DNA of 64,000 bases, taken from the NCBI RefSeq assembly GCF_009711415.1, contig NZ_SMLZ01000107.1, positions 62,001 to 126,000 on the forward strand, given 5' to 3'. A model generated the notes under the pieces. That model did no database searches, was not told the DNA's origin, and saw only the letters and a program-made list of their open reading frames with translations. Source of the DNA: Roseibium denhamense. Lineage in GTDB: Bacteria; Pseudomonadota; Alphaproteobacteria; Rhizobiales; Stappiaceae. The first letter of the stretch is position 1; each line of letters opens with the position of its first letter. Positions 1-64,000 of the stretch are shown here, piece after piece. A program made the position numbers and the translations under genes.

Positions 1-205
1 AAATCGCAGCAACGCCCGCGAACCCAAGGCACAACAGGCCTAGTCCAAGACCGAAGGCGCGGTCTTCTGCTGTTTCATCAAGTGCGATGGCAATTACGTA
101 GAGTCCTGCCCCGACACACAGGGCCACAAGCAGAAGGTAGAAGCTGAGCTTGCCCGGTGAGCTCCGTATTTCGATAACTGCATTCGTGTCCTGGTTTGTC
201 TGCAT
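1..205 (-). CDS. STM3941-like small membrane protein, partial
   Basis: This frame starts at an ATG at 205-203 on the minus strand and runs off the left edge, so only about 68 N-terminal residues are visible. The start of the protein is polar and contains an IEIRSSPGKL segment, followed by a hydrophobic stretch (FYLLLVALCVGAGLYVI) and a second one (LGLGLLCLGFAGVAAI). A short polar lead of the form IEI-S-GK followed by two membrane helices resembles the STM3941 family of uncharacterised bacterial membrane proteins. The function is unknown. The family call rests on recall of the N-terminal pattern only, because the C-terminal part is outside the window. Confidence 0.55.
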   Translation of the reverse strand, partial: MQTNQDTNAVIEIRSSPGKLSFYLLLVALCVGAGLYVIAIALDETAEDRAFGLGLGLLCLGFAGVAAI

Positions 206-426
206 CAAAGCTCCACGTTACGACAGCGCTTCCGAGGCATCTCCGGTCTGATTAGATCGTTATGCACGCAATCCGGCAGGCAAAACATGCCCTAATCTTC
301 CCACATCAAGAGCAATTTCTCCCACATAGAAAGAGCTGACACGATTTATCCGAGCGGGAATTGCTCCAGGTGTTCCGCTGTCAGCTATATCCGCGACAAC
401 TAGCCGGCAGGTGCAAGGCCGTGAGT

Positions 427-1215
427 TCAAACCGGGCTGTCGGCTGCTTTGTAAGGAGCGGTGATGCGTTCAAACTCGCCGTTCTCCTGCATGGCGCGGA
501 GTTCCTTGGAGAAGGCGTCCACAAACTCCGCCGGGATGCTTTCTTTGCTGAACATGATGTAGTTGGGCTCCGAGGCGACCACTATTTCGGTCGGCTTGAT
601 CACGTTCGACAGGCCCAGCTGCTTGATGACCGACGTGACCACGTAGGTTTCGCCCAGAATTGCGTCCACTCGCCCGAGTTCGAGTTGTTTCAAGTTAAGT
701 TCCAAGCTGTCGGTTTGTTCAATCAGGTGCGGATAAGCGTTAGCCATCTCCGGAAACGAACCGCCATAAGCATAGTCGCGGACGACGCCAAGCCTCTTGT
801 CTCTCAAGAAGAAGTCCGAAAGGTTTTCATACTTCTCCAGATTTTCTGCGCGCACAAACAGGATCTCGTCTGCCTGGATATAGGGCGATGAAAAATGCGC
901 GAAGGTCTCGCGTTCAGGCGTTTTGGTCACCGGTGTGGCAATATCAACCGTGCCAAGCCGCATGGCATTCAAGTGACGGGTCCAGGGAAGGGGAACCTTG
1001 ATCAGCCCACATCCCATCTTGTCCAGGATGGTTTCAATGACGTCAAAGTCCATCCCGGAGACCTGGTTGCCCTCGACGATATTGTATGGGCGGTAGTCCC
1101 CCGCGCCCGCGATCAGTGTGCCGTCGCGCGGGCAGTCCTGCGCCGCCGCCGGTCCGGGCAGACAAGCAAATGCAATGGCGCCAATAAGAGCAAGAAGGAC
1201 TTGCGAACGGAACAT
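427..1215 (-). CDS. ABC-type amino-acid-like periplasmic solute-binding protein (SBP family 3)
   Basis: A 262-residue exported protein with a signal peptide of about 25 residues ending PAAA before QDC. The mature part has the family 3 solute-binding fold features: an early ligand-pocket segment GDYRPYN, the GMDFDVIETIL segment, and a late DAILGETYVV hinge region. Members of this fold bind amino acids or other small polar ligands in the periplasm and deliver them to ABC permeases. No permease or ATPase gene lies beside it, so it is an orphan here. Such orphans can serve a distant transporter or act as sensors. The ligand cannot be read from the sequence. Confidence 0.88.
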   Translation of the reverse strand: MFRSQVLLALIGAIAFACLPGPAAAQDCPRDGTLIAGAGDYRPYNIVEGNQVSGMDFDVIETILDKMGCGLIKVPLPWTRHLNAMRLGTVDIATPVTKTPERETFAHFSSPYIQADEILFVRAENLEKYENLSDFFLRDKRLGVVRDYAYGGSFPEMANAYPHLIEQTDSLELNLKQLELGRVDAILGETYVVTSVIKQLGLSNVIKPTEIVVASEPNYIMFSKESIPAEFVDAFSKELRAMQENGEFERITAPYKAADSPV

Positions 1216-1562
1216 GAAACCCTGGCAGTGTTGCTATGTAACTGGAACGGCAGTCTTGGCCATGAAGCATAAGATAGAGTTTACACGATCTAATAAAACC
1301 GTTTGAGTTCTTCAGTGGACATGAAGATGAAGTTCGCTGGAGGTTTTCTGTAAATCTTCTCGGGTAAGGCGAAAGCTTCCTTACGTTCGGATGCCTTAAG
1401 ATCAGAACAGCATTGGCCAGGGGCGCAGGATCTTTGATCGGCCCAGATGCTTGGCGCCAATCAAATGTGGGGGCACCATGCGCACCGTCCTTACTGATGC
1501 GCATGGTGTAGTTATTGGAGTTCGCGCGCTTTTGTGACACCGCGCCCAAGGAGCCGCGCGCC
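1216..1562. other. gene-free interval between two minus-strand genes
   Basis: This 347-base stretch separates the solute-binding protein gene from the MRJP-like gene, both on the minus strand. I see no convincing coding frame. It should hold the promoter of the solute-binding protein gene and the 3' end of the upstream unit. Its one clear structure is a perfect 10-bp inverted repeat at 1474-1508. Confidence 0.6.
1474..1508 (-). terminator. inverted repeat, possible terminator of the MRJP-like gene
   Basis: CACCATGCGC at 1474-1483 pairs perfectly with GCGCATGGTG at 1499-1508 around a 15-base loop. It lies 55 bases past the stop codon of the minus-strand MRJP-like gene. There is no T run after the stem on the minus strand, so it is not a classical intrinsic terminator. 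An operator or a 3' mRNA-stabilising stem is equally possible. Confidence 0.35.
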
Positions 1563-2642
1563 TCACCGGCCGCTGACCGCCTCATCCAAAGCGGGGAAAC
1601 GAACGATCTTGTAGGTGCCGAGTGATGCGTCTTCGCCGCCGTTCAGAACCGGGGATCTGTGCAGCTCATTGATGGTCGCATAAACGTAGCCGTCCGCGCC
1701 GATTGCAAACCCGTCAGGCCATGGTAGGCCATCGTCTGACTGAAACAGGACCTCATAAGAGCCGTCCGCCTTGGTCACGCCAATTGCGTTGTCGGTCATG
1801 GCCGTGATGTAGACATTCCCGGCGGTGTCGACTGTCGAACCGTCCGAGATTGGCTTGTCGCCGTAGCGTTCCACCCGTTGCACAAGCTCATCGTCCGACA
1901 GTGCCTCATTCAGGAGATCCTTTGTCCGCACCCTGTACATCGACGCTGCGGTCATGGGCGCGAAGTAGACCCAGGTGTTTGTGGGATCAATCGTGATCGG
2001 GTTGACGCCGATCTTGGCCGGATTGCCGCCAAGCAGGATCTCGCGGCCATCGATCACCATAGGGGTGTCCTCAGGAATGGTGAATTCCGAACCTTCGAGC
2101 ACCCGGCGCGCCCGGCCGGTTTCCAGGTCCACGACGATGAGTGCCGAATTCTCCCCGTCTCCGGTGTCGGAAATGTAGACCGCGCCATGTTCGCGGTCGA
2201 CCGCCAGATCATTCAGGAACGAGGTTGGCCGGGCCGCCGGTGCCCCAATGTAATAGATCCGGTCCAACTGTTCCGTGCGTGTGTTCCACGCAACGATGCG
2301 GCCGGTTTGGTTCGGGCCCTGCCCATCGAGCATCCACAAGATGCCGTCGCGATCAGCGCGCAGACCCAGGACACCGTTCAAGCCATCGCCATCCTCGCGC
2401 GGAGCGCGGGCCCAGTCTTCGGTCGGGTAGGGCTTTGTCGTGCCATCGTCAAACACTTCGACCACACGCAGTTCTGGACCGTAAAACTCGTGGACCGACA
2501 TGAACATCCGGCCGTCCGGCCCGATCGCCAAGTTGCCGGGCGGGGTGGACTTGTCGAATGTCAGATAGGTCTCAAGACCTTCGGCGGCAGCGGGCTGGGC
2601 AAGAGCCAGAGCAAGGCCGGCAACGGCGAGCAGGGTTTTCAT
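1563..2642 (-). CDS. Secreted major-royal-jelly-protein (yellow)-like beta-propeller
   Basis: A 359-residue protein with a signal peptide (residues 1-20, ending AQPAAA). The mature sequence has the six-bladed propeller features of the MRJP/yellow family and its bacterial relatives: LWMLDGQGPNQTG, SFLNDLAVD, AVYISDTGDGE, DGSTVDTAGNVYIT, LPWPDGFAIGADGYVY and a C-terminal NELHRSP. Bacterial members are annotated as L-dopachrome tautomerase-related or SMP-30-like, but few have a proven reaction. A strong Shine-Dalgarno site (AGGAGGAAAC) precedes the ATG. It is transcribed divergently from a LysR regulator 93 bases away, which suggests control by that regulator. A gluconolactonase role is less likely because the WPDGF and NELHR signature favours MRJP. 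Confidence 0.8.
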   Translation of the reverse strand: MKTLLAVAGLALALAQPAAAEGLETYLTFDKSTPPGNLAIGPDGRMFMSVHEFYGPELRVVEVFDDGTTKPYPTEDWARAPREDGDGLNGVLGLRADRDGILWMLDGQGPNQTGRIVAWNTRTEQLDRIYYIGAPAARPTSFLNDLAVDREHGAVYISDTGDGENSALIVVDLETGRARRVLEGSEFTIPEDTPMVIDGREILLGGNPAKIGVNPITIDPTNTWVYFAPMTAASMYRVRTKDLLNEALSDDELVQRVERYGDKPISDGSTVDTAGNVYITAMTDNAIGVTKADGSYEVLFQSDDGLPWPDGFAIGADGYVYATINELHRSPVLNGGEDASLGTYKIVRFPALDEAVSGR

Positions 2643-2694
2643 TGTTTCCTCCTGTAGATTGATGAGGAGGATTTAATTGTTTTATATTTTTAAC

Positions 2695-2706
2695 TGAACT
2701 GGTTCA
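2695..2706. promoter_or_regulatory. 12-bp dyad in the MRJP/LysR divergent promoter
   Basis: TGAACTGGTTCA (arms TGAAC/GTTCA) sits in the middle of the 93-base region between the divergently transcribed MRJP-like and LysR genes, in an AT-rich setting. LysR regulators commonly bind imperfect dyads in such divergent promoters, so this is a candidate site. The evidence is position and symmetry only. Confidence 0.35.
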
Positions 2707-2735
2707 TTTCCAAATTCAGCATTAGAAAAATTCGA

Positions 2736-3617
2736 ATGTACAGCATCGCAGACCTTCAGACCTTCGTTGCGGCGGCGAAATGCGCCGGGATCACCGCAGC
2801 CGCGCGGCAGCTCGGCATCTCTTCGGCGACCGCGAGCCATAGGGTCACAAAACTCGAAGGGGTCCTGAATGTCACACTGTTTCATCGCAATAGCCGCACG
2901 TTCAAACTGACAGACGAAGGACAGATGTTTCTGGAGCGCGTTGATGTAATTCTCGATGAGCTTCAGCAGGCGGAGCTGGAGGTGGGGAGCGGTTCCGCCA
3001 AGCTGCGCGGGCATTTACGGATGACCTTGTCGCCCTGGATCTTGTCGCGCTTCCTTCTGCCTGTGCTTGGGCCGTTCCGCACCGAGCATCCGGACTTGTC
3101 GATTGAGTTTCTGGCGGTCGACCGCTTCGTACCCCTTGTGGAGGAGGCGCAGGACTGCGCCATTCGTGTAGGCCAACTGGCCGACAGCGCGCTTGTCGCT
3201 CAAAAACTTTGCGACAATCACCGCATCATTTGCGCTTCTCCCCGTCTTTTGGATGTAGTCGGTGTGCCGGAAACGGTTGACGATTTGCAGGATTCTCCCT
3301 GGGTTTGCCTGCCCTGGCAGACGCAGTTTCCGGTCAATGATGCCAAGGGGCGCAAGAGGAATGTATCGGTGGCCCGGAGCCTGGCGGTTTCCAACTCGGA
3401 CATGCTGACGGTAGGGGCCGTTGAAGGGTTGGGCCTGGCTGTGAAGTCCCGGATGGCCGTCAGGGAGGAACTGGAGGCGGGCTCCCTCGTGGAGGTTCTT
3501 CCCGGATCACTTCACGGCCCTGAGGCGCCGATCTGGTTCGTTTCACCAAAGGAGTCTCGAGCCGGCAGGAAGACCAGAGCCATTCTGCAGATCGCTCGGC
3601 AGGCCTTTCGCCGGTAA
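2736..3617 (+). CDS. LysR-family transcriptional regulator
   Basis: A 293-residue protein with an N-terminal winged helix-turn-helix (residues 3-60, AARQLGISSATASHRVTKLE, then LFHRNSRTFKLTDEG). The periplasmic-binding-like effector domain follows, with LRMTLSPWILSRFLLPVL opening it. It is divergent from the MRJP-like gene, the usual arrangement for a LysR regulator and its target. The effector is unknown. The gene ends 53 bases before the trmJ start. Confidence 0.92.
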   Translation: MYSIADLQTFVAAAKCAGITAAARQLGISSATASHRVTKLEGVLNVTLFHRNSRTFKLTDEGQMFLERVDVILDELQQAELEVGSGSAKLRGHLRMTLSPWILSRFLLPVLGPFRTEHPDLSIEFLAVDRFVPLVEEAQDCAIRVGQLADSALVAQKLCDNHRIICASPRLLDVVGVPETVDDLQDSPWVCLPWQTQFPVNDAKGRKRNVSVARSLAVSNSDMLTVGAVEGLGLAVKSRMAVREELEAGSLVEVLPGSLHGPEAPIWFVSPKESRAGRKTRAILQIARQAFRR

Positions 3618-3670
3618 AATGCACCCGGTTGCGCTTTAATTTTCGTCCAGAAACGGCTAAATGCCGCATC

Positions 3671-4483
3671 ATGAGTAAAAATGCGAAAATCAGAGAAGAG
3701 GCCCGGGCAATTACCGCAAGGCCTCCCGCGGTCATCTTGTGCGAACCGCAGCTTGGCGAAAACATCGGCACTGCAGCGCGGGCCATGGCGAATTTTGGCC
3801 TGGTCGATCTCAGGATCGTCAATCCGCGGGATGGCTGGCCAAGTGAAAAGGCGCGCGCCGCAGCCAGCCGGGCGGACCATGTGATCGACAGGGTTCAGGT
3901 CTTTGAGACCACTGAGGCGGCGATTGCCGATCTCAATTTTGTTTACGCGACGACGGCCCGCTCCCGCGAGGTTCCCAAACCTGTGCGCGGCCCGGACGAG
4001 GCAGCGATCAAGGCAGTGGAACTCGGGGAACGCCAGCATGGGGTCGGTTACCTGTTTGGCCGTGAGCGCTGGGGGCTGAACAACGAGGAAGTCGCGCTGG
4101 CCGACGAAATTGTCACGCTGCCGGTTGATCCGGATTTTGCGTCATTGAACATCGCTCAGGCCGTCCTTGTCTGTGCGTATGAGTGGCGCAATACGGCCAG
4201 CCGGGGCGAATTGCCGTTTCTATTGTCGGAGGAAGAACACCCGCCAGCGTCCAAGGACGACATTTTGCGGATGTTTGAACATCTGGAAAGGTCCCTCGAC
4301 GACGTGAGTTTCTTCCGCCCTCCGGAGCGTCGGCCGCATATGGTGCGGAACTTACGCAACATCTTCCAGAAAGCGGAACTCAGCCAGCAGGAAGTCCGTA
4401 CATTGCGGGGTGTGATCGCGGCGCTGGAGCGGCGGGAAACGCGCCCGCGGAAAAGCCGCGACAGCGACGAAACAGAGACTTGA
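3671..4483 (+). CDS. trmJ: tRNA (cytidine/uridine-2'-O-)-methyltransferase TrmJ-like
   Basis: A SPOUT-class RNA 2'-O-methyltransferase of about 270 residues. Motif 1 is ILCEPQLGENIGTAARAMAN (roughly residues 22-41). The knot region has YLFGRERWGLNNEEVALAD and the final motif LPVDPDFASLNIAQAVLV. TrmJ methylates the ribose of nucleotide 32 in tRNA using S-adenosylmethionine. The in-frame TTG at 3629 would add 14 residues, but the ATG at 3671 places the first motif at the usual distance from the N terminus. The gene ends 10 bases before murI, so the two are probably cotranscribed. The basic tail (RRETRPRKSRD) fits RNA binding. Confidence 0.88.
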   Translation: MSKNAKIREEARAITARPPAVILCEPQLGENIGTAARAMANFGLVDLRIVNPRDGWPSEKARAAASRADHVIDRVQVFETTEAAIADLNFVYATTARSREVPKPVRGPDEAAIKAVELGERQHGVGYLFGRERWGLNNEEVALADEIVTLPVDPDFASLNIAQAVLVCAYEWRNTASRGELPFLLSEEEHPPASKDDILRMFEHLERSLDDVSFFRPPERRPHMVRNLRNIFQKAELSQQEVRTLRGVIAALERRETRPRKSRDSDETET

Positions 4484-4493
4484 GGGCGTAACC

Positions 4494-5291
4494 GTGAACG
4501 ACGGCAGGCCGGTACTCTTTTATGATTCGGGTCTCGGCGGTCTCACGGTGCTTCGTGAGGCCCGCTACCTGCTTCCGTATGAGCGGTTGCTTTATGTGGC
4601 GGATGACGCTGCCTTTCCAATTGGCCGATGGCCGGAATCCAAGTTGCTGGAAAGGCTAGTGCAGCTTTTTCAGACCCTGATTGCGGACCACGATCCGAAG
4701 GCGGTTGTCATCGCCTGCAACACAGCATTCACGCTGGCCGGGGAGATCCTCAGGAAAGCCCACCCGCAGGTTCCCTTTGTCGGTACCGTTCCTGCTATCA
4801 AGCCTGCGGCAGAGCGCACGGCATCCGGTCTGATCTCTGTTCTGGCTACGCCCGGCACCGTCCGGCGTGCCTATACACGGTCGTTGATCGAGAGCTTTGC
4901 CGCCCAATGCCATGTCCGGCTTGTTGGGTCTGAGAAGCTGGCGGAACTTGCTGAGCAGTATCTGCGGGGAGAAGATGTCCGCGACGAGGCGCTAGCGGGC
5001 GAGATCCGCGATTGCTTTTTGGAGCGGGATGGCAGGCGGACGGATATCATTGTGCTGGCCTGCACCCATTATCCGTTCCTTGCGAACCGGTTCCGGAAAA
5101 TTGCGCCTTGGCCGGTCGACTGGCTTGATCCGGCAGAGGCTATCGCACGCCAGCTGGTGCGGGTCCTGGAGCCGGACATGGCAGATACCTTGTCAGGGCA
5201 AGCGGACCGGGCGATATTCACATCAAATCCGGACAGTGCTTCTTTACAGCGTCTTCTGGCCGGTTTCGGGCTGAGCTTATCCGTGCGCTAA
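4494..5291 (+). CDS. murI: Glutamate racemase
   Basis: A 265-residue member of the Asp/Glu racemase superfamily that makes D-glutamate for peptidoglycan. The three hallmark segments are present: DSGLGGLTV at residue 11, ACNTA with catalytic Cys75, and ACTHYP with catalytic Cys190. The start is GTG, which lies 10 bases after the trmJ stop and fixes the DSG motif near residue 11 as usual. The reading frame ends at a TAA that lies inside a tandem 16-base duplication (5286-5319). Confidence 0.93.
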   Translation: MNDGRPVLFYDSGLGGLTVLREARYLLPYERLLYVADDAAFPIGRWPESKLLERLVQLFQTLIADHDPKAVVIACNTAFTLAGEILRKAHPQVPFVGTVPAIKPAAERTASGLISVLATPGTVRRAYTRSLIESFAAQCHVRLVGSEKLAELAEQYLRGEDVRDEALAGEIRDCFLERDGRRTDIIVLACTHYPFLANRFRKIAPWPVDWLDPAEAIARQLVRVLEPDMADTLSGQADRAIFTSNPDSASLQRLLAGFGLSLSVR

Positions 5292-5319
5292 CGATTGTCC
5301 GCCCGCTAACGATTGTCCG
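5286..5319. repeat. 16-base tandem duplication covering the murI stop codon
   Basis: CGCTAACGATTGTCCG occurs at 5286-5301 and again at 5304-5319, an 18-base period. The first copy contains the murI TAA stop. The second copy is non-coding. This looks like a small replication-slippage duplication. Confidence 0.85.
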
Positions 5320-5388
5320 TCCCAGTTTGCTTGACTAAGGAGTGTTGGAGCAATTTTTTGCGGTTTGATTGAACGCAGACCGCGTCAA

Positions 5389-7194
5389 TCAGACCGGGAG
5401 ATGCTCCAGCGTTGTGACCACGAGCCCGTCATCTGAGGATTTGGCTGCCCGTTTCATCGCGATAATCTCATCGTTCAGCCGGTCCGGGTTGACGCTGACG
5501 CCACGTGGAACAGTCACGATCGACATGGAGCACTGCAGCATCGGGAACTTGCGCAGGGTTCCAAATCTATCTTGTGCTTCGATATATCCACGGCTGCGAT
5601 GTTCGGCCTCATAGAAGCTTTCCACATCCAGCCGGAAAGCGCGCTGCAATGCCAGCAGCCGGGCGGCAATATCGGTCTGGTCCATGTTTATGAAACCGGC
5701 GAAGAAATCATCACCGCCGATATGTCCGTGGAATGTCCCGCTGCCGGAGATGTGCCGTTGCAGTAGCTCGCTGAACAAAATGATCGCTCGGTCGCCCTGT
5801 CTGTACCCGTAGGTGTCATTGAACGGTTTGAAATTGTCGAAATCGAAATAGCAAAGATGACGCTCTTGCGCGGCCTTGCCGGCTGAATCGGTGATGAAGC
5901 GGCTGACCGCACCATTTCCCGGTAAACCGGTCAGCGGGTTCTGGTCCTGGGCTTCCTGAAGCCGTTTTTCATGAATGATCTTTAACAAGGACGTTGCGGA
6001 CAGAAACCCGGCATAGCGGAAGTTTTCCGTCAGAATGATTCCGTCAGAGTTGATCGAGGACGCGAACGTGACGAGCAACATGTCCGCATTGCTGTCGATA
6101 TCGGCGACCGGGCAGGCGCGGACAAAAGACCTTAATGGAAAATCGAGCGCCGCCTTGGCATCCTCGTCGTCAGGCCCTCCGGCATAAAGGTACGCTTTCA
6201 AGTCGCGTTCATGGATCAGACCCCGGGGTTCACGATTGGCATCCAGGACGGGGATCAGGCTGGCATCCTGGTTCTGGACGAACAGATCCAGCAAGTTGAT
6301 CATCGAGGCGTCGTACTGGATTGTTGGAAGATCCAGAAGTTCTCCGCGGATCCGGTCCTTTTCCCGCCGGGCAGCCCCGCCTATGCCCGGCGCTCTGATG
6401 TGATCATAAAAAAGTTTGGCCGAGCGTTTTTCCTCAAACGGTTTGGCAACATAATACCCTTGAACCAGGTCGCACCCAGCCTCGCGGCAGGCTTTGAATT
6501 CCCGCTCGGTCTCTACCCCTTCAGCAATCACTCTCGCACCAAGAACATGGGCAAGATTCGCAACCGTTGTGACAAACAGTTTCCGCCTTGGATCACAGTC
6601 AATGCCGTTCAGAAAGAAGCGGTCGATTTTCACGTAGTCCGGCGACATGTCGTGCAGCAAGCGGAGCTCGGAGGACCCCCGGCCAAAGTCATCCAGCGCA
6701 ACCATGAATCCCATCTGTCTGAGATCGTTGATGGCATGGTGGGCCACGTCGGTGAAGGTCTGCTGGTGACGCTCTGAAAACTCCAGGCAGACCTGGCTCT
6801 TTTCAAGCCCGAAGTCCGGCAGCATTGTGCCCAGATGCATACGCGGATCGTTTTCGGTTCCAAGATCGCGTCCGTCGAGCTTGAAGAACAGTTTTGTACC
6901 CTGGGCGGTCCGGAAGCTCGAAAATCGTCCCAGTGCCTTGCGTAGAAGCTCTGTTTCCAATTGCGCCAGGAAACCATGGTCATGGGCGTGGTCAATAAGT
7001 GCCTCTGGTGTGTTGGCACCGGCCAGCCCGCAATTGCGGACCTGTGCCTCATAACCATAAACCACGCCCGTCCCGATATCGGCGATTGGCTGGATTGCGT
7101 AGTCCAGCACTTTCAAAATGCGCTCAGGAGATCGCCACAGAAGTTTTGGCGGCGCGTCGGTGGCTTTCAAGCCAAGACTGCAATCGGACGACAT
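5389..7194 (-). CDS. EAL-CBS-GGDEF cyclic-di-GMP-type signalling protein
   Basis: A 601-residue soluble protein. Residues about 25-275 form an EAL domain, 285-410 a pair of CBS motifs (for example ASLIPVLDANREPRGLIHERD), and 425-590 a GGDEF domain. The EAL motif reads EAQ. LEFSE, DDFGRGSSE, VKIDRFF and AEGVE are kept, but the metal-binding Asn expected near residue 105 appears replaced (FFKLDGRDL). The cyclase signature is GGDDF, with an intact FDFDNFKPFNDTYG substrate segment. It could therefore make, degrade or only sense c-di-GMP. CBS domains suggest adenine-nucleotide input. It is monocistronic and convergent with murI. Confidence 0.87.
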   Translation of the reverse strand: MSSDCSLGLKATDAPPKLLWRSPERILKVLDYAIQPIADIGTGVVYGYEAQVRNCGLAGANTPEALIDHAHDHGFLAQLETELLRKALGRFSSFRTAQGTKLFFKLDGRDLGTENDPRMHLGTMLPDFGLEKSQVCLEFSERHQQTFTDVAHHAINDLRQMGFMVALDDFGRGSSELRLLHDMSPDYVKIDRFFLNGIDCDPRRKLFVTTVANLAHVLGARVIAEGVETEREFKACREAGCDLVQGYYVAKPFEEKRSAKLFYDHIRAPGIGGAARREKDRIRGELLDLPTIQYDASMINLLDLFVQNQDASLIPVLDANREPRGLIHERDLKAYLYAGGPDDEDAKAALDFPLRSFVRACPVADIDSNADMLLVTFASSINSDGIILTENFRYAGFLSATSLLKIIHEKRLQEAQDQNPLTGLPGNGAVSRFITDSAGKAAQERHLCYFDFDNFKPFNDTYGYRQGDRAIILFSELLQRHISGSGTFHGHIGGDDFFAGFINMDQTDIAARLLALQRAFRLDVESFYEAEHRSRGYIEAQDRFGTLRKFPMLQCSMSIVTVPRGVSVNPDRLNDEIIAMKRAAKSSDDGLVVTTLEHLPV

Positions 7195-7465
7195 GTGCGA
7201 TCCTATGGTCGTTATCGCCTACCCGAATTGGCATGGCAGAGGCGGCATCAATCTGAAAATTGACAATGATACTATTCGATATGCTTGCGAGAGCCAGCAT
7301 TGTGAAAAATTGCAATTAAAATTTTCTAAATGTATACATTAGTTTCTGCATTCCGCTTACGGAACGTTAGCGGCCGGGCACTGATGCGGGCAGACACTGT
7401 CTTTTCCCAGGGCCGGATACCCATCGCATACAGGGCTGAACAGGACCCGCCGAAGCGGCTTGGCA

Positions 7466-7494
7466 TTGACAATCGGGACACATACCGGTATCTC
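7466..7494 (+). promoter_or_regulatory. candidate sigma70-type promoter for rpsD
   Basis: A perfect TTGACA (7466-7471) is followed after 17 bases by TATCTC (7489-7494). Transcription would start near 7501 and give a leader of about 165 bases before the rpsD ATG. This is motif matching only. Confidence 0.45.
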
Positions 7495-7620
7495 CGCGCG
7501 ATCTGGCGGGCTTGCCTGCCGGATCTACGCACCCGTGGGCATCCAGCCGGCGCCGTCTAGCTGGGTCCCTGTCGATCCGATCAATGTGGTCAAACAGATT
7601 GTGACGATAAAGGAGGGCGC

Positions 7621-7660
7621 GTTTCCTTGCTCGAATAACAACGCGAAAACTTAAGGAAAC
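7621..7660 (+). promoter_or_regulatory. stem-loop sequestering the rpsD Shine-Dalgarno site
   Basis: GTTTCCTT (7621-7628) is perfectly complementary to AAGGAAAC (7653-7660), which is the rpsD ribosome-binding site five bases before the ATG. The stem can be extended by about three G-C pairs with one bulged C. An AGGAGG at 7611-7616 lies just upstream of the stem. Ribosomal protein S4 is a known translational autoregulator in other bacteria, so this is a candidate S4-binding leader. Confidence 0.5.
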
Positions 7661-7664
7661 CGCG

Positions 7665-8282
7665 ATGTCAAAGCGCCATAGCGTTAAGTACAAAATCGAC
7701 CGCCGGATGGGCGAAAACATCTGGGGTCGTCCGAAGAGCCCGGCCAACAAGCGTGAATACGGCCCAGGTCAACATGGTCAGCGCCGTAAAGGCAAGCTGT
7801 CCGACTTCGGTGTTCAGCTCCGCGCCAAGCAGAAGCTGAAAGGTTACTACGGTAACATCTCCGAAAAGCAGTTCCGCAAGGTCTATGCAGAAGCTTCCCG
7901 CCTGAAAGGCGATACTTCTGAAAACCTGATCGGTTTGCTTGAGCGCCGTCTCGATGCGGTTGTCTACCGCGCGAAATTCGTGCCGACTGTGTTCGCTGCA
8001 CGCCAGTTCATCAACCACGGCCACGTGAAAGTGAACGGCAAGCGCGTCAACATCCCGAGCTACCAGCTGCGTCCAGGCGACGTGATTGAAGTTCGCGAAA
8101 AGTCCAAACAGCTCGCACTGGTTCTGGAAGCTGTCCAGTCCGCAGAGCGTGATGTTCCGGATTACGTCGACGCCGACCACGCAAAAATGACTGCAACCTA
8201 CGCCCGCGTTCCGGCTTTCTCCGATGTACCTTACCCGGTACAGATGGAACCGAACCTGGTGGTTGAGTTCTATTCGCGCTAA
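7665..8282 (+). CDS. rpsD: 30S ribosomal protein S4
   Basis: A 205-residue S4 protein of full length, opening [21 protein letters not shown] as in alphaproteobacteria. The N-terminal region covers residues 1-93 and the S4 RNA-binding domain follows ([20 protein letters not shown], then [18 protein letters not shown]). S4 binds 16S rRNA early in assembly of the small subunit. The gene is monocistronic, with its own promoter, a leader that can sequester the start site, and a strong terminator at 8311-8338. Confidence 0.98.
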
Positions 8283-8310
8283 GCCTAGCGCCGAATACAG
8301 ATGCGACTTC

Positions 8311-8338
8311 AAGGGGCTGCTCCGGCAGCCCCTTTTTT
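8311..8338 (+). terminator. intrinsic terminator of rpsD
   Basis: GGGGCTGC (8313-8320), loop TCCG, then GCAGCCCC (8325-8332), followed by six T residues. A textbook Rho-independent terminator 30 bases past the rpsD stop. Confidence 0.95.
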
Positions 8339-8572
8339 ATGTCTGTTACCCCTCAGATCGCGGTCGGGTCGGGTGTTTCAAATCCGCAAGACACACTTTT
8401 CCGGCAGCGAACCCTTTTCAAGTGCCCCATCGTAAAGCTATGGTTTCGCCGACCGGGGTGGGGCTTTGGAATCAATTGAAGATTAATCCCGCCCGGTCTG
8501 GTGATGCAGGCGCGGATGGATGTTTTGTAGACGGCGCCGCCATTTCCCGTAGTCCGTGATGAAGGGAAAGCG

Positions 8573-9502
8573 ATGATCGAGACACATCCGATGCACGGCC
8601 TGCGGCTTGCTGGTCAGGCCGTCAAGGCCTTTGCCGCCGTAATTGCTGTCATGCTTCTCCAGGGCTGCAGCATGTCCGAAGCGCCCATCCTTTTTCCTAA
8701 GGGGCCGGTTGGTCAGGCGCAGCTTGATCTTCTTCTGACAGCATTCTGGTTGATGATGATTGTGGCCATTCCGGCCATCGTCCTCACGTTATTCTTCGCC
8801 TTTCGCTACCGCAGCGGCCAGGATACTTCCGCCTACGATCCGGATTGGGGCGGATCGTGGAAAATCGAAACGGTTGTCTGGCTTGTGCCTGCGGCAATCA
8901 TCGTCGTCCTTGGGACGCTGGTCTGGACCTCGACCCACAAGCTGGATCCCTATAAGTCATTGGCCTCCGACGAGACTGCTTTCAAAGTTCAGGCCATCGC
9001 GCTCGATTGGAAGTGGCTGTTTCTCTACCCCGAGCTCGGTACGGCAAGCGTCAATGAACTCGCGTTTCCCCAAGACCGGCCTCTGTCCGTGGAAATCACG
9101 TCTGATACGGTCATGAACTCGTTCATGATTCCGGCACTTGGCGGCCAGATCTATGCCATGGCGGGCATGCGCACCGAACTCAATCTGATTGCCGATGAGC
9201 CGGGTGTGTTTGCCGGGCGCAACACGATGTTTTCGGGGGACGGGTTTCCGGATCAGCATTTTAAGGCCCATGCCATGACATCAGATGACTTCGAGGTGTG
9301 GAAGACGAAAGTTGGCGGCGCGTCCGCAGCGCTGGATGCGAAAACCTATCTGGATCTGCGCAAGCAAAGCGTCGCCAATCCGGTCGCTTACTATTCGGCC
9401 TATGAGCCCGAGCTGTTTGACCTTCTCTTACGCAAATACGCGCCGATTACCGGGCCGCTTGAAAGCGAAGCGGCCGAACTCATCTGCCGGGGAGGGGCAT
9501 AA
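8573..9502 (+). CDS. cyoA: Cytochrome bo-type ubiquinol oxidase subunit II
   Basis: A 309-residue lipoprotein subunit. The lipobox LLQGC places the acylated Cys at residue 32. Two membrane helices follow ([20 protein letters not shown] and the segment after [19 protein letters not shown]), then a periplasmic cupredoxin-like domain that lacks the CuA ligands, as expected of a quinol oxidase ([19 protein letters not shown]). It is the first gene of cyoABCD. Its TAA overlaps the cyoB ATG by one base, which implies translational coupling. Confidence 0.93.
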
Positions 9503-11544
9503 TGCTCGGACGTCTGACCATCGATGCCATCCCGCTCTACTCATGGGTTGCTATGGGCGGGGCCGCCGTCACCGTTGGCGGCGGACTGGCCGTGTTCTTG
9601 CTGATCACTTACTTGCGCGCCTGGAAGATGCTGTGGCGCGACTGGCTGACCAGTGTCGATCACAAGAAGATCGGGATCATGTATGTGGTCCTTGCCCTTG
9701 TGATGCTGGTGCGCGGGTTCATTGATGCGCTCATGATGCGGGCCCAGCAGGCCATCTCCCTCAACAACGAGGGATATTTGCCACCGGAGCATTTCGAGCA
9801 GATCTTTTCCTCCCATGGCACGATCATGATCTTCTTCGTCGCCATGCCTTTTCTCACCGGTCTCATCAACATCATTGTGCCGCAGCAGATCGGCGCCCGC
9901 GATGTCGCCTTTCCATTCCTCAACTCCGTGAGTTTGTGGATGACGGCAGCTGGGGCAGCGCTCGTTTTGATATCGCTCGCGGTCGGTAAATTCTCAACGG
10001 CTGGATGGACTGGCTATCCGCCGTATTCCGGAGTGGAATACAGCCCGGGCGTGGGGGTTGATTACTGGATCTGGGCGCTTCTTGTGAGCGGCATCGGCAG
10101 CACCTTGTCCGGTATCAACTTCATCGTGACCATCGTCAAGAACCGGTGCCCCGGGATGCATTTAATGCGCATGCCGATGTTCACCTGGACAACGCTGTGC
10201 ATCTCCATCCTGATGGCCTTTGCCTTTCCTGCGCTGACTGTGGTTGCGGCGCAGCTTGCGCTCGACCGAACTCTCGGCTTCCATTTTTTCACCAACGAGG
10301 CGGGCGGCAACATGATGATGTTCGCCAATCTGCTTTGGATCTGGGGCCATCCTGAGGTCTATATCCTCATTCTTCCCGCCTTTGGGATCTTTTCGGAAGT
10401 GGTGGCGACCTTCTCGCGCAAGCGCTTGTTCGGTTACGAATCGCTGGTCTACGCAACGGCCTGCATCGCGATCCTGTCCTTCACCGTGTGGCTGCACCAC
10501 TTCTTCACGATGGGATCATCCGCCAATGTCAACGCGGTCTTCGGGATTGCGACCATGATCATCGCGGTGCCCACCGGCGTGAAGATCTTCGATTGGCTGT
10601 TCACCATGTACCGCGGCCGGATCGAGTTTCATCCCTCCATGGTCTACACGATCGGTTTCATGGTGACCTTTGTCATCGGCGGGGTGACCGGTGTCCTGCT
10701 GGCACTGCCGCCTGCCGACTACCTGATGCACAACTCCACCTTCCTGGTGGCGCACTTCCACAACATGCTCATCCCCGGAGCGTTGTTCGGCTATTTCGCC
10801 GGCCTGAACTACTGGTTCCCCAAGGCTTTCGGATTCAAGCTGGATGCGAAATGGGGCATCCGGTCCTTCTGGTTTTGGATGGTCGGGTTTTACCTGGCCT
10901 TCATGCCACTCTACGCGCTGGGCTTCATGGGGATGAGCCGGCGCATGGAACACTATGCCGACCCGAGCTGGCAGCCCTTCCTGATCGTTGCTGCACTCGG
11001 GGCCGTTTGCGTTCTGTGCGGCATCATCTGCATCGGCATCCAGCTTTATGTGTCCATTAAGACCTGGGGGTCATCCGCCGATGTCACTGGAGACCCCTGG
11101 AACGGGCGCACGCTGGAATGGGCCACATCTTCGCCGCCAGCGCCCTACAATTTCGCGGTGCTGCCGGAAGTTCGGGACATCGATGCGTTCCACGAGATGA
11201 AACTACGCGGAACGGCCTACACACCACCAGACCGGTATGAAGACATTGTCATGCCGAAAAGTACTGGTCTCGGTCCGATCCTGGGCGGGCTGGCCTTTGT
11301 GCTTGGGTTCTCGATGGTCTGGTATATCTGGTGGCTCGCGGCACTGTGTTTCGTTCTCAGCCTTGTGTGTGTCGGCATCCGCGCCTGCGACGATGATACG
11401 GACTTCGTCATGCCAGCGGCCGAAGTGGAAAAGATCGAGCGGGCCCGTCTTGCCAGGATCACCCCGTCTAACATGCATGATATGCGGCCGTTTGTGCCCA
11501 AAGGTGCGGCGTCGGGCTTGCCCATGCCGGGAGGTGCAGCATGA
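9502..11544 (+). CDS. cyoB: Cytochrome bo-type ubiquinol oxidase subunit I
   Basis: The 680-residue haem-copper subunit with about 15 membrane helices. It reduces oxygen to water and pumps protons. Expected ligands are visible: the low-spin haem His in [14 protein letters not shown], the CuB and cross-linked Tyr site [12 protein letters not shown] (about residue 283), the CuB His pair in LHHFFTMG (about 332), and haem ligands in [11 protein letters not shown] (about 418). These positions closely match those of E. coli CyoB. It overlaps cyoA by one base and cyoC by four (ATGA). Confidence 0.96.
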
Positions 11545-12161
11545 GCAGCGCCATGATCACTCCTGCCGGAGGGGCCCGCGAGGCCTTGGAGCATGAGGAA
11601 AAGAAATCCCTGGAAGCCCGCGAGTTCGGCTTCTGGATCTATCTCATGACGGATGCGGTGCTTTTTGCGCTCCTGTTTGCCACCTACGCGGTGCTTGCCG
11701 GCAACTTCGCCGATGGCCCGACATCGAAAGAGTTGTTTGATCTCGGGCACGTGGCCGGTGAGACCGCGCTCTTGTTGCTCTCGAGCCTGACCTTCGGGTT
11801 TGCAACACTTGCCATGGGCGAGGACCGTGCGGGCAGGGTCATCCAGTGGCTCGCGTTGACGCTCGTTCTCGGTGTTTGCTTTCTCGCGATGGAGATGGTC
11901 GAGTTCTATGGCATGATCGAAAAAGGCGCCGGGCCGGATGTGAGCGGGTTTCTCTCCGCGTTCTTTGCGCTGGTTGGGACGCATGGCTTGCATGTTGCCT
12001 TCGGGGCCATCGGCATTTGCGTAATGATCGGGCAAGTCATGGTCAAGGGACTGACACTGCCGGTCCGCTCCCGGTTGATCCGCCTCGGATTGTTTTGGCA
12101 CTTCCTCGACATTGTGTGGATCGGGATTTTCTCGGTCGTTTATCTGCCGGGCGTAATGTAG
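11541..12161 (+). CDS. cyoC: Cytochrome bo-type ubiquinol oxidase subunit III
   Basis: A 206-residue membrane protein with five predicted helices. It has the subunit III features [21 protein letters not shown] near the N terminus and [10 protein letters not shown] and [14 protein letters not shown] near the C terminus. Subunit III stabilises subunit I in the oxidase. The start codon overlaps the cyoB stop (ATGA). Confidence 0.94.
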
Positions 12162-12170
12162 GAGCGCAAG

Positions 12171-12476
12171 ATGACCGAACAGACCGAACGCGACCTTACG
12201 AGCTATCTGACCGGGTTTGCCCTCGCCCTGGTGCTGACCGCCATTCCTTTCGGTCTTGTCTGGGCGGAGCTGCTTTCAGGCCCTGCAATCTATGTGGTGA
12301 TCGGTATTGCCGCCGTGCTCCAGGTCCTCGTGCATCTTGTTTTCTTTTTGCATCTGAACCTTAAGTCGACGCCGGTTGAGAACCTGTTCTTCCTAGGGTT
12401 TGCCGCCGTATTAATCGTCATCATGGTTGGCGGCAGCCTGTGGATCATGATCGACCTGCATCATCGGATGATGTGA
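12171..12476 (+). CDS. cyoD: Cytochrome bo-type ubiquinol oxidase subunit IV
   Basis: A 101-residue subunit with three membrane helices (LTGFALALVLTAIPFGLVW, AIYVVIGIAAVLQVLVHLVFFLHL, NLFFLGFAAVLIVIMVGGSLW). The QVLVHLVFFLHL segment is characteristic of CyoD. It starts 9 bases after cyoC behind TAGGAG. No haem O synthase (cyoE) follows. The next gene is on the other strand. Confidence 0.92.
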   Translation: MTEQTERDLTSYLTGFALALVLTAIPFGLVWAELLSGPAIYVVIGIAAVLQVLVHLVFFLHLNLKSTPVENLFFLGFAAVLIVIMVGGSLWIMIDLHHRMM

Positions 12477-12525
12477 ACGATTTTAGACCGGCAACGCGGT
12501 AACCGGCTTTCTTCTGGCTTTTTCT

Positions 12526-13329
12526 TTAGGCGCTCAGCATCGCCGAAATAAAGCTGCGGTCGTCGAAGGAGAGCAGGCCGGGCGCCAAGCCTTTGCATTG
12601 CCGGTTCTCGTCAATGCAGAGCGGATCCATTTTCAGAACCTCTTCCAGTCTGGCTTCTGTCGTGCCCAAGTCTTCGCAAATGTCGGGATATCCGTCGGAT
12701 GTGATGATGAGCGAACCGGGACGAGCTGGGAAGCGCTTCACGAACACGTCCGGAACAGTTGACCCCGTAATCGCCCCAATCCCCAGCGGATGATCGGCAG
12801 CATTCAAGAATGCCGTTTCATGAACAAGCAAATCGTCGATCACATGGGAGTAGCCGGGATCTGCCATCAAACTGTCAGCTGTTGCACCTGCAAGGAGTTT
12901 CGCCTTGAGAATCATGGACCGGGCATCGGCGCAAATTATCTCGGCCTGAAACGCGGCGGCTGGCTCAAACCCTTCATTCTTGAACTTGCAGTCGCCGACA
13001 CGCCAGATTTCGCGATAGTGGGTAGAGTAGAGGCAAAAGACAAAACCGCCGGAACGTTTGAAGTCGGAGAATCCCGCAGCCCCCTTACGGTCCGCTGTTA
13101 TGTCACTCAAGGCTCCGACCAATTCGGGTAGTGGCGTGTCAGCACTCATGCCTTTGATGTGGTCTTTCGCACTGTCCAGAATGCTTGTGATCACTTCTTT
13201 CGGAAGGCCGTCCGGTCCGCGTGAGCCATCCAAAACCCCAAAATGGTTTGCTGTTTGCACAAGGCGGTCTTCGGAGTAGCCACACTCGGATTTGCCGATT
13301 GTGAACGCCTCGAGGATCGAAAATGTCAT
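12526..13329 (-). CDS. PP2C-like serine/threonine phosphatase domain protein
   Basis: A 267-residue single-domain cytoplasmic protein. It carries weak but ordered PP2C motifs: SEDRLVQTANHFGVLDGSRG near the start (metal-binding Asp in ED and LDG), WRVGDCKF in the middle (normally VGDSR), LIITSDGYPDI (normally SDGL-D), and FDDRSFI at the end (normally DD/N-T). All four metal-site acidic positions appear kept. A good Shine-Dalgarno site (AAAGGAGC) precedes the ATG. No kinase, anti-sigma factor or forkhead-associated gene adjoins it, so the substrate is unknown. It is convergent with cyoD. Confidence 0.7.
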   Translation of the reverse strand: MTFSILEAFTIGKSECGYSEDRLVQTANHFGVLDGSRGPDGLPKEVITSILDSAKDHIKGMSADTPLPELVGALSDITADRKGAAGFSDFKRSGGFVFCLYSTHYREIWRVGDCKFKNEGFEPAAAFQAEIICADARSMILKAKLLAGATADSLMADPGYSHVIDDLLVHETAFLNAADHPLGIGAITGSTVPDVFVKRFPARPGSLIITSDGYPDICEDLGTTEARLEEVLKMDPLCIDENRQCKGLAPGLLSFDDRSFISAMLSA

Positions 13330-13512
13330 GAAAGCTCCTTTGGTCCAGCACGGCCATTAATGATCAGAACCCCACGTCGGAAATAGGGGCGTCGTATAGT
13401 CAAAATCGATGTCAACTTTGTAACGGATACAGGAATGGTCCTTGGCCTTGGGACCGCAATCCGGTATGTCAGCCGTCACTTGTTTGCAGACGCTGGGCCA
13501 GAGTTTGAGACC

Positions 13513-14454
13513 ATGAACGACATTGCCAACAGCACGGACGTCGACGTTCCAGCGCTTTTGCGCCAAGCGCCGTCGAGCGTTGAATTCAAGAAGCTACGTA
13601 AACGGCTCTTGCGGCAGGCCCGTGAAGCCATCGGCGATTTCGGGATGGTTCCGGAAGAGGCGTCGGAAACGAACCGGCCCAATTGGCTGGTGTGCTTGTC
13701 CGGCGGAAAAGACAGCTACACGCTTCTGGCGGTTTTGATTGAGCTGAAATGGCGCGGGCTGCTGCCCGTGGATCTGATTGCCTGCAATCTGGATCAGGCC
13801 CAGCCCGGATTTCCACCGGAGATCCTGCCGAAGTTTTTCGAAGACAACGGCATTGAGCACATTATCGTGCGTGAGGACACCTACTCGATTGTGACTGACA
13901 AGATCCCGGAGCATCGGACCTATTGCTCCTTATGCTCGCGGCTGCGCCGTGGGATCCTCTACCGCATTGCGCGGGAACAAGGCTGTGAAGCCATTGTGCT
14001 GGGTCATCACCGGGACGATATTCTTGAGACATTCTTCATGAACCTGTTCCACGGCGGGCGACTTGCCTCCATGCCACCAAAGCTTATCAATGATGAAGGC
14101 GATCTTCTGGTCCTGCGCCCGCTTGCTTATGCCGCAGAGCGTGACATCCAGAAATTTTCCGACGGCATGGAGTTCCCGATTATCCCATGCAACCTGTGTG
14201 GCTCGCAGGACGGTCTTCAGCGCGAAGAGGTCAAGCGCATGCTGCAGTCATGGGAGAAGGAAACGCCGGGCCGGTTGGGCGTAATGGCCCGTGCGCTGGG
14301 CCATACACGGCCATCCCACCTGCTGGACCGTCAGCTCTATGACTTCGTTAACCTGCGCCCGCAAGACGGCGCTGCCCAAGACAGCGGCGGAGAGGCTGAG
14401 GAGCCGTGCGGCGCAAGCCTTGCGATGAGTACAAAGCTGTTTGCCGCAGAGTAG
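13513..14454 (+). CDS. ttcA: tRNA 2-thiocytidine(32) synthetase
   Basis: A PP-loop ATPase of about 313 residues that thiolates C32 of certain tRNAs using a [4Fe-4S] cluster. The PP-loop SGGKDS lies at residues 63-68. The two cluster-binding CxxC pairs are CSLC (about 138) and CNLC (about 227). [20 protein letters not shown] is the family signature. An in-frame ATG at 13435 would add 26 residues. I prefer the ATG at 13513, which gives an N terminus closer to the E. coli length, but the upstream start has a slightly better ribosome-binding site. Confidence 0.92.
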
Positions 14455-14462
14455 GCCCATTA

Positions 14463-14497
14463 GAGCATCAGGCGTTTTGTCAAAACGCCCCATGCTC
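14463..14497. repeat. 16-bp near-perfect hairpin after ttcA
   Basis: GAGCAT plus GGCGTTTT (14463-14478) pairs with AAAACGCC plus ATGCTC (14482-14497) around a three-base loop, with two central-arm mismatches. It lies 8 bases past the ttcA stop, between convergent genes. It may act as a bidirectional transcript-end structure, though no T run follows. Confidence 0.6.
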
Positions 14498-14510
14498 GAT
14501 CACTCAATAT

Positions 14511-14562
14511 TCGATCAGCTTTGGGCGGTAAGTCGGGTCCAATTTATCGCCCGCTGATCTAG
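14511..14562. repeat. dispersed palindromic repeat, copy A
   Basis: A 52-base unit that starts TCGATCAG and ends TGATCTAG, with internal arms GGCGGTAA and TTATCGCC. A clearly related unit of the same length occurs at 33075-33126. Both copies lie beside gene ends, which is typical of REP-like elements. This copy lies between the convergent ttcA and LysR genes. Confidence 0.65.
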
Positions 14563-14610
14563 ACCACCCGCCGGGCATCCTTGGCGATTGCGCCCAAAAC
14601 GTCCGCCGCC

Positions 14611-15489
14611 TTAATCCGCAAACAGCTGCCGTATCCAGGCTTCCGTCAGCGTGGCGGCTGCGCTCGGGGCAGGGGCCTTGTCCCGCCGCACCAGATAGTG
14701 GCTTTGATCCATCGGGATTTTGAGAGCCACTGGCACGGTGAGGCGATTATCTGCCTGAAGCCGGTTTGCCACCTTGTCCAGGATGAGAGCGGTGCCGCCC
14801 TTTGCCGCCGCATACTCAATCGCGGCCAAGGAGGTATCAACTGTGATTTTGTGCGCGTCTTCGGGCAAGGGGCGCGCGGCCGCTTCGCAGAACCTCATCC
14901 AGTGATTCTCAAACCCGAGAATGTGAATGAGCGGCTTGCTCAAGAGGTCATCCACCGAGGGTGTTTCGGGAAGGAGATCCGGATGGCATACGGCAACCGC
15001 ATGACTTGTTCCCAGTCTTTCAGCCACACATCCGGGCCAGTCCCCATTTCCAAGGCGCACTTCGATTTGAGTGTCGGTATCAAGTGCTGTGTCTGCCCAG
15101 ATGGCGGATAAGAGCCTGACGGTGAGGTGCGGGTTGGCCTCCTGAAAAGCGGGCAAGGCGGGCGCGATGATCATGGCTGCCGAGGAGATGGGCGCGCGGA
15201 TCGTGACGCTGCCACTAAGCCGCTTGCCAAAGAGCGCCTGGGTTGACTGGTTGAGCTCCTGGAGCGCCTTGCGGACGGCGGGCAGGTAAGCCCGCCCACT
15301 CTCTGTCAGATCGAGTTTACGGGTACTCCGGGCAAGAAGTTCGTGCCCCAGCTGGGTTTCAAGCGCGCGGATATGGGTGCTGACGGCAGCTTGGGTCAGG
15401 CCCAGCTCATCACCGGCGGCTGTAAAACTGCCAAGGCGGCTGACGGCTTCAAAGCTCCGCAGCCACAGGAGGTTCGGTAAATGCGACAT
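14611..15489 (-). CDS. LysR-family transcriptional regulator (GcvA type)
   Basis: A 292-residue regulator. It opens LPNLLWLRSFEAVSRLGSF, then GDELGLTQAAVSTHIRALE as the recognition helix region and LTESGRAYLP, the pattern of the GcvA-like LysR branch. The effector-binding domain fills the rest. It is divergent from a hydroxyacid dehydrogenase/aldehyde dehydrogenase pair across 111 bases, so it probably controls them. A TGTA-N6-TACA dyad at 15512-15525 lies in that promoter region. Confidence 0.92.
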   Translation of the reverse strand: MSHLPNLLWLRSFEAVSRLGSFTAAGDELGLTQAAVSTHIRALETQLGHELLARSTRKLDLTESGRAYLPAVRKALQELNQSTQALFGKRLSGSVTIRAPISSAAMIIAPALPAFQEANPHLTVRLLSAIWADTALDTDTQIEVRLGNGDWPGCVAERLGTSHAVAVCHPDLLPETPSVDDLLSKPLIHILGFENHWMRFCEAAARPLPEDAHKITVDTSLAAIEYAAAKGGTALILDKVANRLQADNRLTVPVALKIPMDQSHYLVRRDKAPAPSAAATLTEAWIRQLFAD

Positions 15490-15511
15490 TGTCTATCTAT
15501 AAAATAATCCA

Positions 15512-15525
15512 TGTAATCCGCTACA
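15512..15525. promoter_or_regulatory. TGTA-N6-TACA dyad between divergent LysR and dehydrogenase genes
   Basis: TGTA (15512-15515) and TACA (15522-15525) form a small dyad 23 bases upstream of the LysR start and 76 bases upstream of the dehydrogenase start. Its location is right for a LysR-type operator. The symmetry alone is weak evidence. Confidence 0.3.
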
Positions 15526-15600
15526 AATAAATCGTTTCACTTGTTTTTACGGTCCCGGCACGATTGACCCCATCCTTACAGCACATCTTATGGGGCACAC

Positions 15601-16575
15601 ATGCATATCGGGTTCATCGGTCTGGGAAATGTTGGCGGCAAACTTGCTGGAAGTGTCTTGCGCAACGGCCATGAATTGACAGTTCTGGATCTCAATGAAG
15701 ATCTGGTCGATGCCTTTGCGGCCAAAGGGGCCAAGCGCGGGGCGTCCCCGAGATCGCTTGCCGAAACCTGCGACGTGATCATTACCTGTCTTCCGAGCCC
15801 GGCCGCATGTGCGGCCGTTGTGGAGGGCCCTGATGGAATCCTGGAGGGGATCGGCCCGGGCAGGATCTGGGCGGAAATGTCGACCACGGATGCCGAGGAA
15901 ACCAAGCGGCTTGCCCAGCTGGTTATCGGCAAGGGCGGGGAGGCCATCGAGTGCCCGGTATCGGGCGGCTGCCACCGGGCGGCGACGGGCAATATTTCCA
16001 TTTTTGCAGGCTGTACCCGAGCAACCTTCGAAAAGGTGTTGCCGCTTCTAACGGTCCTGGGGCGCCGGGTTCTTCATACCGGGGATATCGGGTCGGCATC
16101 GATCCTCAAGGTGGTCACCAATTATCTTGCAACAGCCAATCTCGTGTCCCTTGCCGAAGCTCTGACGACCTGCAAGGCAGCAGGCATGGACCTCAACACG
16201 GCCTATGAGGCCATTCGGATTTCCTCAGGAAACTCATTCGTCCATGAAACGGAAAGTCAGGTGATCTTGAACGGATCACGGGACATTTCCTTCACCATGG
16301 ATCTGGTTGCCAAGGATGTGGGGCTGTTCCAGTCCATCGCAGACGCGCACCAGGTTCCGCTTGAGTTATCGCCGCTCGTTCTGAAGATTTTCGAGGACGG
16401 TATCCATCAATTCGGCCCGCGGGAGCTCTCGCCCAACATTATCAAGCGGCTTGAAGTGCTGACCGGACTTGATGTCCGTGCCCCTGGTTTTCCTGCAGAA
16501 ATGTATGACGATGAGCCGGAAGAAACCGGGTATGAGGTGGTTCCCCAGCGCGGTCAGGCCCTTGCCGCCGAGTAG
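15601..16575 (+). CDS. NAD(P)-dependent beta-hydroxyacid dehydrogenase (3-hydroxyisobutyrate dehydrogenase family)
   Basis: A 324-residue cytosolic oxidoreductase. The Rossmann nucleotide-binding segment IGFIGLGNVGGKLAGSVL is at the N terminus. The substrate loop PVSGGCHRAATGNISIFAGC follows. The catalytic Lys is near residue 170 in GSASILKVVTNYL. The family includes 3-hydroxyisobutyrate dehydrogenase and tartronate semialdehyde reductase, and the exact substrate cannot be fixed. An aldehyde dehydrogenase gene starts 64 bases downstream. The pair could oxidise a hydroxyacid to a semialdehyde and then to the acid. Confidence 0.88.
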   Translation: MHIGFIGLGNVGGKLAGSVLRNGHELTVLDLNEDLVDAFAAKGAKRGASPRSLAETCDVIITCLPSPAACAAVVEGPDGILEGIGPGRIWAEMSTTDAEETKRLAQLVIGKGGEAIECPVSGGCHRAATGNISIFAGCTRATFEKVLPLLTVLGRRVLHTGDIGSASILKVVTNYLATANLVSLAEALTTCKAAGMDLNTAYEAIRISSGNSFVHETESQVILNGSRDISFTMDLVAKDVGLFQSIADAHQVPLELSPLVLKIFEDGIHQFGPRELSPNIIKRLEVLTGLDVRAPGFPAEMYDDEPEETGYEVVPQRGQALAAE

Positions 16576-16639
16576 CTGCGGATGACAAGATCTGTGAAAT
16601 AAAGACCTTCCTGCCGGTAACCGGGGACGGAAAGACACG

Positions 16640-18064
16640 ATGCTCGACAAACGTCAGTTTTACATCAATGGGGCCTGGGTGGCTCCAGTGATGCCTAATG
16701 ATCTTGAAGTGATTAACCCGGCAACCGAACAACCGGTTGCTGTCATATCGCTCGGGAACGCAGAAGATGTCGATAAGGCCGTCAGTGCGGCCCGCGCCGC
16801 CTTCGAGATGTTTTCAGAGACATCTGTTGAGGAGCGCGTCACTCTTCTTGAGCGCATCATCTCTATCTGCGACCGGCGGGCGCCGGAGATGGATGAGGCG
16901 ATCCGTTTGGAGATGGGGGCTCCGAAGACATTTGCAAATGAACAGCAGACACCTGCTGCAACAGGCCATTTGCAGGCAACGCTTGAGGCCTTGAAGTCCC
17001 ATTCTTTTGAGCGGAAAAGCCCGCGGGGGGGCAGCTTGCTCCGATCCGAACCGATCGGCGTATGTGGGTTGATCACGCCCTGGAATTGGCCAATCAATCA
17101 GATTGCAGCCAAAGTGGCTCCAGCTCTTGCGGCCGGATGCACCATGATCTTGAAACCAAGCGAGGTTGCACCGCTGTCTGCACTCCTGTTTGCCGAGATC
17201 CTGCATGAGGCTGGCTGCCCGGCAGGTGTCTTCAACCTGGTAAATGGCGATGGCCCCGGTGTTGGTATGGCACTTTCGTCCCATCCAGATATCGACATGA
17301 TTTCGTTCACCGGGTCCACGCGCGCTGGCATTTCAGTGTCCCAAAACGCCGCGCCGACCATCAAAAGAGTTGCGCTTGAGCTGGGCGGCAAATCGCCAAA
17401 CATTCTGTTCGCGGACGCTGATCTAGAAAGTGCCGTTCAGTTCTCCATTTCCAGCTGCTTTTCCAACTCCGGCCAGTCCTGCGATGCCCCAACACGGCTT
17501 CTGGTTGAACGCAGTGTCTATGACAAGGTGACCGCCCTGGCCGGAGAGGCGGCCGGAAACACGCAGGTCGGCGACCCGGCGGAGACCGGTGATCATATCG
17601 GACCGGTGATCAGCGACCGGCAGTATCAGACCATCCAAAGCCATATTGAGCGCGGTCTTGCAAGCGGGGCCCGGCTGGTCGCGGGCGGGCCGGGCAAGCC
17701 GGAGGGGCTGGAAACGGGCTACTATGTCAGGCCGACTGTGTTCGCGGATGTGACCAATGAAATGCCGCTTGCGCAAAACGAAATTTTCGGTCCCGTGCTG
17801 GTCATGATCCCGTTTGAAAGCGAGGAAGACGCAATCTCGATTGCAAATGACACGCCGTATGGGCTTGCTGCGTATGTTCAAACCGGTGACCCGGAGCGTG
17901 CAAAACGCGTGTCGCGCAAACTCAGGGCCGGCAGTGTTTATATCAACGGTGCGAGCCCTGACTGGGATGTCCCGTTTGGCGGCTATAAGCAGTCGGGGAA
18001 TGGACGGGAATATGGACAGTTCGGTCTGGAGGACTTTCTGGAGCTGAAGGCGATCACCGGATAA
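16640..18064 (+). CDS. NAD(P)-dependent aldehyde dehydrogenase
   Basis: A 474-residue aldehyde dehydrogenase superfamily enzyme. Visible motifs are the N-terminal FYINGAWVAP, the cofactor site TPWNWPINQIAAKVAPALAA, FTGSTRAGI, the catalytic base in LELGGKSPN (about residue 247), and the catalytic Cys near residue 281 in FSNSGQSC. The C terminus has FGGYKQSGNGREYG. The length is standard. It probably acts with the preceding hydroxyacid dehydrogenase under the divergent LysR regulator. The substrate is not inferable. Confidence 0.92.
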   Translation: MLDKRQFYINGAWVAPVMPNDLEVINPATEQPVAVISLGNAEDVDKAVSAARAAFEMFSETSVEERVTLLERIISICDRRAPEMDEAIRLEMGAPKTFANEQQTPAATGHLQATLEALKSHSFERKSPRGGSLLRSEPIGVCGLITPWNWPINQIAAKVAPALAAGCTMILKPSEVAPLSALLFAEILHEAGCPAGVFNLVNGDGPGVGMALSSHPDIDMISFTGSTRAGISVSQNAAPTIKRVALELGGKSPNILFADADLESAVQFSISSCFSNSGQSCDAPTRLLVERSVYDKVTALAGEAAGNTQVGDPAETGDHIGPVISDRQYQTIQSHIERGLASGARLVAGGPGKPEGLETGYYVRPTVFADVTNEMPLAQNEIFGPVLVMIPFESEEDAISIANDTPYGLAAYVQTGDPERAKRVSRKLRAGSVYINGASPDWDVPFGGYKQSGNGREYGQFGLEDFLELKAITG

Positions 18065-18210
18065 CAGGTTAAGGTGTCCTGGGCTGTCAGGCTGCTTAAA
18101 CAGCCAGGGAACCCCATAAGCAGTCACGGCCATGTGAAAATTGCCGGGCTGCTTGCCGGTGCGGTGCCGGTGTAGTCTTCGCTTGATCCTACGCAGGTAA
18201 GCCGATTGCA

Positions 18211-19773
18211 ATGACCATACGTGCCCAGCAAACCTCCAACGACTACCGTATTCTCGTAGAGCCAGCGCAGGGCGAGGTGACGGCTTGGCACGGCGCGCAG
18301 CTTCTCGCCCGGTCGACGAAGGCGCGGATCATGCACGAGACGCGCCTGCCGCCTGCTGTTTACTTTCCGCTAGAGGATGTAACGGCGAAACTTGTGCCGT
18401 CGGCTGACTACCGGACGTTCTGTCCGTTCAAGGGCACGGCGCATTACAGCGATGTTGTGGCCGGAGATCAGACGTTTCCCAAAGCCGCATGGTCATACCT
18501 TCATGCCTTGCCTGAGGGGCAAGCGGTTGAAGGCCATGTTGCCTTTGCGCCAGCCGCGGTGACGCGGATCGAAACAGCGGCCGGCCGGATACCCGAAATT
18601 CAAACCGGCAACATTACCGGGCCAACGGTGGATTGGCTGCTGCGGGAAGCATGGCTCGAAAAAACACCGGAAAGCCTTCTGTCGGCTTTGGGGCGCAAAC
18701 TCGTGCAAGATGGCATCGCCGTGAGCCGTCTGACGATCCTCATTTGGTCCCTTCATCCCATGATTGCGGGCCGGCACATTGTCTGGACACGGGATGGCGA
18801 TACGGTTGAGAGCCGGTATCCATCCTATGACCTGCTCGAGAGCCCCCGGTATCAGAACAGTCCCCTGCGCCATGTCGCCGATGGTCTTGGCGGTATTCGC
18901 CAGAAGCTGGACACGAACCCGCAGGAGTTCAATTTCCCGGTGATTGAGGAGTTGCGGGCCGCAGGTGTGACAGACTACGTCGCCATGCCCTTGGCGTTTT
19001 CGGATGGCCGGATCAACGTCATGACACTGGCTTCTGATCACCCGAAAGGCTTTACAACCGCCAATCTGGGACTTGTCTTTGAGTGTTCTGCGCTGATCAG
19101 CCGCCTGTTCGAGGTGTTTGCCCTTGCGTCCAACGCGACGTCGCTGCTGGAGACATATCTGGGCAAAAGAACTGGTGCCAGAGTGCTGGGCGGTGAGATC
19201 CGGCGGGGGGATGGCGATGTGATCGACGCTGCGATCCTGTTCTGCGACCTGAGGCATTCAACACGTCTTGAGACGGAGCTCGGGCGGGTGGATTACATGC
19301 GCGAACTCAATCGTTTCTTCGAGACCACCACCGATGTCGTTAACGCACATGATGGCGAAGTGCTCAAATTCATCGGGGACGCGGTCCTTGCTATTTTCCC
19401 GGCGGGTTCAGATCACGCCAAGGCGTGCCGGCAGGCCCTGGAAAGCGCCAAGAACATCGTAAAGGCACTGGAGACGCCGCCAGATGGTGATGACCGGCGG
19501 CTGGAGTGTGCGATCGGTATTGCCTTTGGAGAGGTTGCCTATGGCAACGTCGGATCGCGGGAACGTCTCGATTTCACGGTCATCGGCAGTGCCGCGAACA
19601 TCGCCGCGCGCCTCGGGGATCATGGGAAGGTGATCGGGCACCGCATCCTGGCAACCAAGGATGTTGCGGGCACGGCCGGCCAAGGCATCAAGCCGCTCGG
19701 CGCCCTTGAACTTCATAATGTCACGGGATTGGTGGACGCGGTTGCCGTTCGTGCCGGGTCTCCCTCAGCTTGA
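18211..19773 (+). CDS. DUF427 domain fused to a class III adenylate/guanylate cyclase
   Basis: A 520-residue protein with two recognisable parts. Residues about 10-125 match DUF427 (VTAWHGAQLLARS, PPAVYFPLEDV, TFCPFKGTAHYSD, AWSYLHALPEGQAVEGHVAF). Residues 150-310 resemble the sensory region found before rhizobial class III cyclases. Residues 335-510 are the cyclase catalytic domain, with metal-binding Asp residues in LFCDLRHST and FIGDAVLAIF and a late FTVIGSAANIAARLG segment. It should make cAMP or cGMP. DUF427 normally occurs alone, so the fusion is unusual. There is no membrane segment. The gene stands alone on its strand. Confidence 0.85.
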   Translation: MTIRAQQTSNDYRILVEPAQGEVTAWHGAQLLARSTKARIMHETRLPPAVYFPLEDVTAKLVPSADYRTFCPFKGTAHYSDVVAGDQTFPKAAWSYLHALPEGQAVEGHVAFAPAAVTRIETAAGRIPEIQTGNITGPTVDWLLREAWLEKTPESLLSALGRKLVQDGIAVSRLTILIWSLHPMIAGRHIVWTRDGDTVESRYPSYDLLESPRYQNSPLRHVADGLGGIRQKLDTNPQEFNFPVIEELRAAGVTDYVAMPLAFSDGRINVMTLASDHPKGFTTANLGLVFECSALISRLFEVFALASNATSLLETYLGKRTGARVLGGEIRRGDGDVIDAAILFCDLRHSTRLETELGRVDYMRELNRFFETTTDVVNAHDGEVLKFIGDAVLAIFPAGSDHAKACRQALESAKNIVKALETPPDGDDRRLECAIGIAFGEVAYGNVGSRERLDFTVIGSAANIAARLGDHGKVIGHRILATKDVAGTAGQGIKPLGALELHNVTGLVDAVAVRAGSPSA

Positions 19774-19817
19774 AACGGGCCTTTTGCCGGTATCGGCGCA
19801 TCACGCCAGATCGGAGC

Positions 19818-20093
19818 TTACTGCGCGTCTCCTTCAAAGCCGCCATACCGCTGGTTCCGGACCAAAATCACCAGGCCTTGCTTGCTTGGCTCGGCATTCC
19901 GTTCCGCGACGCCGCCGTAATTCTCGCAAAGCTCTTCCGCGCTCTTGGCCTTGGAGGGGGTGAACATTGTGATGGCATGACAGTCGACGCGGCGCAGGGA
20001 ATTGTCGGAGTTCGTATTTCCGGACAGCGCGAAAGTGCCCCCGGTCAAAGCCAGTAAGCCTATCGTCAGCGAAGTGACTGCAATCTTGTTCAT
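19818..20093 (-). CDS. Small exported protein of unknown function
   Basis: A 91-residue protein with a likely signal peptide (residues 1-24, KIAVTSLTIGLLALTGGTFA, cleavage near LSG). The mature part is short and polar with two Cys (VDCHAIT and EELCENYGG), which could form one disulphide in the periplasm. I do not recognise the family. It lies alone between the convergent cyclase gene and the grxD group. Confidence 0.65.
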   Translation of the reverse strand: MNKIAVTSLTIGLLALTGGTFALSGNTNSDNSLRRVDCHAITMFTPSKAKSAEELCENYGGVAERNAEPSKQGLVILVRNQRYGGFEGDAQ

Positions 20094-20296
20094 GTCCCCG
20101 GTCCCTTGTCCTGGCTCCCGACACGCATCGGGCCTTCTGCATGGGGCGGAGAATGGCGGAACGCACCTGTACCGAATTTGAAATCCGCATTCACCTTGTG
20201 TTCATGTTAGGTGATTCGAAGAGTCCTGCCGAGAGACGGGCCACAATTCTGCCGAAAATGATTCGGGTTAACGTTGGATAAGCCATGCACAGACGC

Positions 20297-20329
20297 AAAA
20301 ACGAAAAACGGGCGGTCATACCGCCCGTT
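20297..20329 (-). terminator. intrinsic terminator of grxD
   Basis: Reading the minus strand, AACGGGCGGT (20329-20320) pairs perfectly with ACCGCCCGTT (20316-20307) around a three-base loop, followed by TTTCGTTTTT. It lies 25 bases past the grxD stop and probably ends the purL-bolA-grxD transcript. Confidence 0.92.
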
Positions 20330-20353
20330 AGAACCTGTTGTTTTTAACAGGGT

Positions 20354-20686
20354 TTAAGCGCTTTTCTGAAGGTCTACGCCCTTGTCGGACAGCAATCCTT
20401 GAAGTTCCTGGTTCTGGAACATCTCGCGGATAATGTCGCAACCGCCAACGAATTCGCCCTTCACATAAAGCTGCGGGATTGTCGGCCAGTTCGTGAAATC
20501 CTTGATGCCCTGACGCAATTCGTCGTCTTCAAGGACATTGATGCCTTTATACGGAGCGCCAATGTAATCGAGAATTTGGATCACCTGGCCCGAGAAGCCG
20601 CATTGTGGGAAGTTCGGCGTGCCCTTCATGAACAGGACAACGTCATTGGTGTCGACTTCGTTCTTGATCCAGTCCTGGATGCTCAT
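20354..20686 (-). CDS. grxD: Monothiol glutaredoxin (Grx4/GrxD type)
   Basis: A 110-residue monothiol glutaredoxin. The CGFS active site begins at Cys29, preceded by KGTPNFPQ. WPTIPQLYVKGEFVGGCDII is the conserved glutathione-binding region. CGFS glutaredoxins bridge [2Fe-2S] clusters with glutathione and partner BolA proteins in iron-sulphur trafficking. The bolA gene lies immediately upstream on the same strand, in keeping with that partnership. A strong terminator follows. Confidence 0.95.
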   Translation of the reverse strand: MSIQDWIKNEVDTNDVVLFMKGTPNFPQCGFSGQVIQILDYIGAPYKGINVLEDDELRQGIKDFTNWPTIPQLYVKGEFVGGCDIIREMFQNQELQGLLSDKGVDLQKSA

Positions 20687-20796
20687 TGTGATATCCTTTG
20701 CCGCTGTGGCGGCCGGTTTCGCCCGGCTGTCTTAGATCCGTATTATCCCGTATATGGGCGCTGTATGCAGGTTTTAAACTGCATCGGTGCGGAAAT

Positions 20797-21030
20797 TCAA
20801 TCCGGCGCTTTGGTTTGAAGGGCCAAAGCGTGCAATTCGCCGCCCATGTTGCCCTTGAGCGCCTCGTAGACCATCTGGTGCTGTTGGACCCTGCTTTTCC
20901 CGCGAAACGCTTCGGAGACCACATTGGCGGCATAGTGATCACCGTCCCCGGCCAAATCCCGGATCTCGACCTGAGCGTCGGGCAGTGCCTCCTTGATCAA
21001 GGTCTCGATCTCATTCGCGTTCATTGGCAT
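20797..21030 (-). CDS. bolA: BolA-family protein
   Basis: A 77-residue BolA-like protein. It has the alpha-beta fold pattern of the family, ending GKSRVQQHQMVYEALKGNMGGELHALAL, in which the His of LHAL is a typical cluster ligand. Closest in style to the IbaG/BolA2 group. A start two codons later (MNANEIE, 21024) is equally possible. It sits between purL and grxD, an arrangement I associate with many alphaproteobacteria, and should pair with the CGFS glutaredoxin. Confidence 0.93.
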   Translation of the reverse strand: MPMNANEIETLIKEALPDAQVEIRDLAGDGDHYAANVVSEAFRGKSRVQQHQMVYEALKGNMGGELHALALQTKAPD

Positions 21031-21071
21031 GGGGGTCAGTCCTCTTCCTCAATTCCCAAACAGCAATAGAC

Positions 21072-23270
21072 TCAGGCTGTTGTCATGTAGCTTGGGAACC
21101 AATCTTCGTGTGCTTTCTTCAAGTTTGCAACGGATATGGTGAGAATGCCGTCGACAATCAATTCCGTCCCGCCGGTCGTACCGATCTGCTGGACCTCGAT
21201 GCCCGCATCGATCACGTCTTCCAGAACCGCATCCAGGCGTTCGGGATCTATTGTGACGACATAACGCCCTTGGTCTTCACCAAACAAGGCAGCATGTGCG
21301 GGACCATCGACGGATACTGTCGCGCCAATTCCCGACGCCATGGCCATCTCTGCCAAGGCAACACCGAGCCCGCCCGATGAAATGTCGTGAACGGCAGTGA
21401 CACGTCCGCCGCCGATCAATTGACGGACAATTGTGCCACGGCGCTTCTCGGCAGCCAGATCAACCGGAGGCGGTGCGCCTTCCTCGCGGCCGAGAACGTC
21501 CGCCAGGTACTGTGACGCGCCCAAGTGGGTTCCCGGTCCGCCGATCACAAGAATGGCGTCGCCTTCCTTGGCAAAGGAGGCGGCCGCCCGCACCGTGACA
21601 TCGGGCAGGAGACCGACACCGCCAATCGCGGGGGTCGGCAGGATCGCTTCGCCATGGGTCTCGTTGTATAGCGACACATTGCCGGAGACGATCGGGAAGT
21701 CCAGTTCCCGGCAGGCTTCGCCAATGCCTTTGATACAATGCACGAACTGGCCCATGATTTCCGGGCGCTCGGGATTGCCGAAGTTCAGGTTGTCCGTTGC
21801 AGCCAGTGGCTCCGACCCGACAGCCGTCAGGTTGCGCCAGACTTCAGCGACCGCCTGTTTGCCGCCTTCAAATGCGTCCGCCTCGCAGTAACGCGGCGTG
21901 ACATCGACGGAAAAAGACAAGCCCTTCCTGGTGCCCTCAACCCGGATAACACCGGCATCTCCGCCGGGTGTTGCCGCCGAGTTGCCCTGAATGAGCGTGT
22001 CATATTGTTCATAGACCCACCGGCGGGAAGAGCCGTTGGCGCTGCCGACAAGCCTTTTCAAGGCTTCGGCATAGTCTTCCGGCTCCGCCACGTCTTCAGC
22101 TGCCAGAACCGGGCGTTTTTTCGGTTCGATCCAGGGACGGTCATATTCCGGAGCCTCGTCGCCGAGCTCCTTGATCGGAAGATCCGCGACGATGTCGCCC
22201 TGATGTTTGACCACAAACCGGAGTGTGTCTGTAGTGACACCGACAATCGCAAAGTCCAGGCCCCACTTCTTGAAGATTGCCTCGGCTTGCGCTTCCTTGG
22301 CCGGCTCCAGAACCATGAGCATGCGCTCCTGGCTTTCCGACAGCATCATCTCGTAGGCGCTCATATGGTCTTCGCGGACCGGCACTTGGTCGAGATTCAG
22401 TTCAATCCCGAGGTCGCCCTTGGCGCCCATTTCGACGGCCGAGCAGGTGAGACCCGCAGCGCCCATGTCCTGGATCGCAATGACAGCGCCCGTTTCCATG
22501 AGTTCAAGGCAGGCTTCCAGAAGGCATTTTTCCGTAAACGGGTCACCCACCTGAACGGTGGGGCGTTTTTCTTCAATCGTATCGTCGAATTCGGCAGAGG
22601 CCATGGTTGCGCCGCCAACGCCGTCGCGGCCGGTCTTTGCACCAAGATAAACGACCGGCAAACCAACGCCCTTGGCCTCGGACAGGAAGATGCCGTCGTG
22701 TTTGGCAAGGCCGGCTGCGAAAGCGTTGACAAGGCAGTTGCCATTATACCGGGCGTGAAATTCCACTTCACCGCCAACCGTCGGCACCCCGAAGGAGTTG
22801 CCGTATCCGCCGACACCGGACACCACGCCGGAAACCAGATGCCGGGTCCGCGGATGATCGGGTTCGCCGAAACGCAGAGCATTCATGGCGGCGACCGGAC
22901 GGGCCCCCATCGTAAAGACGTCGCGAAGAATGCCGCCGACACCGGTGGCTGCTCCCTGGTACGGCTCGATGTAGGACGGGTGATTGTGGCTTTCCATTTT
23001 GAAGACAACACACTGGCCGTCGCCGATATCCACAACACCTGCGTTTTCGCCCGGCCCCTGCAGCACACGGGGCCCTTCCGTGGGAAGGGTCTTCAACCAC
23101 TTCTTGGAGGATTTGTAGGAGCAGTGCTCATTCCACATCGCCGAAAAAATGCCGAGTTCGGTGAAGGTCGGCTCCCTGCCGATCAAGTCCAGAATGCGTT
23201 GATATTCGTCCGGCTTCAGGCCGTGGGATTCGATGAGCTCTGGGGTGATCTTGATATCGTTCGGGATCAT
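21072..23270 (-). CDS. purL: Phosphoribosylformylglycinamidine synthase subunit II
   Basis: A 732-residue small-type PurL, the ATP-dependent catalytic subunit that converts FGAR to FGAM with PurQ and PurS. Visible motifs are [48 protein letters not shown], and [12 protein letters not shown], followed by the second AIRS-like half ([34 protein letters not shown]). In related genomes purS-purQ-purL is commonly contiguous. Here purL lies 6.2 kb from purQ. The bolA and grxD genes follow. Confidence 0.98.
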
Positions 23271-23386
23271 GTCTGTCCGCTATGGTTGGCCCGCAATCGG
23301 CATTGGGCAAGCAATGATGCCGCCCTTTAGCAGATTGTTTCGCGCTTGGGGAGCCTTGCGTCTCAAAGAAAACCGGATGGCCGCTA

Positions 23387-24358
23387 TCATCCAAGGGCAT
23401 TCTTCAAGACGAGGCCTGTGTAAGCCACATAGGCTGCCAGCATGACAGCACCTTCCCGGCGCGAAATGCGCCAGCCGCTCATGGCAAACCACAGCAATCC
23501 GGCGGTTGCGGCCAGCAAGACCCAAATGTCGAACCGGACAATTTCGGGCGGAATGGTCAGGGGCGTTACAACTGCCGTCAAACCGAGAATTCCAAGGATG
23601 TTGAAGAGGTTCGAGCCCAGGATGTTTCCAAGTGCGATATCTGTTTGCCGTTTGAGGGCTGCGATCACCGAGGTCACCAACTCGGGCAAAGAGGTGCCGA
23701 CGGCAACAATCGTGACGCCAATGACGGCATCGCTGACGCCTGCGGCCTGAGCCAGGCTGACAGCACCGGACACCAGGAAATGCGCACCGGCAAGGATCAT
23801 GACAAGGCCCACAAGGGCCAGCGCGAAGTCTGTCACCAGCCCGAAATTGCGCTTTGCCGGTATCGGCGGCATCAACTCCGTTTCGCTCTGGTGGAGTTCG
23901 GCGGACGGCGAGTTTGTTCCTTTTTCCATCCGGTAGGTGAGGATCAGGTAGGCGCTCAGCGCGGCCAGCAAGGCGAGGCCGGCGGAAAAGCCGACGGTTC
24001 CATAAAGCGCAAGGCCGATAAGGGCGACGACTGCCAGACCGTTGGCCGGCCCATCACGCATCAAGGCAGCCGGTTCAACCCGGATCGGGAAGACAAGCGC
24101 CGTTAGTCCGAGAATGAGCAGGATGTTGGCGATGTTTGACCCGACAACGTTGCCGACTGCAATACCCGCAGAGCCGTTGGACGCAGCAAAGATGCTGGTC
24201 ATGAGTTCGGGGGTTGAGGTGCCGAAGCCAACGAGAACGAGGCCGATCAGCAGCTCGGACAAGCCGAAGCGCTTGGCAAGCGCAACAGACCCGCGCACAA
24301 GCAGATCGCCGCCGGCGACCAGCAGCACCAAGCCAAACAGAATTTCCAGATAAGTCAT
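23387..24358 (-). CDS. CaCA-family calcium/sodium exchanger (YrbG type)
   Basis: A 323-residue inner-membrane antiporter with about ten helices in two inverted halves. Each half has the ion-binding alpha-repeat: GFGTSTPELMTSIFAA (about residues 45-60) and AVGTSLPELVTSVIAA (about 201-216), with GNVVGSNIANILLILG and GNILGSNLFNILGILG after them. It exchanges calcium or another cation for sodium or protons. Transcribed in the same direction as purL but separated from it by 116 bases. Confidence 0.94.
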   Translation of the reverse strand: MTYLEILFGLVLLVAGGDLLVRGSVALAKRFGLSELLIGLVLVGFGTSTPELMTSIFAASNGSAGIAVGNVVGSNIANILLILGLTALVFPIRVEPAALMRDGPANGLAVVALIGLALYGTVGFSAGLALLAALSAYLILTYRMEKGTNSPSAELHQSETELMPPIPAKRNFGLVTDFALALVGLVMILAGAHFLVSGAVSLAQAAGVSDAVIGVTIVAVGTSLPELVTSVIAALKRQTDIALGNILGSNLFNILGILGLTAVVTPLTIPPEIVRFDIWVLLAATAGLLWFAMSGWRISRREGAVMLAAYVAYTGLVLKNALG

Positions 24359-24508
24359 TTCGGGAGTTCCAAAGGATCGTTATCCGCAAATGGGAGAGAT
24401 CCAAAGGTTCCACAAGGGGGCGGGCAGGGCCAGCAATAAATATCTTGCACGGCACCGTTTCAGAGCCTGCAGGTGTGTGCACCGCACGCCTTGGTTTTCG
24501 CGGAAATA

Positions 24509-24538
24509 GCAGACCCGGATACCCGTATCCGGGTCTGC
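24509..24538 (-). terminator. perfect 14-bp hairpin downstream of the thioredoxin-fold gene
   Basis: GCAGACCCGGATAC (24509-24522) pairs perfectly with GTATCCGGGTCTGC (24525-24538) over a two-base loop. It lies 31 bases past the stop of the minus-strand peroxiredoxin-like gene. On the minus strand it is followed by TATTTCC, a poor T tract, so termination is plausible but not certain. Confidence 0.6.
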
Positions 24539-24568
24539 CTGGGAAACGCCACGCTATGAACGCGTGAC

Positions 24569-25105
24569 CTAGACCTCGCCCGTGTACTCGCCACGCGCGG
24601 GGTAGTCGTTCTTTTGAACAAAATCCAAAGCACCAATCATCTCTTGGAAATGCGGGCGGACGAAAGGCATTGTCTGGACAGATGCAAAGTAAAGACTGCC
24701 GTCCGGTTTGACGAGAAAGACACCGGGCTCGGAAAACAGCGCCGGTTCTTCGATGCCGATTGATGTCGTGCCGCGGCTGGTGGAGATGAACAGGCCCCAG
24801 GCTTTGGCAACGTTCAGCGGCAGGCCGTAGCCGAAACGCAAATCGTCCATGCCGACCTTTTCAGCCATTTGCTGAGTGCGGTCCTTGTCGTCCGACGAAA
24901 TGGCAATCGTCTTGACGCCTTTGTCGGCAAAATCCGCTGTCAGACGGCCGAGTTCCTTCAAATAGGTCGCACAAATCGGGCAGTGCAGTCCGCGATAGAA
25001 AACAACCAGGGTGGCGAAGCCGGCTCCGTCTTCGGCCAGATCAAACGTTCCGGATGTCAGTGTTTCGACCTGAAGGGCAGGGACCTTTTGGCGTGGGATA
25101 AGCAT
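24569..25105 (-). CDS. Peroxiredoxin-like (AhpC/TSA-fold) protein
   Basis: A 178-residue thioredoxin-fold protein. The active-site region FYRGLHCPICATYLKEL has Cys42 and Cys45, a CxxC arrangement, where classical peroxiredoxins have a single Cys after PxxxT. This matches the peroxiredoxin-like subgroup that is common in alphaproteobacteria. It probably reduces peroxides or disulphides. It is divergent from an AraC regulator 111 bases away, so an oxidant-responsive pair is possible. Confidence 0.85.
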   Translation of the reverse strand: MLIPRQKVPALQVETLTSGTFDLAEDGAGFATLVVFYRGLHCPICATYLKELGRLTADFADKGVKTIAISSDDKDRTQQMAEKVGMDDLRFGYGLPLNVAKAWGLFISTSRGTTSIGIEEPALFSEPGVFLVKPDGSLYFASVQTMPFVRPHFQEMIGALDFVQKNDYPARGEYTGEV

Positions 25106-25216
25106 TTTGCTTCCTTGGCGATTACTGGAAAGGGGTTTCCATTTCCGTTGCGATGCGCTTAGAGTATCGAACGATTGAAATTATATCGTGCATTAAATAT
25201 GATCCGGGGTACGGAA

Positions 25217-26017
25217 ATGCAGGTGCCTTACCGCACATCCTTCAATGGCAAACTCGACCGCTTGTCCTCATTGATCGACCGTTTAAGAGTTCAAGTCAGC
25301 CAATCGGCGTTATCGGATCCGGATTGCGAAACCGCCTTGCTATGGGTCTGTGAAACACCGGCCAAGACCCAACGGCTGATCCTTTGCCCGACGGATAACG
25401 AAGACGACCGTGCGTTCACCGGTCTTGCGCCGCGGCCGGATGAACGTGTCAAGGTTTCTGCGCGAATCGCCATATCCGGGGTGGGCAAACAACTGATCTC
25501 CGCACTTCCCGATTGCTTGTCTGTTGAATTGTCCGACGATCCGTATCTGCAAGCGGTGGTCACGCCGCTGATCGAGGAAGTCGTGATGCCCCGATGTGGC
25601 GGTCAGGCCGTTTTTCAGCGGTTGTGCGAGGTCGTCGTTATCCGGCTTTTGCGCCATGCAATGGCAGAGGGAAAAGTGAATACCGGATTGCTGAATGGCC
25701 TCGCCCACCCGAGAATTGCCGAAGCTCTCGTTGGGATACATGAAGCTCCGGCTGAGGCATGGAGCCTGGAGAAACTGGCTCAGACCGCCGGCATGTCCCG
25801 CACGCAATTTGCGGTTACGTTCAAGGATTTGGTGGGCGTGACGCCCATGGGCTATCTTGCAAGCTGGCGGCTGGAGATCGCGCGGGAGGAATTGGAAAGC
25901 GGACGGCAGGTCAAGTCTGTTGCCAATCTGTGCGGCTTTTCCAGTCCGGCGGCGTTTTCTCGGGCCTATTCAAAACGGTTCGGTGTTCCGCCCCGCGGAG
26001 CAAGGGCCGCGTCCTAA
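25217..26017 (+). CDS. AraC-family transcriptional regulator (cupin type)
   Basis: A regulator of about 266 residues. The N-terminal part is a cupin-like sensor region (DRLSSLIDRLRVQV, ending in LCEVVVIRLLRH). The C-terminal double helix-turn-helix covers AWSLEKLAQTAGMSRTQFAV and VKSVANLCGFSSPAAFSRAY, then SKRFGVPPRGAR. In-frame starts exist at 25175 (TTG) and 25199. I chose the ATG at 25217 because GGGG lies seven bases before it. It is divergent from the peroxiredoxin-like gene and may control it. Confidence 0.88.
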   Translation: MQVPYRTSFNGKLDRLSSLIDRLRVQVSQSALSDPDCETALLWVCETPAKTQRLILCPTDNEDDRAFTGLAPRPDERVKVSARIAISGVGKQLISALPDCLSVELSDDPYLQAVVTPLIEEVVMPRCGGQAVFQRLCEVVVIRLLRHAMAEGKVNTGLLNGLAHPRIAEALVGIHEAPAEAWSLEKLAQTAGMSRTQFAVTFKDLVGVTPMGYLASWRLEIAREELESGRQVKSVANLCGFSSPAAFSRAYSKRFGVPPRGARAAS

Positions 26018-26102
26018 CCACTGCGGCCCGCTTGAGCACAGCCGTGTAATCCGCCCACCTCAATATAAATTGGCCTCTGTAGTCCCTACATTGTCAGGAC
26101 TG

Positions 26103-26121
26103 ATGCAATTAATAGTTGCAT
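26103..26121. promoter_or_regulatory. ATGCAA-N7-TTGCAT dyad before the Cache-like gene
   Basis: ATGCAA (26103-26108) and TTGCAT (26116-26121) form a dyad followed by ATTTTTAA. It is 86 bases past the AraC stop and 54 bases before the Cache-like protein start. It could be an operator of the downstream gene or a weak terminator of the upstream one. Confidence 0.35.
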
Positions 26122-26174
26122 ATTTTTAACTCCTTTACCGCAGCCTTTGGTGTGATCAGCCTGGAGGTGCGACC

Positions 26175-26747
26175 ATGAACTTTAGAACGTTAGCCTGTGC
26201 TGCAGGTCTTCTTATTGCCGGTTCTCCGGCTTTTGCAAACGAGTTCGAAGCCGAACTCACTGCCCTTGCCAACAGTCAGATGGCCGAGATTGCGGGCTCA
26301 GACATCGTCGTTGCCGCTGTAAAGGCCCGTAACACGGAGACCGCCGCGTTTGATCAGGCGCAGATTGATGCACTGGACACCGCTTGGCGGTCGGAACTCG
26401 ATTCCAATGACCAACCCATGATCGATGAAGTCCTCGACAATGAGTTGTCGCTGCACCTGTTGGATATTCAAGACAGCAGCGATGGCCTTTTTACAGAGAT
26501 TTTTGTCATGGATGCAAAGGGCCTCAATGTGGGGCAGAGCGACGTTACTTCGGACTATTGGCAGGGTGACGAGGCCAAATGGCAGGATACCTACGGCAAG
26601 GGCGCCGGGGCTATTCTGATTGGTGAACTGGAACAAGACGATTCGACACAGCTTTTGCAAAGCCAGGTCAGCCTGTCGATCACGGACCCTGACAGCGGCG
26701 AGCCGATTGGTGCCATTACCTTTGGTGTGAATGTCGAAAAACTGTGA
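26175..26747 (+). CDS. Free-standing periplasmic Cache (PDC)-like sensor protein
   Basis: A 190-residue exported protein with a signal peptide of about 21 residues (ending GSPAFA). The mature part resembles a single Cache/PDC ligand-binding domain. An N-terminal helix leads to the strand LFTEIFVMDAKGLNVGQSD, then TSDYWQGDEAKWQDTY, then a final sheet LLQSQVSLSITDPDSGEPIG and ITFGVNV. There is no membrane anchor or output domain. It lies 55 bases upstream of a chemoreceptor gene on the same strand, so it may bind a ligand in the periplasm and present it to that receptor. This role is inferred from position. Confidence 0.72.
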   Translation: MNFRTLACAAGLLIAGSPAFANEFEAELTALANSQMAEIAGSDIVVAAVKARNTETAAFDQAQIDALDTAWRSELDSNDQPMIDEVLDNELSLHLLDIQDSSDGLFTEIFVMDAKGLNVGQSDVTSDYWQGDEAKWQDTYGKGAGAILIGELEQDDSTQLLQSQVSLSITDPDSGEPIGAITFGVNVEKL

Positions 26748-26802
26748 GCGCGCAGTATTACCGCCGGTGTGACCGGGACGGCGTCAACCGCTGGGGTTTT
26801 CA

Positions 26803-29178
26803 ATGAAGATTGCCAAGAAACTTCCGATAATCATTGTCGGTCTCGGGCTCACCTGCTCTGCCGCTGTGGGGTTCGCCAGTTATCTTTCTGGTGGTGCGGT
26901 TGTCCGCGCCCAGACGGCAGAGCGGCTTGCGGCGTTGTCCGTCAGCCACAAGGAAGCGCTCGTTGCCCAATTGACATCAATATCCAACCAGCTGGTCTCC
27001 GTCGCCGAGGGGCAAATGGTGCGCGCGGCGCTGGCGGACTTTGAAAGCGGCTGGGAAAAAGCGGGTGCACAAGCCTCAGAGCGCATGCGCGATGTCTACA
27101 TCACAAACAATGAACACCCGGCCGGGCAGCGCGATGAACTGGTGCGCGCAGGACGTAAGCCGTATGACCGGTCCCACAAAACCTACCATCCGTTGCTTCG
27201 CAGGATCATGAGCGAAAACGGTTACGGCGATCTGGTGATGATCGATATGGCCGGAAACATCGTCTATTCGGTCAAGAAGTTTGATGATTTTGCCGTCAAT
27301 TTGCGCTCCGGGGACTGGCCGGAAACCCCGATTGCCAAGGTATTTGAGATGGCTGTTTCAAGTCAACCGGACGAAACGTACATGCTGGACCTTGAAAATT
27401 ATGCGGCAGCGGGCGGTTCGCCAATCTCCATGATGGCGGTTCCGGTCACAATTGGACGCAAGACAATTGGGGTTTTAGCCGTTCATATGCCCACGGCCAA
27501 GCTTTCGGAGGGGTTGGCGCGGTATGCCGGCCTTGGCGAGACGGGAAACGTGTTTTGGCTCAATGCCAATGGGCTCATTCAAAATGACAGCGCGCGCACA
27601 CCTCAAGCAAGCGAACTGAACAGTGACGCCCTTGACCGGATGGAGCTCAAAAACGCTTTCTCCGGCGGCCAAGGTTTCATCACACTGCCGGATTTCGAAG
27701 GGACTGCAGTATCGGCGGCCATAAAACCGTTTTCGCTCTTCGGCCGCTCCTATGCAGTTGTCGTGACGCAGGAAAATGCCGAGGTCGAAGCCGCCCTGAC
27801 TGACCTTGGCTGGCGCTTGCTCCTCATCTCGGGCGCCTTTGCTGTGCTTGCGGGATTGGCCGGGCTGCTTGTATCAAGGGGCATGACCAAAAGGCTGAAC
27901 AGCCTGGCAAATGCCATGCAGCGGCTCGCCCAAGGGGACGTGGATGTGGCGCTGCCGCCGAACAAAGGGCGCGATGAAATCGATGCGATGACCCTGACCG
28001 TGGAGTATTTCCGCGAGAGCGTGAAAAAACGGGCGGAATTGGAAGAAAAGGATGTACTTGACCGTGCCAAGGAGCGCGACCGGCAGAACCACGTCGATAA
28101 ACTGATCGGCACTTTCCAAGGCGCAATTGGCGATGCTGTCCGGCGGGTATCGGAAAAAACTGACGTCATGCTCCAGAGCGCGGCCAATGTGGACGAGATA
28201 GCCGCCCTTGCCGCGGAACGTGCGGGGCATGCAAACCAGGCGACAGAACAGTCTTCAGGCAGTGTTCAGACCGTTGCGTCTGCTGCCGAGGAGTTGACCG
28301 CTTCGATTGGTGAAATCGTCAATCAGTCAACGAAGACGGGCGGCATCATCGACGAAGCCACTGATCTTGCCACGGAAACCGATGAACAGGTGACAGGGCT
28401 TGCCGGGGCAGCCGAGCGGATTGGCGCTGTGGTGTCGATGATCCGTGACATTGCGGCACAAACGAACCTCTTGGCCTTGAACGCAACCATCGAGGCGGCG
28501 CGTGCCGGAGAAGCCGGCAAGGGCTTTGCCGTTGTTGCGTCCGAAGTGAAGGCGCTGTCCGAGCAGACGTCGAAGGCAACGGAAGAGATTGAAGACCAGA
28601 TTACCGGCGTCCAGTCGCTGACACAGGAATCGCTGGCTTCCATTCGCAAGATCGTTGCCGCCATCGAGAAGGTCCAATCAATGGCCACCTCGATAACGGA
28701 GGCTGTTGGAGATCAGAGGCTTGCTACCGAAGAAATCACCAAGAGTATTTCGATTGCCGCTGACGGGACGCATGTGGTTCTTGAAAATGTCACTCAGGCA
28801 TCACAGGCCATAGGCTCAACGGCGCAGGAAGCAGCCGCAGTCAACGAGGCCAGCTCCGAGGTCAGAAACATTTCGTCCGAGCTTTTCGAAGCTGTCGAGG
28901 AGTTTCTGAAGTCGATGACCAATGATCTGAATGAGCGGCGCAGGGCGTTGCGGCGGAAGGTCAATGGTGAGCGCGCGGAGCTGATTGCTGATGGCCGCAG
29001 GTTTCGTGTCCGTCTTCGCGATGAGACGGATGAAGGACTCGGTTTACACCCACTTGACGACCTCACGGTCGGCATGGAGGTCCGGATTTCCCGGAAGGGG
29101 CTGCCGGATCGGACGGGGAAGGTGGTATGGGCGACCGGTGACGGCGCTGGAATTGAGTATGACCCGATAAGGATGTAG
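26803..29178 (+). CDS. Methyl-accepting chemotaxis protein with C-terminal PilZ-like domain
   Basis: A 791-residue membrane chemoreceptor. Transmembrane helix 1 is near residues 7-28 and helix 2 near 335-355. Between them is a periplasmic Cache-like sensor ([20 protein letters not shown]). A HAMP domain covers about 357-410. The signalling coiled coil runs to about 705, with the canonical tip [20 protein letters not shown]. Residues 710-791 look like a PilZ c-di-GMP domain: RRALRRKV (RxxxR), then [10 protein letters not shown] in place of D/NxSxxG, then [16 protein letters not shown]-PilZ fusions are known (for example Azospirillum Tlp1). It probably forms an operon with the Cache-like gene. 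Confidence 0.92.
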
Positions 29179-29188
29179 CGCGTTCGGT

Positions 29189-29437
29189 CTACTCGCGGAC
29201 CGGTTTTTCCATTGCATAGAGTTCATCGGCAATGTCATCGGCGCGCCGCGCAATCAACGCCTGCGCATCTTTGAGGCCCAGATTGTAAAAATGGGCGCCA
29301 AGATGCTCGCTGATGAATTCAATCAGCATGTCGGCATCCATGTTGCCGATACCTATTTCAAGTTCCTCGTCCAGATAGCGCCGGATCTCATTACTGAGTT
29401 TGGTGCGGGTTTCCGGGTCGAGTTTGAAATCAGTCAT
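29189..29437 (-). CDS. DUF2164-family small protein
   Basis: An 82-residue acidic, helical protein starting MTDFKLDPETRTKLSNEIRR, with FISEHLGAHFYNLGLKDAQA, which fits the DUF2164 family of uncharacterised cytoplasmic proteins. I chose the ATG at 29437. Upstream in-frame starts would overlap the purQ end without a ribosome-binding site. It follows purQ on the same strand at 67 bases and stops 10 bases from the convergent chemoreceptor gene. The function is unknown. Confidence 0.8.
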   Translation of the reverse strand: MTDFKLDPETRTKLSNEIRRYLDEELEIGIGNMDADMLIEFISEHLGAHFYNLGLKDAQALIARRADDIADELYAMEKPVRE

Positions 29438-29504
29438 GAATGTAAGCGCCTTGAGACAACTGCCGGATCCAGTTTGCCCGGCAGTCTTCAGCGTAAAGGC
29501 CGGT

Positions 29505-30170
29505 TCAGGCTGCGTCCAGCACGCTTTCGAAGAGTGTGCGTCCATCGAGCCCGCCATGCAGCGGCTCCACAAGGTTCTCCGGATGCGGCATCATCCCAAG
29601 TACATTGCCCTTGGCGTTCATGACCCCGGCAATATCGTTGATGGATCCGTTCGGATTGGTTCCGTTGGCATAGCGGAAGACCACTTGTCCGTTGTCTTCT
29701 ACCTGTTTCAGTGTTTCCGCATCCGCAAAGTAATTGCCGTCATGATGCGCGACCGGACACCGCCATACCTGACCTTTTTCAAACTTCTTTGAAAAACGCG
29801 TTGCGGTATTCACCGTCTCCATCATCACTTCCCGGCAGACGAAAGTCAGGCCGGCATTGCGCATCAATGCACCCGGCAGCAAACCGGCCTCGGTGAGGAT
29901 CTGGAAGCCATTGCAGACACCCAGTACCGAGACGCCGCTGTTCGCCTTCGCAACGAGGTCTTTCAGGATCGGCGAGCGGGCCGCAATGGCCCCGGAGCGG
30001 AGATAGTCACCATAGGAAAAACCGCCCGGAACAACGACGAGGTCAACATCCGGCAATGTCGCTTCGGTATGCCAGACGCTTTCGGGGCGTGTTCCGCTGA
30101 TCAGTTCCAAAGCGTGGAACATGTCGCGGTCGCGATTGGAGCCTGGGAAGACGATGACAGCGGTTTTCAT
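29505..30170 (-). CDS. purQ: Phosphoribosylformylglycinamidine synthase subunit I (glutaminase)
   Basis: A 221-residue class I glutamine amidotransferase supplying ammonia to PurL. It opens [16 protein letters not shown]. The nucleophile Cys is in [20 protein letters not shown], and the His-Glu part of the triad lies in [11 protein letters not shown] near the C terminus. It is part of the purC-purS-small membrane protein-purQ run on the minus strand, and acts with purS and the distant purL. Confidence 0.97.
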
Positions 30171-30189
30171 GGACTATGTCTCAGCTGGT

Positions 30190-30297
30190 CTAGAGCAGTA
30201 CAAGGACGGCGATCAGAGCCGCACAGGCTGGCAGTAAAATGAAGACCGCCGCTTTGAGCGCCATGAACTTTATGGCTTTGCGCGTGTCGTCGTTCAC
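30190..30297 (-). CDS. Small membrane protein between purS and purQ
   Basis: A 35-residue protein starting at a GTG, with a charged lead (NDDTRKAIKFMALK) followed by one hydrophobic helix (AAVFILLPACAALIAVLVLL) that ends the protein. A short one-helix protein in this position is a recurring feature of alphaproteobacterial pur operons, annotated as a synthase-associated small membrane protein. It could tether the PurSQL complex to the membrane, but I know of no demonstrated role. It starts 25 bases after purS stops and ends 19 bases before purQ starts. Confidence 0.72.
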   Translation of the reverse strand: MNDDTRKAIKFMALKAAVFILLPACAALIAVLVLL

Positions 30298-30322
30298 TGC
30301 CCGGCCCTGCTTGTGTTTGGCG

Positions 30323-30562
30323 TCAGGCGATTTCGATTGCGTAGTTCTCGATGACGGTGTTGGCGAGCAGCTTCTCACACATCTGTTCAAGCTCAGCCTT
30401 TGCAGCGGCTTCATCGGAGCCCGTTAGTTCGACATCGAACACCTTGCCTTGGCGGACGGAGCCAACATCGCCGAATCCAAGGCCGCCAAGCGCACCTTCA
30501 ATGGCTTTTCCCTGAGGATCGAGCACACCGTTTTTCAAGGTGACGATCACACGTGCTTTCAT
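30323..30562 (-). CDS. purS: Phosphoribosylformylglycinamidine synthase subunit PurS
   Basis: A 79-residue PurS: MKARVIVTLKNGVLDPQGKA at the start, then GALGGLGFGDVGSVRQGKVF and a C-terminal ENYAIEIA. PurS dimers bridge PurL and PurQ. The ATG at 30562 is the right start. A longer frame reaching 30613 lacks family similarity in the extra residues. It lies 142 bases after purC. Confidence 0.96.
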   Translation of the reverse strand: MKARVIVTLKNGVLDPQGKAIEGALGGLGFGDVGSVRQGKVFDVELTGSDEAAAKAELEQMCEKLLANTVIENYAIEIA

Positions 30563-30651
30563 TTTGTATAGTCTCCGTAGCAACTGACCGGGCCATTTGC
30601 TGGCTCCATACACCAGCCAGACCAGTTCTGAAAGGCCCAGAACAATTGTGA

Positions 30652-30689
30652 ATAAAAAACCCCCGCCAATCTTTTTCAGACGGCGGGGG
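30652..30689 (-). terminator. intrinsic terminator/attenuator between purC and purS
   Basis: On the minus strand GGCGGGGG-complementary arms (CCCCCGCC at 30689-30682 and GGCGGGGG at 30667-30660) form an 8-bp GC-only stem with a 14-base loop, followed by TTTTTTATT. It is 16 bases past the purC stop and 98 bases before purS. It should end the purC transcript, at least in part, so purS-purQ may have their own promoter or depend on readthrough. Confidence 0.88.
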
Positions 30690-30704
30690 CGGGTCCTGCA
30701 GGTC

Positions 30705-31469
30705 TCACTGTACCAGTGTCGGGCCGGAACCGACCGGGCGTTCCTGGCTCACGATGATCCCCAGGCGCCGGGCAACTTCCTGATAGGCTTCAAGCATGCC
30801 GCCCATGTCGCGGCGGAAGCGGTCCTTGTCCATCTTGTCGTTGGTCTCGATGTCCCAAAGACGGCAGCTGTCCGGTGAGATTTCGTCAGCGACGACGATG
30901 CGCATCATATCGCCTTCAAAAAGGCGGCCGCATTCGATCTTGAAATCAACCAGGCGGATGCCAACACCAAGGAACAGACCAGACAAGAAGTCATTCACCC
31001 GAATGGCCAGTGCCATGATGTCGTCGAGTTCCTGGGGAGTTGCCCAGCCAAAGGCAGTGATGTGCTCTTCGGCCACCATGGGATCGTCTAGTTCATCATT
31101 CTTGTAGTAGAATTCGATGATCGAGCGCGGCAGCTGCGTGCCTTCTTCGAGGCCGAGCCGCTTGGCAATGGATCCTGCTGCAACATTGCGCACGACAACC
31201 TCGAGCGGAATGATCTCCACTTCGCGGATCAGCTGCTCGCGCATATTCATGCGCCGGATGAAGTGAGTCGGGATCCCGATCGCATTCAAATGATTGAAGA
31301 TGTATTCGGAAATGCGGTTGTTCAGGACACCCTTTCCGTCAACAATCTCATGTTTCTTGTTATTGAAGGCGGTGGCGTCATCCTTGAAATGCTGAACCAG
31401 GGTTCCCGGCTCCGGACCTTCATAGATGATCTTGCCTTTTCCTTCGTAGATGCGCCGGCGGCGGTTCAT
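30705..31469 (-). CDS. purC: Phosphoribosylaminoimidazole-succinocarboxamide synthase
   Basis: A 254-residue SAICAR synthetase, the step after AIR carboxylation in purine synthesis. Motifs: [14 protein letters not shown] at the start, [36 protein letters not shown] and [12 protein letters not shown], then [13 protein letters not shown]. Full length. It heads the pur run on this strand and is followed by a strong terminator-like hairpin. Confidence 0.97.
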
Positions 31470-31781
31470 AGGCAGTTCCGTACTATGTCTTGAGATAAAT
31501 TCTGCATGGGTCCATGACCTTCAAGATCGGCTTCCGGGACGTTTCTCGCCGTCGACCAGCAAGCCTTGATCAGGTCACCAACCCCGATCGGCGGCGCGGA
31601 ACTTACCCGAAGCTTGGAAAAAGTACAATCTTATGTTTGGTGCCGCCCCGCATGCCCGGTCTGCTTTTGGTGCATGGATTTGACCAACTGCGTTGATTTA
31701 ACCGCCAGTGAGGGATATGCAAGAGACCAAATCACCCCCATATAGGGGGCGTGCACAAGCGCAGTTCAGGAGACGATAGGT
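31470..31781. other. divergent promoter interval, purC / ATPase zeta
   Basis: A 312-base region between divergent genes. I see no coding frame or structured RNA. A TTGATT-N17-TATGCA promoter-like pair near 31692-31720 and a short GC hairpin around ATATA (CCCCCATATAGGGGG, 31735-31749) lie on the side of the zeta-subunit gene. Confidence 0.5.
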
Positions 31782-32105
31782 ATGAGCACATTCGACAAGC
31801 GCGAGCAGGGATTTGAAAACAAATTCGCGCATGACGAGGAGCTGCGGTTCAAGGCGACCGCGCGCCGCAACAAACTGCTGGGCCTGTGGGCGGCCGGTCT
31901 CCTCGGCCATGAGGGCGAGAAGGCGGAAGAATATGCCAAGGAAGTTGTCCGTGCGGACTTTGAAGAGCCGGGCGATGAGGATGTGTTCCGTAAGATCCGC
32001 GCCGATTTCGATTCAAACAGCATTGAGCAGTCCGATCATCAGATCCGCCGTACAATGGACGAACTGATGGCAACCGCTGTCACGCAGCTGCAAAACGAAG
32101 GCTAA
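31782..32105 (+). CDS. F1F0-ATPase inhibitor zeta subunit (DUF1476)
   Basis: A 107-residue helical protein. The start MSTFDKREQGFENKFAHDEE and the segment RRNKLLGLWAAGLLG are signatures of the zeta subunit, which in Paracoccus and relatives inserts its N-terminal inhibitory helix into F1 and blocks ATP hydrolysis. The gene is monocistronic, with a Shine-Dalgarno site (CAGGAGACG) and its own terminator. No atp genes adjoin it, which is usual. Confidence 0.93.
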   Translation: MSTFDKREQGFENKFAHDEELRFKATARRNKLLGLWAAGLLGHEGEKAEEYAKEVVRADFEEPGDEDVFRKIRADFDSNSIEQSDHQIRRTMDELMATAVTQLQNEG

Positions 32106-32126
32106 GCTTCTTCGGCAATCCGAATG

Positions 32127-32157
32127 AAAGCGCCTGCCGGCAACGGTGGGCGCTTTT
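32127..32157 (+). terminator. intrinsic terminator of the zeta-subunit gene
   Basis: AAAGCGCC (32127-32134) pairs with GGCGCTTT (32149-32156), and the T run continues to 32158. It lies 22 bases past the stop codon. Confidence 0.85.
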
Positions 32158-32227
32158 TGCGTTTTGAGGACTTGTAGTTGTGCCGGAGTGCCGGTCAAAT
32201 GCCTGGAAATGCATAAGGGAGAAGATC

Positions 32228-33001
32228 ATGGCGAAGGCAACGTTTCTCGCGGACAAGCTGCGGGCCGGAAAAACTGTTATCACGGGATGGTCGCTGCTTC
32301 CCGCTCCCATGATTGCCGAACTCTTCGCGCGAAGCGGCTATGAAGCGGTCACTCTCGATCTGCAACACGGAATGTATGATTTCAACAGCGCTTGCGAGGC
32401 GCTGGCGCTCATTGCATTGGCCGGGAGCAACCGTATCGTCCGTCTTCCGGTCGGGGATCTCGCCCTGACGGGGCGGCTGGCTGATATGGGCGCGGAATGT
32501 TTGATCGCACCGATGGTGAATTCCAAGGAAGAGGCGCAAGCCTTTGCCGATGCGGTCAAGTATCCCCCGCGCGGCCAGCGCAGCTGGTCTCCGTTCCGGG
32601 CTGCCATGCTCAGCCGCCAGACCAGCGATCAATATCTTCAAAACGCCAACGATCAAACACTGGCATTCGCCATGATCGAAACGCAGGAGGCGATTGATGC
32701 ACTGGATGATATCCTGGCGGTGGAGAGCCTTGATGGCGTGTTTGTCGGGCCGAGTGATTTGTCGCTTGCCCTAACGCATGGCCGCCGTCTCGACCCCAAT
32801 GGTGAGAAAACCGCGAAAGCCTGCGCTGACATTGCGGCAAAGGCGACGGAAGCCGGAAAGATCGCCGGCATTTTCTGCCTCAATGAAGCCAAGGTCCGCG
32901 AGGCTGTCGGCCAGGGATACCGCCTGATCTCGCACGGCATCGACACGATTTTCCTGGATCACTCGGCGAGGGCTGCTTTGCGGGAAGTCGAGGGCCTTTG
33001 A
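32228..33001 (+). CDS. HpcH/HpaI-family 2-oxo acid aldolase
   Basis: A 257-residue class II aldolase. The pattern TLDLQHGMYDF near residue 40, then RLPVGDLALTGRLADMGAECLIAPMV, and AFAMIETQEAIDALDDILAV followed by GVFVGPSDLSLAL, match the HpaI family. These enzymes cleave or form 2-oxo-4-hydroxy acids with a divalent metal. The Shine-Dalgarno site (AAGGGAGAAG) favours the ATG at 32228 over upstream starts. It stands alone, so the physiological substrate is open. Confidence 0.88.
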   Translation: MAKATFLADKLRAGKTVITGWSLLPAPMIAELFARSGYEAVTLDLQHGMYDFNSACEALALIALAGSNRIVRLPVGDLALTGRLADMGAECLIAPMVNSKEEAQAFADAVKYPPRGQRSWSPFRAAMLSRQTSDQYLQNANDQTLAFAMIETQEAIDALDDILAVESLDGVFVGPSDLSLALTHGRRLDPNGEKTAKACADIAAKATEAGKIAGIFCLNEAKVREAVGQGYRLISHGIDTIFLDHSARAALREVEGL

Positions 33002-33074
33002 GACCTGGCGTGGGCACTTCTTGAGAGGATCGGGCAATTGCGGGAAACACCCAAGGATGCCCGGTCATCAAGTA

Positions 33075-33126
33075 TCGATCAGTTTTGAGGCGTAAACCGA
33101 ATGCGATTTACCGCCGCTTGATCTAG
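33075..33126. repeat. dispersed palindromic repeat, copy B
   Basis: A 52-base unit starting TCGATCAG and ending TTGATCTAG, with inner arms GGCGTAAA and TTTACCGCC, clearly related to copy A at 14511-14562. Its right end overlaps the stop codon of the minus-strand hydrolase gene (33123-33125). It lies between convergent genes. Confidence 0.65.
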
Positions 33127-33677
33127 CCGAGTTTTTTCATAAACCCGGCGAAAGACATCATGCCCTCCGGCCAGAGGCCGTGCCCGCTTTCCAGATTGAT
33201 ATGCCCCGCATTGCCGGCATCCTGAAACGTTGCTCCCCACGCCTTTGCGAAGGCCTCGGCACGGGCAAAATCACAATAGGGGTCATTGCGGCTCGCCACG
33301 AGATGACTGCGGAAGGGCAGGGGATCCTGTGGCACCGGCTTGAAGTCGCCGCCATCGAATTCTGCCACAAGCCCTTCGCGGTCCCAGTCCGAAGGGGCGA
33401 CAAGGTAGGCACCCAATACCTTGTCTTTCAGGGCATGGGCTCCATGGGCCACCAGAACGCAGCCAAGCGAGTGGGCCACAAGAACCACCGGCCGTTTGGC
33501 CGCTTCCACATCTTCAACCAGCTTTTCCAGCCATGCCTTTTTCGAAGGCGTGTGAAGCTCCGCTTGCCTCACGATACGGGCGGTCGGCATCTTGTTTTCC
33601 CAGCGCAAAATCCAGTGCCCTGGGAGCGTCTGGCCGTAACCTGGAACCAGCAAAATGTCGGTGTCAGCAATTTTCAT
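33123..33677 (-). CDS. RBBP9/YdeN-family alpha/beta hydrolase
   Basis: A 184-residue serine hydrolase of the RBBP9/YdeN type. VPGYGQTLPGHWILRWE is the N-terminal signature. The nucleophile Ser is in LVAHSLGCVLVAH. The acid is in VASRNDPYCDF, and the His in AGHINLESGHG. The substrate is unknown. The stop codon falls inside the dispersed repeat, so the last residues may have been reshaped by it. Confidence 0.9.
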   Translation of the reverse strand: MKIADTDILLVPGYGQTLPGHWILRWENKMPTARIVRQAELHTPSKKAWLEKLVEDVEAAKRPVVLVAHSLGCVLVAHGAHALKDKVLGAYLVAPSDWDREGLVAEFDGGDFKPVPQDPLPFRSHLVASRNDPYCDFARAEAFAKAWGATFQDAGNAGHINLESGHGLWPEGMMSFAGFMKKLG

Positions 33678-33716
33678 GGGGCGTATTCTGGTCTCTGGGT
33701 AAAGGTGTGAGTGGTT

Positions 33717-34466
33717 TCAGGACAACGGCCCGAAAAATCCATGTTTAAGAGCGCGGGCCCAGCCGAGCCTGCCATTTTTTTCAGCTTCCTTTGAGGCCGC
33801 ATCCCAATCATAGGGAAGGATCTTTTCCTGAAAAGACCAACCGCGCTCAGACTTGGTCATGACAGCATAGCGGGCATGCGGGCTGCCGGCCTCCATCTTG
33901 TGTTTGTTCGGATGGTCGTCCTCATACGACGGAAGGCCAACGCTCCCCGGATTGAGAAGGGTTTGACCGGTTTTTTGGAGCCGGATAACGCGCGGAATGT
34001 GGGTGTGCCCGCAACAAATGATCGGGGACTTTTCGCCCTTGAGCTCAGCCAGCAAAGTCTCTTCGTCCGGCAAATGACCCTTTGGCCCCTCGACTTTTTC
34101 GGTCAAATACCGGTCGTCATTGTCCGGGGTGCCATGACATAGGAAGATCTCGCCGTCCAACCGGATTGTTGGTTTTGCCGTCTTGAGCCAATTGATGCTC
34201 TCGGAGGAAAGCCGTTCTGCCGCAAAGGCATCCGTCGGCCCCATTTTCTCGATCGGGTCTTCAAGGACGATCCGGTCATGATTGCCGCGTATGGTCGGCC
34301 AAGCCGTATCTCTTAGGATCGCAGCCGTATCTTCCGGCCAGAGCGGTCCGGAAACGCAGTCCCCCAGATTAACAACAAGGTCAGGCGCCTCGGATTTCAG
34401 GTCGGCTAGAACGGCCTCTAGAGCGAGAACGTTGCCATGAATGTCCGAGACAACCGCGATTTTCAT
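33717..34466 (-). CDS. Metallophosphoesterase (YfcE/MJ0936-like)
   Basis: A 249-residue calcineurin-like phosphoesterase. Metal-binding motifs in order: VVSDIHGN (Asp8, His10), NLGDCVSGP, IRGNHD, LCHGTP and CCGHTHIPRV. The ATG at 34466 is followed directly by KIAVVSDIHGN, as in the family. It lies 39 bases upstream of the hydrolase gene on the same strand. The substrate is unknown. Members act on phosphodiesters in vitro. Confidence 0.92.
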   Translation of the reverse strand: MKIAVVSDIHGNVLALEAVLADLKSEAPDLVVNLGDCVSGPLWPEDTAAILRDTAWPTIRGNHDRIVLEDPIEKMGPTDAFAAERLSSESINWLKTAKPTIRLDGEIFLCHGTPDNDDRYLTEKVEGPKGHLPDEETLLAELKGEKSPIICCGHTHIPRVIRLQKTGQTLLNPGSVGLPSYEDDHPNKHKMEAGSPHARYAVMTKSERGWSFQEKILPYDWDAASKEAEKNGRLGWARALKHGFFGPLS

Positions 34467-34583
34467 GGGGTGCTGCCTTTGCCCTCGTCGCCATCCCTGC
34501 AGCTGCAGGCTCAAGGAGACCATCCAGTTTGTAAGAATGCAGGGGCCCCGCAGAAACAGGGGCGCCCAGGGATGGGAAATAGG

Positions 34584-35912
34584 TCAGCTTTCCCCGAACA
34601 CCCGCTGGAAGATCACGTCGACGTTCTTGGTGTGGTAGCCGAGATCGAAGCGGTCGCGGATTTGGTCTTCCGAAAGGTAATTCCGGACATCTTCGTCGTT
34701 GAGCAATTCGGTCAGGAAGTCGACCTTCGCGTCGCCGGACACCTGATAGCTGTCCCAGACCTTCATGGCGTTGCGCTGAACGAGGCGGTAGGCGTCTTCA
34801 CGGGAAGAGCCTGCCTGGGTGAGTGCCAGCAGGATCCGCTGGGAATGGACCAGACCGCCAAGGCGGTCCATGTTCCCCATCATGCGCTCCGGATAGACGA
34901 CCAGCTTGTCGATGACGCCGGTGAGGCGGGCAAGGGCAAAGTCGAGGGTCACGGTGGTGTCCGGGCCGATCATGCGCTCAACGGAGGAATGCGAGATGTC
35001 GCGCTCGTGCCACAGAGCCACGTTTTCCATGGCCGGAACGGTAGACATGCGCACCAGACGGGCCAGGCCGGTCAGGTTTTCGGTCAGGACCGGGTTGCGC
35101 TTGTGCGGCATGGCCGACGAGCCCTTCTGGCCCTTGGAGAAGAATTCTTCTGCTTCCAGAACTTCCGTGCGCTGCAAGTGGCGGATTTCTGTCGCAAGAC
35201 GCTCGATGGATGACGCGATGACGCCAAGAGTTGCGAAATACATCGCGTGACGGTCGCGCGGGATGACTTGCGTTGAGACCGGCTCAGCCTGCAGGCCAAG
35301 TGCTTTAGCGACATGTTCTTCAACGCGCGGGTCGATATTGGCGAAGGTGCCGACAGCGCCGGAAATGGCACCGGTGGCGATTTCTTCCCGGGCGTTCAAA
35401 AGGCGGGATTTGCAGCGGTCAAATTCGGCGTAGGCCTGGGCCATCTTGAGGCCAAAGGTGACGGGCTCGGCATGGATGCCGTGGGAGCGGCCGATGGTGA
35501 CTGTGTCTTTGTGTTCAAATGCCCGGCGTTTGATGGCCGCCAAGAGATCGTCCATGTCCTTCAGGAGAAGATCCGTTGCCTTGACGATCTGGATGTTGAA
35601 GCAGGTGTCGAGAACATCCGACGAGGTCATGCCCTGGTGGACAAACCGGGCATCCGGTCCAACGATCTCCGCAAGGTGGGTTAGGAAAGCGATGACGTCG
35701 TGCTTCGTTTCCCGTTCGATTTCGTCGATGCGGTCGATGTCGAAGGTGGCAGTCCCGCCTTTTTCCCAGATCGTTTTCGCAGCTTCCTTTGGAATGACGC
35801 CGAGCTCGGCCAGAGCATCACAGGCATGGGCTTCAATCTCGAACCAGATGCGGAATTTCGACTCCGGAGACCAGATATCGACCATGTCTTGGCGGGAATA
35901 GCGCGGGATCAT
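34584..35912 (-). CDS. purB: Adenylosuccinate lyase
   Basis: A fumarase-superfamily lyase of about 442 residues, opening [20 protein letters not shown]. It acts twice in purine synthesis, on SAICAR and on adenylosuccinate. Motifs: [32 protein letters not shown], and the signature [17 protein letters not shown]. An upstream in-frame start at 35978 would add 22 residues that look non-family. Upstream is a Nudix gene on the other strand. Confidence 0.97.
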
Positions 35913-36069
35913 CGCTGGATCAGTCCTTAATTTGGGAAAAGCTGGCTGCGGGATAGCAGAGGCGCGGGCAGCCTTCAATCAAATGCCGCCGATTTTGCTT
36001 GCGAGCAGACAAACAATGTGAATTTTAACAGGCAGATTCCGGAACCTTAAGCAACCACTGGGAGTGGGA

Positions 36070-36552
36070 ATGACCATCTGGCGGCCATCAAATTGGATCA
36101 CCGTGAAGGCCCTTGCTCTCGTGTGGCAGGACGATGCACTTTTGGTTTTCGATGTCGAGGATGATCTCGGCCGTGTCAAAGGCGTGCGCCCGCTCGGCGG
36201 CACAATCGAATTCGGCGAGCCATGGCGGGATGCCTTGAAACGGGAATTTCTCGAAGAGCTTGGCGCACATATCGCCTTGAGCAAAGATCACTTCGTCCTG
36301 GAAAACATCTACGACCATCATGGCAATGTCGGCCACGAGATCGTGTTCCTTTGCCATGCGCATTTTTCCGATCCGAAGTTCTATCGCAAAGACACGATCC
36401 GGTTTCTGGAGCACGATGAGACAGAATGCGTTGCCCGGTGGATGAGCCTTGCGGAGATGGAGGCAAAGCAGGTGGAACTGTTTCCAAACGGTCTGAAAGA
36501 AAAGCTTGCTACAGCGTCTCCAAAACCGCCGGCAACGGTCAGGCTCAGTTAG
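36070..36552 (+). CDS. Nudix hydrolase
   Basis: A 160-residue Nudix protein. The Nudix box GGTIEFGEPWRDALKREFLE begins near residue 45 and has the REFLEELG core. The enzyme would hydrolyse a nucleoside diphosphate linked to another group. The substrate is not inferable. The ATG at 36070 has GGGAGTGGGA just before it. A GTG two codons earlier is possible. It is divergent from purB. Confidence 0.9.
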   Translation: MTIWRPSNWITVKALALVWQDDALLVFDVEDDLGRVKGVRPLGGTIEFGEPWRDALKREFLEELGAHIALSKDHFVLENIYDHHGNVGHEIVFLCHAHFSDPKFYRKDTIRFLEHDETECVARWMSLAEMEAKQVELFPNGLKEKLATASPKPPATVRLS

Positions 36553-36821
36553 TGTGGTGGAACTGAAATTTGTTTCACAACGGAGGCAAATTTTGGAACG
36601 AATTCCCATTCCGGAAACGACACCAAATCAGCGGGCTATAGTCCGGGCCTGATCGGTCGCCAAGGCTGATTGATTTTACAGTAGTCGAGCAATTTCGGTC
36701 GCTTCTGACATAACACCCAGTACTCTGGAAACATGGATCGGATCGTCACCTTTGTGAATCTGAAGTTCAGAGCATGCCGGCACAGGAGCCGAATTTCAGA
36801 TCAAGGGAACAGAACCTGTCT

Positions 36822-37445
36822 TCAGTGCACGATATAACGGTCGCGGCGATGATTGACCGCGATGAAGAAGTTCAGGATGAGCGACCCGAAAATCGACCAG
36901 AGCACGATTTCAAACGGAAACAAAAACAGGGCGGCGGTGAATATCAGGACGTCCGCAATTTGCTGGACATATCCTGCTTTAAAGCCTGTTGCATCCTGAA
37001 TGGTCAGGGCAAGAGCGGTCATGCCGCCAAGACTGCTCTTGTGCCGGATGCAGGCCAGAATCCCTACACCTGCAAGCGCCCCGAACGCCAGTGTCCCGAC
37101 GAGCGGATTCAGAGCCTCAAACACGATGATGTCTCTTAGAAGATCCACCGTGACCGCCATTGCTGTGACGCAAAGAGCCGATTTGATCGTGAATTCAAGG
37201 CCAAGCTTTTTATAGGTGAACCAATAAAATGGCAGGTTCACCAGGAAGAAAATCAGGCCAAAATTCATATCCAGAACGTAGGACAGGAGAAGGGCCAGGC
37301 CTGCACTCTGACCCGTCAAAAATCCGAGTTGAGACAGGAAAACCACGCCAAGCGAGCAGGTGAAGACGCCGAAGGAAAGGCCTTGAAGATCTTCCAAAGC
37401 AGACTGTTTTTGAGTGTTTGCGGCAACGGGTGTGGCTGCGGGCAT
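36822..37445 (-). CDS. YitT-family membrane protein
   Basis: A 207-residue inner-membrane protein with about six helices. The opening GLSFGVFTCSLGVVFLSQLGFLTGQSAGLALLLSY, GLIFFLVNLPFYW and the C-terminal YVQQIADVLIFTAALFLF are typical of YitT/DUF161 proteins. Function unknown in this group. It lies 115 bases downstream of the APC permease on the same strand. Confidence 0.85.
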   Translation of the reverse strand: MPAATPVAANTQKQSALEDLQGLSFGVFTCSLGVVFLSQLGFLTGQSAGLALLLSYVLDMNFGLIFFLVNLPFYWFTYKKLGLEFTIKSALCVTAMAVTVDLLRDIIVFEALNPLVGTLAFGALAGVGILACIRHKSSLGGMTALALTIQDATGFKAGYVQQIADVLIFTAALFLFPFEIVLWSIFGSLILNFFIAVNHRRDRYIVH

Positions 37446-37560
37446 GGAGTGTTGGACCTTAAACTAAATACGTCAGTATTGCTGTCCTAAAATACACCAT
37501 GTTGCAGGGCAGCGCCAGCCCAACCGCCAAGCCGGTCCAATTTCGATCCGCCTGCGGAAC

Positions 37561-39174
37561 TCATGAGCCCATCCGCTCGACCGGCCCGTCTCCGTCCGGT
37601 CCGTATTCTTCGATCTCATCGGCTTTTTCTTCAGCCATATACTGGTCGAATTTCGATTGATGCAGGCTGAGCCGTGCGGCCAGGGCGTATATGGCGGCTG
37701 CAAACAGGCCCACCACAGCAATGTCGGGGCCGACTGGCAGGAAACCGGCGCCGCCGCCGAACGAGCCGAGATAGGAGAGCAGCATAATGCCCAGGAGATA
37801 TGGGCCCAGCCATATGGCTTCGCGCCAGTCAAGCTGCGCCATGCCGATCCGCATGCCTCTATAAAGAAGCAACAAGATTCCCAGCCCAAGGCAAATGCCG
37901 AGATGCAACATGGTGCTCCATCCGCTCCAGTAGATGATGAGCGTTGCGACCACGAATGCCAGACAGCCGGTGAGGGGAGCTGCGGGCAGGACAAAAGCTC
38001 TTGGCGTGTCCGGAAGCAATCGGCGGAACGCGAGCACCGCAATCGGCCCGACCACGAAGGACAGCACGATCGAGGACGTGTTGAGCGCCAGGACTTCCTT
38101 GAATGGCAAAGCCACGAAAAACAAGGCCGAGACCACGAAGTTGACCATGAGGGCAAACAGCGGCACGCCGCGCTTGGACAGGGTTTCCATGAATTTTGGA
38201 AACAGACCATTCTGGGCCATGGCGAGCCCAAGCCGCGCATTGGAGCCGACCGATACCAGGCCCGACGCGAAGGAGGAGATCCGGGCGCTTGTATCGAGGA
38301 TCGAGACGATCCACAGCGCACCGACCGCTGTTGCCAAAGCGGCCATCGGCCCAAGTTCGCCGGTAAAATGCAGTGCCGGCCACCCGTTCTGCAACTGGCT
38401 GTGATCAAGAGCGCCGAGAAAAGCCAGCTGCAGGCCGCCATAGATCAGAAGGCAGATGACAAGAGAAAAGATCAGTGCCAGCGGCACATTTACCTTCGGG
38501 TTTTTGGCCTCTCCCGCCATATCGATCACATGGCGGAAACCAATGAGGGCAAAGATGACCCCGCCTGTTGAGATGGCTGACAGGATGCCCTTGATGCCCT
38601 CCGGCGCAAATCCGCCATAGTTCTCAAAATTCGCGTACCGGAATTCCGACGTTAAGATGGCCGCAGCCAGGAGTGCGGGAACCACGATTTTGACCCAGGT
38701 CAGGGCGGTGTTGATGCGCGCGAAAAACCGGACGCCAAATGCATTCAAAATCGTGAAAACAATCAGTAGCAACATGGCAACGCCAAGCCCGGCAGCGCTC
38801 AGATTGCCATCGCTCTCATAAAGCCACGGCGCCAAACTTGTCGAATAGCGCAGCACGGCCTCAACCTCGATGGTGGCCGTGGTGTTGTAGCCGACCCAGG
38901 CAGTCCAGCCCATGGTCATGGAGACCACAGAGCCGTGGGAGAAGTGCGGAACACGTCCGATACCGCCTGCAACCGGAAGGATTGTCGCGATTTCGGCGAA
39001 GGTTGCAGCCAGCAAAAGCATGGCAAATCCGCCGATGGCCCAGGCGATCAAGGCGGAGGGACCAGCCGCTTGAGCGGCCAGGAGGGGCGCAAACAGCCAA
39101 CCAGACCCTAAAATCCCGCTGATCGCGACGAACGTCAGGCCGAGCAGGCCAATGCTGCGGTTCATATGCGACAA
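37561..39174 (-). CDS. APC-family amino acid/polyamine permease
   Basis: A 537-residue transporter with 12-14 helices. The first helix has ISGILGSGWLFAPLLAAQAAGP, the APC substrate-binding motif. A conserved FALIGFRHVIDMAGEAKNPK segment lies in the middle. The C-terminal tail is acidic and cytoplasmic (EKADEIEEYGPDGDGP). It probably imports amino acids or a related amine. The specificity cannot be read. Confidence 0.9.
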   Translation of the reverse strand: MSHMNRSIGLLGLTFVAISGILGSGWLFAPLLAAQAAGPSALIAWAIGGFAMLLLAATFAEIATILPVAGGIGRVPHFSHGSVVSMTMGWTAWVGYNTTATIEVEAVLRYSTSLAPWLYESDGNLSAAGLGVAMLLLIVFTILNAFGVRFFARINTALTWVKIVVPALLAAAILTSEFRYANFENYGGFAPEGIKGILSAISTGGVIFALIGFRHVIDMAGEAKNPKVNVPLALIFSLVICLLIYGGLQLAFLGALDHSQLQNGWPALHFTGELGPMAALATAVGALWIVSILDTSARISSFASGLVSVGSNARLGLAMAQNGLFPKFMETLSKRGVPLFALMVNFVVSALFFVALPFKEVLALNTSSIVLSFVVGPIAVLAFRRLLPDTPRAFVLPAAPLTGCLAFVVATLIIYWSGWSTMLHLGICLGLGILLLLYRGMRIGMAQLDWREAIWLGPYLLGIMLLSYLGSFGGGAGFLPVGPDIAVVGLFAAAIYALAARLSLHQSKFDQYMAEEKADEIEEYGPDGDGPVERMGS

Positions 39175-39245
39175 GACTAGCCCCCTCGTCTGATGGTTCG
39201 ACCATAGCCGAGGGGGAGGCCGTTCGGAAAGACAGTTACGGAATT

Positions 39246-39917
39246 TTAGTTGGAGCCGACGGACGCTCTTATGGCTTCGATATTGCCCCGGTAACTCTCG
39301 ACGCTGCCGCCTTTGAAGACTGCAGATCCGGCCACCAGCACGTTGGCGCCTGCATTTGCAACAAGCGGAGCTGTTTCGGGCGTCACACCACCGTCGATCT
39401 CCAGGTCGATTGGCCGGTCACCAATCATTTGCTTGATGCGCCGTGTCTTTTCGACCATCGCATCAATGAACTTTTGGCCGCCAAAGCCGGGATTGACCGT
39501 CATGACCAGAATAAGATCGAGGCGGTCCAGAACGTATTCAAGCACGCTTTCCGGTGTTGAGGGGTTGAGTGACACACCGGCCTTCTTGCCAAGATTCCGG
39601 ATCGCCTGGAGCGACCGGTCAAGGTGCGGCCCGGCTTCTGCGTGAACCGTGATGATATCCGATCCGGCCTTGGCGAAGGCTTCCAGATAGGGATCGCATG
39701 GCGCGATCATGAGGTGCGTATCGAAAACCTTGTCGGTGTGCGGGCGCAGCTTGGCGATCACATCAGGACCGAAGGTGATGTTCGGCACGAAATGGCCATC
39801 CATAACATCGAGATGAATCCAATCCGCCCCGGCGTCGACAACATCCCGGACTTCCTGTCCGAGTTTTGAAAAGTCGGAGGCGAGAATGGACGGTGCGATC
39901 TTCAGGTCTTTGGACAT
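39246..39917 (-). CDS. rpe: Ribulose-phosphate 3-epimerase
   Basis: A 223-residue TIM-barrel epimerase of the pentose phosphate pathway and Calvin cycle. It opens [18 protein letters not shown]. Metal and catalytic residues lie in [34 protein letters not shown] and EIDGGVTPE. All expected His and Asp positions are kept. It lies 71 bases upstream of the APC permease on the same strand, with a DUF2259 gene further upstream. Confidence 0.97.
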
Positions 39918-40041
39918 GGTGTTCCCGATTTGAAATGCGTGCGGCTGTGGACAGTCTCACCGGGGCGCTAGCATGGGCTAGGGGTCCATTCAACGTCTTT
40001 GTCCCTGCCACAGCGTTTTCGCAACGCTGTGGCTGAGCTGG

Positions 40042-40779
40042 TTACAAGCGTCCGGTGATTGCTAATATCCGGCCGTCAGGTCCCTCAAAACCGTGTTTGA
40101 GGACTTGGACCAGGATGGCAAGGACGGGTGGTTTTCCGTCCGGGAAATAGGAAACGACCCGCTCGATCCTGTAGCCAATCGCACATCCCCGGCTTTTCGG
40201 AAGCTGGGTGTCCGCATGCCGGACACGGGCTTCACCGCCATGGACCGTGTTCAACTGAAAGCCTGCTGTCTCCACACCGTAACTTGCGCAAGTCGCATCA
40301 GGCATCGGGAACTGCTGGAGTTCGATGTCCATGGGGTCATCGATCGGTGGGACGACCGGGCGCAAATTTACGGTCATCTTGTAAGGATCTGCAGACAACT
40401 CGGTCACGGGACTATGGCCAACTGTCTCACCTTTGCCAGCAATACCCTTGTCCTGGAGCAGCTGTTGCGCGGTCAGCCGGTTTTGGGCCCGGGTCTCCTG
40501 CAGCAGCGCATCGGGATCGTATCCCTGGCTGTCGTCTATTTCGTCCCGCTGACGAAATGGCGACGGGCGAACCCAGCTGTCTTCGAAAACGTCGAGAACA
40601 AAGATTTCAGAGTATGGGAAACCGGAACCGTCCTGAATACCGTACTGCTCGAACGCGAAGTACCGGCCATCCTCGGAAAAACCCAGAACCTGCACCTTGG
40701 CCATATCTCCGGCGGACGCCGGGACCGCCAGACCCAACAGTCCGAAACAAAAAAGCGACAGAACCGCAAATACCCGCAT
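40042..40779 (-). CDS. DUF2259-family exported protein
   Basis: A 245-residue protein with a signal peptide (residues 1-23, ending VPASA). The segment VLGFSEDGRYFAFEQYGIQD and the following GSGFPYSEIFVLDV define the DUF2259 family of predicted secreted proteins. Two Cys later (ATCASYG and RGCAIGY) could pair in the periplasm. It lies 51 bases downstream of the BASS transporter gene, so the two may be cotranscribed. The function is unknown. Confidence 0.87.
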   Translation of the reverse strand: MRVFAVLSLFCFGLLGLAVPASAGDMAKVQVLGFSEDGRYFAFEQYGIQDGSGFPYSEIFVLDVFEDSWVRPSPFRQRDEIDDSQGYDPDALLQETRAQNRLTAQQLLQDKGIAGKGETVGHSPVTELSADPYKMTVNLRPVVPPIDDPMDIELQQFPMPDATCASYGVETAGFQLNTVHGGEARVRHADTQLPKSRGCAIGYRIERVVSYFPDGKPPVLAILVQVLKHGFEGPDGRILAITGRL

Positions 40780-40830
40780 GGGAGCCTCCCTTTCAAACCG
40801 ATGAGCGACAATAGCGCAGGTTTCGGGCCC

Positions 40831-41805
40831 TTAGGTGTTCAAGGTCACAGATTTCAGGTTCAACCGGCAGAAAACTCTGACAAACGGTTTCATGAACAAA
40901 GGCATCATGTAAATCGGGAATTGGCCAACGGCGAACCAGAGCCAGGTGAACTCTGGAATGGCCCCGCCGAAAGCCGCGACCATCAACCCCATGTTCCGGG
41001 TGCCGCATGTATGCGCGATCGCATAGGCGTCTTCGCGTCCGGCCGGGGCGAACAGCAGAAGGGTCAGGCCGATCTGAGCAAGGGCCAGGAGAAAGGTCAG
41101 GCCGGTAAGTCCCAAAGTGAACAAGGGCTGGCTGACAAAACTGGCTGCGACACCATCCATGGCGGCAATGGCAAACACCAGCAGCAGCAACACATTCATT
41201 CCGCTGATGTGATTTGCGCTTCGCGACAGGCGTTCGGTGCCCGCCAGTTTTCGCAAGACGAGCGCCGTGACAAAAGCCCCGACCAGCAGGCCTGCCAATT
41301 GGATGGCCAGGCTGCCCACGCTGAGCGGCAGGGCTGCGCCCAGCATCAGCTCACCAATCAAGGGGGCCGTCAGCGGGGTGATGATGAGTGCTGCGACCGA
41401 CAAGGCCAGGCTGAGAGTCCCGTCCAGACCCAGAAGATACAAAAAGGCCGGTGCAGCCATGACCGGCGGTGGGGCAATAGCGATGAACAGGGCCAGGACA
41501 AGCTCCGGTCCGAACCTTTCCAGATTGAAGCCATGGACCAGGAGAACAAGAAGCAGCGGCGCACCGATCATCATCCACAAGAGGGCCAGAACGAGTGTCC
41601 TGGGGTGCCTCAGCCGGTACCGGACCGCATTGTGGTCGACCCGCAGGAAAGCCAGCGTTAGCAGACTGAAGACGGCGACACCGAGATAGGGCCGGAGAAG
41701 GGCTGAAAACGCCGGCAGGGCCATTCCGATAAAGATACTCACAGCAAGCGCGGCTGTTCCGTGCCTGCCGACAAACGCCAAACCTGCCCCTGCGATCCGA
41801 ATCAT
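40831..41805 (-). CDS. Bile acid:sodium symporter (BASS)-like transporter
   Basis: A 324-residue membrane protein with nine to ten helices. The layout and segments such as ALFIAIAPPPVMAAPAFLYLLG and ISGMNVLLLLVFAIAAMDG, then HTCGTRNMGLMVAAFGG (compare the GxRN motif of BASS carriers), indicate the BASS superfamily. It probably couples solute uptake to sodium. The Shine-Dalgarno region (AGGAGATATC) contains an AAAGATATCT core on the opposite strand. Confidence 0.75.
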   Translation of the reverse strand: MIRIAGAGLAFVGRHGTAALAVSIFIGMALPAFSALLRPYLGVAVFSLLTLAFLRVDHNAVRYRLRHPRTLVLALLWMMIGAPLLLVLLVHGFNLERFGPELVLALFIAIAPPPVMAAPAFLYLLGLDGTLSLALSVAALIITPLTAPLIGELMLGAALPLSVGSLAIQLAGLLVGAFVTALVLRKLAGTERLSRSANHISGMNVLLLLVFAIAAMDGVAASFVSQPLFTLGLTGLTFLLALAQIGLTLLLFAPAGREDAYAIAHTCGTRNMGLMVAAFGGAIPEFTWLWFAVGQFPIYMMPLFMKPFVRVFCRLNLKSVTLNT

Positions 41806-41885
41806 TTAAAGATATCTCCTGAAAGTGTACGTGAAGGCAGGCACTTACCTAACTATCGGATCCGGCGGGTGCGCGCCAGTCCGGG

Positions 41886-43160
41886 ATGGCCATGAAAAAG
41901 CAGACGAAGCCGGTTCAGACATTTGATGTCCTGGTCCTCGGGGCCGGAATCGTCGGTGTGTCTACCGCGATCTACCTGCGCCGCTTCGGTCTGGATGTCG
42001 CTTTGATCGACCGAAAGCATCCCGGTGAAGAGGCCTCATTCGGAAACGCCGGGATCATCCAGAGAAACGGCTTTGTGCCCCCGTCGATGTCGCCGGGCCT
42101 CGGCACTCTCCTATCGACGGCGCTGGGGCACTCGACCGCGGTCCAGTATTCTCTTCCGGCCTTGATTGGGCTCTTGCCGTGGTTGCGGCGGTATTTCAGA
42201 GCCTCTTCTGGTGCTGCGGCCGAAGCTTATTGCAGGGCGGTTGCGCCCTTGCGCGCCTTGGCCGTTGAAACGCATCTGGAGCTCGCCAGCAGCACGAATG
42301 CGGACCGGTATTACCGCCGGGGCGGTTGGCTGCATCTTTACCGGTCAGGCAACTCTTACCGGGCCAGCGAGGCCGAGCGGTACTATGCCCGTATCTATGG
42401 AGTGTCCTATGACGAGCTGTCGCCGGGTGATCTGGGCCTTCTTGAGCCGGGTTTGAAGCTCAAGGATCTGCCGACAATCCATTGGCCCGAAACCCGCTCA
42501 GTTTCCAATCCCGGAGCGGTGGTTGACGCCTTCTGGCGGGGCTTCATCCAAGATGGTGGAGCCTATTTCCGGGCGGATGCACTAAAGGTCCAGCAACAGC
42601 GTGGCGGTTGGGCGGTGGCCGGCGAACGGGCGAGCGTGTTCGGCCGTCATGCGGTTGTTGCGCTGGGCGCCTGGTCCACGGACTTTTTGAAGATGCAGGG
42701 CGAGACCTATCCGCTGGCGGCAAAACGCGGATATCATATGCATTACCGGCCGAAATCCGGGGCGTCCTTGTCCCGTCCTGTGGTGGATATCGACAATGGG
42801 TTCGTGCTGACGCCGACGGATAACGGTATCCGGTTGACGACGGGTGTGGAACTCGCCAGCCGGGATGCGCCTGCAAATCCGGCCATTATTAAGCACGTGA
42901 AGCGCAAGGCCGAAGAGCTGTTCCCGCTGGGGCGTGCCCTTCAGGACGCGCCGTGGATGGGATCCAGGCCTTGCCTGCCGGATTCCCTTCCGATTGTCGG
43001 AGCGTCCCAGAAAACCCGTGGCTTGTGGTTCAATTTCGGCCACGGTCATGATGGTTTTACGCTTGGGCCGGTGACGGGCAAGCTTCTTGCCGAACTCATT
43101 ACCAATAAGCCCTCCAGTGCGGACCTTGCACCATTTTCTCCTCTCCGGTTTTTCAGCTGA
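41886..43160 (+). CDS. DadA-like FAD-dependent amino acid dehydrogenase/oxidase
   Basis: A 424-residue flavoenzyme of the D-amino acid dehydrogenase group. The FAD-binding start FDVLVLGAGIVGVSTAIYLR is followed by VALIDRKHPGEEASFGNAGI. The C-terminal flavin segment is GLWFNFGHGHDGFTLGPVTG. Such enzymes oxidise D-amino acids or sarcosine-like amines, often passing electrons to quinone. It is divergent from the BASS transporter, across 80 bases. The substrate is unknown. Confidence 0.9.
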   Translation: MAMKKQTKPVQTFDVLVLGAGIVGVSTAIYLRRFGLDVALIDRKHPGEEASFGNAGIIQRNGFVPPSMSPGLGTLLSTALGHSTAVQYSLPALIGLLPWLRRYFRASSGAAAEAYCRAVAPLRALAVETHLELASSTNADRYYRRGGWLHLYRSGNSYRASEAERYYARIYGVSYDELSPGDLGLLEPGLKLKDLPTIHWPETRSVSNPGAVVDAFWRGFIQDGGAYFRADALKVQQQRGGWAVAGERASVFGRHAVVALGAWSTDFLKMQGETYPLAAKRGYHMHYRPKSGASLSRPVVDIDNGFVLTPTDNGIRLTTGVELASRDAPANPAIIKHVKRKAEELFPLGRALQDAPWMGSRPCLPDSLPIVGASQKTRGLWFNFGHGHDGFTLGPVTGKLLAELITNKPSSADLAPFSPLRFFS

Positions 43161-43219
43161 AAAGAACTCGAACGCTCAGCGCCTGAAACCGGGATTTTGG
43201 CTGCACCGTCCATAAACAC

Positions 43220-43248
43220 GGACAAAACTGTCCTAAACCAGGGTTTAG
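43220..43248. promoter_or_regulatory. two adjacent dyads upstream of the PepSY gene
   Basis: GGACA-AAAC-TGTCC (43220-43233) is directly followed by CTAAAC-CAGG-GTTTAG (43233-43248). The pair lies 110-138 bases upstream of the PepSY-like gene and could be binding sites for a regulator, for example the LuxR-type protein encoded downstream. Confidence 0.35.
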
Positions 43249-43357
43249 AGACGGGTTTATAAGCTTTTGAGCAATGGTTCCGGCATGGGGCCGGGGTCAG
43301 ATCGGGGAGGCCGGTGGCTATGCCGACCCCGACATTAATTCACAATAGGACCCGAAA

Positions 43358-43657
43358 ATGCTCAAGACCAAAAAGTATTCCGCTCTTTCCATCCTGTCCT
43401 CTTGCGCCGTGATCGCCGTTGCAGGTGGTGCGATGGCTGCCGCGTCCTTGGGAGAAACCGTCGGAACGACGGATGAGGAAATCCGCGCAGCACTTACAGC
43501 ACACGGCTACACTGTTGAGGAAATCGAGCGCGAAGGGGGCGAACTGGAAGTTGAAGTCACTTTGAACGGCCAAGCGATGGAATTCGGAATCGACCCGACG
43601 TCCGGCCAGATCCTGGAAATGGAGCTGGAAGACGATACCGATGACAGTGACGAATAA
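43358..43657 (+). CDS. Small exported PepSY-like protein
   Basis: A 99-residue protein with a signal peptide of about 28 residues (CAVIAVAGGAMAAA). The mature part reads as one PepSY-type unit: DEEIRAALTAHGYTVEEIER, then LEVEVTLNGQAMEFGIDP, SGQILEMELEDD. PepSY domains often act as protease inhibitors or sensors in the periplasm. The acidic tail (DDTDDSDE) is unusual. It lies 186 bases upstream of a membrane-bound LuxR-type regulator on the same strand. Confidence 0.78.
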   Translation: MLKTKKYSALSILSSCAVIAVAGGAMAAASLGETVGTTDEEIRAALTAHGYTVEEIEREGGELEVEVTLNGQAMEFGIDPTSGQILEMELEDDTDDSDE

Positions 43658-43674
43658 CATCTGACTTGGCCCGT

Positions 43675-43720
43675 CCCCGGCCGGACCGCCGCTCGGTCTG
43701 CCCCGACCAGCCGGCCGGGG
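43675..43720 (+). terminator. long GC hairpin after the PepSY gene
   Basis: CCCCGGCCGG (43675-43684) is perfectly complementary to CCGGCCGGGG (43711-43720). The 26-base loop contains a smaller ACCG/CGGT stem. It starts 18 bases past the PepSY stop. No T run follows, so it may protect the mRNA 3' end or limit readthrough rather than terminate alone. Confidence 0.5.
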
Positions 43721-43843
43721 ATCCACTTCTCCGTTGCCGGATGATGTGTTCCCGGGCTATTTCTTTGAATAGATTTAGCTGCTCTGAACTCCAACGAATT
43801 GGCCTGGAGTGGCTTCCTTTAAGCCGAAAGGATGCGTTTTATA

Positions 43844-44359
43844 ATGCCCGGTTCGATAACATGGCGGTCGGCGCGGCCTTGGCTGCTATTTGGTCTGCTT
43901 GGCTTCTGCGTGTTCTTCATTGTGACAGAAGAAGCTGTGAGTGCCATTTGGGGCGAGGATCCCGACAGTCTTCTGGAAAGTGATGTTCTGGAATACATGG
44001 TGATCACAGCGCTAGTCTTGGGCTTTGTTGCGTCGGGATTTGAAGTGCGCCAGACCCTAAACCGGCAGCGGCGCCTTGAACAGCAGATCAAGGCGGCTTC
44101 GGGCGCCTTCATAACGTTGCTGGAAGAGCATTTCGAGGCTTGGGCACTGACACCATCTGAGGCGGACGTTGCCATGCTGGCCCTGAAAGGGTTCTCCATC
44201 TCGGAGATTGCGAGTATCCGCAAAACGGCGGAAGGAACGGTGAAAGCTCAGTGTAATGCGATCTACCGCAAGGCCGGAGTTTCTGGCCGTCCGCAGCTCC
44301 TGTCGCTGTTCATAGATGAACTTCTGAATGGGGCCATGGAAGACAAACAGGCCGCATAA
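43844..44359 (+). CDS. Membrane-anchored LuxR-type helix-turn-helix regulator
   Basis: A protein of about 171 residues. Two hydrophobic helices occupy the N-terminal third (PWLLFGLLGFCVFFIVTEEA and EYMVITALVLGFVAS). A coiled-coil-like linker (RQTLNRQRRLEQQIKAASG) follows. The C-terminal LuxR/GerE domain has LTPSEADVAMLALKGFSISE, then IASIRKTAEGTVKAQCNAIY. The DNA-binding domain would lie at the membrane. An ATG at 43832 has its ribosome-binding site too close, so I prefer 43844. The partner PepSY protein upstream suggests a periplasm-to-DNA signal route. Confidence 0.82.
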   Translation: MPGSITWRSARPWLLFGLLGFCVFFIVTEEAVSAIWGEDPDSLLESDVLEYMVITALVLGFVASGFEVRQTLNRQRRLEQQIKAASGAFITLLEEHFEAWALTPSEADVAMLALKGFSISEIASIRKTAEGTVKAQCNAIYRKAGVSGRPQLLSLFIDELLNGAMEDKQAA

Positions 44360-44419
44360 TCGCCGGGCGGTCTGAAACGCGCTCCCATTGGGCCAGTTTT
44401 CATCAACAGTATGGCTTGT

Positions 44420-44899
44420 TCAGCTTTCCCTCAACGGCAGCGCCACGGTATCTTTCACCGTATTGACAACGATCCGGGACTGGACGTCGGAGACAAGGGT
44501 GTTGTCCAGCAATTTTAACCGCAGAAAATTGTCGTAGGTTTTGATATCATCGGTCACGACCTTGATGAGGTAATCGACCGCACCGGTGATCCGTTCACAC
44601 GTGACGACCTCCGGCCAATGATGCACGAGCTTGTCGAATGTCTCCATGTTCTCGCGGCTCGGCACAGCCAGTTTGACAAAGGAGTATGCAACAAAGCCGA
44701 GACCGACCGATTCCCGGTCAATTATTGCAGTGATCTGGCGGATGATGCCCTGTTCCTTAAGCCGCTTGATCCGCCGCCAGCACGGCGTTTGGCTCATGCC
44801 GGCTTCTTTGGCCACTTCGGCAATCGAAAGGGAGGCGTCCCTTTGCAGAACGCGCAAAACACGCACGTCCGACGGGTCGAGAAGATATTTATCGGTCAT
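44420..44899 (-). CDS. Lrp/AsnC-family transcriptional regulator
   Basis: A 159-residue regulator. The N-terminal winged helix (DVRVLRVLQRDASLSIAEVA, KEAGMSQTPCWRRIKRLKEQ) is followed by a RAM ligand-binding domain (ITGAVDYLIKVVTDDIKTYD). Lrp-type proteins respond to amino acids. It is divergent from the indolepyruvate oxidoreductase gene across 141 bases, so it probably controls that catabolic gene in response to an amino acid. Confidence 0.93.
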   Translation of the reverse strand: MTDKYLLDPSDVRVLRVLQRDASLSIAEVAKEAGMSQTPCWRRIKRLKEQGIIRQITAIIDRESVGLGFVAYSFVKLAVPSRENMETFDKLVHHWPEVVTCERITGAVDYLIKVVTDDIKTYDNFLRLKLLDNTLVSDVQSRIVVNTVKDTVALPLRES

Positions 44900-44907
44900 T
44901 GGTCTTT

Positions 44908-44988
44908 ATAGGAATTATTATGCTGCCCCAAGGTGATTGAGGGCGACGATAGCACAGAAATTGCCTAAGAAAAGGATGATATTACTCT
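44908..44988. promoter_or_regulatory. candidate Lrp-type sites in the lrp/indolepyruvate oxidoreductase promoter
   Basis: Two AT-centred segments, AGGAATTATTATGCT (44910-44924) and AGGATGATATTACTCT (44973-44988), resemble the loose Lrp/AsnC consensus (YAG-N-AWATTWT-N-CTR). They flank the space between the two divergent starts. The match is by eye and the consensus is degenerate. Confidence 0.3.
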
Positions 44989-45040
44989 GACAAGCTGCTT
45001 GGGAGTGCAGCTGCGCAATCGACGCTAAGGAGGACGCTGG

Positions 45041-48000
45041 ATGAATGTGCATGTGCCAACCGTAACCCTGGATGACAAATATGTCTCGACACAGGGGCGG
45101 GTCTACCTGACTGGCATACAAGCGCTTGTCCGCCTTGTTTTGGATCGTGCCCGGCTTGACCGCGCAGCGGGTCTGAAGACAGGCGGCTTTGTGTCCGGCT
45201 ATCGCGGCTCACCGCTTGCAGGGTACGACACCGAGCTTATGCGCGCGCACCGCCACCTCAAAGGGTATGATCTGGTTTTCAAGCCCGGCGTGAACGAGGA
45301 ACTCGGCGCCACTGCCGTGTGGGGCAGTCAGAAGCTGCGCGGCGAAGGCGGCGTTGGCCGTGCGACCGATTATGATGGCGTTTTCGGGGTCTGGTATGGC
45401 AAGGCGCCGGGTGTCGACCGGGCAGGCGATGCACTGCGCCAGGCAAACGCTTCGGGAACCGACCGCAACGGCGGCGTGCTCGCGCTTGCTGGCGATGACC
45501 ACCTGGCCAAGTCTTCCATTCTTCCGGCCCAGAGCGAATTCTTCTTCGAGCATGACGAGATTCCCGTGCTGAATCCGGCGGACATTCAGGATGTTCTGGA
45601 TTTTGGCCTCCATGGCCTCGAAATGTCCCGGTTCAGCAGTCTTTGGACAGCGCTGATCTGTGTCGCCGATACGATGGATGCCTCGGCTACGATCAACATT
45701 TCACCTGACCGTTTGCGCCTGATCCGGCCGCTGGAAGGGGATCCGCGCAAGGACTACCATCAAAACCGGGACCTTCTTCTCGGCAACCGGCTGGAAACAG
45801 AGCGTCTTGTCCGTGATTTGCGGATTCCGGCGGCCCTTAATTATGTCCGTACCAACGGCCTGGACCGCGTTGCTTTTGGAACACGTGGACAGGTCAAGCT
45901 TGGTATCGTAGCTTCCGGAAAAGCCTACCGCGACTTGCTTCAGGCGCTGGATCTGATGGGACTGGACGAGGACACAGCCAAGGCGCTGGGTCTTGCAGTC
46001 TACAAGGTTGCAATGACATGGCCTCTGGAGCCCCTGGGGCTTCGCGATTTTGCCCGGGGCGCGGAACGTCTTCTTGTTCTTGAGCATAAGCGCGCGTTCA
46101 TGGAGCCGCAGATCAAGAGCATTTCCTATCACTGGCCCGACATGAGCCGGCCGGAAATCTGGGGCAAGCAGCGCCCGGATGGGTCTCATTTCCTGTCTGA
46201 CGTGCTGGAGCTCTCAGTTGCCGAAATCATCGAAGGCCTGATGAACTGGCTGCCGCGAGAGGCTGTAACCGAGGAAATGCGCGCCGTTGCAGCCCGCATG
46301 ACAAAACAGGCCATGTGGGCACAGGGCCACGCGGAGCGTGCTGCCAGGATCCCTTACTTTTGTTCCGGTTGCCCGCACTCCACATCGACGAAGACACCGG
46401 AGGGATCCCGGTCCATGCCAGGGATCGGCTGTCACGCCATGACTGAAATGGCCGGACGGAGCACGGAAGGCCAGATCCAGATGGGCGGTGAAGGGGTGCT
46501 GTGGGTCGGCCAGCAACCGTTCTCCGGTGACAGCCACGTGTTCGCAAATGTCGGCGATGGAACCTACTTCCATTCCGGTATTCTGGCCATCCGCCAGGCG
46601 CTCGCCTCAAAGGTGCCGATCACCTACAAGATCCTTTACAACGATGCCGTTGCGATGACCGGCGGTCAGGAACATGACGGCCAGCTGTCCGTGCCGCAGA
46701 TTTCCCGGCAGCTTGAGGCCGAAGGTGTCGAGCGCATTGCAATCGTGTCGGAAAACCCGGACCAATATGGGTCCTGGGCGCAAATTGCGCCGACCGCCAA
46801 GGTTTATCATCGCGATGAGCTCATGAATGTGCAGAAAGACCTGCAGTTGTTCAACGGTGTTTCCGTCATAGTCTACGACCAGACATGTGCCGCAGAAAAA
46901 CGGCGCCGGCGCAAGCGCGGTCTTTATCCTGATCCTGACAAGCGGCTCTTTATCAATGACCGGGTCTGCGAAGGATGTGGCGATTGCTCCGTGCAATCGA
47001 ACTGCCTGTCCGTTGAGCCGCTGAAAACACCGTTCGGGGAAAAGCGGGTTATCAACCAGTCCAGCTGCAACAAGGACTTTTCGTGCATCAAGGGTTTCTG
47101 CCCATCCTTCGTCGAAATTGAAGGCGCGGACCTGAAAAAGCCGAAAAAAGCTGATGTCGATATCGATGCGCTGGTCGAAAATCTGCCGCAGCCGGTGCTC
47201 GCAAGCCTGGAACGCACGCACAACACGCTGATTGCTGGCATTGGCGGCATGGGCGTCACGACAATCAGTGCCGTTCTGGCGATGGCCGCGCATATCGACA
47301 ACAAGCAGGCCTCCACACTGGACATGACCGGTCTTGCCCAGAAAGGCGGACCTGTCACCTCTCATGTGCGATTTGCAGCCAGCGACCGGGCTATTGAAGG
47401 TCCCCGCGTCCCGGCCGCCAGCCTTGATCTGTTGATCGCCAGTGACATGGTGGTCGCCACAAACGCGGATCAGCTGGCCCTGGCTCACAGGGGGCATACG
47501 GTCAGCGTTGCCAACACAAAAGTGGCGCCGACGGCCGAGTTTGTCCTGAAACAGACGCTGTCATTTGACGAAAGCCGGATGGACACCGCGCTTCGGGATG
47601 CGTCCGGCACATACCTTGCCATGGACGCAGCCGACATTGCTGAAAAGCTGCTCGGTGATGCCATTTACGCAAACATGTTGCTGGTTGGTATGGCTTATCA
47701 AAGCGGTGCTTTGCCGATTTCAGATGAGGCAATCGAAACGGCGCTGGAGCTCAATGGTGCAGCCGTTGCAAACAACATCAAGGCCTTCCGTGCCGGGCGC
47801 GTACTCGCGGCAACGCCGGAGGTGTTGCTTGGAGCGCTTCCGAGCGCACAAAAACCGCCGGAATTCACGCTGGATGAAAAAATCGCTTTCAATGCCGAAG
47901 AGCTGATCAAATATCAGGATCTGGCCTATGCCGAGCGGTACCGGTCGCTTGTGGCATCGGTCAAGGCTGCGGACGAGGTCCATGGTCCGGGTACCTACCG

Positions 48001-48562
48001 CTTGACCCGGACAGTGGCCGATCTGCTCTACAAAGTGATGGCCTACAAGGACGAGTATGAAGTTGCGCGGCTGTATTCAGACCCTGCTTTCAAGGAGAAG
48101 GTCGCACAGCGGTTCGAAAATCCCCGGAAGCTGAAAATCCACCTTGCGCCGCCACTCCTGGCGCAGCGTGTGGATGCAAAAACCGGACGTCCTCAGAAAA
48201 TTGCCTTTGGTCCGTGGATCTTCTCCGCGTTCAAGATCCTCGCTGGCCTGAAGTCGTTCCGCGGCAAATGGTATGACCCGTTTGGACGCACCGCCGAGCG
48301 CAAGGCGGAGCGGGCGCTTATTACGCAGTATGAAAATGATATTGCCGAGATCATAAAGCGCCTGCCGCAAAGCAAATACGGCCTTTTGGTCGAGCTGGCG
48401 CGCATCCCCGAACTTGTCAAAGGGTTCGGGCCGGTGAAGGAAGCCAATATGAAGGTGGCCAGCGGCAAGCGTGAAGTTCTGCTGCAACAGCTGGATCAGC
48501 GCACCGATGGCGGAAATGACGGGGATGAGGCCGGCAAGGTCTTCTTGCAGGCGGCCGAATAA
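45041..48562 (+). CDS. Indolepyruvate ferredoxin oxidoreductase family protein (fused alpha-beta)
   Basis: An 1173-residue single-chain 2-oxoacid oxidoreductase. Residues 1-420 form the pyrimidine-binding half (GFVSGYRGSPLAGYD, KPGVNEELGATAVWGSQKL). The TPP domain covers about 440-620 (YFCSGCPHSTST, GIGCHAM, FANVGDGTYFHSG). An iron-sulphur segment has VCEGCGDCSVQSNCLSVEP and SCNKDFSCIKGFCPSF. The gamma-like domain GIGGMGVTTISAVLAMAAHI lies near 730. It oxidises aromatic or branched 2-oxo acids to acyl-CoA. Full length, with AAGGAGG before the ATG and a terminator after. Confidence 0.95.
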   Translation: MNVHVPTVTLDDKYVSTQGRVYLTGIQALVRLVLDRARLDRAAGLKTGGFVSGYRGSPLAGYDTELMRAHRHLKGYDLVFKPGVNEELGATAVWGSQKLRGEGGVGRATDYDGVFGVWYGKAPGVDRAGDALRQANASGTDRNGGVLALAGDDHLAKSSILPAQSEFFFEHDEIPVLNPADIQDVLDFGLHGLEMSRFSSLWTALICVADTMDASATINISPDRLRLIRPLEGDPRKDYHQNRDLLLGNRLETERLVRDLRIPAALNYVRTNGLDRVAFGTRGQVKLGIVASGKAYRDLLQALDLMGLDEDTAKALGLAVYKVAMTWPLEPLGLRDFARGAERLLVLEHKRAFMEPQIKSISYHWPDMSRPEIWGKQRPDGSHFLSDVLELSVAEIIEGLMNWLPREAVTEEMRAVAARMTKQAMWAQGHAERAARIPYFCSGCPHSTSTKTPEGSRSMPGIGCHAMTEMAGRSTEGQIQMGGEGVLWVGQQPFSGDSHVFANVGDGTYFHSGILAIRQALASKVPITYKILYNDAVAMTGGQEHDGQLSVPQISRQLEAEGVERIAIVSENPDQYGSWAQIAPTAKVYHRDELMNVQKDLQLFNGVSVIVYDQTCAAEKRRRRKRGLYPDPDKRLFINDRVCEGCGDCSVQSNCLSVEPLKTPFGEKRVINQSSCNKDFSCIKGFCPSFVEIEGADLKKPKKADVDIDALVENLPQPVLASLERTHNTLIAGIGGMGVTTISAVLAMAAHIDNKQASTLDMTGLAQKGGPVTSHVRFAASDRAIEGPRVPAASLDLLIASDMVVATNADQLALAHRGHTVSVANTKVAPTAEFVLKQTLSFDESRMDTALRDASGTYLAMDAADIAEKLLGDAIYANMLLVGMAYQSGALPISDEAIETALELNGAAVANNIKAFRAGRVLAATPEVLLGALPSAQKPPEFTLDEKIAFNAEELIKYQDLAYAERYRSLVASVKAADEVHGPGTYRLTRTVADLLYKVMAYKDEYEVARLYSDPAFKEKVAQRFENPRKLKIHLAPPLLAQRVDAKTGRPQKIAFGPWIFSAFKILAGLKSFRGKWYDPFGRTAERKAERALITQYENDIAEIIKRLPQSKYGLLVELARIPELVKGFGPVKEANMKVASGKREVLLQQLDQRTDGGNDGDEAGKVFLQAAE

Positions 48563-48590
48563 ACGCCCCAAGTTTATCCAAACGATCAAG

Positions 48591-48620
48591 AACCGGTGCC
48601 ATTTGGCACCGGTTTTTGTT
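48591..48620 (+). terminator. intrinsic terminator of the indolepyruvate oxidoreductase gene
   Basis: AACCGGTGCC (48591-48600), loop ATTT, GGCACCGGTT (48605-48614), then TTTG TTTC. A perfect 10-bp stem 28 bases past the stop codon. Confidence 0.93.
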
Positions 48621-48792
48621 TCTTCAATGGATGGGGGCGCCTGGTCAATCAGGCGGGCTTCGACGCGCGCGCATGCCGGAAAGCGCCGGACAAGCTCACG
48701 CGCTTAGACAAGGAATTGCCGCGGGAAGCGCTGTTAACAAATTTAACCGGCAAGACCGTGGAATGGGCAGCAACAGCATCTTACGCTGCATT

Positions 48793-48810
48793 TTTTGAAC
48801 CGGTTCAAAA
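48793..48810. promoter_or_regulatory. 18-bp perfect palindrome, LacI-type operator-like
   Basis: TTTTGAACCGGTTCAAAA is perfectly palindromic with a central CG, the general form of LacI/GalR-family operators. It lies about 230 bases before the DUF2336 start and about 230 after the previous gene, with no regulator gene nearby. It could also form a transcript hairpin, with CTTTTTT after it. Confidence 0.5.
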
Positions 48811-49036
48811 CTTTTTTGGAGCTCAAACGGGCCGTTCCTGAAGCTAAAATCGAACTGAAAATTCAGAAAAAACAGCTGGTTATGGTGTATGTGTCAGGAG
48901 AAATTCAAATTAGCGGCGTATTTTAGTTAAAGACAATTATATTCTCGAAATCGGCGTTTCTGTCTTCTTTAAGTCTCCCCTTCATCTTCCGTATCAACGC
49001 CGGATAGCGGCATGAACGAACAATTGGTGCGTAAGA

Positions 49037-50122
49037 ATGACTGAAGCGTTGAAAACAGAACTGGTGAACTTTTCGGAGCTGACCGGGGAAGCTGGAAGCG
49101 CCCGCAGGGCAGAACTCGCCCGGCATGTGGCTACTCTGTTTGCCCTTACATCAGACCGGTGTTCTGATGAACAGGTGGACATTTATGATTCAGTCCTGCT
49201 GCGCCTGGTCGACATGGTTGAGACGGAAGTCCGCCGCTACGTGGCCGATCAGATGGCCAGCCTGCGCCGGGGTCCGGAAGAGACCATCCGGCGGCTGGCG
49301 GACGATGATATTGAAGTCGCTGAGCCGATCCTTGTCCGCTCAACCGTGCTGCGGGATGCGGATCTTATCAAGATCGCTGAAAAGCGCGGAAATGCCCACC
49401 AGTTTGCCATCGCGCAACGTGAAGTGCTGTCACAGGAGGTTACAGACATCCTGATCCGCTCGGGTGATCTGAAGGTAAAGCGTAAGGTTGCAGGCAACGA
49501 CGGAGCCCGCCTGTCCGACACGTCCGTCATGGCATTGATTTCAGACGCCGCCTCTGATGCAACGCTGCAATTGACCTTGAGCGAACGGGCCGATTTGGCA
49601 GAAAGCCACATCGCAAACCTCCTCTCCGTCGCAAGCGAAGAAGTCCGCCGCAAACTTCATGCCGAGGGCCGCGCGCAGGATGCCAACCGGCTTGATGAGG
49701 CTGTCGATATCGCAGCGCAACGCATGTCCAATCAATATTGGCTTGGACGCTATGACTTTGAGACCGCGCGCAGCCGCATCATGCTGCTTGCAAAGCGCGG
49801 AATGGTCAACGAGGCCGCATTGCGCAGGTTCGCGTCCGAAGACAGGTTTGCAGAAGCCGTTGCGACCTTTGCCTGGCTTGTGCGGTGTGGTGTTGAAGAA
49901 GTCAGCCACTGGATGGTGCGCCCTGACCCGGAGCCGTTCATCATCCTTGCAAAGGCGTCCGGCTTTTCCTCCATCACGGTCGGCGCCCTGCTGGGAATCG
50001 GTCCCTGGCGGCACCGCCTTACACCGGAGCAGCGCAGCGATGCCATGTCCGTGTTCGAGCGCATGACGATTGCAGAAGCAAAGCGCAAGATGGCCCACTG
50101 GAGCCACACGGTTCTCAACTGA
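49037..50122 (+). CDS. DUF2336-family protein
   Basis: A 361-residue cytoplasmic, all-helical repeat-like protein. The N-terminal region (ELTGEAGSARRAELARHVAT LF) and VEVRRYVADQM-type helices, with ADDDIEVAEPILVRSTVLRD in the middle, are characteristic of the alphaproteobacterial DUF2336 family. I know of no established biochemical role. It is monocistronic and ends at a good terminator. Confidence 0.88.
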   Translation: MTEALKTELVNFSELTGEAGSARRAELARHVATLFALTSDRCSDEQVDIYDSVLLRLVDMVETEVRRYVADQMASLRRGPEETIRRLADDDIEVAEPILVRSTVLRDADLIKIAEKRGNAHQFAIAQREVLSQEVTDILIRSGDLKVKRKVAGNDGARLSDTSVMALISDAASDATLQLTLSERADLAESHIANLLSVASEEVRRKLHAEGRAQDANRLDEAVDIAAQRMSNQYWLGRYDFETARSRIMLLAKRGMVNEAALRRFASEDRFAEAVATFAWLVRCGVEEVSHWMVRPDPEPFIILAKASGFSSITVGALLGIGPWRHRLTPEQRSDAMSVFERMTIAEAKRKMAHWSHTVLN

Positions 50123-50144
50123 TATCCAGTGACCCCAAAGATTC

Positions 50145-50175
50145 AAAACCCGGCCCGTTTGGCCGGGTTTTTGTT
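50145..50175 (+). terminator. intrinsic terminator of the DUF2336 gene
   Basis: AAAACCCGGCC (50145-50155), loop CGTTT, GGCCGGGTTTT (50161-50171), with the T run continuing. It lies 22 bases past the stop codon. Confidence 0.93.
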
Positions 50176-50268
50176 TTGGTACCAGCGAGATTGGGACCCA
50201 TAGCTTTTCAGGCTTGGGAATCCGTGCTTTAGAGATGGCAAATTGACCATGCAAGGGACGGGGCCCCG

Positions 50269-52656
50269 ATGAAGTTTTCTAAATGCACGGATGAGCGATC
50301 AGGTGTCCGTTACTTTCTGCCGACTTTGTTCTTTTTTGCTTTTTCTCTCGTGATAGCGGGTTTTATCACGCTGCCGGTCACCGCATCCGAAGCGCAGGCA
50401 CAGGGCATTTCGAGTGTGGTTTCAACAATCACATCCGATGCCGGAAAGACCACGGAAAGCGAAGCGGCACCAGCGCCGGCGGATAGCGCCAAAGTGAGTT
50501 CAAACGAGGGGACAGAGGAGGGCGCTGGTTTTCTCGAAGCGCTCGATTCCTTCGGTGACGAGGCCGTCGAAGCCCGTGATGTCCTAAAAGGGATCCTAAG
50601 TGAAATTCCGACCATCCATGACTCCGTGCTCCAAACCCTTCAAAACGAAGGCGAAGAGGCGGGATTGGCATGGATTTCTGCGGCTGTCTTCGACGTTTCC
50701 ATCGGTGTCGCCCTGGGCCTGTTTGCGGCCTTCTTGCTCGCCCGCTGGGGCCGTAAGCAGTTTGCCCATATGTACAAGCAGGATGTGTATTCGCGGTCTG
50801 ACAAAATCATCTATCTCTATTTAAGAGCGCTTCTGATGATTGCCGGTGTTGCGTTGTTTTTCATAACCGGCGCGGTTGTTTATCTTGCCATCGGTTCCGG
50901 TCTTGAAGCCGCGAATGAAACCGCAATGGTTGTTCTCGGCATGATTGCCGCCTTTTTGACCCTTCGGATCATCTGGCTCAATCTTCTCGCCCCGGATGCT
51001 GAAAGCCACCGCCTTGTTGAACTGTCGAATGAGGAAGCCTCGGGTCTTTACCGGTCCTTGCTGGCGGGCGGGGCTGTTTCGCTGACGGCGTTTGCCTTTT
51101 GCCTCCTGATGGAACGCCTCGGACTTCCGCAGGACGTCCATAAGGTTGCCCTGATTGGCGCATCGGCGCTGTCCATGGTGATCCTCTCGGTCATAGCCGT
51201 TGTCTACCGGACTACGATTGCCCGCTTGATCCGGGGCCGGGAATTGGAAACAGCCCCCCTTTGGCGGCGGGTGCTTGCCAATGTCTGGCATTTCATTGCG
51301 ATCATCTATTTTGTAGTGGCGTGGAGTATCTCGTCCATCCGGATTCTCCTGGATATGCCTGATGCCACCGGACTTGTTGCTGCGCCGCTTGAAGTCCTCC
51401 TGCTCGCGGCCGTTGTCTACGGTCTCCTCATTCTTCTGATTGATAAACTTCTTCTGCCCCGCCTCGATACACCCAAGGCGCAAGCGCAGATCGCGGAAGA
51501 CATCGAACGGGCTGAGGACAGCGAAGGGGAAGTGCAGGACCGCGACAGCCTCTTATCTCAGGCAAGGGCGGAGGCTGCAGAACGGGAGGAGCAGCGCTCA
51601 CCGTTCCGCCAGCTTCTCGATCGCGGCGCGGCAATTGTAGTCGGTTTTGGGGCCATTGACCTCCTCGCCAACTGGTGGGGTGTCCCGCTTGCCGGAAGCG
51701 GATCTCTGATCGGCTCCTTTATCGAAGTGATCCTGGTCGTCTTCCTGGGTTACATGGCCTATGAGGCCGTCAAGATCCTGATCGACCGCCAAATCGAGAA
51801 GGAAGCCCCGGCGGAAAAAGACGAGGAGGCCGAAGTTGGAGGGGCCGGTGAAAGCCGTATTGCGACCCTTTTGCCCATCTTCCGGAACTTCTTGCTGATT
51901 ACGATTGTCGTGATCGCGGCAATGGTGGTTCTGGCGGAACTTGGCGTCAACATCGCACCGTTGTTTGCTGGCGCAGGTGTTGTTGGCCTTGCCATTGGCT
52001 TCGGTGCGCAGACGCTTATCCGGGATATCTTTTCCGGTGCGTTCTACCTTATTGATGATGCTTTCCGGAAAGGCGAGTACATTGATATCGGCAGCGCCAA
52101 AGGGGTGGTCGAAAAGATTTCGATCCGCTCAATGCAACTCCGCCACCATCGGGGTGCACTAACCACTGTGCCATTCGGCGAGATCCAGCAGGTCGAGAAC
52201 TTTTCGCGCGATTGGGCCGTCATGAAATTGGCCTTCCGGGTCACTTACGACACGGACGTGGAGAAGATGCGCAAGATCATCAAGAATTTCGGTAAAGAGC
52301 TTCTGGATGATGAGTATTACGGTCCGATGTTCCTGGCGCCTCTGAAATCGCAAGGAATTTTGTCGATGGAGGATTCGGCCATGATTGCCCGCGTCAAATT
52401 CACGACCAAACCCGGCAAGCAATTTGAGTTGCGCAAAGTGGTCTATGCGGGCCTTAGAGATCTATTTGAGAAAAACGGCATCAAGTTCGCCCATCGTCAG
52501 GTGACCGTCCGGGTTGCGGGGTCTGATGGAGACGATGATGACCAGGCTCCGGGGGCGGCCGCCAGGGCTGCTGCCGCAGCGGGAGCTGCAGCCTCCGGAA
52601 TGATCCATGACGCCGAGGCGGGGCAGGCAGACGACGGGCCAAATGATCAACTTTGA
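50269..52656 (+). CDS. MscS-family mechanosensitive ion channel
   Basis: A 795-residue large MscS homologue. A signal-like hydrophobic start (residues 15-40) leads to a periplasmic segment, then about eight to ten membrane helices. The pore helix TM3 region is GVNIAPLFAGAGVVGLAIGF, then GAQTLIRDIFSG. The soluble beta domain has GEYIDIGSAKGVVEKISIRS and LTTVPFGEIQQVENFS. The C-terminal tail is Ala-rich and acidic. It protects against osmotic downshock. The size is like that of the larger YnaI/YbdG/MscK-type members. Confidence 0.94.
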   Translation: MKFSKCTDERSGVRYFLPTLFFFAFSLVIAGFITLPVTASEAQAQGISSVVSTITSDAGKTTESEAAPAPADSAKVSSNEGTEEGAGFLEALDSFGDEAVEARDVLKGILSEIPTIHDSVLQTLQNEGEEAGLAWISAAVFDVSIGVALGLFAAFLLARWGRKQFAHMYKQDVYSRSDKIIYLYLRALLMIAGVALFFITGAVVYLAIGSGLEAANETAMVVLGMIAAFLTLRIIWLNLLAPDAESHRLVELSNEEASGLYRSLLAGGAVSLTAFAFCLLMERLGLPQDVHKVALIGASALSMVILSVIAVVYRTTIARLIRGRELETAPLWRRVLANVWHFIAIIYFVVAWSISSIRILLDMPDATGLVAAPLEVLLLAAVVYGLLILLIDKLLLPRLDTPKAQAQIAEDIERAEDSEGEVQDRDSLLSQARAEAAEREEQRSPFRQLLDRGAAIVVGFGAIDLLANWWGVPLAGSGSLIGSFIEVILVVFLGYMAYEAVKILIDRQIEKEAPAEKDEEAEVGGAGESRIATLLPIFRNFLLITIVVIAAMVVLAELGVNIAPLFAGAGVVGLAIGFGAQTLIRDIFSGAFYLIDDAFRKGEYIDIGSAKGVVEKISIRSMQLRHHRGALTTVPFGEIQQVENFSRDWAVMKLAFRVTYDTDVEKMRKIIKNFGKELLDDEYYGPMFLAPLKSQGILSMEDSAMIARVKFTTKPGKQFELRKVVYAGLRDLFEKNGIKFAHRQVTVRVAGSDGDDDDQAPGAAARAAAAAGAAASGMIHDAEAGQADDGPNDQL

Positions 52657-52729
52657 CCGGGTCGTAGCGTCTTCCTGTAGAGTTGTATGAAAGGCAGTCG
52701 TGCGATCATGCTCTTAAGAGGACGAATTG

Positions 52730-53296
52730 ATGCTCAAATGGGTAAGTATTGCGGCAATTTTCATCTTTGCGGGGACCAGCGCAGCTGTTGCCGGTGCCCT
52801 GCAGGACAAGGCGAGCCAAGCCGAAACGGCCTTGAGTGAAGGGAACGCCAGTAAAGCAATAACCCTCATGCGTGAAGCTCTGGTCGATGTGTGGGCACAG
52901 GCACCGATGTCCGTCCAGACGGCGATCTTCGTTGCAGCTCCAGCCGATGGCTTCGGCATTTACACTGCTAAGGACGGCACGGTCTTTAACGGCGGTGAAC
53001 CGATCCTTGTTTATCTTGAGCCTGTCGGCTTCCTGTGGAAACGGCAGGGCGATTTATACACGTCTCTGCTGACTGTTGATTTTGATCTGACCTCTCCAGA
53101 TGGAAAGGTTCTCGCTGGGCAAAAGGGCTTTGGACGGTTTGATTTCAAGAGCCGCGTTCCCAACACCGAGTATATGGCCAACCTCACCTTAAATGTCAGC
53201 GGAGCTCCGGCGGGTGACTACGTCCTGGTTCTAACTGTCAACGACGAGAATGGAGGCGAGTCCGTTAAGGTCGAAATGCCATTTTCCATCCAATAG
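52730..53296 (+). CDS. Exported protein of unknown function
   Basis: A 188-residue protein with a signal peptide (MLKWVSIAAIFIFAGTSAAVAG). The mature part has an N-terminal helix pair with the TPR-like pattern AETALSEGNASKAITLMREA, then a beta-rich domain (GYGIY-like ADGFGIYTAKD, GEPILVYLEPVGFLWK, LTVDFDLTSPDGKVL, and a final AGDYVLVLTVND). I do not recognise the family. The ATG at 52730 is preceded by AAGAGGA. It is followed on the same strand by two glycosyltransferase genes. Confidence 0.75.
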   Translation: MLKWVSIAAIFIFAGTSAAVAGALQDKASQAETALSEGNASKAITLMREALVDVWAQAPMSVQTAIFVAAPADGFGIYTAKDGTVFNGGEPILVYLEPVGFLWKRQGDLYTSLLTVDFDLTSPDGKVLAGQKGFGRFDFKSRVPNTEYMANLTLNVSGAPAGDYVLVLTVNDENGGESVKVEMPFSIQ

Positions 53297-53406
53297 GTCG
53301 TCCGTCAGGGCTGTTCCATTGTCCGGACTGCATTTATCGGCCAACTCCATGGACGTTGGCCCGGATATCCTATATCGGTCCCGGCGAACAGATGGACGGA
53401 CACGGG

Positions 53407-54456
53407 ATGCGGATTGGATTTCAGGCTGGAGCAATCAACGAGCGCGGAATGAGCGTCGCGCTATTTGATTATGCGATGAGCGCACAGGAAGTTTTGGGTC
53501 ACGAATCCGTGGTGTTCTATTCTGAAGAAAAGAGCGTCCCGGCGGTGGTAGAGAAGTTTAAAGATAAGCTCAACCTGGTTCCGGTGCCTGCTGGCAGCGA
53601 TTTGCGGACCGTTAGTGAGCCTTATCTGCTGGATTTTGCCTATTCAATCCGTGAGGGTCGGAAAGGGTCTTTCGATATTGCTGCTGATCGAACCGGTATT
53701 CACGCAGTTTTCCGGCATTTTGAGCCCCATGGGGATGTCTATGCCTATGTTTCCCAATGGCTCGCAAACTGGATGTCCGGTGGCCGCGCCCCGGCTGTAC
53801 CGCATATTGTTGATTTGCCTGAACCTTCAGGAACGATGCGCGAAGAACTCAATATCCCAAAAGACGCCTTTGTGGTTGGCCGGTACGGTGGGTTTGATCA
53901 ATTCAATGTTCCCTTTGCCCGAAAGGCCGTCCGCGAGGCCATTGAAAAACGCCGGTATCTCTACTTTGTATTTGTAAACACGGAAAAATTCCTGGACCAC
54001 GAACGCGCATTGTTCCTTCCGCCAATAGTCAATGTGCCCGATAAGGTCCGGTTTATTGCGGCCTGTGATGTTGGCTTGAACGCAAAGAAGATCGGAGAGA
54101 GTTTCGGTCTCGCAATTGCTGAGTTTTTGATGCTTGGAAAGCCGGTTTTCAGTTGGGCCGGCGGCATGGATCAGAACCACGTACACATGAGCCCTAAGTC
54201 TGAATGGCTCTACCGCACCCGTCATGACCTTTCGCGGCTTTTGACCAGTTATAGGCCGTCGGCGGATGATATGGACCAGGCACGGCGCTCGGTGGAGTGC
54301 TATCGGCCTGATCCTGTAATGCGCCAGTTTGAGAAAGTGTTTCTGTCAGGTGGTTACTGTGCCGACGATCTTTCTGTAGGACGTCTGTTTAAACTGACAC
54401 GGTATCTTGAAGAAAAGGCCATGCGGGCAAAGTTCCGCGTCTGGAAGAGCCTTTAG
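53407..54456 (+). CDS. GT-B fold glycosyltransferase
   Basis: A glycosyltransferase of about 349 residues. The start IGFQAGAINERGMSVALFDY is typical of family 4-like GT-B enzymes that begin with a Rossmann strand and an AL-DYA helix. The C-terminal domain has GESFGLAIAEFLMLGKPVFS, the EX7E motif that binds the nucleotide-sugar phosphate. In-frame starts at 53356 (TTG) and 53392 (ATG) would add 17 and 5 residues. The acceptor and sugar are unknown. It is 9 bases upstream of a family 17 glycosyltransferase gene, so the two are an operon. Confidence 0.82.
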   Translation: MRIGFQAGAINERGMSVALFDYAMSAQEVLGHESVVFYSEEKSVPAVVEKFKDKLNLVPVPAGSDLRTVSEPYLLDFAYSIREGRKGSFDIAADRTGIHAVFRHFEPHGDVYAYVSQWLANWMSGGRAPAVPHIVDLPEPSGTMREELNIPKDAFVVGRYGGFDQFNVPFARKAVREAIEKRRYLYFVFVNTEKFLDHERALFLPPIVNVPDKVRFIAACDVGLNAKKIGESFGLAIAEFLMLGKPVFSWAGGMDQNHVHMSPKSEWLYRTRHDLSRLLTSYRPSADDMDQARRSVECYRPDPVMRQFEKVFLSGGYCADDLSVGRLFKLTRYLEEKAMRAKFRVWKSL

Positions 54457-54465
54457 GGATCATTT

Positions 54466-55344
54466 ATGCGTCTGTTCGACTGTTTCGTCTTTCATAACGA
54501 GTTCGATCTTCTGGAAATCCGCCTCCGGGAAATGGGGGACTATGTCGATCACTTTGTTTTGGTAGAAGCCAATCAAACCCAGCGCGGTGGCGAGAAGCCA
54601 TATTATTTTGCCGAGAACCGGCAGCGTTTTGCGCGCTGGGCTGACAAGATTATCGATATTCAAGTGACGTTCCCTGATGTTCTGCCGCCAGCTTTGGGCG
54701 TTTACAAACATCGACGAAAAAAAGACTGGGAACGGGAAAATTATCAGCGCAATGCGATCACTGATGCACTCGGCCGCTGCTCGCAGGATGACCTCATCCT
54801 CCTGTCTGACGTCGATGAAATCGTGCGGGCTTCCGTGCTCGAGCGTGTGCTCGAACGCCAAGTTTACCGCAACCGGCTATTGGTTTTCGAGCAAAGCCTG
54901 CATAAGCACCATCTTGACCGTATTGCGCCAGGCAAGATGTGGTTGCTTGGTTCCCGGATGATTGAGAAGAGGTACTTTACAACGCCACAGCAACTGCGCC
55001 GGACGAAAGCCCGCATGACCAAAAAGAGGTATGTGCCAAATTTTGTCTCTCAACCTCTGCTGCGGCATCGTAACCGCAATCTGTCCGGGATCAGCCAGCC
55101 AGTCCGAATTATACCAAATGCAGGGTGGCACTTCTCCTCTATGGGTGGGCTTTCTGCGTTCCAAACAAAACTGGAATCCGTCGTCCACGGCCAGACTGTC
55201 GATACTAGTGATATCCAGAAGCTGTATGATCGCGAACTTGCAGGAACCGAACTCATTGCGCACGACAGCCTGCCCCAATGTGTGCAAGACGGGGACTTCG
55301 ATCACATGCTGGCGTCTTCGGTTGATCAGGCGACACCGGAGTAA
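54466..55344 (+). CDS. Glycosyltransferase family 17 protein
   Basis: A 292-residue member of GT17, the family of eukaryotic bisecting N-acetylglucosaminyltransferase III and bacterial relatives. MRLFDCFVFHNEFDLLEIRL and VDHFVLVEANQTQRGGEKPY form the N-terminal signature. Next come the acidic motif DDLILLSDVDEIVR and RNAITDAL. The bacterial acceptor is unknown. The last 92 bases overlap, on the opposite strand, the end of a DUF1127-type gene. Confidence 0.88.
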   Translation: MRLFDCFVFHNEFDLLEIRLREMGDYVDHFVLVEANQTQRGGEKPYYFAENRQRFARWADKIIDIQVTFPDVLPPALGVYKHRRKKDWERENYQRNAITDALGRCSQDDLILLSDVDEIVRASVLERVLERQVYRNRLLVFEQSLHKHHLDRIAPGKMWLLGSRMIEKRYFTTPQQLRRTKARMTKKRYVPNFVSQPLLRHRNRNLSGISQPVRIIPNAGWHFSSMGGLSAFQTKLESVVHGQTVDTSDIQKLYDRELAGTELIAHDSLPQCVQDGDFDHMLASSVDQATPE

Positions 55345-55663
55345 CCGGACCTTTGCTATCAGAACGCTCTTTGTAGTCCAAGCTGACTTCGGGCAGGAAT
55401 GCCGGTGAGGCCAGGTCTTCCCGTGACAGTCCGAGATCCTGCAAGACAGACTCATTCTCCAGCCAGTAGAGCTGCCTTGCTTCCTTTTTAAGGGCTTGTC
55501 GGATGCGCCACGCCTTGAACGTGACAACAATACCATCCAACCAAGTTCTTATGTTCCAAAATTGCATATATATCGTCGTCGTTTGATCAGATTTCTGGCC
55601 TCTGAGCTTTCTGATTGTTGGCTGCTTAGGACATGGGTATTCCAGAATATTTTGAAAATTCAT
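55253..55663 (-). CDS. DUF1127-like small protein, convergently overlapping GT17
   Basis: A 136-residue protein with AGGA before the ATG. The middle contains a DUF1127/YjiS-type core: ALKKEARQLYWLENESVLQD and LGLSREDLASP. DUF1127 proteins are small, Arg-rich and often RNA- or phosphate-stress related. Here the core is followed by about 45 extra residues, of which the last 30 or so are encoded antisense to the GT17 3' end. The tail is low-complexity and may be a readthrough extension of an ancestral, shorter protein. Confidence 0.6.
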   Translation of the reverse strand: MNFQNILEYPCPKQPTIRKLRGQKSDQTTTIYMQFWNIRTWLDGIVVTFKAWRIRQALKKEARQLYWLENESVLQDLGLSREDLASPAFLPEVSLDYKERSDSKGPVTPVSPDQPKTPACDRSPRLAHIGAGCRAQ

Positions 55664-55747
55664 GGTTTTTTCCTAATATTGGTCTAGCATGCCCTTCAAA
55701 ATATACGGTGTTACAGGTGGCTGGCGAAGGAGAAGGCTTCCTTATTA

Positions 55748-55764
55748 TGTGAGCAGTTCTCACA
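55748..55764. promoter_or_regulatory. LysR-type operator dyad (T-N11-A)
   Basis: TGTGAG-CAGTT-CTCACA (55748-55764) is a perfect 6-bp dyad. Within it, T at 55750 and A at 55762 with TGAG/CTCA arms match the T-N11-A LysR box. It lies 24 bases before the start of a LysR gene and between it and the divergent DUF1127-like gene, so autoregulation is likely. Confidence 0.55.
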
Positions 55765-55787
55765 ATAGGACTCATCAGGACCGAAAC

Positions 55788-56672
55788 ATGAGATTGAAAA
55801 TGCCGCCATTGAATACTCTGCCTGCCTTCGAGGCGACAGCTCGGCTGGGATCCATGAGCGCGGCTGCGGAGGAGTTGGGACGCACGCATGGCGCAATCAG
55901 CAAGCAGATTGCCCATCTGAATGAGCAGGCTGGCGCTGCATTGTTTCGCAGAGAAGGTGTGCGGGTTGTCTTAACACAAGAGGGCGAGGCGTTCGCGGCC
56001 GCTGTGCGGCCAGCGATGGCACAAATCTCTCATGCCTGGAAAGACTTAAAAAATCGCTCCGGAAGTCCGGTGCTAGAGATTGGTATCAGTGCCACATTTG
56101 CCATGCGCTGGCTTATGCCAAGGCTGCCTCGGTTTTATAAACGGTACCCTGAAGCGCAGGTGAATTTTCGGATGACGGGTCGGCAATGGCTCCCGGAGGA
56201 GGAGATGGACGCGACCCTTACCTGGGACAGATTAAGGTGGGGCTTTGAAGAGCGCTCAGACATTGACATTCTTGGTGATGTTGCATTCGGCATCGTTGTT
56301 TCTCCAGCGCTGGAAGTTGAAATACGAGGCAATGAGCTGCGCGTTCCAACACGTTGTGTCCAAGAACTCCCTGGCGCGGTTTGGGAAGCCTACGAAAAAA
56401 TGACATGTCGTTCGGTTAGGGCTGAAAGGACGCTAGCCTATCCGCACACCTTTCTTGTAATCGAGGCGGCATTGGCGGGCTTTGGTGCCGCGCTTGTTGA
56501 GCGCCGGTTGGTTGAAGAAGAGCTAGCTGACAAGCGTCTATTGGCGCCGTTCGGGTTTTTCCGAATTGTTAATGGCTTTGGCGCAATCCGCTCAAAACGC
56601 AGCCGCACTAGGTCGCTCGCCAACGCTTTTGTGGATTGGGTCCGGGAAGAGGCAGCGCTGACCCCACTCTGA
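55788..56672 (+). CDS. LysR-family transcriptional regulator (GcvA type)
   Basis: A regulator of about 294 residues. It opens MRLKMPPLNTLPAFEATARL, then AAAEELGRTHGAISKQIAHL for the recognition helix region, LFRREGVRVVLTQEGEAF next. The effector domain follows (LEIGISATFAMRWLMPRLPR). The ATG at 55788 has AGGA seven bases before it. Longer frames starting at 55689 cover the operator-like dyad and are not credible. The target may be the divergent DUF1127-like gene. Confidence 0.92.
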   Translation: MRLKMPPLNTLPAFEATARLGSMSAAAEELGRTHGAISKQIAHLNEQAGAALFRREGVRVVLTQEGEAFAAAVRPAMAQISHAWKDLKNRSGSPVLEIGISATFAMRWLMPRLPRFYKRYPEAQVNFRMTGRQWLPEEEMDATLTWDRLRWGFEERSDIDILGDVAFGIVVSPALEVEIRGNELRVPTRCVQELPGAVWEAYEKMTCRSVRAERTLAYPHTFLVIEAALAGFGAALVERRLVEEELADKRLLAPFGFFRIVNGFGAIRSKRSRTRSLANAFVDWVREEAALTPL

Positions 56673-56735
56673 ATGACGCATCCCGACAAATCGACGCCGC
56701 AAAAGAACAGTGGTCTTGCCATGCCTGCCAATTTC

Positions 56736-56755
56736 ATATAAAGATATCTTTATAT
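56736..56755. promoter_or_regulatory. 20-bp perfect palindrome, SahR-type operator
   Basis: ATATAAAGATATCTTTATAT is perfectly palindromic, 20 bases before the start codon of the ArsR-methyltransferase regulator gene. SahR, an ArsR-family regulator that senses S-adenosylhomocysteine, is known to control methionine-cycle genes through an AT-rich palindrome of this type. The site would give autoregulation and control of metF and metH. Confidence 0.8.
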
Positions 56756-56775
56756 CGACATTGATGGCGGGCTGA

Positions 56776-57786
56776 ATGACCGAGGACTTGACCCTATCTG
56801 TAGATGAGACGCTGGCGGCTTTGCGTGCGGTTGGTGAGACGACGCGTTTGCGGCTCATTGCCTTGCTCGCAGAAGCCGAGCTGACTGTGAAAGATGCGAC
56901 GGCAATTCTCGGCCAGAGCCAGCCACGCATTTCCCGCCACCTGAAGCTTCTTGCCGAAGCGGATGTCATCCAGCGTTTCCCGGAAGGGTCCTGGGTCTAC
57001 TATCGCCTGGCAGATGGGCCGGAAGGCCAGCTGGCACGCGGCTTAGTTGACCGGATTGCCTCCGACGATCCCGTTCTGGCGGCGGATCAGGAACGCTTTA
57101 AGTCCATTCGCAAGGCGAAAGCGGAAGAGGCAGCTGCCTATTTTGCGGCGCGCGCTCTGTCCTGGGACAAGGAGCGTGCTCTTCATATTCCTGAACACGA
57201 TGTGGAAGCCGCCATGCGGGCCGCGCTTGGGGATACTCCAATCCATTCGTTTCTCGACCTGGGGACGGGAACCGGGCGGTTGCTTGAAGTGTTTTCCGAC
57301 CGGTATTCAAATGCGCTTGGAATAGATGCGTCCCATGACATGCTTGCGGTTGCCCGCGCAAATTTGGCGGAAGCGGGCCTTGCCAACGCTCAGGTTCGCC
57401 ACGGCGATGTTTACGCGCTTAACGTGCCACCACGGTCGTTTGATGTGATTGTTATCCATCAGGTTCTGCACTTTTTGGATGACCCGGCAAGAGCCCTGGC
57501 AGAGGCAGCCCGCGCGCTGCGTCCGGGCGGAAGGCTGCTTATTGCGGATTTTGCACCGCATGAGCTGGAGTTCCTGCGCGACAAGCATGCTCACCGCCGG
57601 CTGGGATTTGCTCATGAGCAGATGGAGCGCTGGCTCCACGCGAACGAACTGGACTTGGAACAGGTCACGGACCTGGTTCCTTCACAAACCGACGGTACGC
57701 TTTTGACCGTCACGCTTTGGCTCGCACGGGACCGCCGCGTCATTACCGACTTGCCTGCCAGAAATCCTTCCCGAGAGGTTGCTTGA
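56776..57786 (+). CDS. sahR: ArsR-family regulator fused to a SAM methyltransferase-like domain (SahR-like)
   Basis: A 336-residue protein. Residues 10-90 are an ArsR winged helix (ETTRLRLIALLAEAELTVKD, ILGQSQPRISRHLKLLAEAD). Residues 145-260 form a class I methyltransferase-like fold with FLDLGTGTGRLLEVFSD and later FDVIVIHQVLHFLDDPARAL. This two-domain form matches SahR, which binds S-adenosylhomocysteine and represses methyl-cycle genes. The gene is preceded by the palindrome at 56736-56755 and is followed 2 bases later by metF. Assignment as SahR is by architecture and context. Confidence 0.85.
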   Translation: MTEDLTLSVDETLAALRAVGETTRLRLIALLAEAELTVKDATAILGQSQPRISRHLKLLAEADVIQRFPEGSWVYYRLADGPEGQLARGLVDRIASDDPVLAADQERFKSIRKAKAEEAAAYFAARALSWDKERALHIPEHDVEAAMRAALGDTPIHSFLDLGTGTGRLLEVFSDRYSNALGIDASHDMLAVARANLAEAGLANAQVRHGDVYALNVPPRSFDVIVIHQVLHFLDDPARALAEAARALRPGGRLLIADFAPHELEFLRDKHAHRRLGFAHEQMERWLHANELDLEQVTDLVPSQTDGTLLTVTLWLARDRRVITDLPARNPSREVA

Positions 57787-57787
57787 G

Positions 57788-58699
57788 ATGACCGAATTCA
57801 CGTCACGCAGATCCCGTGGCCAGTCGGCCGAGCCGATCACCGCTTCGTTTGAGTTTTTCCCGCCGAAGTCCGACAAAATGGCGGAAACACTTTGGTCAAC
57901 GGTGAAGCGCCTGGAGCCCCTTGAGCCCGCATTCGTGTCCGTCACCTACGGTGCGGGCGGCTCGACCCGGGAACGCACACACAAGACCGTGGAGCGGATC
58001 TTGAAGGAAACGGTTCTTGCGCCTGCCGCGCATCTGACCTGCGTCGGCTCTCCCAAATCCGAAGTTGATGAAATTCTGCGCGACTATTGGGAGCTCGGTG
58101 TCCGCCATTTGGTTGCTTTGCGCGGGGATCCTCTTGAAGGGATCGGCGCTGTCTATAAACCGCATCCGGACGGTTATGCGTATGCGTCCGATCTGGTCGC
58201 CGGCATCAAGAAGATCGCCAATTTTGATATCTCCGTGTCTGGATATCCGGAAAAGCATCCTGAGAGCGGGAACTGGCAGCAGGAAATCGACAACCTGAAG
58301 CGCAAGGTCGATGCCGGGGCTGACCGGATCATCACCCAGTATTTCTTCGATAACGATACTTTCGATGCTTATCTGGAGCGCATTGCCGCTGCCGGTATCA
58401 ACGTTCCGGTGGTTCCGGGCATACTGCCGATCCACAATTTCGAGCAAACCATGACATTTTCAGCCAAGTGCGGCTCGTCCATACCGCATTGGCTGGCCCG
58501 CCGTTTCTCCGGTCTGAGCAACGATCCGGAAACCCGTAAGCTGGTTGGTGTTTCCGTTGCCTGCGAACAGGTCATGGATCTCGTAGATCGCGGGATCAAC
58601 GACTTCCATTTTTACACGATGAACCGGGCGGATCTGACATACGCCATCTGTCACATGCTCGGCCTCGGACAGCATGCGCCGGAAAAAGCGGCGGCGTGA
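57788..58699 (+). CDS. metF: Methylenetetrahydrofolate reductase
   Basis: A 303-residue FAD-containing TIM-barrel enzyme that makes 5-methyltetrahydrofolate for MetH. Motifs: ASFEFFPPKSDKMAETLW, VSVTYGAGGSTRERT, HLVALRGDP and ADRIITQYFFDNDTF. The ATG at 57788 lies just after the regulator stop (TGAG ATG), with GAGG nearby as ribosome-binding site. A TTG three codons upstream overlaps the previous stop. It forms an operon with the SahR-like gene. Confidence 0.96.
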   Translation: MTEFTSRRSRGQSAEPITASFEFFPPKSDKMAETLWSTVKRLEPLEPAFVSVTYGAGGSTRERTHKTVERILKETVLAPAAHLTCVGSPKSEVDEILRDYWELGVRHLVALRGDPLEGIGAVYKPHPDGYAYASDLVAGIKKIANFDISVSGYPEKHPESGNWQQEIDNLKRKVDAGADRIITQYFFDNDTFDAYLERIAAAGINVPVVPGILPIHNFEQTMTFSAKCGSSIPHWLARRFSGLSNDPETRKLVGVSVACEQVMDLVDRGINDFHFYTMNRADLTYAICHMLGLGQHAPEKAAA

Positions 58700-58715
58700 C
58701 CCTGAACTTTTGCTG

Positions 58716-58776
58716 TCCCGGCGGTCTGCCGGGGCCGGTTGAGCTTAGAATTGTGACCAGCACAGCCCGTGCTGGC
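58716..58776 (+). promoter_or_regulatory. two hairpins in the metF-metH gap
   Basis: CCCGGC-GGTCT-GCCGGG (58716-58732) and CCAGCAC-AGCCC-GTGCTGG (58758-58776) lie in the 166-base gap between metF and metH. Neither has a long T run, so they might pause or partly terminate transcription. I see no match to a known SAM or SAH riboswitch. Confidence 0.45.
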
Positions 58777-58865
58777 CTTTAAACGGCCCGCTGACAATGC
58801 CAGTTCGGCAATGCGGCGGGACGGCTTAAATTGACGCCAAACCAGATTGTCTGGAAGGAAATACC

Positions 58866-61800
58866 GTGACAACCTCTGACGCTTTCAAGCGCCTCTACGA
58901 TCTTGCCAAGTCCAGAATTTTGATCCTCGACGGTGCTATGGGGACGGCAATCCAGGAGCTGAAGCTGGACGAGGCGGCGTATCGCGGGGAGCGGTTCAAG
59001 GACTGGCCGAGCGACGTGAAGGGGAACAATGACCTTCTAAGTCTCACCCAGCCCGATGCAATCCGCGCGATCCACAAGGCTTATCTGGATGCCGGTGCGG
59101 ACATTCTGGAAACGAACACGTTTTCTTCCACGACCATTGCTCAGGCTGATTATGGTATGGAGGGGCTCGCCTATGAGCTGAACTATGAGAGCGCGAAGCT
59201 GGCGCGCGAAGCGTGCCTTCAAAAACAGGCGGAAGATCCGGATAGACAGTGTTTTGTTGCGGGCGCGCTCGGACCAACCAACAGGACCGCTTCCATTTCC
59301 CCGGATGTAAACAATCCGGGGTATCGCGCTGTTTCCTTTGACGATCTGCGGATTGCCTATGCCGAGGCCACACGCGGCCTCATCGCGGGTGGGTCTGACA
59401 TCATTCTGGTTGAAACGATTTTCGACACTTTGAATGCCAAGGCAGCTCTTTTTGCCATTGAGGAAGTCTTTGAGGAGACCGGCCAAACGCTTCCGATCAT
59501 GATCTCCGGCACGATCACCGACCTCTCCGGGCGGACCTTGTCCGGTCAGACACCGGAAGCGTTCTGGAACTCGGTGCGGCATACAAATCCGCTGACAATC
59601 GGCCTCAATTGTGCGCTGGGCGCCAAGGAAATGCGGGCCCATATCGTTGAGCTCGGCCGGGTTGCGGACACGCTTGTGTGTGCCTATCCGAATGCGGGCC
59701 TCCCGAATGAGTTCGGCGAATATGATGAAAGCCCTGAGCACATGGCCGGGCTCATTGAAGAATTTGCGGCTGCCGGACTGGTCAATGTTGTCGGTGGCTG
59801 TTGCGGAACGACACCAGATCATATCAGGGCCATTGCCGATGTTGTCCGGGACAAGGCGCCACGCGAAGTTCCGGAAGTCGAGCGGTTCATGCGCCTTTCG
59901 GGTCTGGAGCCATTCACGCTGACCCCGGAAGTGAATTTCGTCAATGTCGGGGAGCGGACCAATGTCACCGGGTCTGCCAGGTTCCGCAAACTGATCAAGG
60001 AAGGCGATTACGCGACCGCGCTTGAAGTGGCCCGCCAGCAGGTGGAAAACGGTGCCCAGATCATCGACATCAACATGGATGAAGGGCTTCTCGATTCTGA
60101 AGAGGCCATGGTCACCTTCCTCAATCTGGTTGCCGCTGAGCCGGATATCGCGAAAGTCCCGGTGATGATCGACAGCTCAAAATGGACGGTCATTGAGGCG
60201 GGCTTGAAGTGCATTCAGGGCAAGGGCGTTGTCAACTCGATCTCCTTGAAAGAAGGAGAGGACGCCTTCATCGAACAGGCCAAGCTTGTCCGGCGATATG
60301 GTGCTGCGGTGGTTGTCATGGCGTTTGATGAAAAGGGCCAGGCGGATACGTTCGAGCGGAAGATCGAAATCTGTGAGCGTTCCTACAAGGTCTTGACGGA
60401 GAAAGTCGGGTTCGATCCGGCCGACATCATTTTCGATCCGAACATCTTTGCTGTGGCAACCGGTATTGAAGAACACAACAATTACGGTGTCGACTTCATC
60501 GAGGCGACGGGCTGGATCCGTAAAAACCTGCCCCATGCCCATGTTTCCGGCGGTGTTTCAAACTTGTCCTTCTCGTTCCGCGGCAACGAGGCCGTCCGTG
60601 AAGCGATGCATTCCGTCTTTCTGTACCACTGTATCAAGCAGGGTATGGATATGGGGATCGTCAACGCCGGCCAGCTGGCCGTCTACAACGATCTGGATGC
60701 GGAGTTGCGTGAGCTTTGCGAGGACGTTGTCCTGAACAAGCGCGCAGATTCAACCGACCGGATGCTGGAGGCGGCCGAACGCTGGAAAGGCGAGGGCGGC
60801 AAGAAGAAGGAAGCTGACCTGACGTGGCGGACGTGGGGTGTTGCCAAGCGTTTGGAGCATGCCCTCGTTCATGGGATTGCCGACTATGTGGAGGACGACA
60901 CCGAAGAGGCCCGTCAGGCCTTCGACCGCCCGCTTCATGTGATCGAAGGCCCGTTGATGGACGGCATGAACGTTGTTGGTGATCTGTTCGGCTCAGGACA
61001 GATGTTCCTGCCGCAGGTGGTCAAATCCGCTCGTGTCATGAAAAAGGCCGTCGCCTACCTGATGCCTTTCATGGAGAAGGAAAAGGAAGAAAAGGGCATT
61101 ACCGGACACTCTTCGCAAGGCAAGATCCTAATGGCGACCGTAAAGGGTGATGTTCACGATATCGGCAAGAACATCGTCGGTGTGGTCCTTCAATGTAACA
61201 ATTTCGAGGTGATCGACCTCGGTGTCATGGTGCCTGCGGCCAAAATCCTGGAAACGGCAAAGCAGGAGAAAGTCGACATTATCGGGCTCTCCGGCTTGAT
61301 CACGCCCTCTCTGGACGAAATGTGCCATGTAGCTGCAGAGATGGAACGCGAAGGTCTTGATATTCCTCTTTTGATTGGTGGCGCAACAACCTCCAAAATC
61401 CACACGGCGGTCAAGATCAATCCCAACTACGAAAAGGGTCAGGCGATTTATGTCACGGATGCGGGCCGTGCAGTCGGGGTCGCTTCGAAACTGATGAGCG
61501 AAGGCGGGCGGGATCCCTACTATAAGGATGTGCGGACTGAGTATCTCGACATTGCCGAAAAGCATGCGGCCAGCCGGGGCAATCAGCAGCGCCTGTCCAT
61601 TGAGGCTGCCCGGAAAAACGCATTCAAGGCTGATTTCGAAGGCCAGCGTCCGGTCGCGCCAAAACAGCTGGACCCCAGGTTTTTTGAGGAATTTCCGCTG
61701 GAAGAGCTTGTCCCGGTTATCGACTGGACGCCCTTCTTTGCCACCTGGGAAATCAAGGGGCGTTACCCTGCGGTTCTGACCGATAACAGATACGGACCCG

Positions 61801-62594
61801 CCGCAACGGCGCTGTTTGATGATGCACGCCGTATGCTCGACGAGATCGTTGAGAAAAAACTGCTGACAGCCAAGGGCATGGCCGCGCTTTGGCCCGCCAA
61901 CAGTGTTGGCGATGATATCCGTGTGTTCTCAGACGAAAGCCGGTCGGAGACCCGGGCCACATTCCATAGCATCCGACAGCAGATGAGCCGGACATCAGGC
62001 GGGCGGGCAAATGTCGCGCTCAGCGATTTTGTCGCGCCTTTGGAGAGCGGCATAAACGACTGGATTGGCGGGTTTGCTGTCACCGCCGGGCATGGCGAAA
62101 GTGAACTTGCCGAGCGGTACAACCGTGAGGGTGATGACTACAACAAGATCATGTCTCAGGCGATTGCAGACCGTTTGGCGGAGGCTTTTGCGGAAAAACT
62201 GCACCAGATCGTGCGCAAAGATCTTTGGGGATACGGCGCCGAAGAAGGCCTGACAAACGAAGAGCTGATTGCAGAAAAATACCAGGGTATCCGTCCGGCT
62301 CCCGGGTATCCGGCACAGCCTGATCACACCGAAAAAGATACTTTGTTCGATCTCCTGGATGCCGAGCGCCACACCGGCATCAAGTTGACCGAGAGCCGTG
62401 CAATGTTCCCGGGATCATCCGTATCGGGTCTCTATTTTGCGCACCCGGATAGTTACTATTTCGGCGTCGGCAAGATCGAAAAGGATCAAGTTGTGGATTA
62501 TGCAAAGCGAAAAGGCTGGGATGTCGAGTTTGCCGAGCGATGGCTTGCACCGATCCTCAATTATGATCCTGCCCGTTTGCAAGCGGCGGAGTAA
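58866..62594 (+). CDS. metH: Cobalamin-dependent methionine synthase
   Basis: A 1242-residue full-length MetH with four modules. The homocysteine-binding barrel (1-330) has [10 protein letters not shown] and [13 protein letters not shown] as zinc ligand sites. The methyltetrahydrofolate barrel (345-610) has [19 protein letters not shown]. The cobalamin domain (640-880) has [14 protein letters not shown] near residue 762, where the His ligates cobalt. The activation domain (905-1230) has [17 protein letters not shown] and [16 protein letters not shown]. It remethylates homocysteine using methyl-THF from MetF. A terminator follows. Confidence 0.98.
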
Positions 62595-62625
62595 GCCACA
62601 GCGTTCAGTAGGTTACAAACAATAC

Positions 62626-62658
62626 AAATCCCGCGCTGACGTAGCGGGATTTTTTTTG
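62626..62658 (+). terminator. intrinsic terminator of metH
   Basis: AAATCCCGC (62626-62634) pairs with GCGGGATTT (62644-62652) around a nine-base loop, followed by a run of T residues to 62657. It ends the sahR-metF-metH unit. Confidence 0.95.
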
Positions 62659-62743
62659 ACGCCTATTGCTAATTCGGCTAACAAAAATCCGCTGAGGTCT
62701 TGTATCGTTGTTGGCTTATAAAATTTGGGAAAATTCGAAAAAA

Positions 62744-62785
62744 GTGCACATTGTGCGCATTGTAAAAGTGCGCAATGTGCGCTAT
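62744..62785. repeat. four 9-bp direct repeats overlying a promoter
   Basis: GTGCACATT (62744-62752), GTGCGCATT (62753-62761), a GTAAAA spacer, then GTGCGCAAT (62768-62776) and GTGCGCTAT (62777-62785). The four units share GTGCRC-W-T and occur as two tandem pairs whose starts are 24 bases apart. They straddle and fill a promoter (TTGTAA-N17-TATATT). This arrangement suggests a regulator that binds tandem repeats and blocks RNA polymerase. I do not know a regulator with this consensus. Confidence 0.75.
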
Positions 62786-62788
62786 ATT
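62760..62788 (+). promoter_or_regulatory. sigma70-type promoter of the small-ORF unit
   Basis: TTGTAA (62760-62765), a 17-base spacer, then TATATT (62783-62788). The spacer is occupied by repeat units 3 and 4. The expected start is near 62795, giving a leader of about 44 bases. Confidence 0.6.
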
Positions 62789-62806
62789 ATTTCCTATAAC
62801 AAAGAT

Positions 62807-62826
62807 GCCCGACCCAATGGTCGGGC
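62807..62826 (+). promoter_or_regulatory. leader hairpin next to the Shine-Dalgarno site
   Basis: GCCCGACC (62807-62814), loop CAAT, GGTCGGGC (62819-62826): a perfect 8-bp stem ending one base before the GAAGGAGAT ribosome-binding site of the small ORF. It may stabilise the mRNA 5' end or modulate initiation. Confidence 0.7.
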
Positions 62827-62838
62827 GAAGGAGATAAT

Positions 62839-62970
62839 ATGATTGTGCAAGTCGCCAGGACCTTCCTGGTCAACCATCGACAGGATTACAACCGTGACCG
62901 CTTGCCGTGGTTGCCTTCCCGTCTCTACCGGACACTGTTTGAGGCCCGGAAGGGCCGCAAAGCGGGTTAA
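62839..62970 (+). CDS. 43-residue basic small protein
   Basis: A short frame starting ATG at 62839 behind a near-ideal AAGGAG five bases upstream, and stopping at TAA 62968-62970. The product has 43 residues. It begins MIVQVARTFLVNHRQDYNRD and continues with RLPWLPSRLYRTLFEARKGR, so it is strongly basic (about eight Arg plus two Lys) with aromatic residues. There is no signal peptide or membrane helix. I do not recognise a family. A promoter with four repeats precedes it and an intrinsic terminator follows at 63050-63077, so it has its own transcription unit. Confidence 0.65.
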   Translation: MIVQVARTFLVNHRQDYNRDRLPWLPSRLYRTLFEARKGRKAG

Positions 62971-63312
62971 CACCGGAGTTCACGGCCCCACTGCCATCCG
63001 CACCGAGCGGAACAACCAAGAAAACACCTCGGAAACTGAAACACTGAAGACCCGGCTTTCGCCGGGTTTTGTTTTTTGCGGAAAAGGATGTCATCAGTGG
63101 TGTGAAAGATTTATTCAACTGTCATTTGCAAAACGGGTGCTCGTTCTTCGGGGCATGAAGATACGGGAATGGCCGGTGGGTGTTCCAACTCAAGGTGCCC
63201 GGCGCTTGATTTAGAGCGTTTGGAGCACTTCAACCGAGATTTCGGGCTTTGCGATCACGCGGCATCGTGTTGATATCGCCGCCTGTTTCCTGGACTTGGC
63301 GAGCTTGCAGCC
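62971..63312. other. 3' region of the small-ORF unit and gap before the sulfotransferase
   Basis: A 342-base stretch. The first 80 bases are the 3' untranslated part of the small-ORF transcript, then its terminator. The rest (63078-63312) has no credible coding frame. A GCTTGATTTAGAGCG segment near 63207 vaguely recalls the ends of the dispersed repeat but is too short to call. Confidence 0.5.
63050..63077 (+). terminator. intrinsic terminator of the small-ORF unit
   Basis: ACCCGGC (63050-63056), loop TTTC, GCCGGGT (63061-63067), followed by TTTGTTTTTT. It lies 80 bases past the small-ORF stop. Confidence 0.9.
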
Positions 63313-64000
63313 TTGAGTGTTTTTAAGTCTTACGTTTTATGCACCAGCCCACGCAGTGGCAGCACCTTGTTATGCAGGATGCTGGCGGAAACCGGCGTGG
63401 CTGGTGTTCCCAAATCCTATTTCCACAAGCCATCCATTGAGGATTGGCTCGAGTATCACAAGTTGCCGGCACTTGCGGGAGAGGCGGAAAAGGACACACT
63501 GACCCGGATCTTAGAGAGCGCCGTATGCATGGGCCGCGGCGATACGGGTGTGTTCGGGCTTCGTTTACAGAGGCACAGTTTTGAGTTTTTTACCCGGAAC
63601 CTTGCCGTACTGTTTCCGGATGACCGAACGGATCTTCAACGAATGGAGCGCGCATTTGGGCGCATCTTGTTCATTCACTTGACACGGCCCGACAAGGTTG
63701 AACAGGCGGTGTCTTATGTGAAGGCCCAGCAGTCAGGGCTTTGGCACAGGGCGGCAGACGGATTTGAACTTGAACGTTTGTCACCTCACAAAGACCCGGT
63801 CTTCGATCCGAAAGAAATTCAAACGGCGTATGAGCAGTTTGTCCTTGCTGATCGCGACTGGACCACCTGGTTCCATACCCAAGGTATCGTTCCGTTGCGC
63901 CTGACATATGATGAATTGTCCAGTGCGCCGGACGCATGCCTTCAAGACGTCCTCAAGAGGCTTGGTCAAGATCCCAAGAAGGCAGACGGCGTCAAGCCGT
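63313..64000 (+). CDS. Stf0-family sulfotransferase, partial
   Basis: A sulfotransferase that runs off the right edge after about 229 codons. The 5'-phosphosulfate loop YVLCTSPRSGSTLLCRMLAE lies at the N terminus. Later GVFGLRLQRHSF and FIHLTRPDKVEQAVSYVKAQ give the 3'-phosphate-binding region, and WTTWFHTQGI and PLRLTYDELS follow, all typical of Stf0. The first in-frame ATG falls after the PSB loop, so the start must be a non-ATG codon. TTG at 63313 is the best choice, though without a clear ribosome-binding site. The sulphate acceptor is unknown. Mycobacterial Stf0 sulfates trehalose. Confidence 0.85.
   Translation, partial: MSVFKSYVLCTSPRSGSTLLCRMLAETGVAGVPKSYFHKPSIEDWLEYHKLPALAGEAEKDTLTRILESAVCMGRGDTGVFGLRLQRHSFEFFTRNLAVLFPDDRTDLQRMERAFGRILFIHLTRPDKVEQAVSYVKAQQSGLWHRAADGFELERLSPHKDPVFDPKEIQTAYEQFVLADRDWTTWFHTQGIVPLRLTYDELSSAPDACLQDVLKRLGQDPKKADGVKP

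Follow-up and report, generated by a model that had tools for sequence, protein, structure and literature searches.

Why should a reading frame of only 43 codons come with an operator, a leader hairpin and a terminator of its own? The question is raised by a compact unit in the window, the 64,000-nucleotide stretch of DNA analysed here, which lies on contig 66 (C66) of the 4.8-Mb genome G000. The initial annotation had described a TTGTAA-N17-TATATT promoter, an 8-bp leader hairpin, a Shine-Dalgarno site, a basic 43-codon ORF and an intrinsic terminator, and all five are present where it had placed them (Table 1). DNA of the locus was present in 17 of the 24 congeners (Roseibium/Labrenzia, Stappiaceae) searched at first, and the small gene has further carriers in Pannonibacter. 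The taxa compared are kin, and counts across them are not counts of independent events. Searches of plasmid and phage collections gave 0 matches, so the unit is not obviously mobile.

Table 1. Features of the unit and of loci discussed with it
Feature	Position	Strand	Details
Operator dyad 1	62744-62758	+	GTGCAC-ATT-GTGCGC; just 5' of the -35
Sigma-70-type promoter	62760-62788	+	TTGTAA-17-TATATT; -35 at 62760-62765, -10 at 62783-62788
Operator dyad 2	62768-62782	+	GTGCGC-AAT-GTGCGC; between -35 and -10
Leader hairpin	62807-62826	+	62807-62814/62819-62826, 8/8 pairs
Shine-Dalgarno site	62828-62833	+	AAGGAG
43-codon ORF, MIVQVARTFLVNHRQDYNRDRLPWLPSRLYRTLFEARKGRKAG	62839-62970	+	ATG to TAA; coding selection
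3' UTR body	62971-63046	+	GGCCCC at 62984-62989; stem TCCGC/GCGGA at 62997-63011; A-rich AACAACCAAGAAAACA
Intrinsic terminator	63047-63077	+	10-bp stem and T-run; same kind in nearly all relatives
Convergent ArsR-family gene	G000:C66:126105-126788, just past the window's end		about 1 kb downstream of the small gene
trp-internal small gene MAHSLFEPAP... (MAHSLFEPPPEPIHEKV...)	G000:C109:22952-23209 (L170, L174)		antisense between trpB and trpA
95-codon orphan gene MITIQDC... (MITIQDCFGMSGLEEAEIL...)	G000:C66:152047-152385 (L049, L176)		dyad overlaps promoter

The first matter is whether the ORF is a gene. A profile made from the protein alignment (A2) finds matches in 45 of 87 family genomes, divergent paralogues included, and the protein is present in four genera of the family. 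Distant relatives occur in another family of the order (G202 and G436), and these have the same two-dyad promoter. Over 36 codons in 32 taxa the mean pS is 0.67 and the mean pN 0.16; in core codons 13-31 of the same taxa pN falls to 0.07, and comparison with the four nearest gives a dN/dS of 0.04-0.11. Because synonymous change among the relatives is saturated and amino-acid change is low, the ORF is, judged by its codons, a genuine gene under purifying selection. The suggestion of a controlled small protein thus finds support in the codon evidence. The initial annotation had also named a lack of conservation in close relatives, of either the ORF or the repeats, as an argument against the unit. 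That comparison was made, and it revealed the purifying selection just described and an operator conserved in position, spacing and sequence.

What kind of protein this might be is harder to say. The peptide core is MxVxxAKxxLVxHRQDYNRDRLPWLPxRLYRSxREA. A Pfam search of the window's protein with an E-value limit as loose as 10 gave 0 families, and sequence searches of Pfam, NCBIfam, PHROG(s) and PDB with the peptide or its alignment returned no relative. An AlphaFold2 model has two helices at low confidence (mean pLDDT 62.7, pTM 0.26), too poor a basis for searching by fold. With that caveat, the protein is probably a pair of helices with a PWLP turn between them. The peptide is basic and polar, without a long hydrophobic run, and a consensus scan found no antisense promoter at the unit. 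The unit does not fit a type I toxin-antitoxin locus, in which an antisense RNA accompanies a membrane peptide that is short and hydrophobic. A divergent paralogue, MNLHTAHCLLVRDGLTYNRSRLSWLPSKLYRSFRDANK, is found in G088, G024, G086, G087, G013, G020 and G079 (L111-L115, L120, L121); most of the copies examined have a single dyad, placed in the spacer.

The operator has turned out to be built differently from the way it was first drawn. Four 9-bp repeats had been noted, and four do start at 62744, 62753, 62768 and 62777; three are exact GTGCRCAWT, but the fourth reads GTGCGCTAT. They had been taken for direct tandem 9-mers, whereas comparison reveals inverted repeats that make up two dyads GYGCACNNNGTGCRC. 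The inner GCAC and GTGC are near-invariant, the central NNN is free, and the outer changes that are tolerated are mirror-symmetric, Y on the left and R on the right. On this evidence direct 9-bp repeats were rejected. Site 2 is found in all 32 aligned relatives with no more than one core mismatch. The site 1 core, GCACNNNGTGC, is without mismatch in 24 of 30 relatives and has GTGC changed to GTAC in the other six. Of the 30 two-site taxa, 25 have their dyad centres 24 bp apart, four have them 23 bp apart and one 25 bp; taxa with a single site always have site 2.

Could this arrangement arise by chance? Taken singly, GTGCRCAWT repeats are no commoner in the window than chance would have it (6 against an expected 3.3). 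The strict tandem pattern of two GCACNNNGTGC dyads, however, occurs once per genome and at this locus only, with 0 matches for reversed-pattern controls; a looser version gives a few stray matches, its controls giving 0 or 1 per genome. A motif search for the pair-spacer-pair pattern across related genomes had been recommended at the outset, and the two-dyad patterns do match this locus in most congeners, about once per genome. The tandem dyad arrangement is far beyond chance. The same layout is found in G202 and G436, where CTTGAAAG lies between the two dyads and site 2 is altered to GTGCAANNNTTGCGC or GCGCAANNNTTGCGC. Literature searches for the operator sequence and for a Roseibium operator found no paper.

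The unit had been presented as an isolated one, but its operator is common to other small genes. A pattern of promoter plus single dyad, run over 45 genomes, finds almost only this gene family. There are a few other such loci, three of them the trp-internal small gene, to which these exceptions led. This gene has about 65-73 codons and is unrelated to the 43-aa gene, and the GCACNNNGTGC dyad stands before its -10 in 13 of 13 carrier genomes, the window's own included. The 95-codon orphan gene likewise has a promoter dyad in 5 of 5 nearest genomes, again counting the window's genome. Since the operator is common to at least two unrelated small genes, the unit would be part of a small-protein regulon, and the shared dyad indicates one that has not been described before. 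Small proteins and 3'-UTR sRNAs have mostly been found singly; here an operator signature links several orphan small genes and offers a way to search directly for the signal they have in common. Two further intergenic dyads are possible members: one at G000:C40:26660 (L036), before a 296-codon gene that we take to be DUF1194-like, and one at G000:C91:15227 (L167), near a gene that is presumably IalB-like.

Which regulator reads these dyads? We infer that a single one is conserved across these groups, the distant family included. Autoregulation gave no lead to it: of the strict intergenic dyads examined in the window's genome, all precede small or unrelated genes and none stands behind a transcription-factor gene, though a SorC-like gene flanks one of these intergenic regions on the opposite side. 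The convergent ArsR-family gene downstream was considered as the possible source of a protein binding the operator (GTGCACATTGTGCGC). It has an orthologue in 37 of the 45 congeners, and in most of these the two genes are no more than a few kb apart. However, G015, G016, G018 and G070 keep both operator and small gene with no ArsR match, and ArsR promoters in relatives have a different dyad, TTCGA..TCGAA (TGCTTCGAYNANGATCGAA). For these two reasons the gene is very improbable as the regulator and was rejected.

Known operators are not a close fit either. NtrC-type operators have GCAC and GTGC half-sites about 7 bp apart, whereas at every site here they are separated by 3 bp. In the PraR/CinS system of Rhizobium leguminosarum, the PraR consensus is TTGCAA (PMC4149787). 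This resembles the present case in being an alphaproteobacterial repressor network with a small protein, if repression is indeed what happens here, but the sites are GTGCAC/GCGCAC and not the TTGCAA of the PraR (XRE) operator. The distant relatives in the other family have GCGCAA/TTGCGC at site 2, so there may be a distant relation to the PraR operator.

The promoter itself is conserved, with a -35 that is mostly CTTGWAA in relatives, and transcription would start near 62795. The spacer dyad suggests a repressor, short of proving one, because site 2 sits where polymerase must sit. The window's leader folds well (MFE -17.0, z -4.8), and its hairpin leaves the Shine-Dalgarno site free. Over 32 taxa the leader folds have a mean z of -1.5, with 13 taxa below -1.5, and their sequences differ. 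Relatives keep an SD-like GGAG upstream of the ATG, mostly unpaired, and several taxa are without a leader hairpin. We read the hairpin as a 5' stabiliser or standby structure that is inessential. The whole transcript of the window also folds better than shuffles (z -4.0).

A short ORF followed by a terminator brings to mind a leader peptide or attenuator of a downstream gene, the more so as the small ORF adjoins what we take, by our own reading, to be methionine genes, with a presumed metH upstream. What does not fit is that the terminator closes the unit, that the 3' neighbour varies among genomes and is mostly convergent in relatives' neighbourhoods, and that the ORF has no run of one amino acid's codons. 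Even the upstream metH is replaced in some relatives by what we presume, from our own reading of its C-terminus, to be a malate synthase gene. Attenuation is disfavoured to the point of being scarcely credible.

It remains to ask whether the transcript has a second product. A covarying structured RNA makes up the 3' UTR in 23 of 45 congeners; it has an unpaired CCCC stretch, A-rich linkers and a terminator that ends in a U-tail. In the main Roseibium clade the region after the stop codon comprises a GGCCCCAAYAAYAA-like sequence, a stem, a CACC-rich linker and the terminator with its U-tail. The stem, RGACGTTY/RAACGTCT, is separate from the terminator, and its loop usually ends in UUGCCCC or AUGCCCC. 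Six of the eight pairs of this central stem have two-sided changes, and 98.5% of cells are paired; sliding the stem partner by one column lowers pairing to about 54%, and the covariation score was reached by 0 of 500 shuffles. A covariance model run on the 45 genomes gives 23 strong matches (76-109 bits), one per genome, the next best match scoring 43 bits. Rfam has nothing at its gathering threshold in the window, and at related loci its best score is 25.7 bits against a cut-off of 114.

One clue to what this RNA does comes from loci where the ORF has decayed. Three of the 23 model matches are without an intact ORF and yet keep the RNA: G013 has lost the start codon and frame, in G071 the ORF is destroyed, and in G081 the frame is open but core residues are replaced. 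The RNA scores of G013 and G081 are partly so by construction, because both are rows of the covariance model; that of G071, which is outside the model, is not. The unpaired CCCC and the A-rich linker are conserved at all three loci. Compared with their nearest relatives, G013 and G081 are more alike in the UTR than in the ORF, by about 10-17 points of identity, whereas in 91 pairs of intact copies the ORF has the higher mean identity (74.5% vs 68.8%) and falls below the UTR in only 11, by at most 5.6 points. Since the UTR RNA survives where the ORF is broken or degenerate, the main-clade 3' UTR is probably a functional 3'-UTR sRNA. Covariation, and retention of the RNA where the ORF is lost, thus speak for the dual-function RNA that had been raised as an alternative to the small protein. 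Some loci have the protein alone, some the protein together with the RNA and some the RNA alone, a natural series that gives an unusual view of a coding mRNA turning into a regulatory RNA. In the sister genomes G020 and G079 (L119, L122) both ORF and 3' RNA are gone and a degraded operator is left; the unit is therefore dispensable.

Should the two products be given equal weight? Perhaps the small protein alone matters, and the 3' UTR is no more than a terminator region of the usual kind, folded in a way that protects the mRNA. The protein is more widespread than the RNA element, being found without recognisable RNA in Pannonibacter and several Roseibium subclades, and in intact copies no other transcribed part is as well conserved as the ORF. 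Against it, UTR structure, CCCC and A-rich linker are kept at the three loci with a broken or degenerate ORF, and compensatory changes fall in a stem apart from the terminator. This reading is unlikely, although we allow it some weight. Conversely, the retention of the RNA despite ORF decay in G013, G071 and G081 might mean that the RNA is the selected product and the ORF it carries is dispensable. Against this stand the low pN and saturated pS over 32 taxa, the peptide motif retained by distant relatives in another family, and the window's own subclade, which keeps the peptide but not the model RNA; we think it quite improbable.

That subclade needs separate treatment. The window's UTR scores 23.7 bits with the covariance model, mostly from the terminator. 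The window and its four nearest relatives share GGCCCC, the A-rich stretch and a different small stem. Identity to these relatives is 64-72% in the UTR body, compared with 44-56% in the leader and 39-46% just past the terminator, and the window's 3' UTR with terminator (110 nt) folds better than shuffles (z -2.6). The higher identity and the better fold point to RNA-level constraint in this subclade too. They hint, weakly and indirectly, at a structure selected independently of the ORF, and whether it is the same RNA as that of the main clade is less certain. Because the UTR is constrained and its structure has diverged, the step involving a 3'-UTR RNA is less sure here.

Taken together, we favour, with a probability of about 0.6, a stand-alone repressor-controlled transcript with two products, a small protein and a 3'-UTR RNA, in a small-protein regulon. 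A dimeric regulator would bind the two dyads, bracketing the -35 and filling the -35/-10 spacer, and would hold off RNA polymerase until a signal frees the promoter. The transcript of about 280 nt would have the 5' hairpin ahead of an open Shine-Dalgarno site, and its translation should yield a basic protein of about 43 residues. The 3' UTR with terminator may act as, or be cut out as, a small regulatory RNA of some 80-120 nt, with the conserved unpaired CCCC segments as putative pairing sites for targets. The AAYAAYAA-like linker and U-tail could serve as an Hfq site; as sequence features the two are consistent with Hfq but say no more than that. The same operator would control at least two further unrelated small genes. 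A bolder proposal is that a putative new regulator that recognises GYGCACNNNGTGCRC governs a regulon given over to unrelated orphan small proteins, both in the Stappiaceae and in one or more further families of the order, within which one transcript gained a 3'-UTR regulatory RNA able to outlive its protein. We offer this tentatively, at somewhat less than even odds.

Among known systems, that of the CcsR sRNAs, which have C-rich loops, invites comparison. On our best reading, by analogy, the unit would be laid out and work most like this system of Rhodobacter sphaeroides, where the tiny protein gene ccaF1 (RSP_6037) has the sRNAs CcsR1-4 in its 3' UTR (PMC8625941). In both, a very short basic alphaproteobacterial ORF is followed by a 3' UTR RNA in the same transcript, but the two are unrelated in sequence. 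CcaF1 is a DUF1127 protein, whereas the window's peptide is without a Pfam match; a DUF1127 search found no match among 17 relatives at E 1, and the unit is not a DUF1127/CcaF1 member. There are four homologous RNAs in that system, compared with one structure here, which has a CCCC segment and no Rfam match, and that system, as it has been described, lacks this two-dyad operator.

Another comparison is with dual-function sRNAs such as SgrS. Spot 42 (spf) and rnTrpL are two more (PMC10117765). Like these three, the unit has one short transcript with a small ORF, a conserved RNA part and an intrinsic terminator. Of the properties of a dual-function sRNA, which also pairs with target mRNAs, usually with the help of Hfq, coding selection was found on the ORF, and an RNA structure selected independently of the ORF was found in the main Roseibium clade. 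However, no sequence relation to the three was found, and the present case is set apart by a two-dyad operator common to other small genes and by an ORF that has repeatedly been lost in nature where the RNA stayed. A literature search found no paper on a Labrenzia small RNA together with a small protein.

Two neighbours deserve mention. Between the small gene and the ArsR gene lies an open frame (63313-64000) that looks like a putative sulfotransferase gene; it is absent from this position in nearest relatives. Directly upstream of the metF and metH genes, at 56776-57786, the window has a gene in which an ArsR-type DNA-binding domain is fused to a methyltransferase (Pfam HTH_5, Methyltransf_11). 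This is likely a methionine-pathway regulator.
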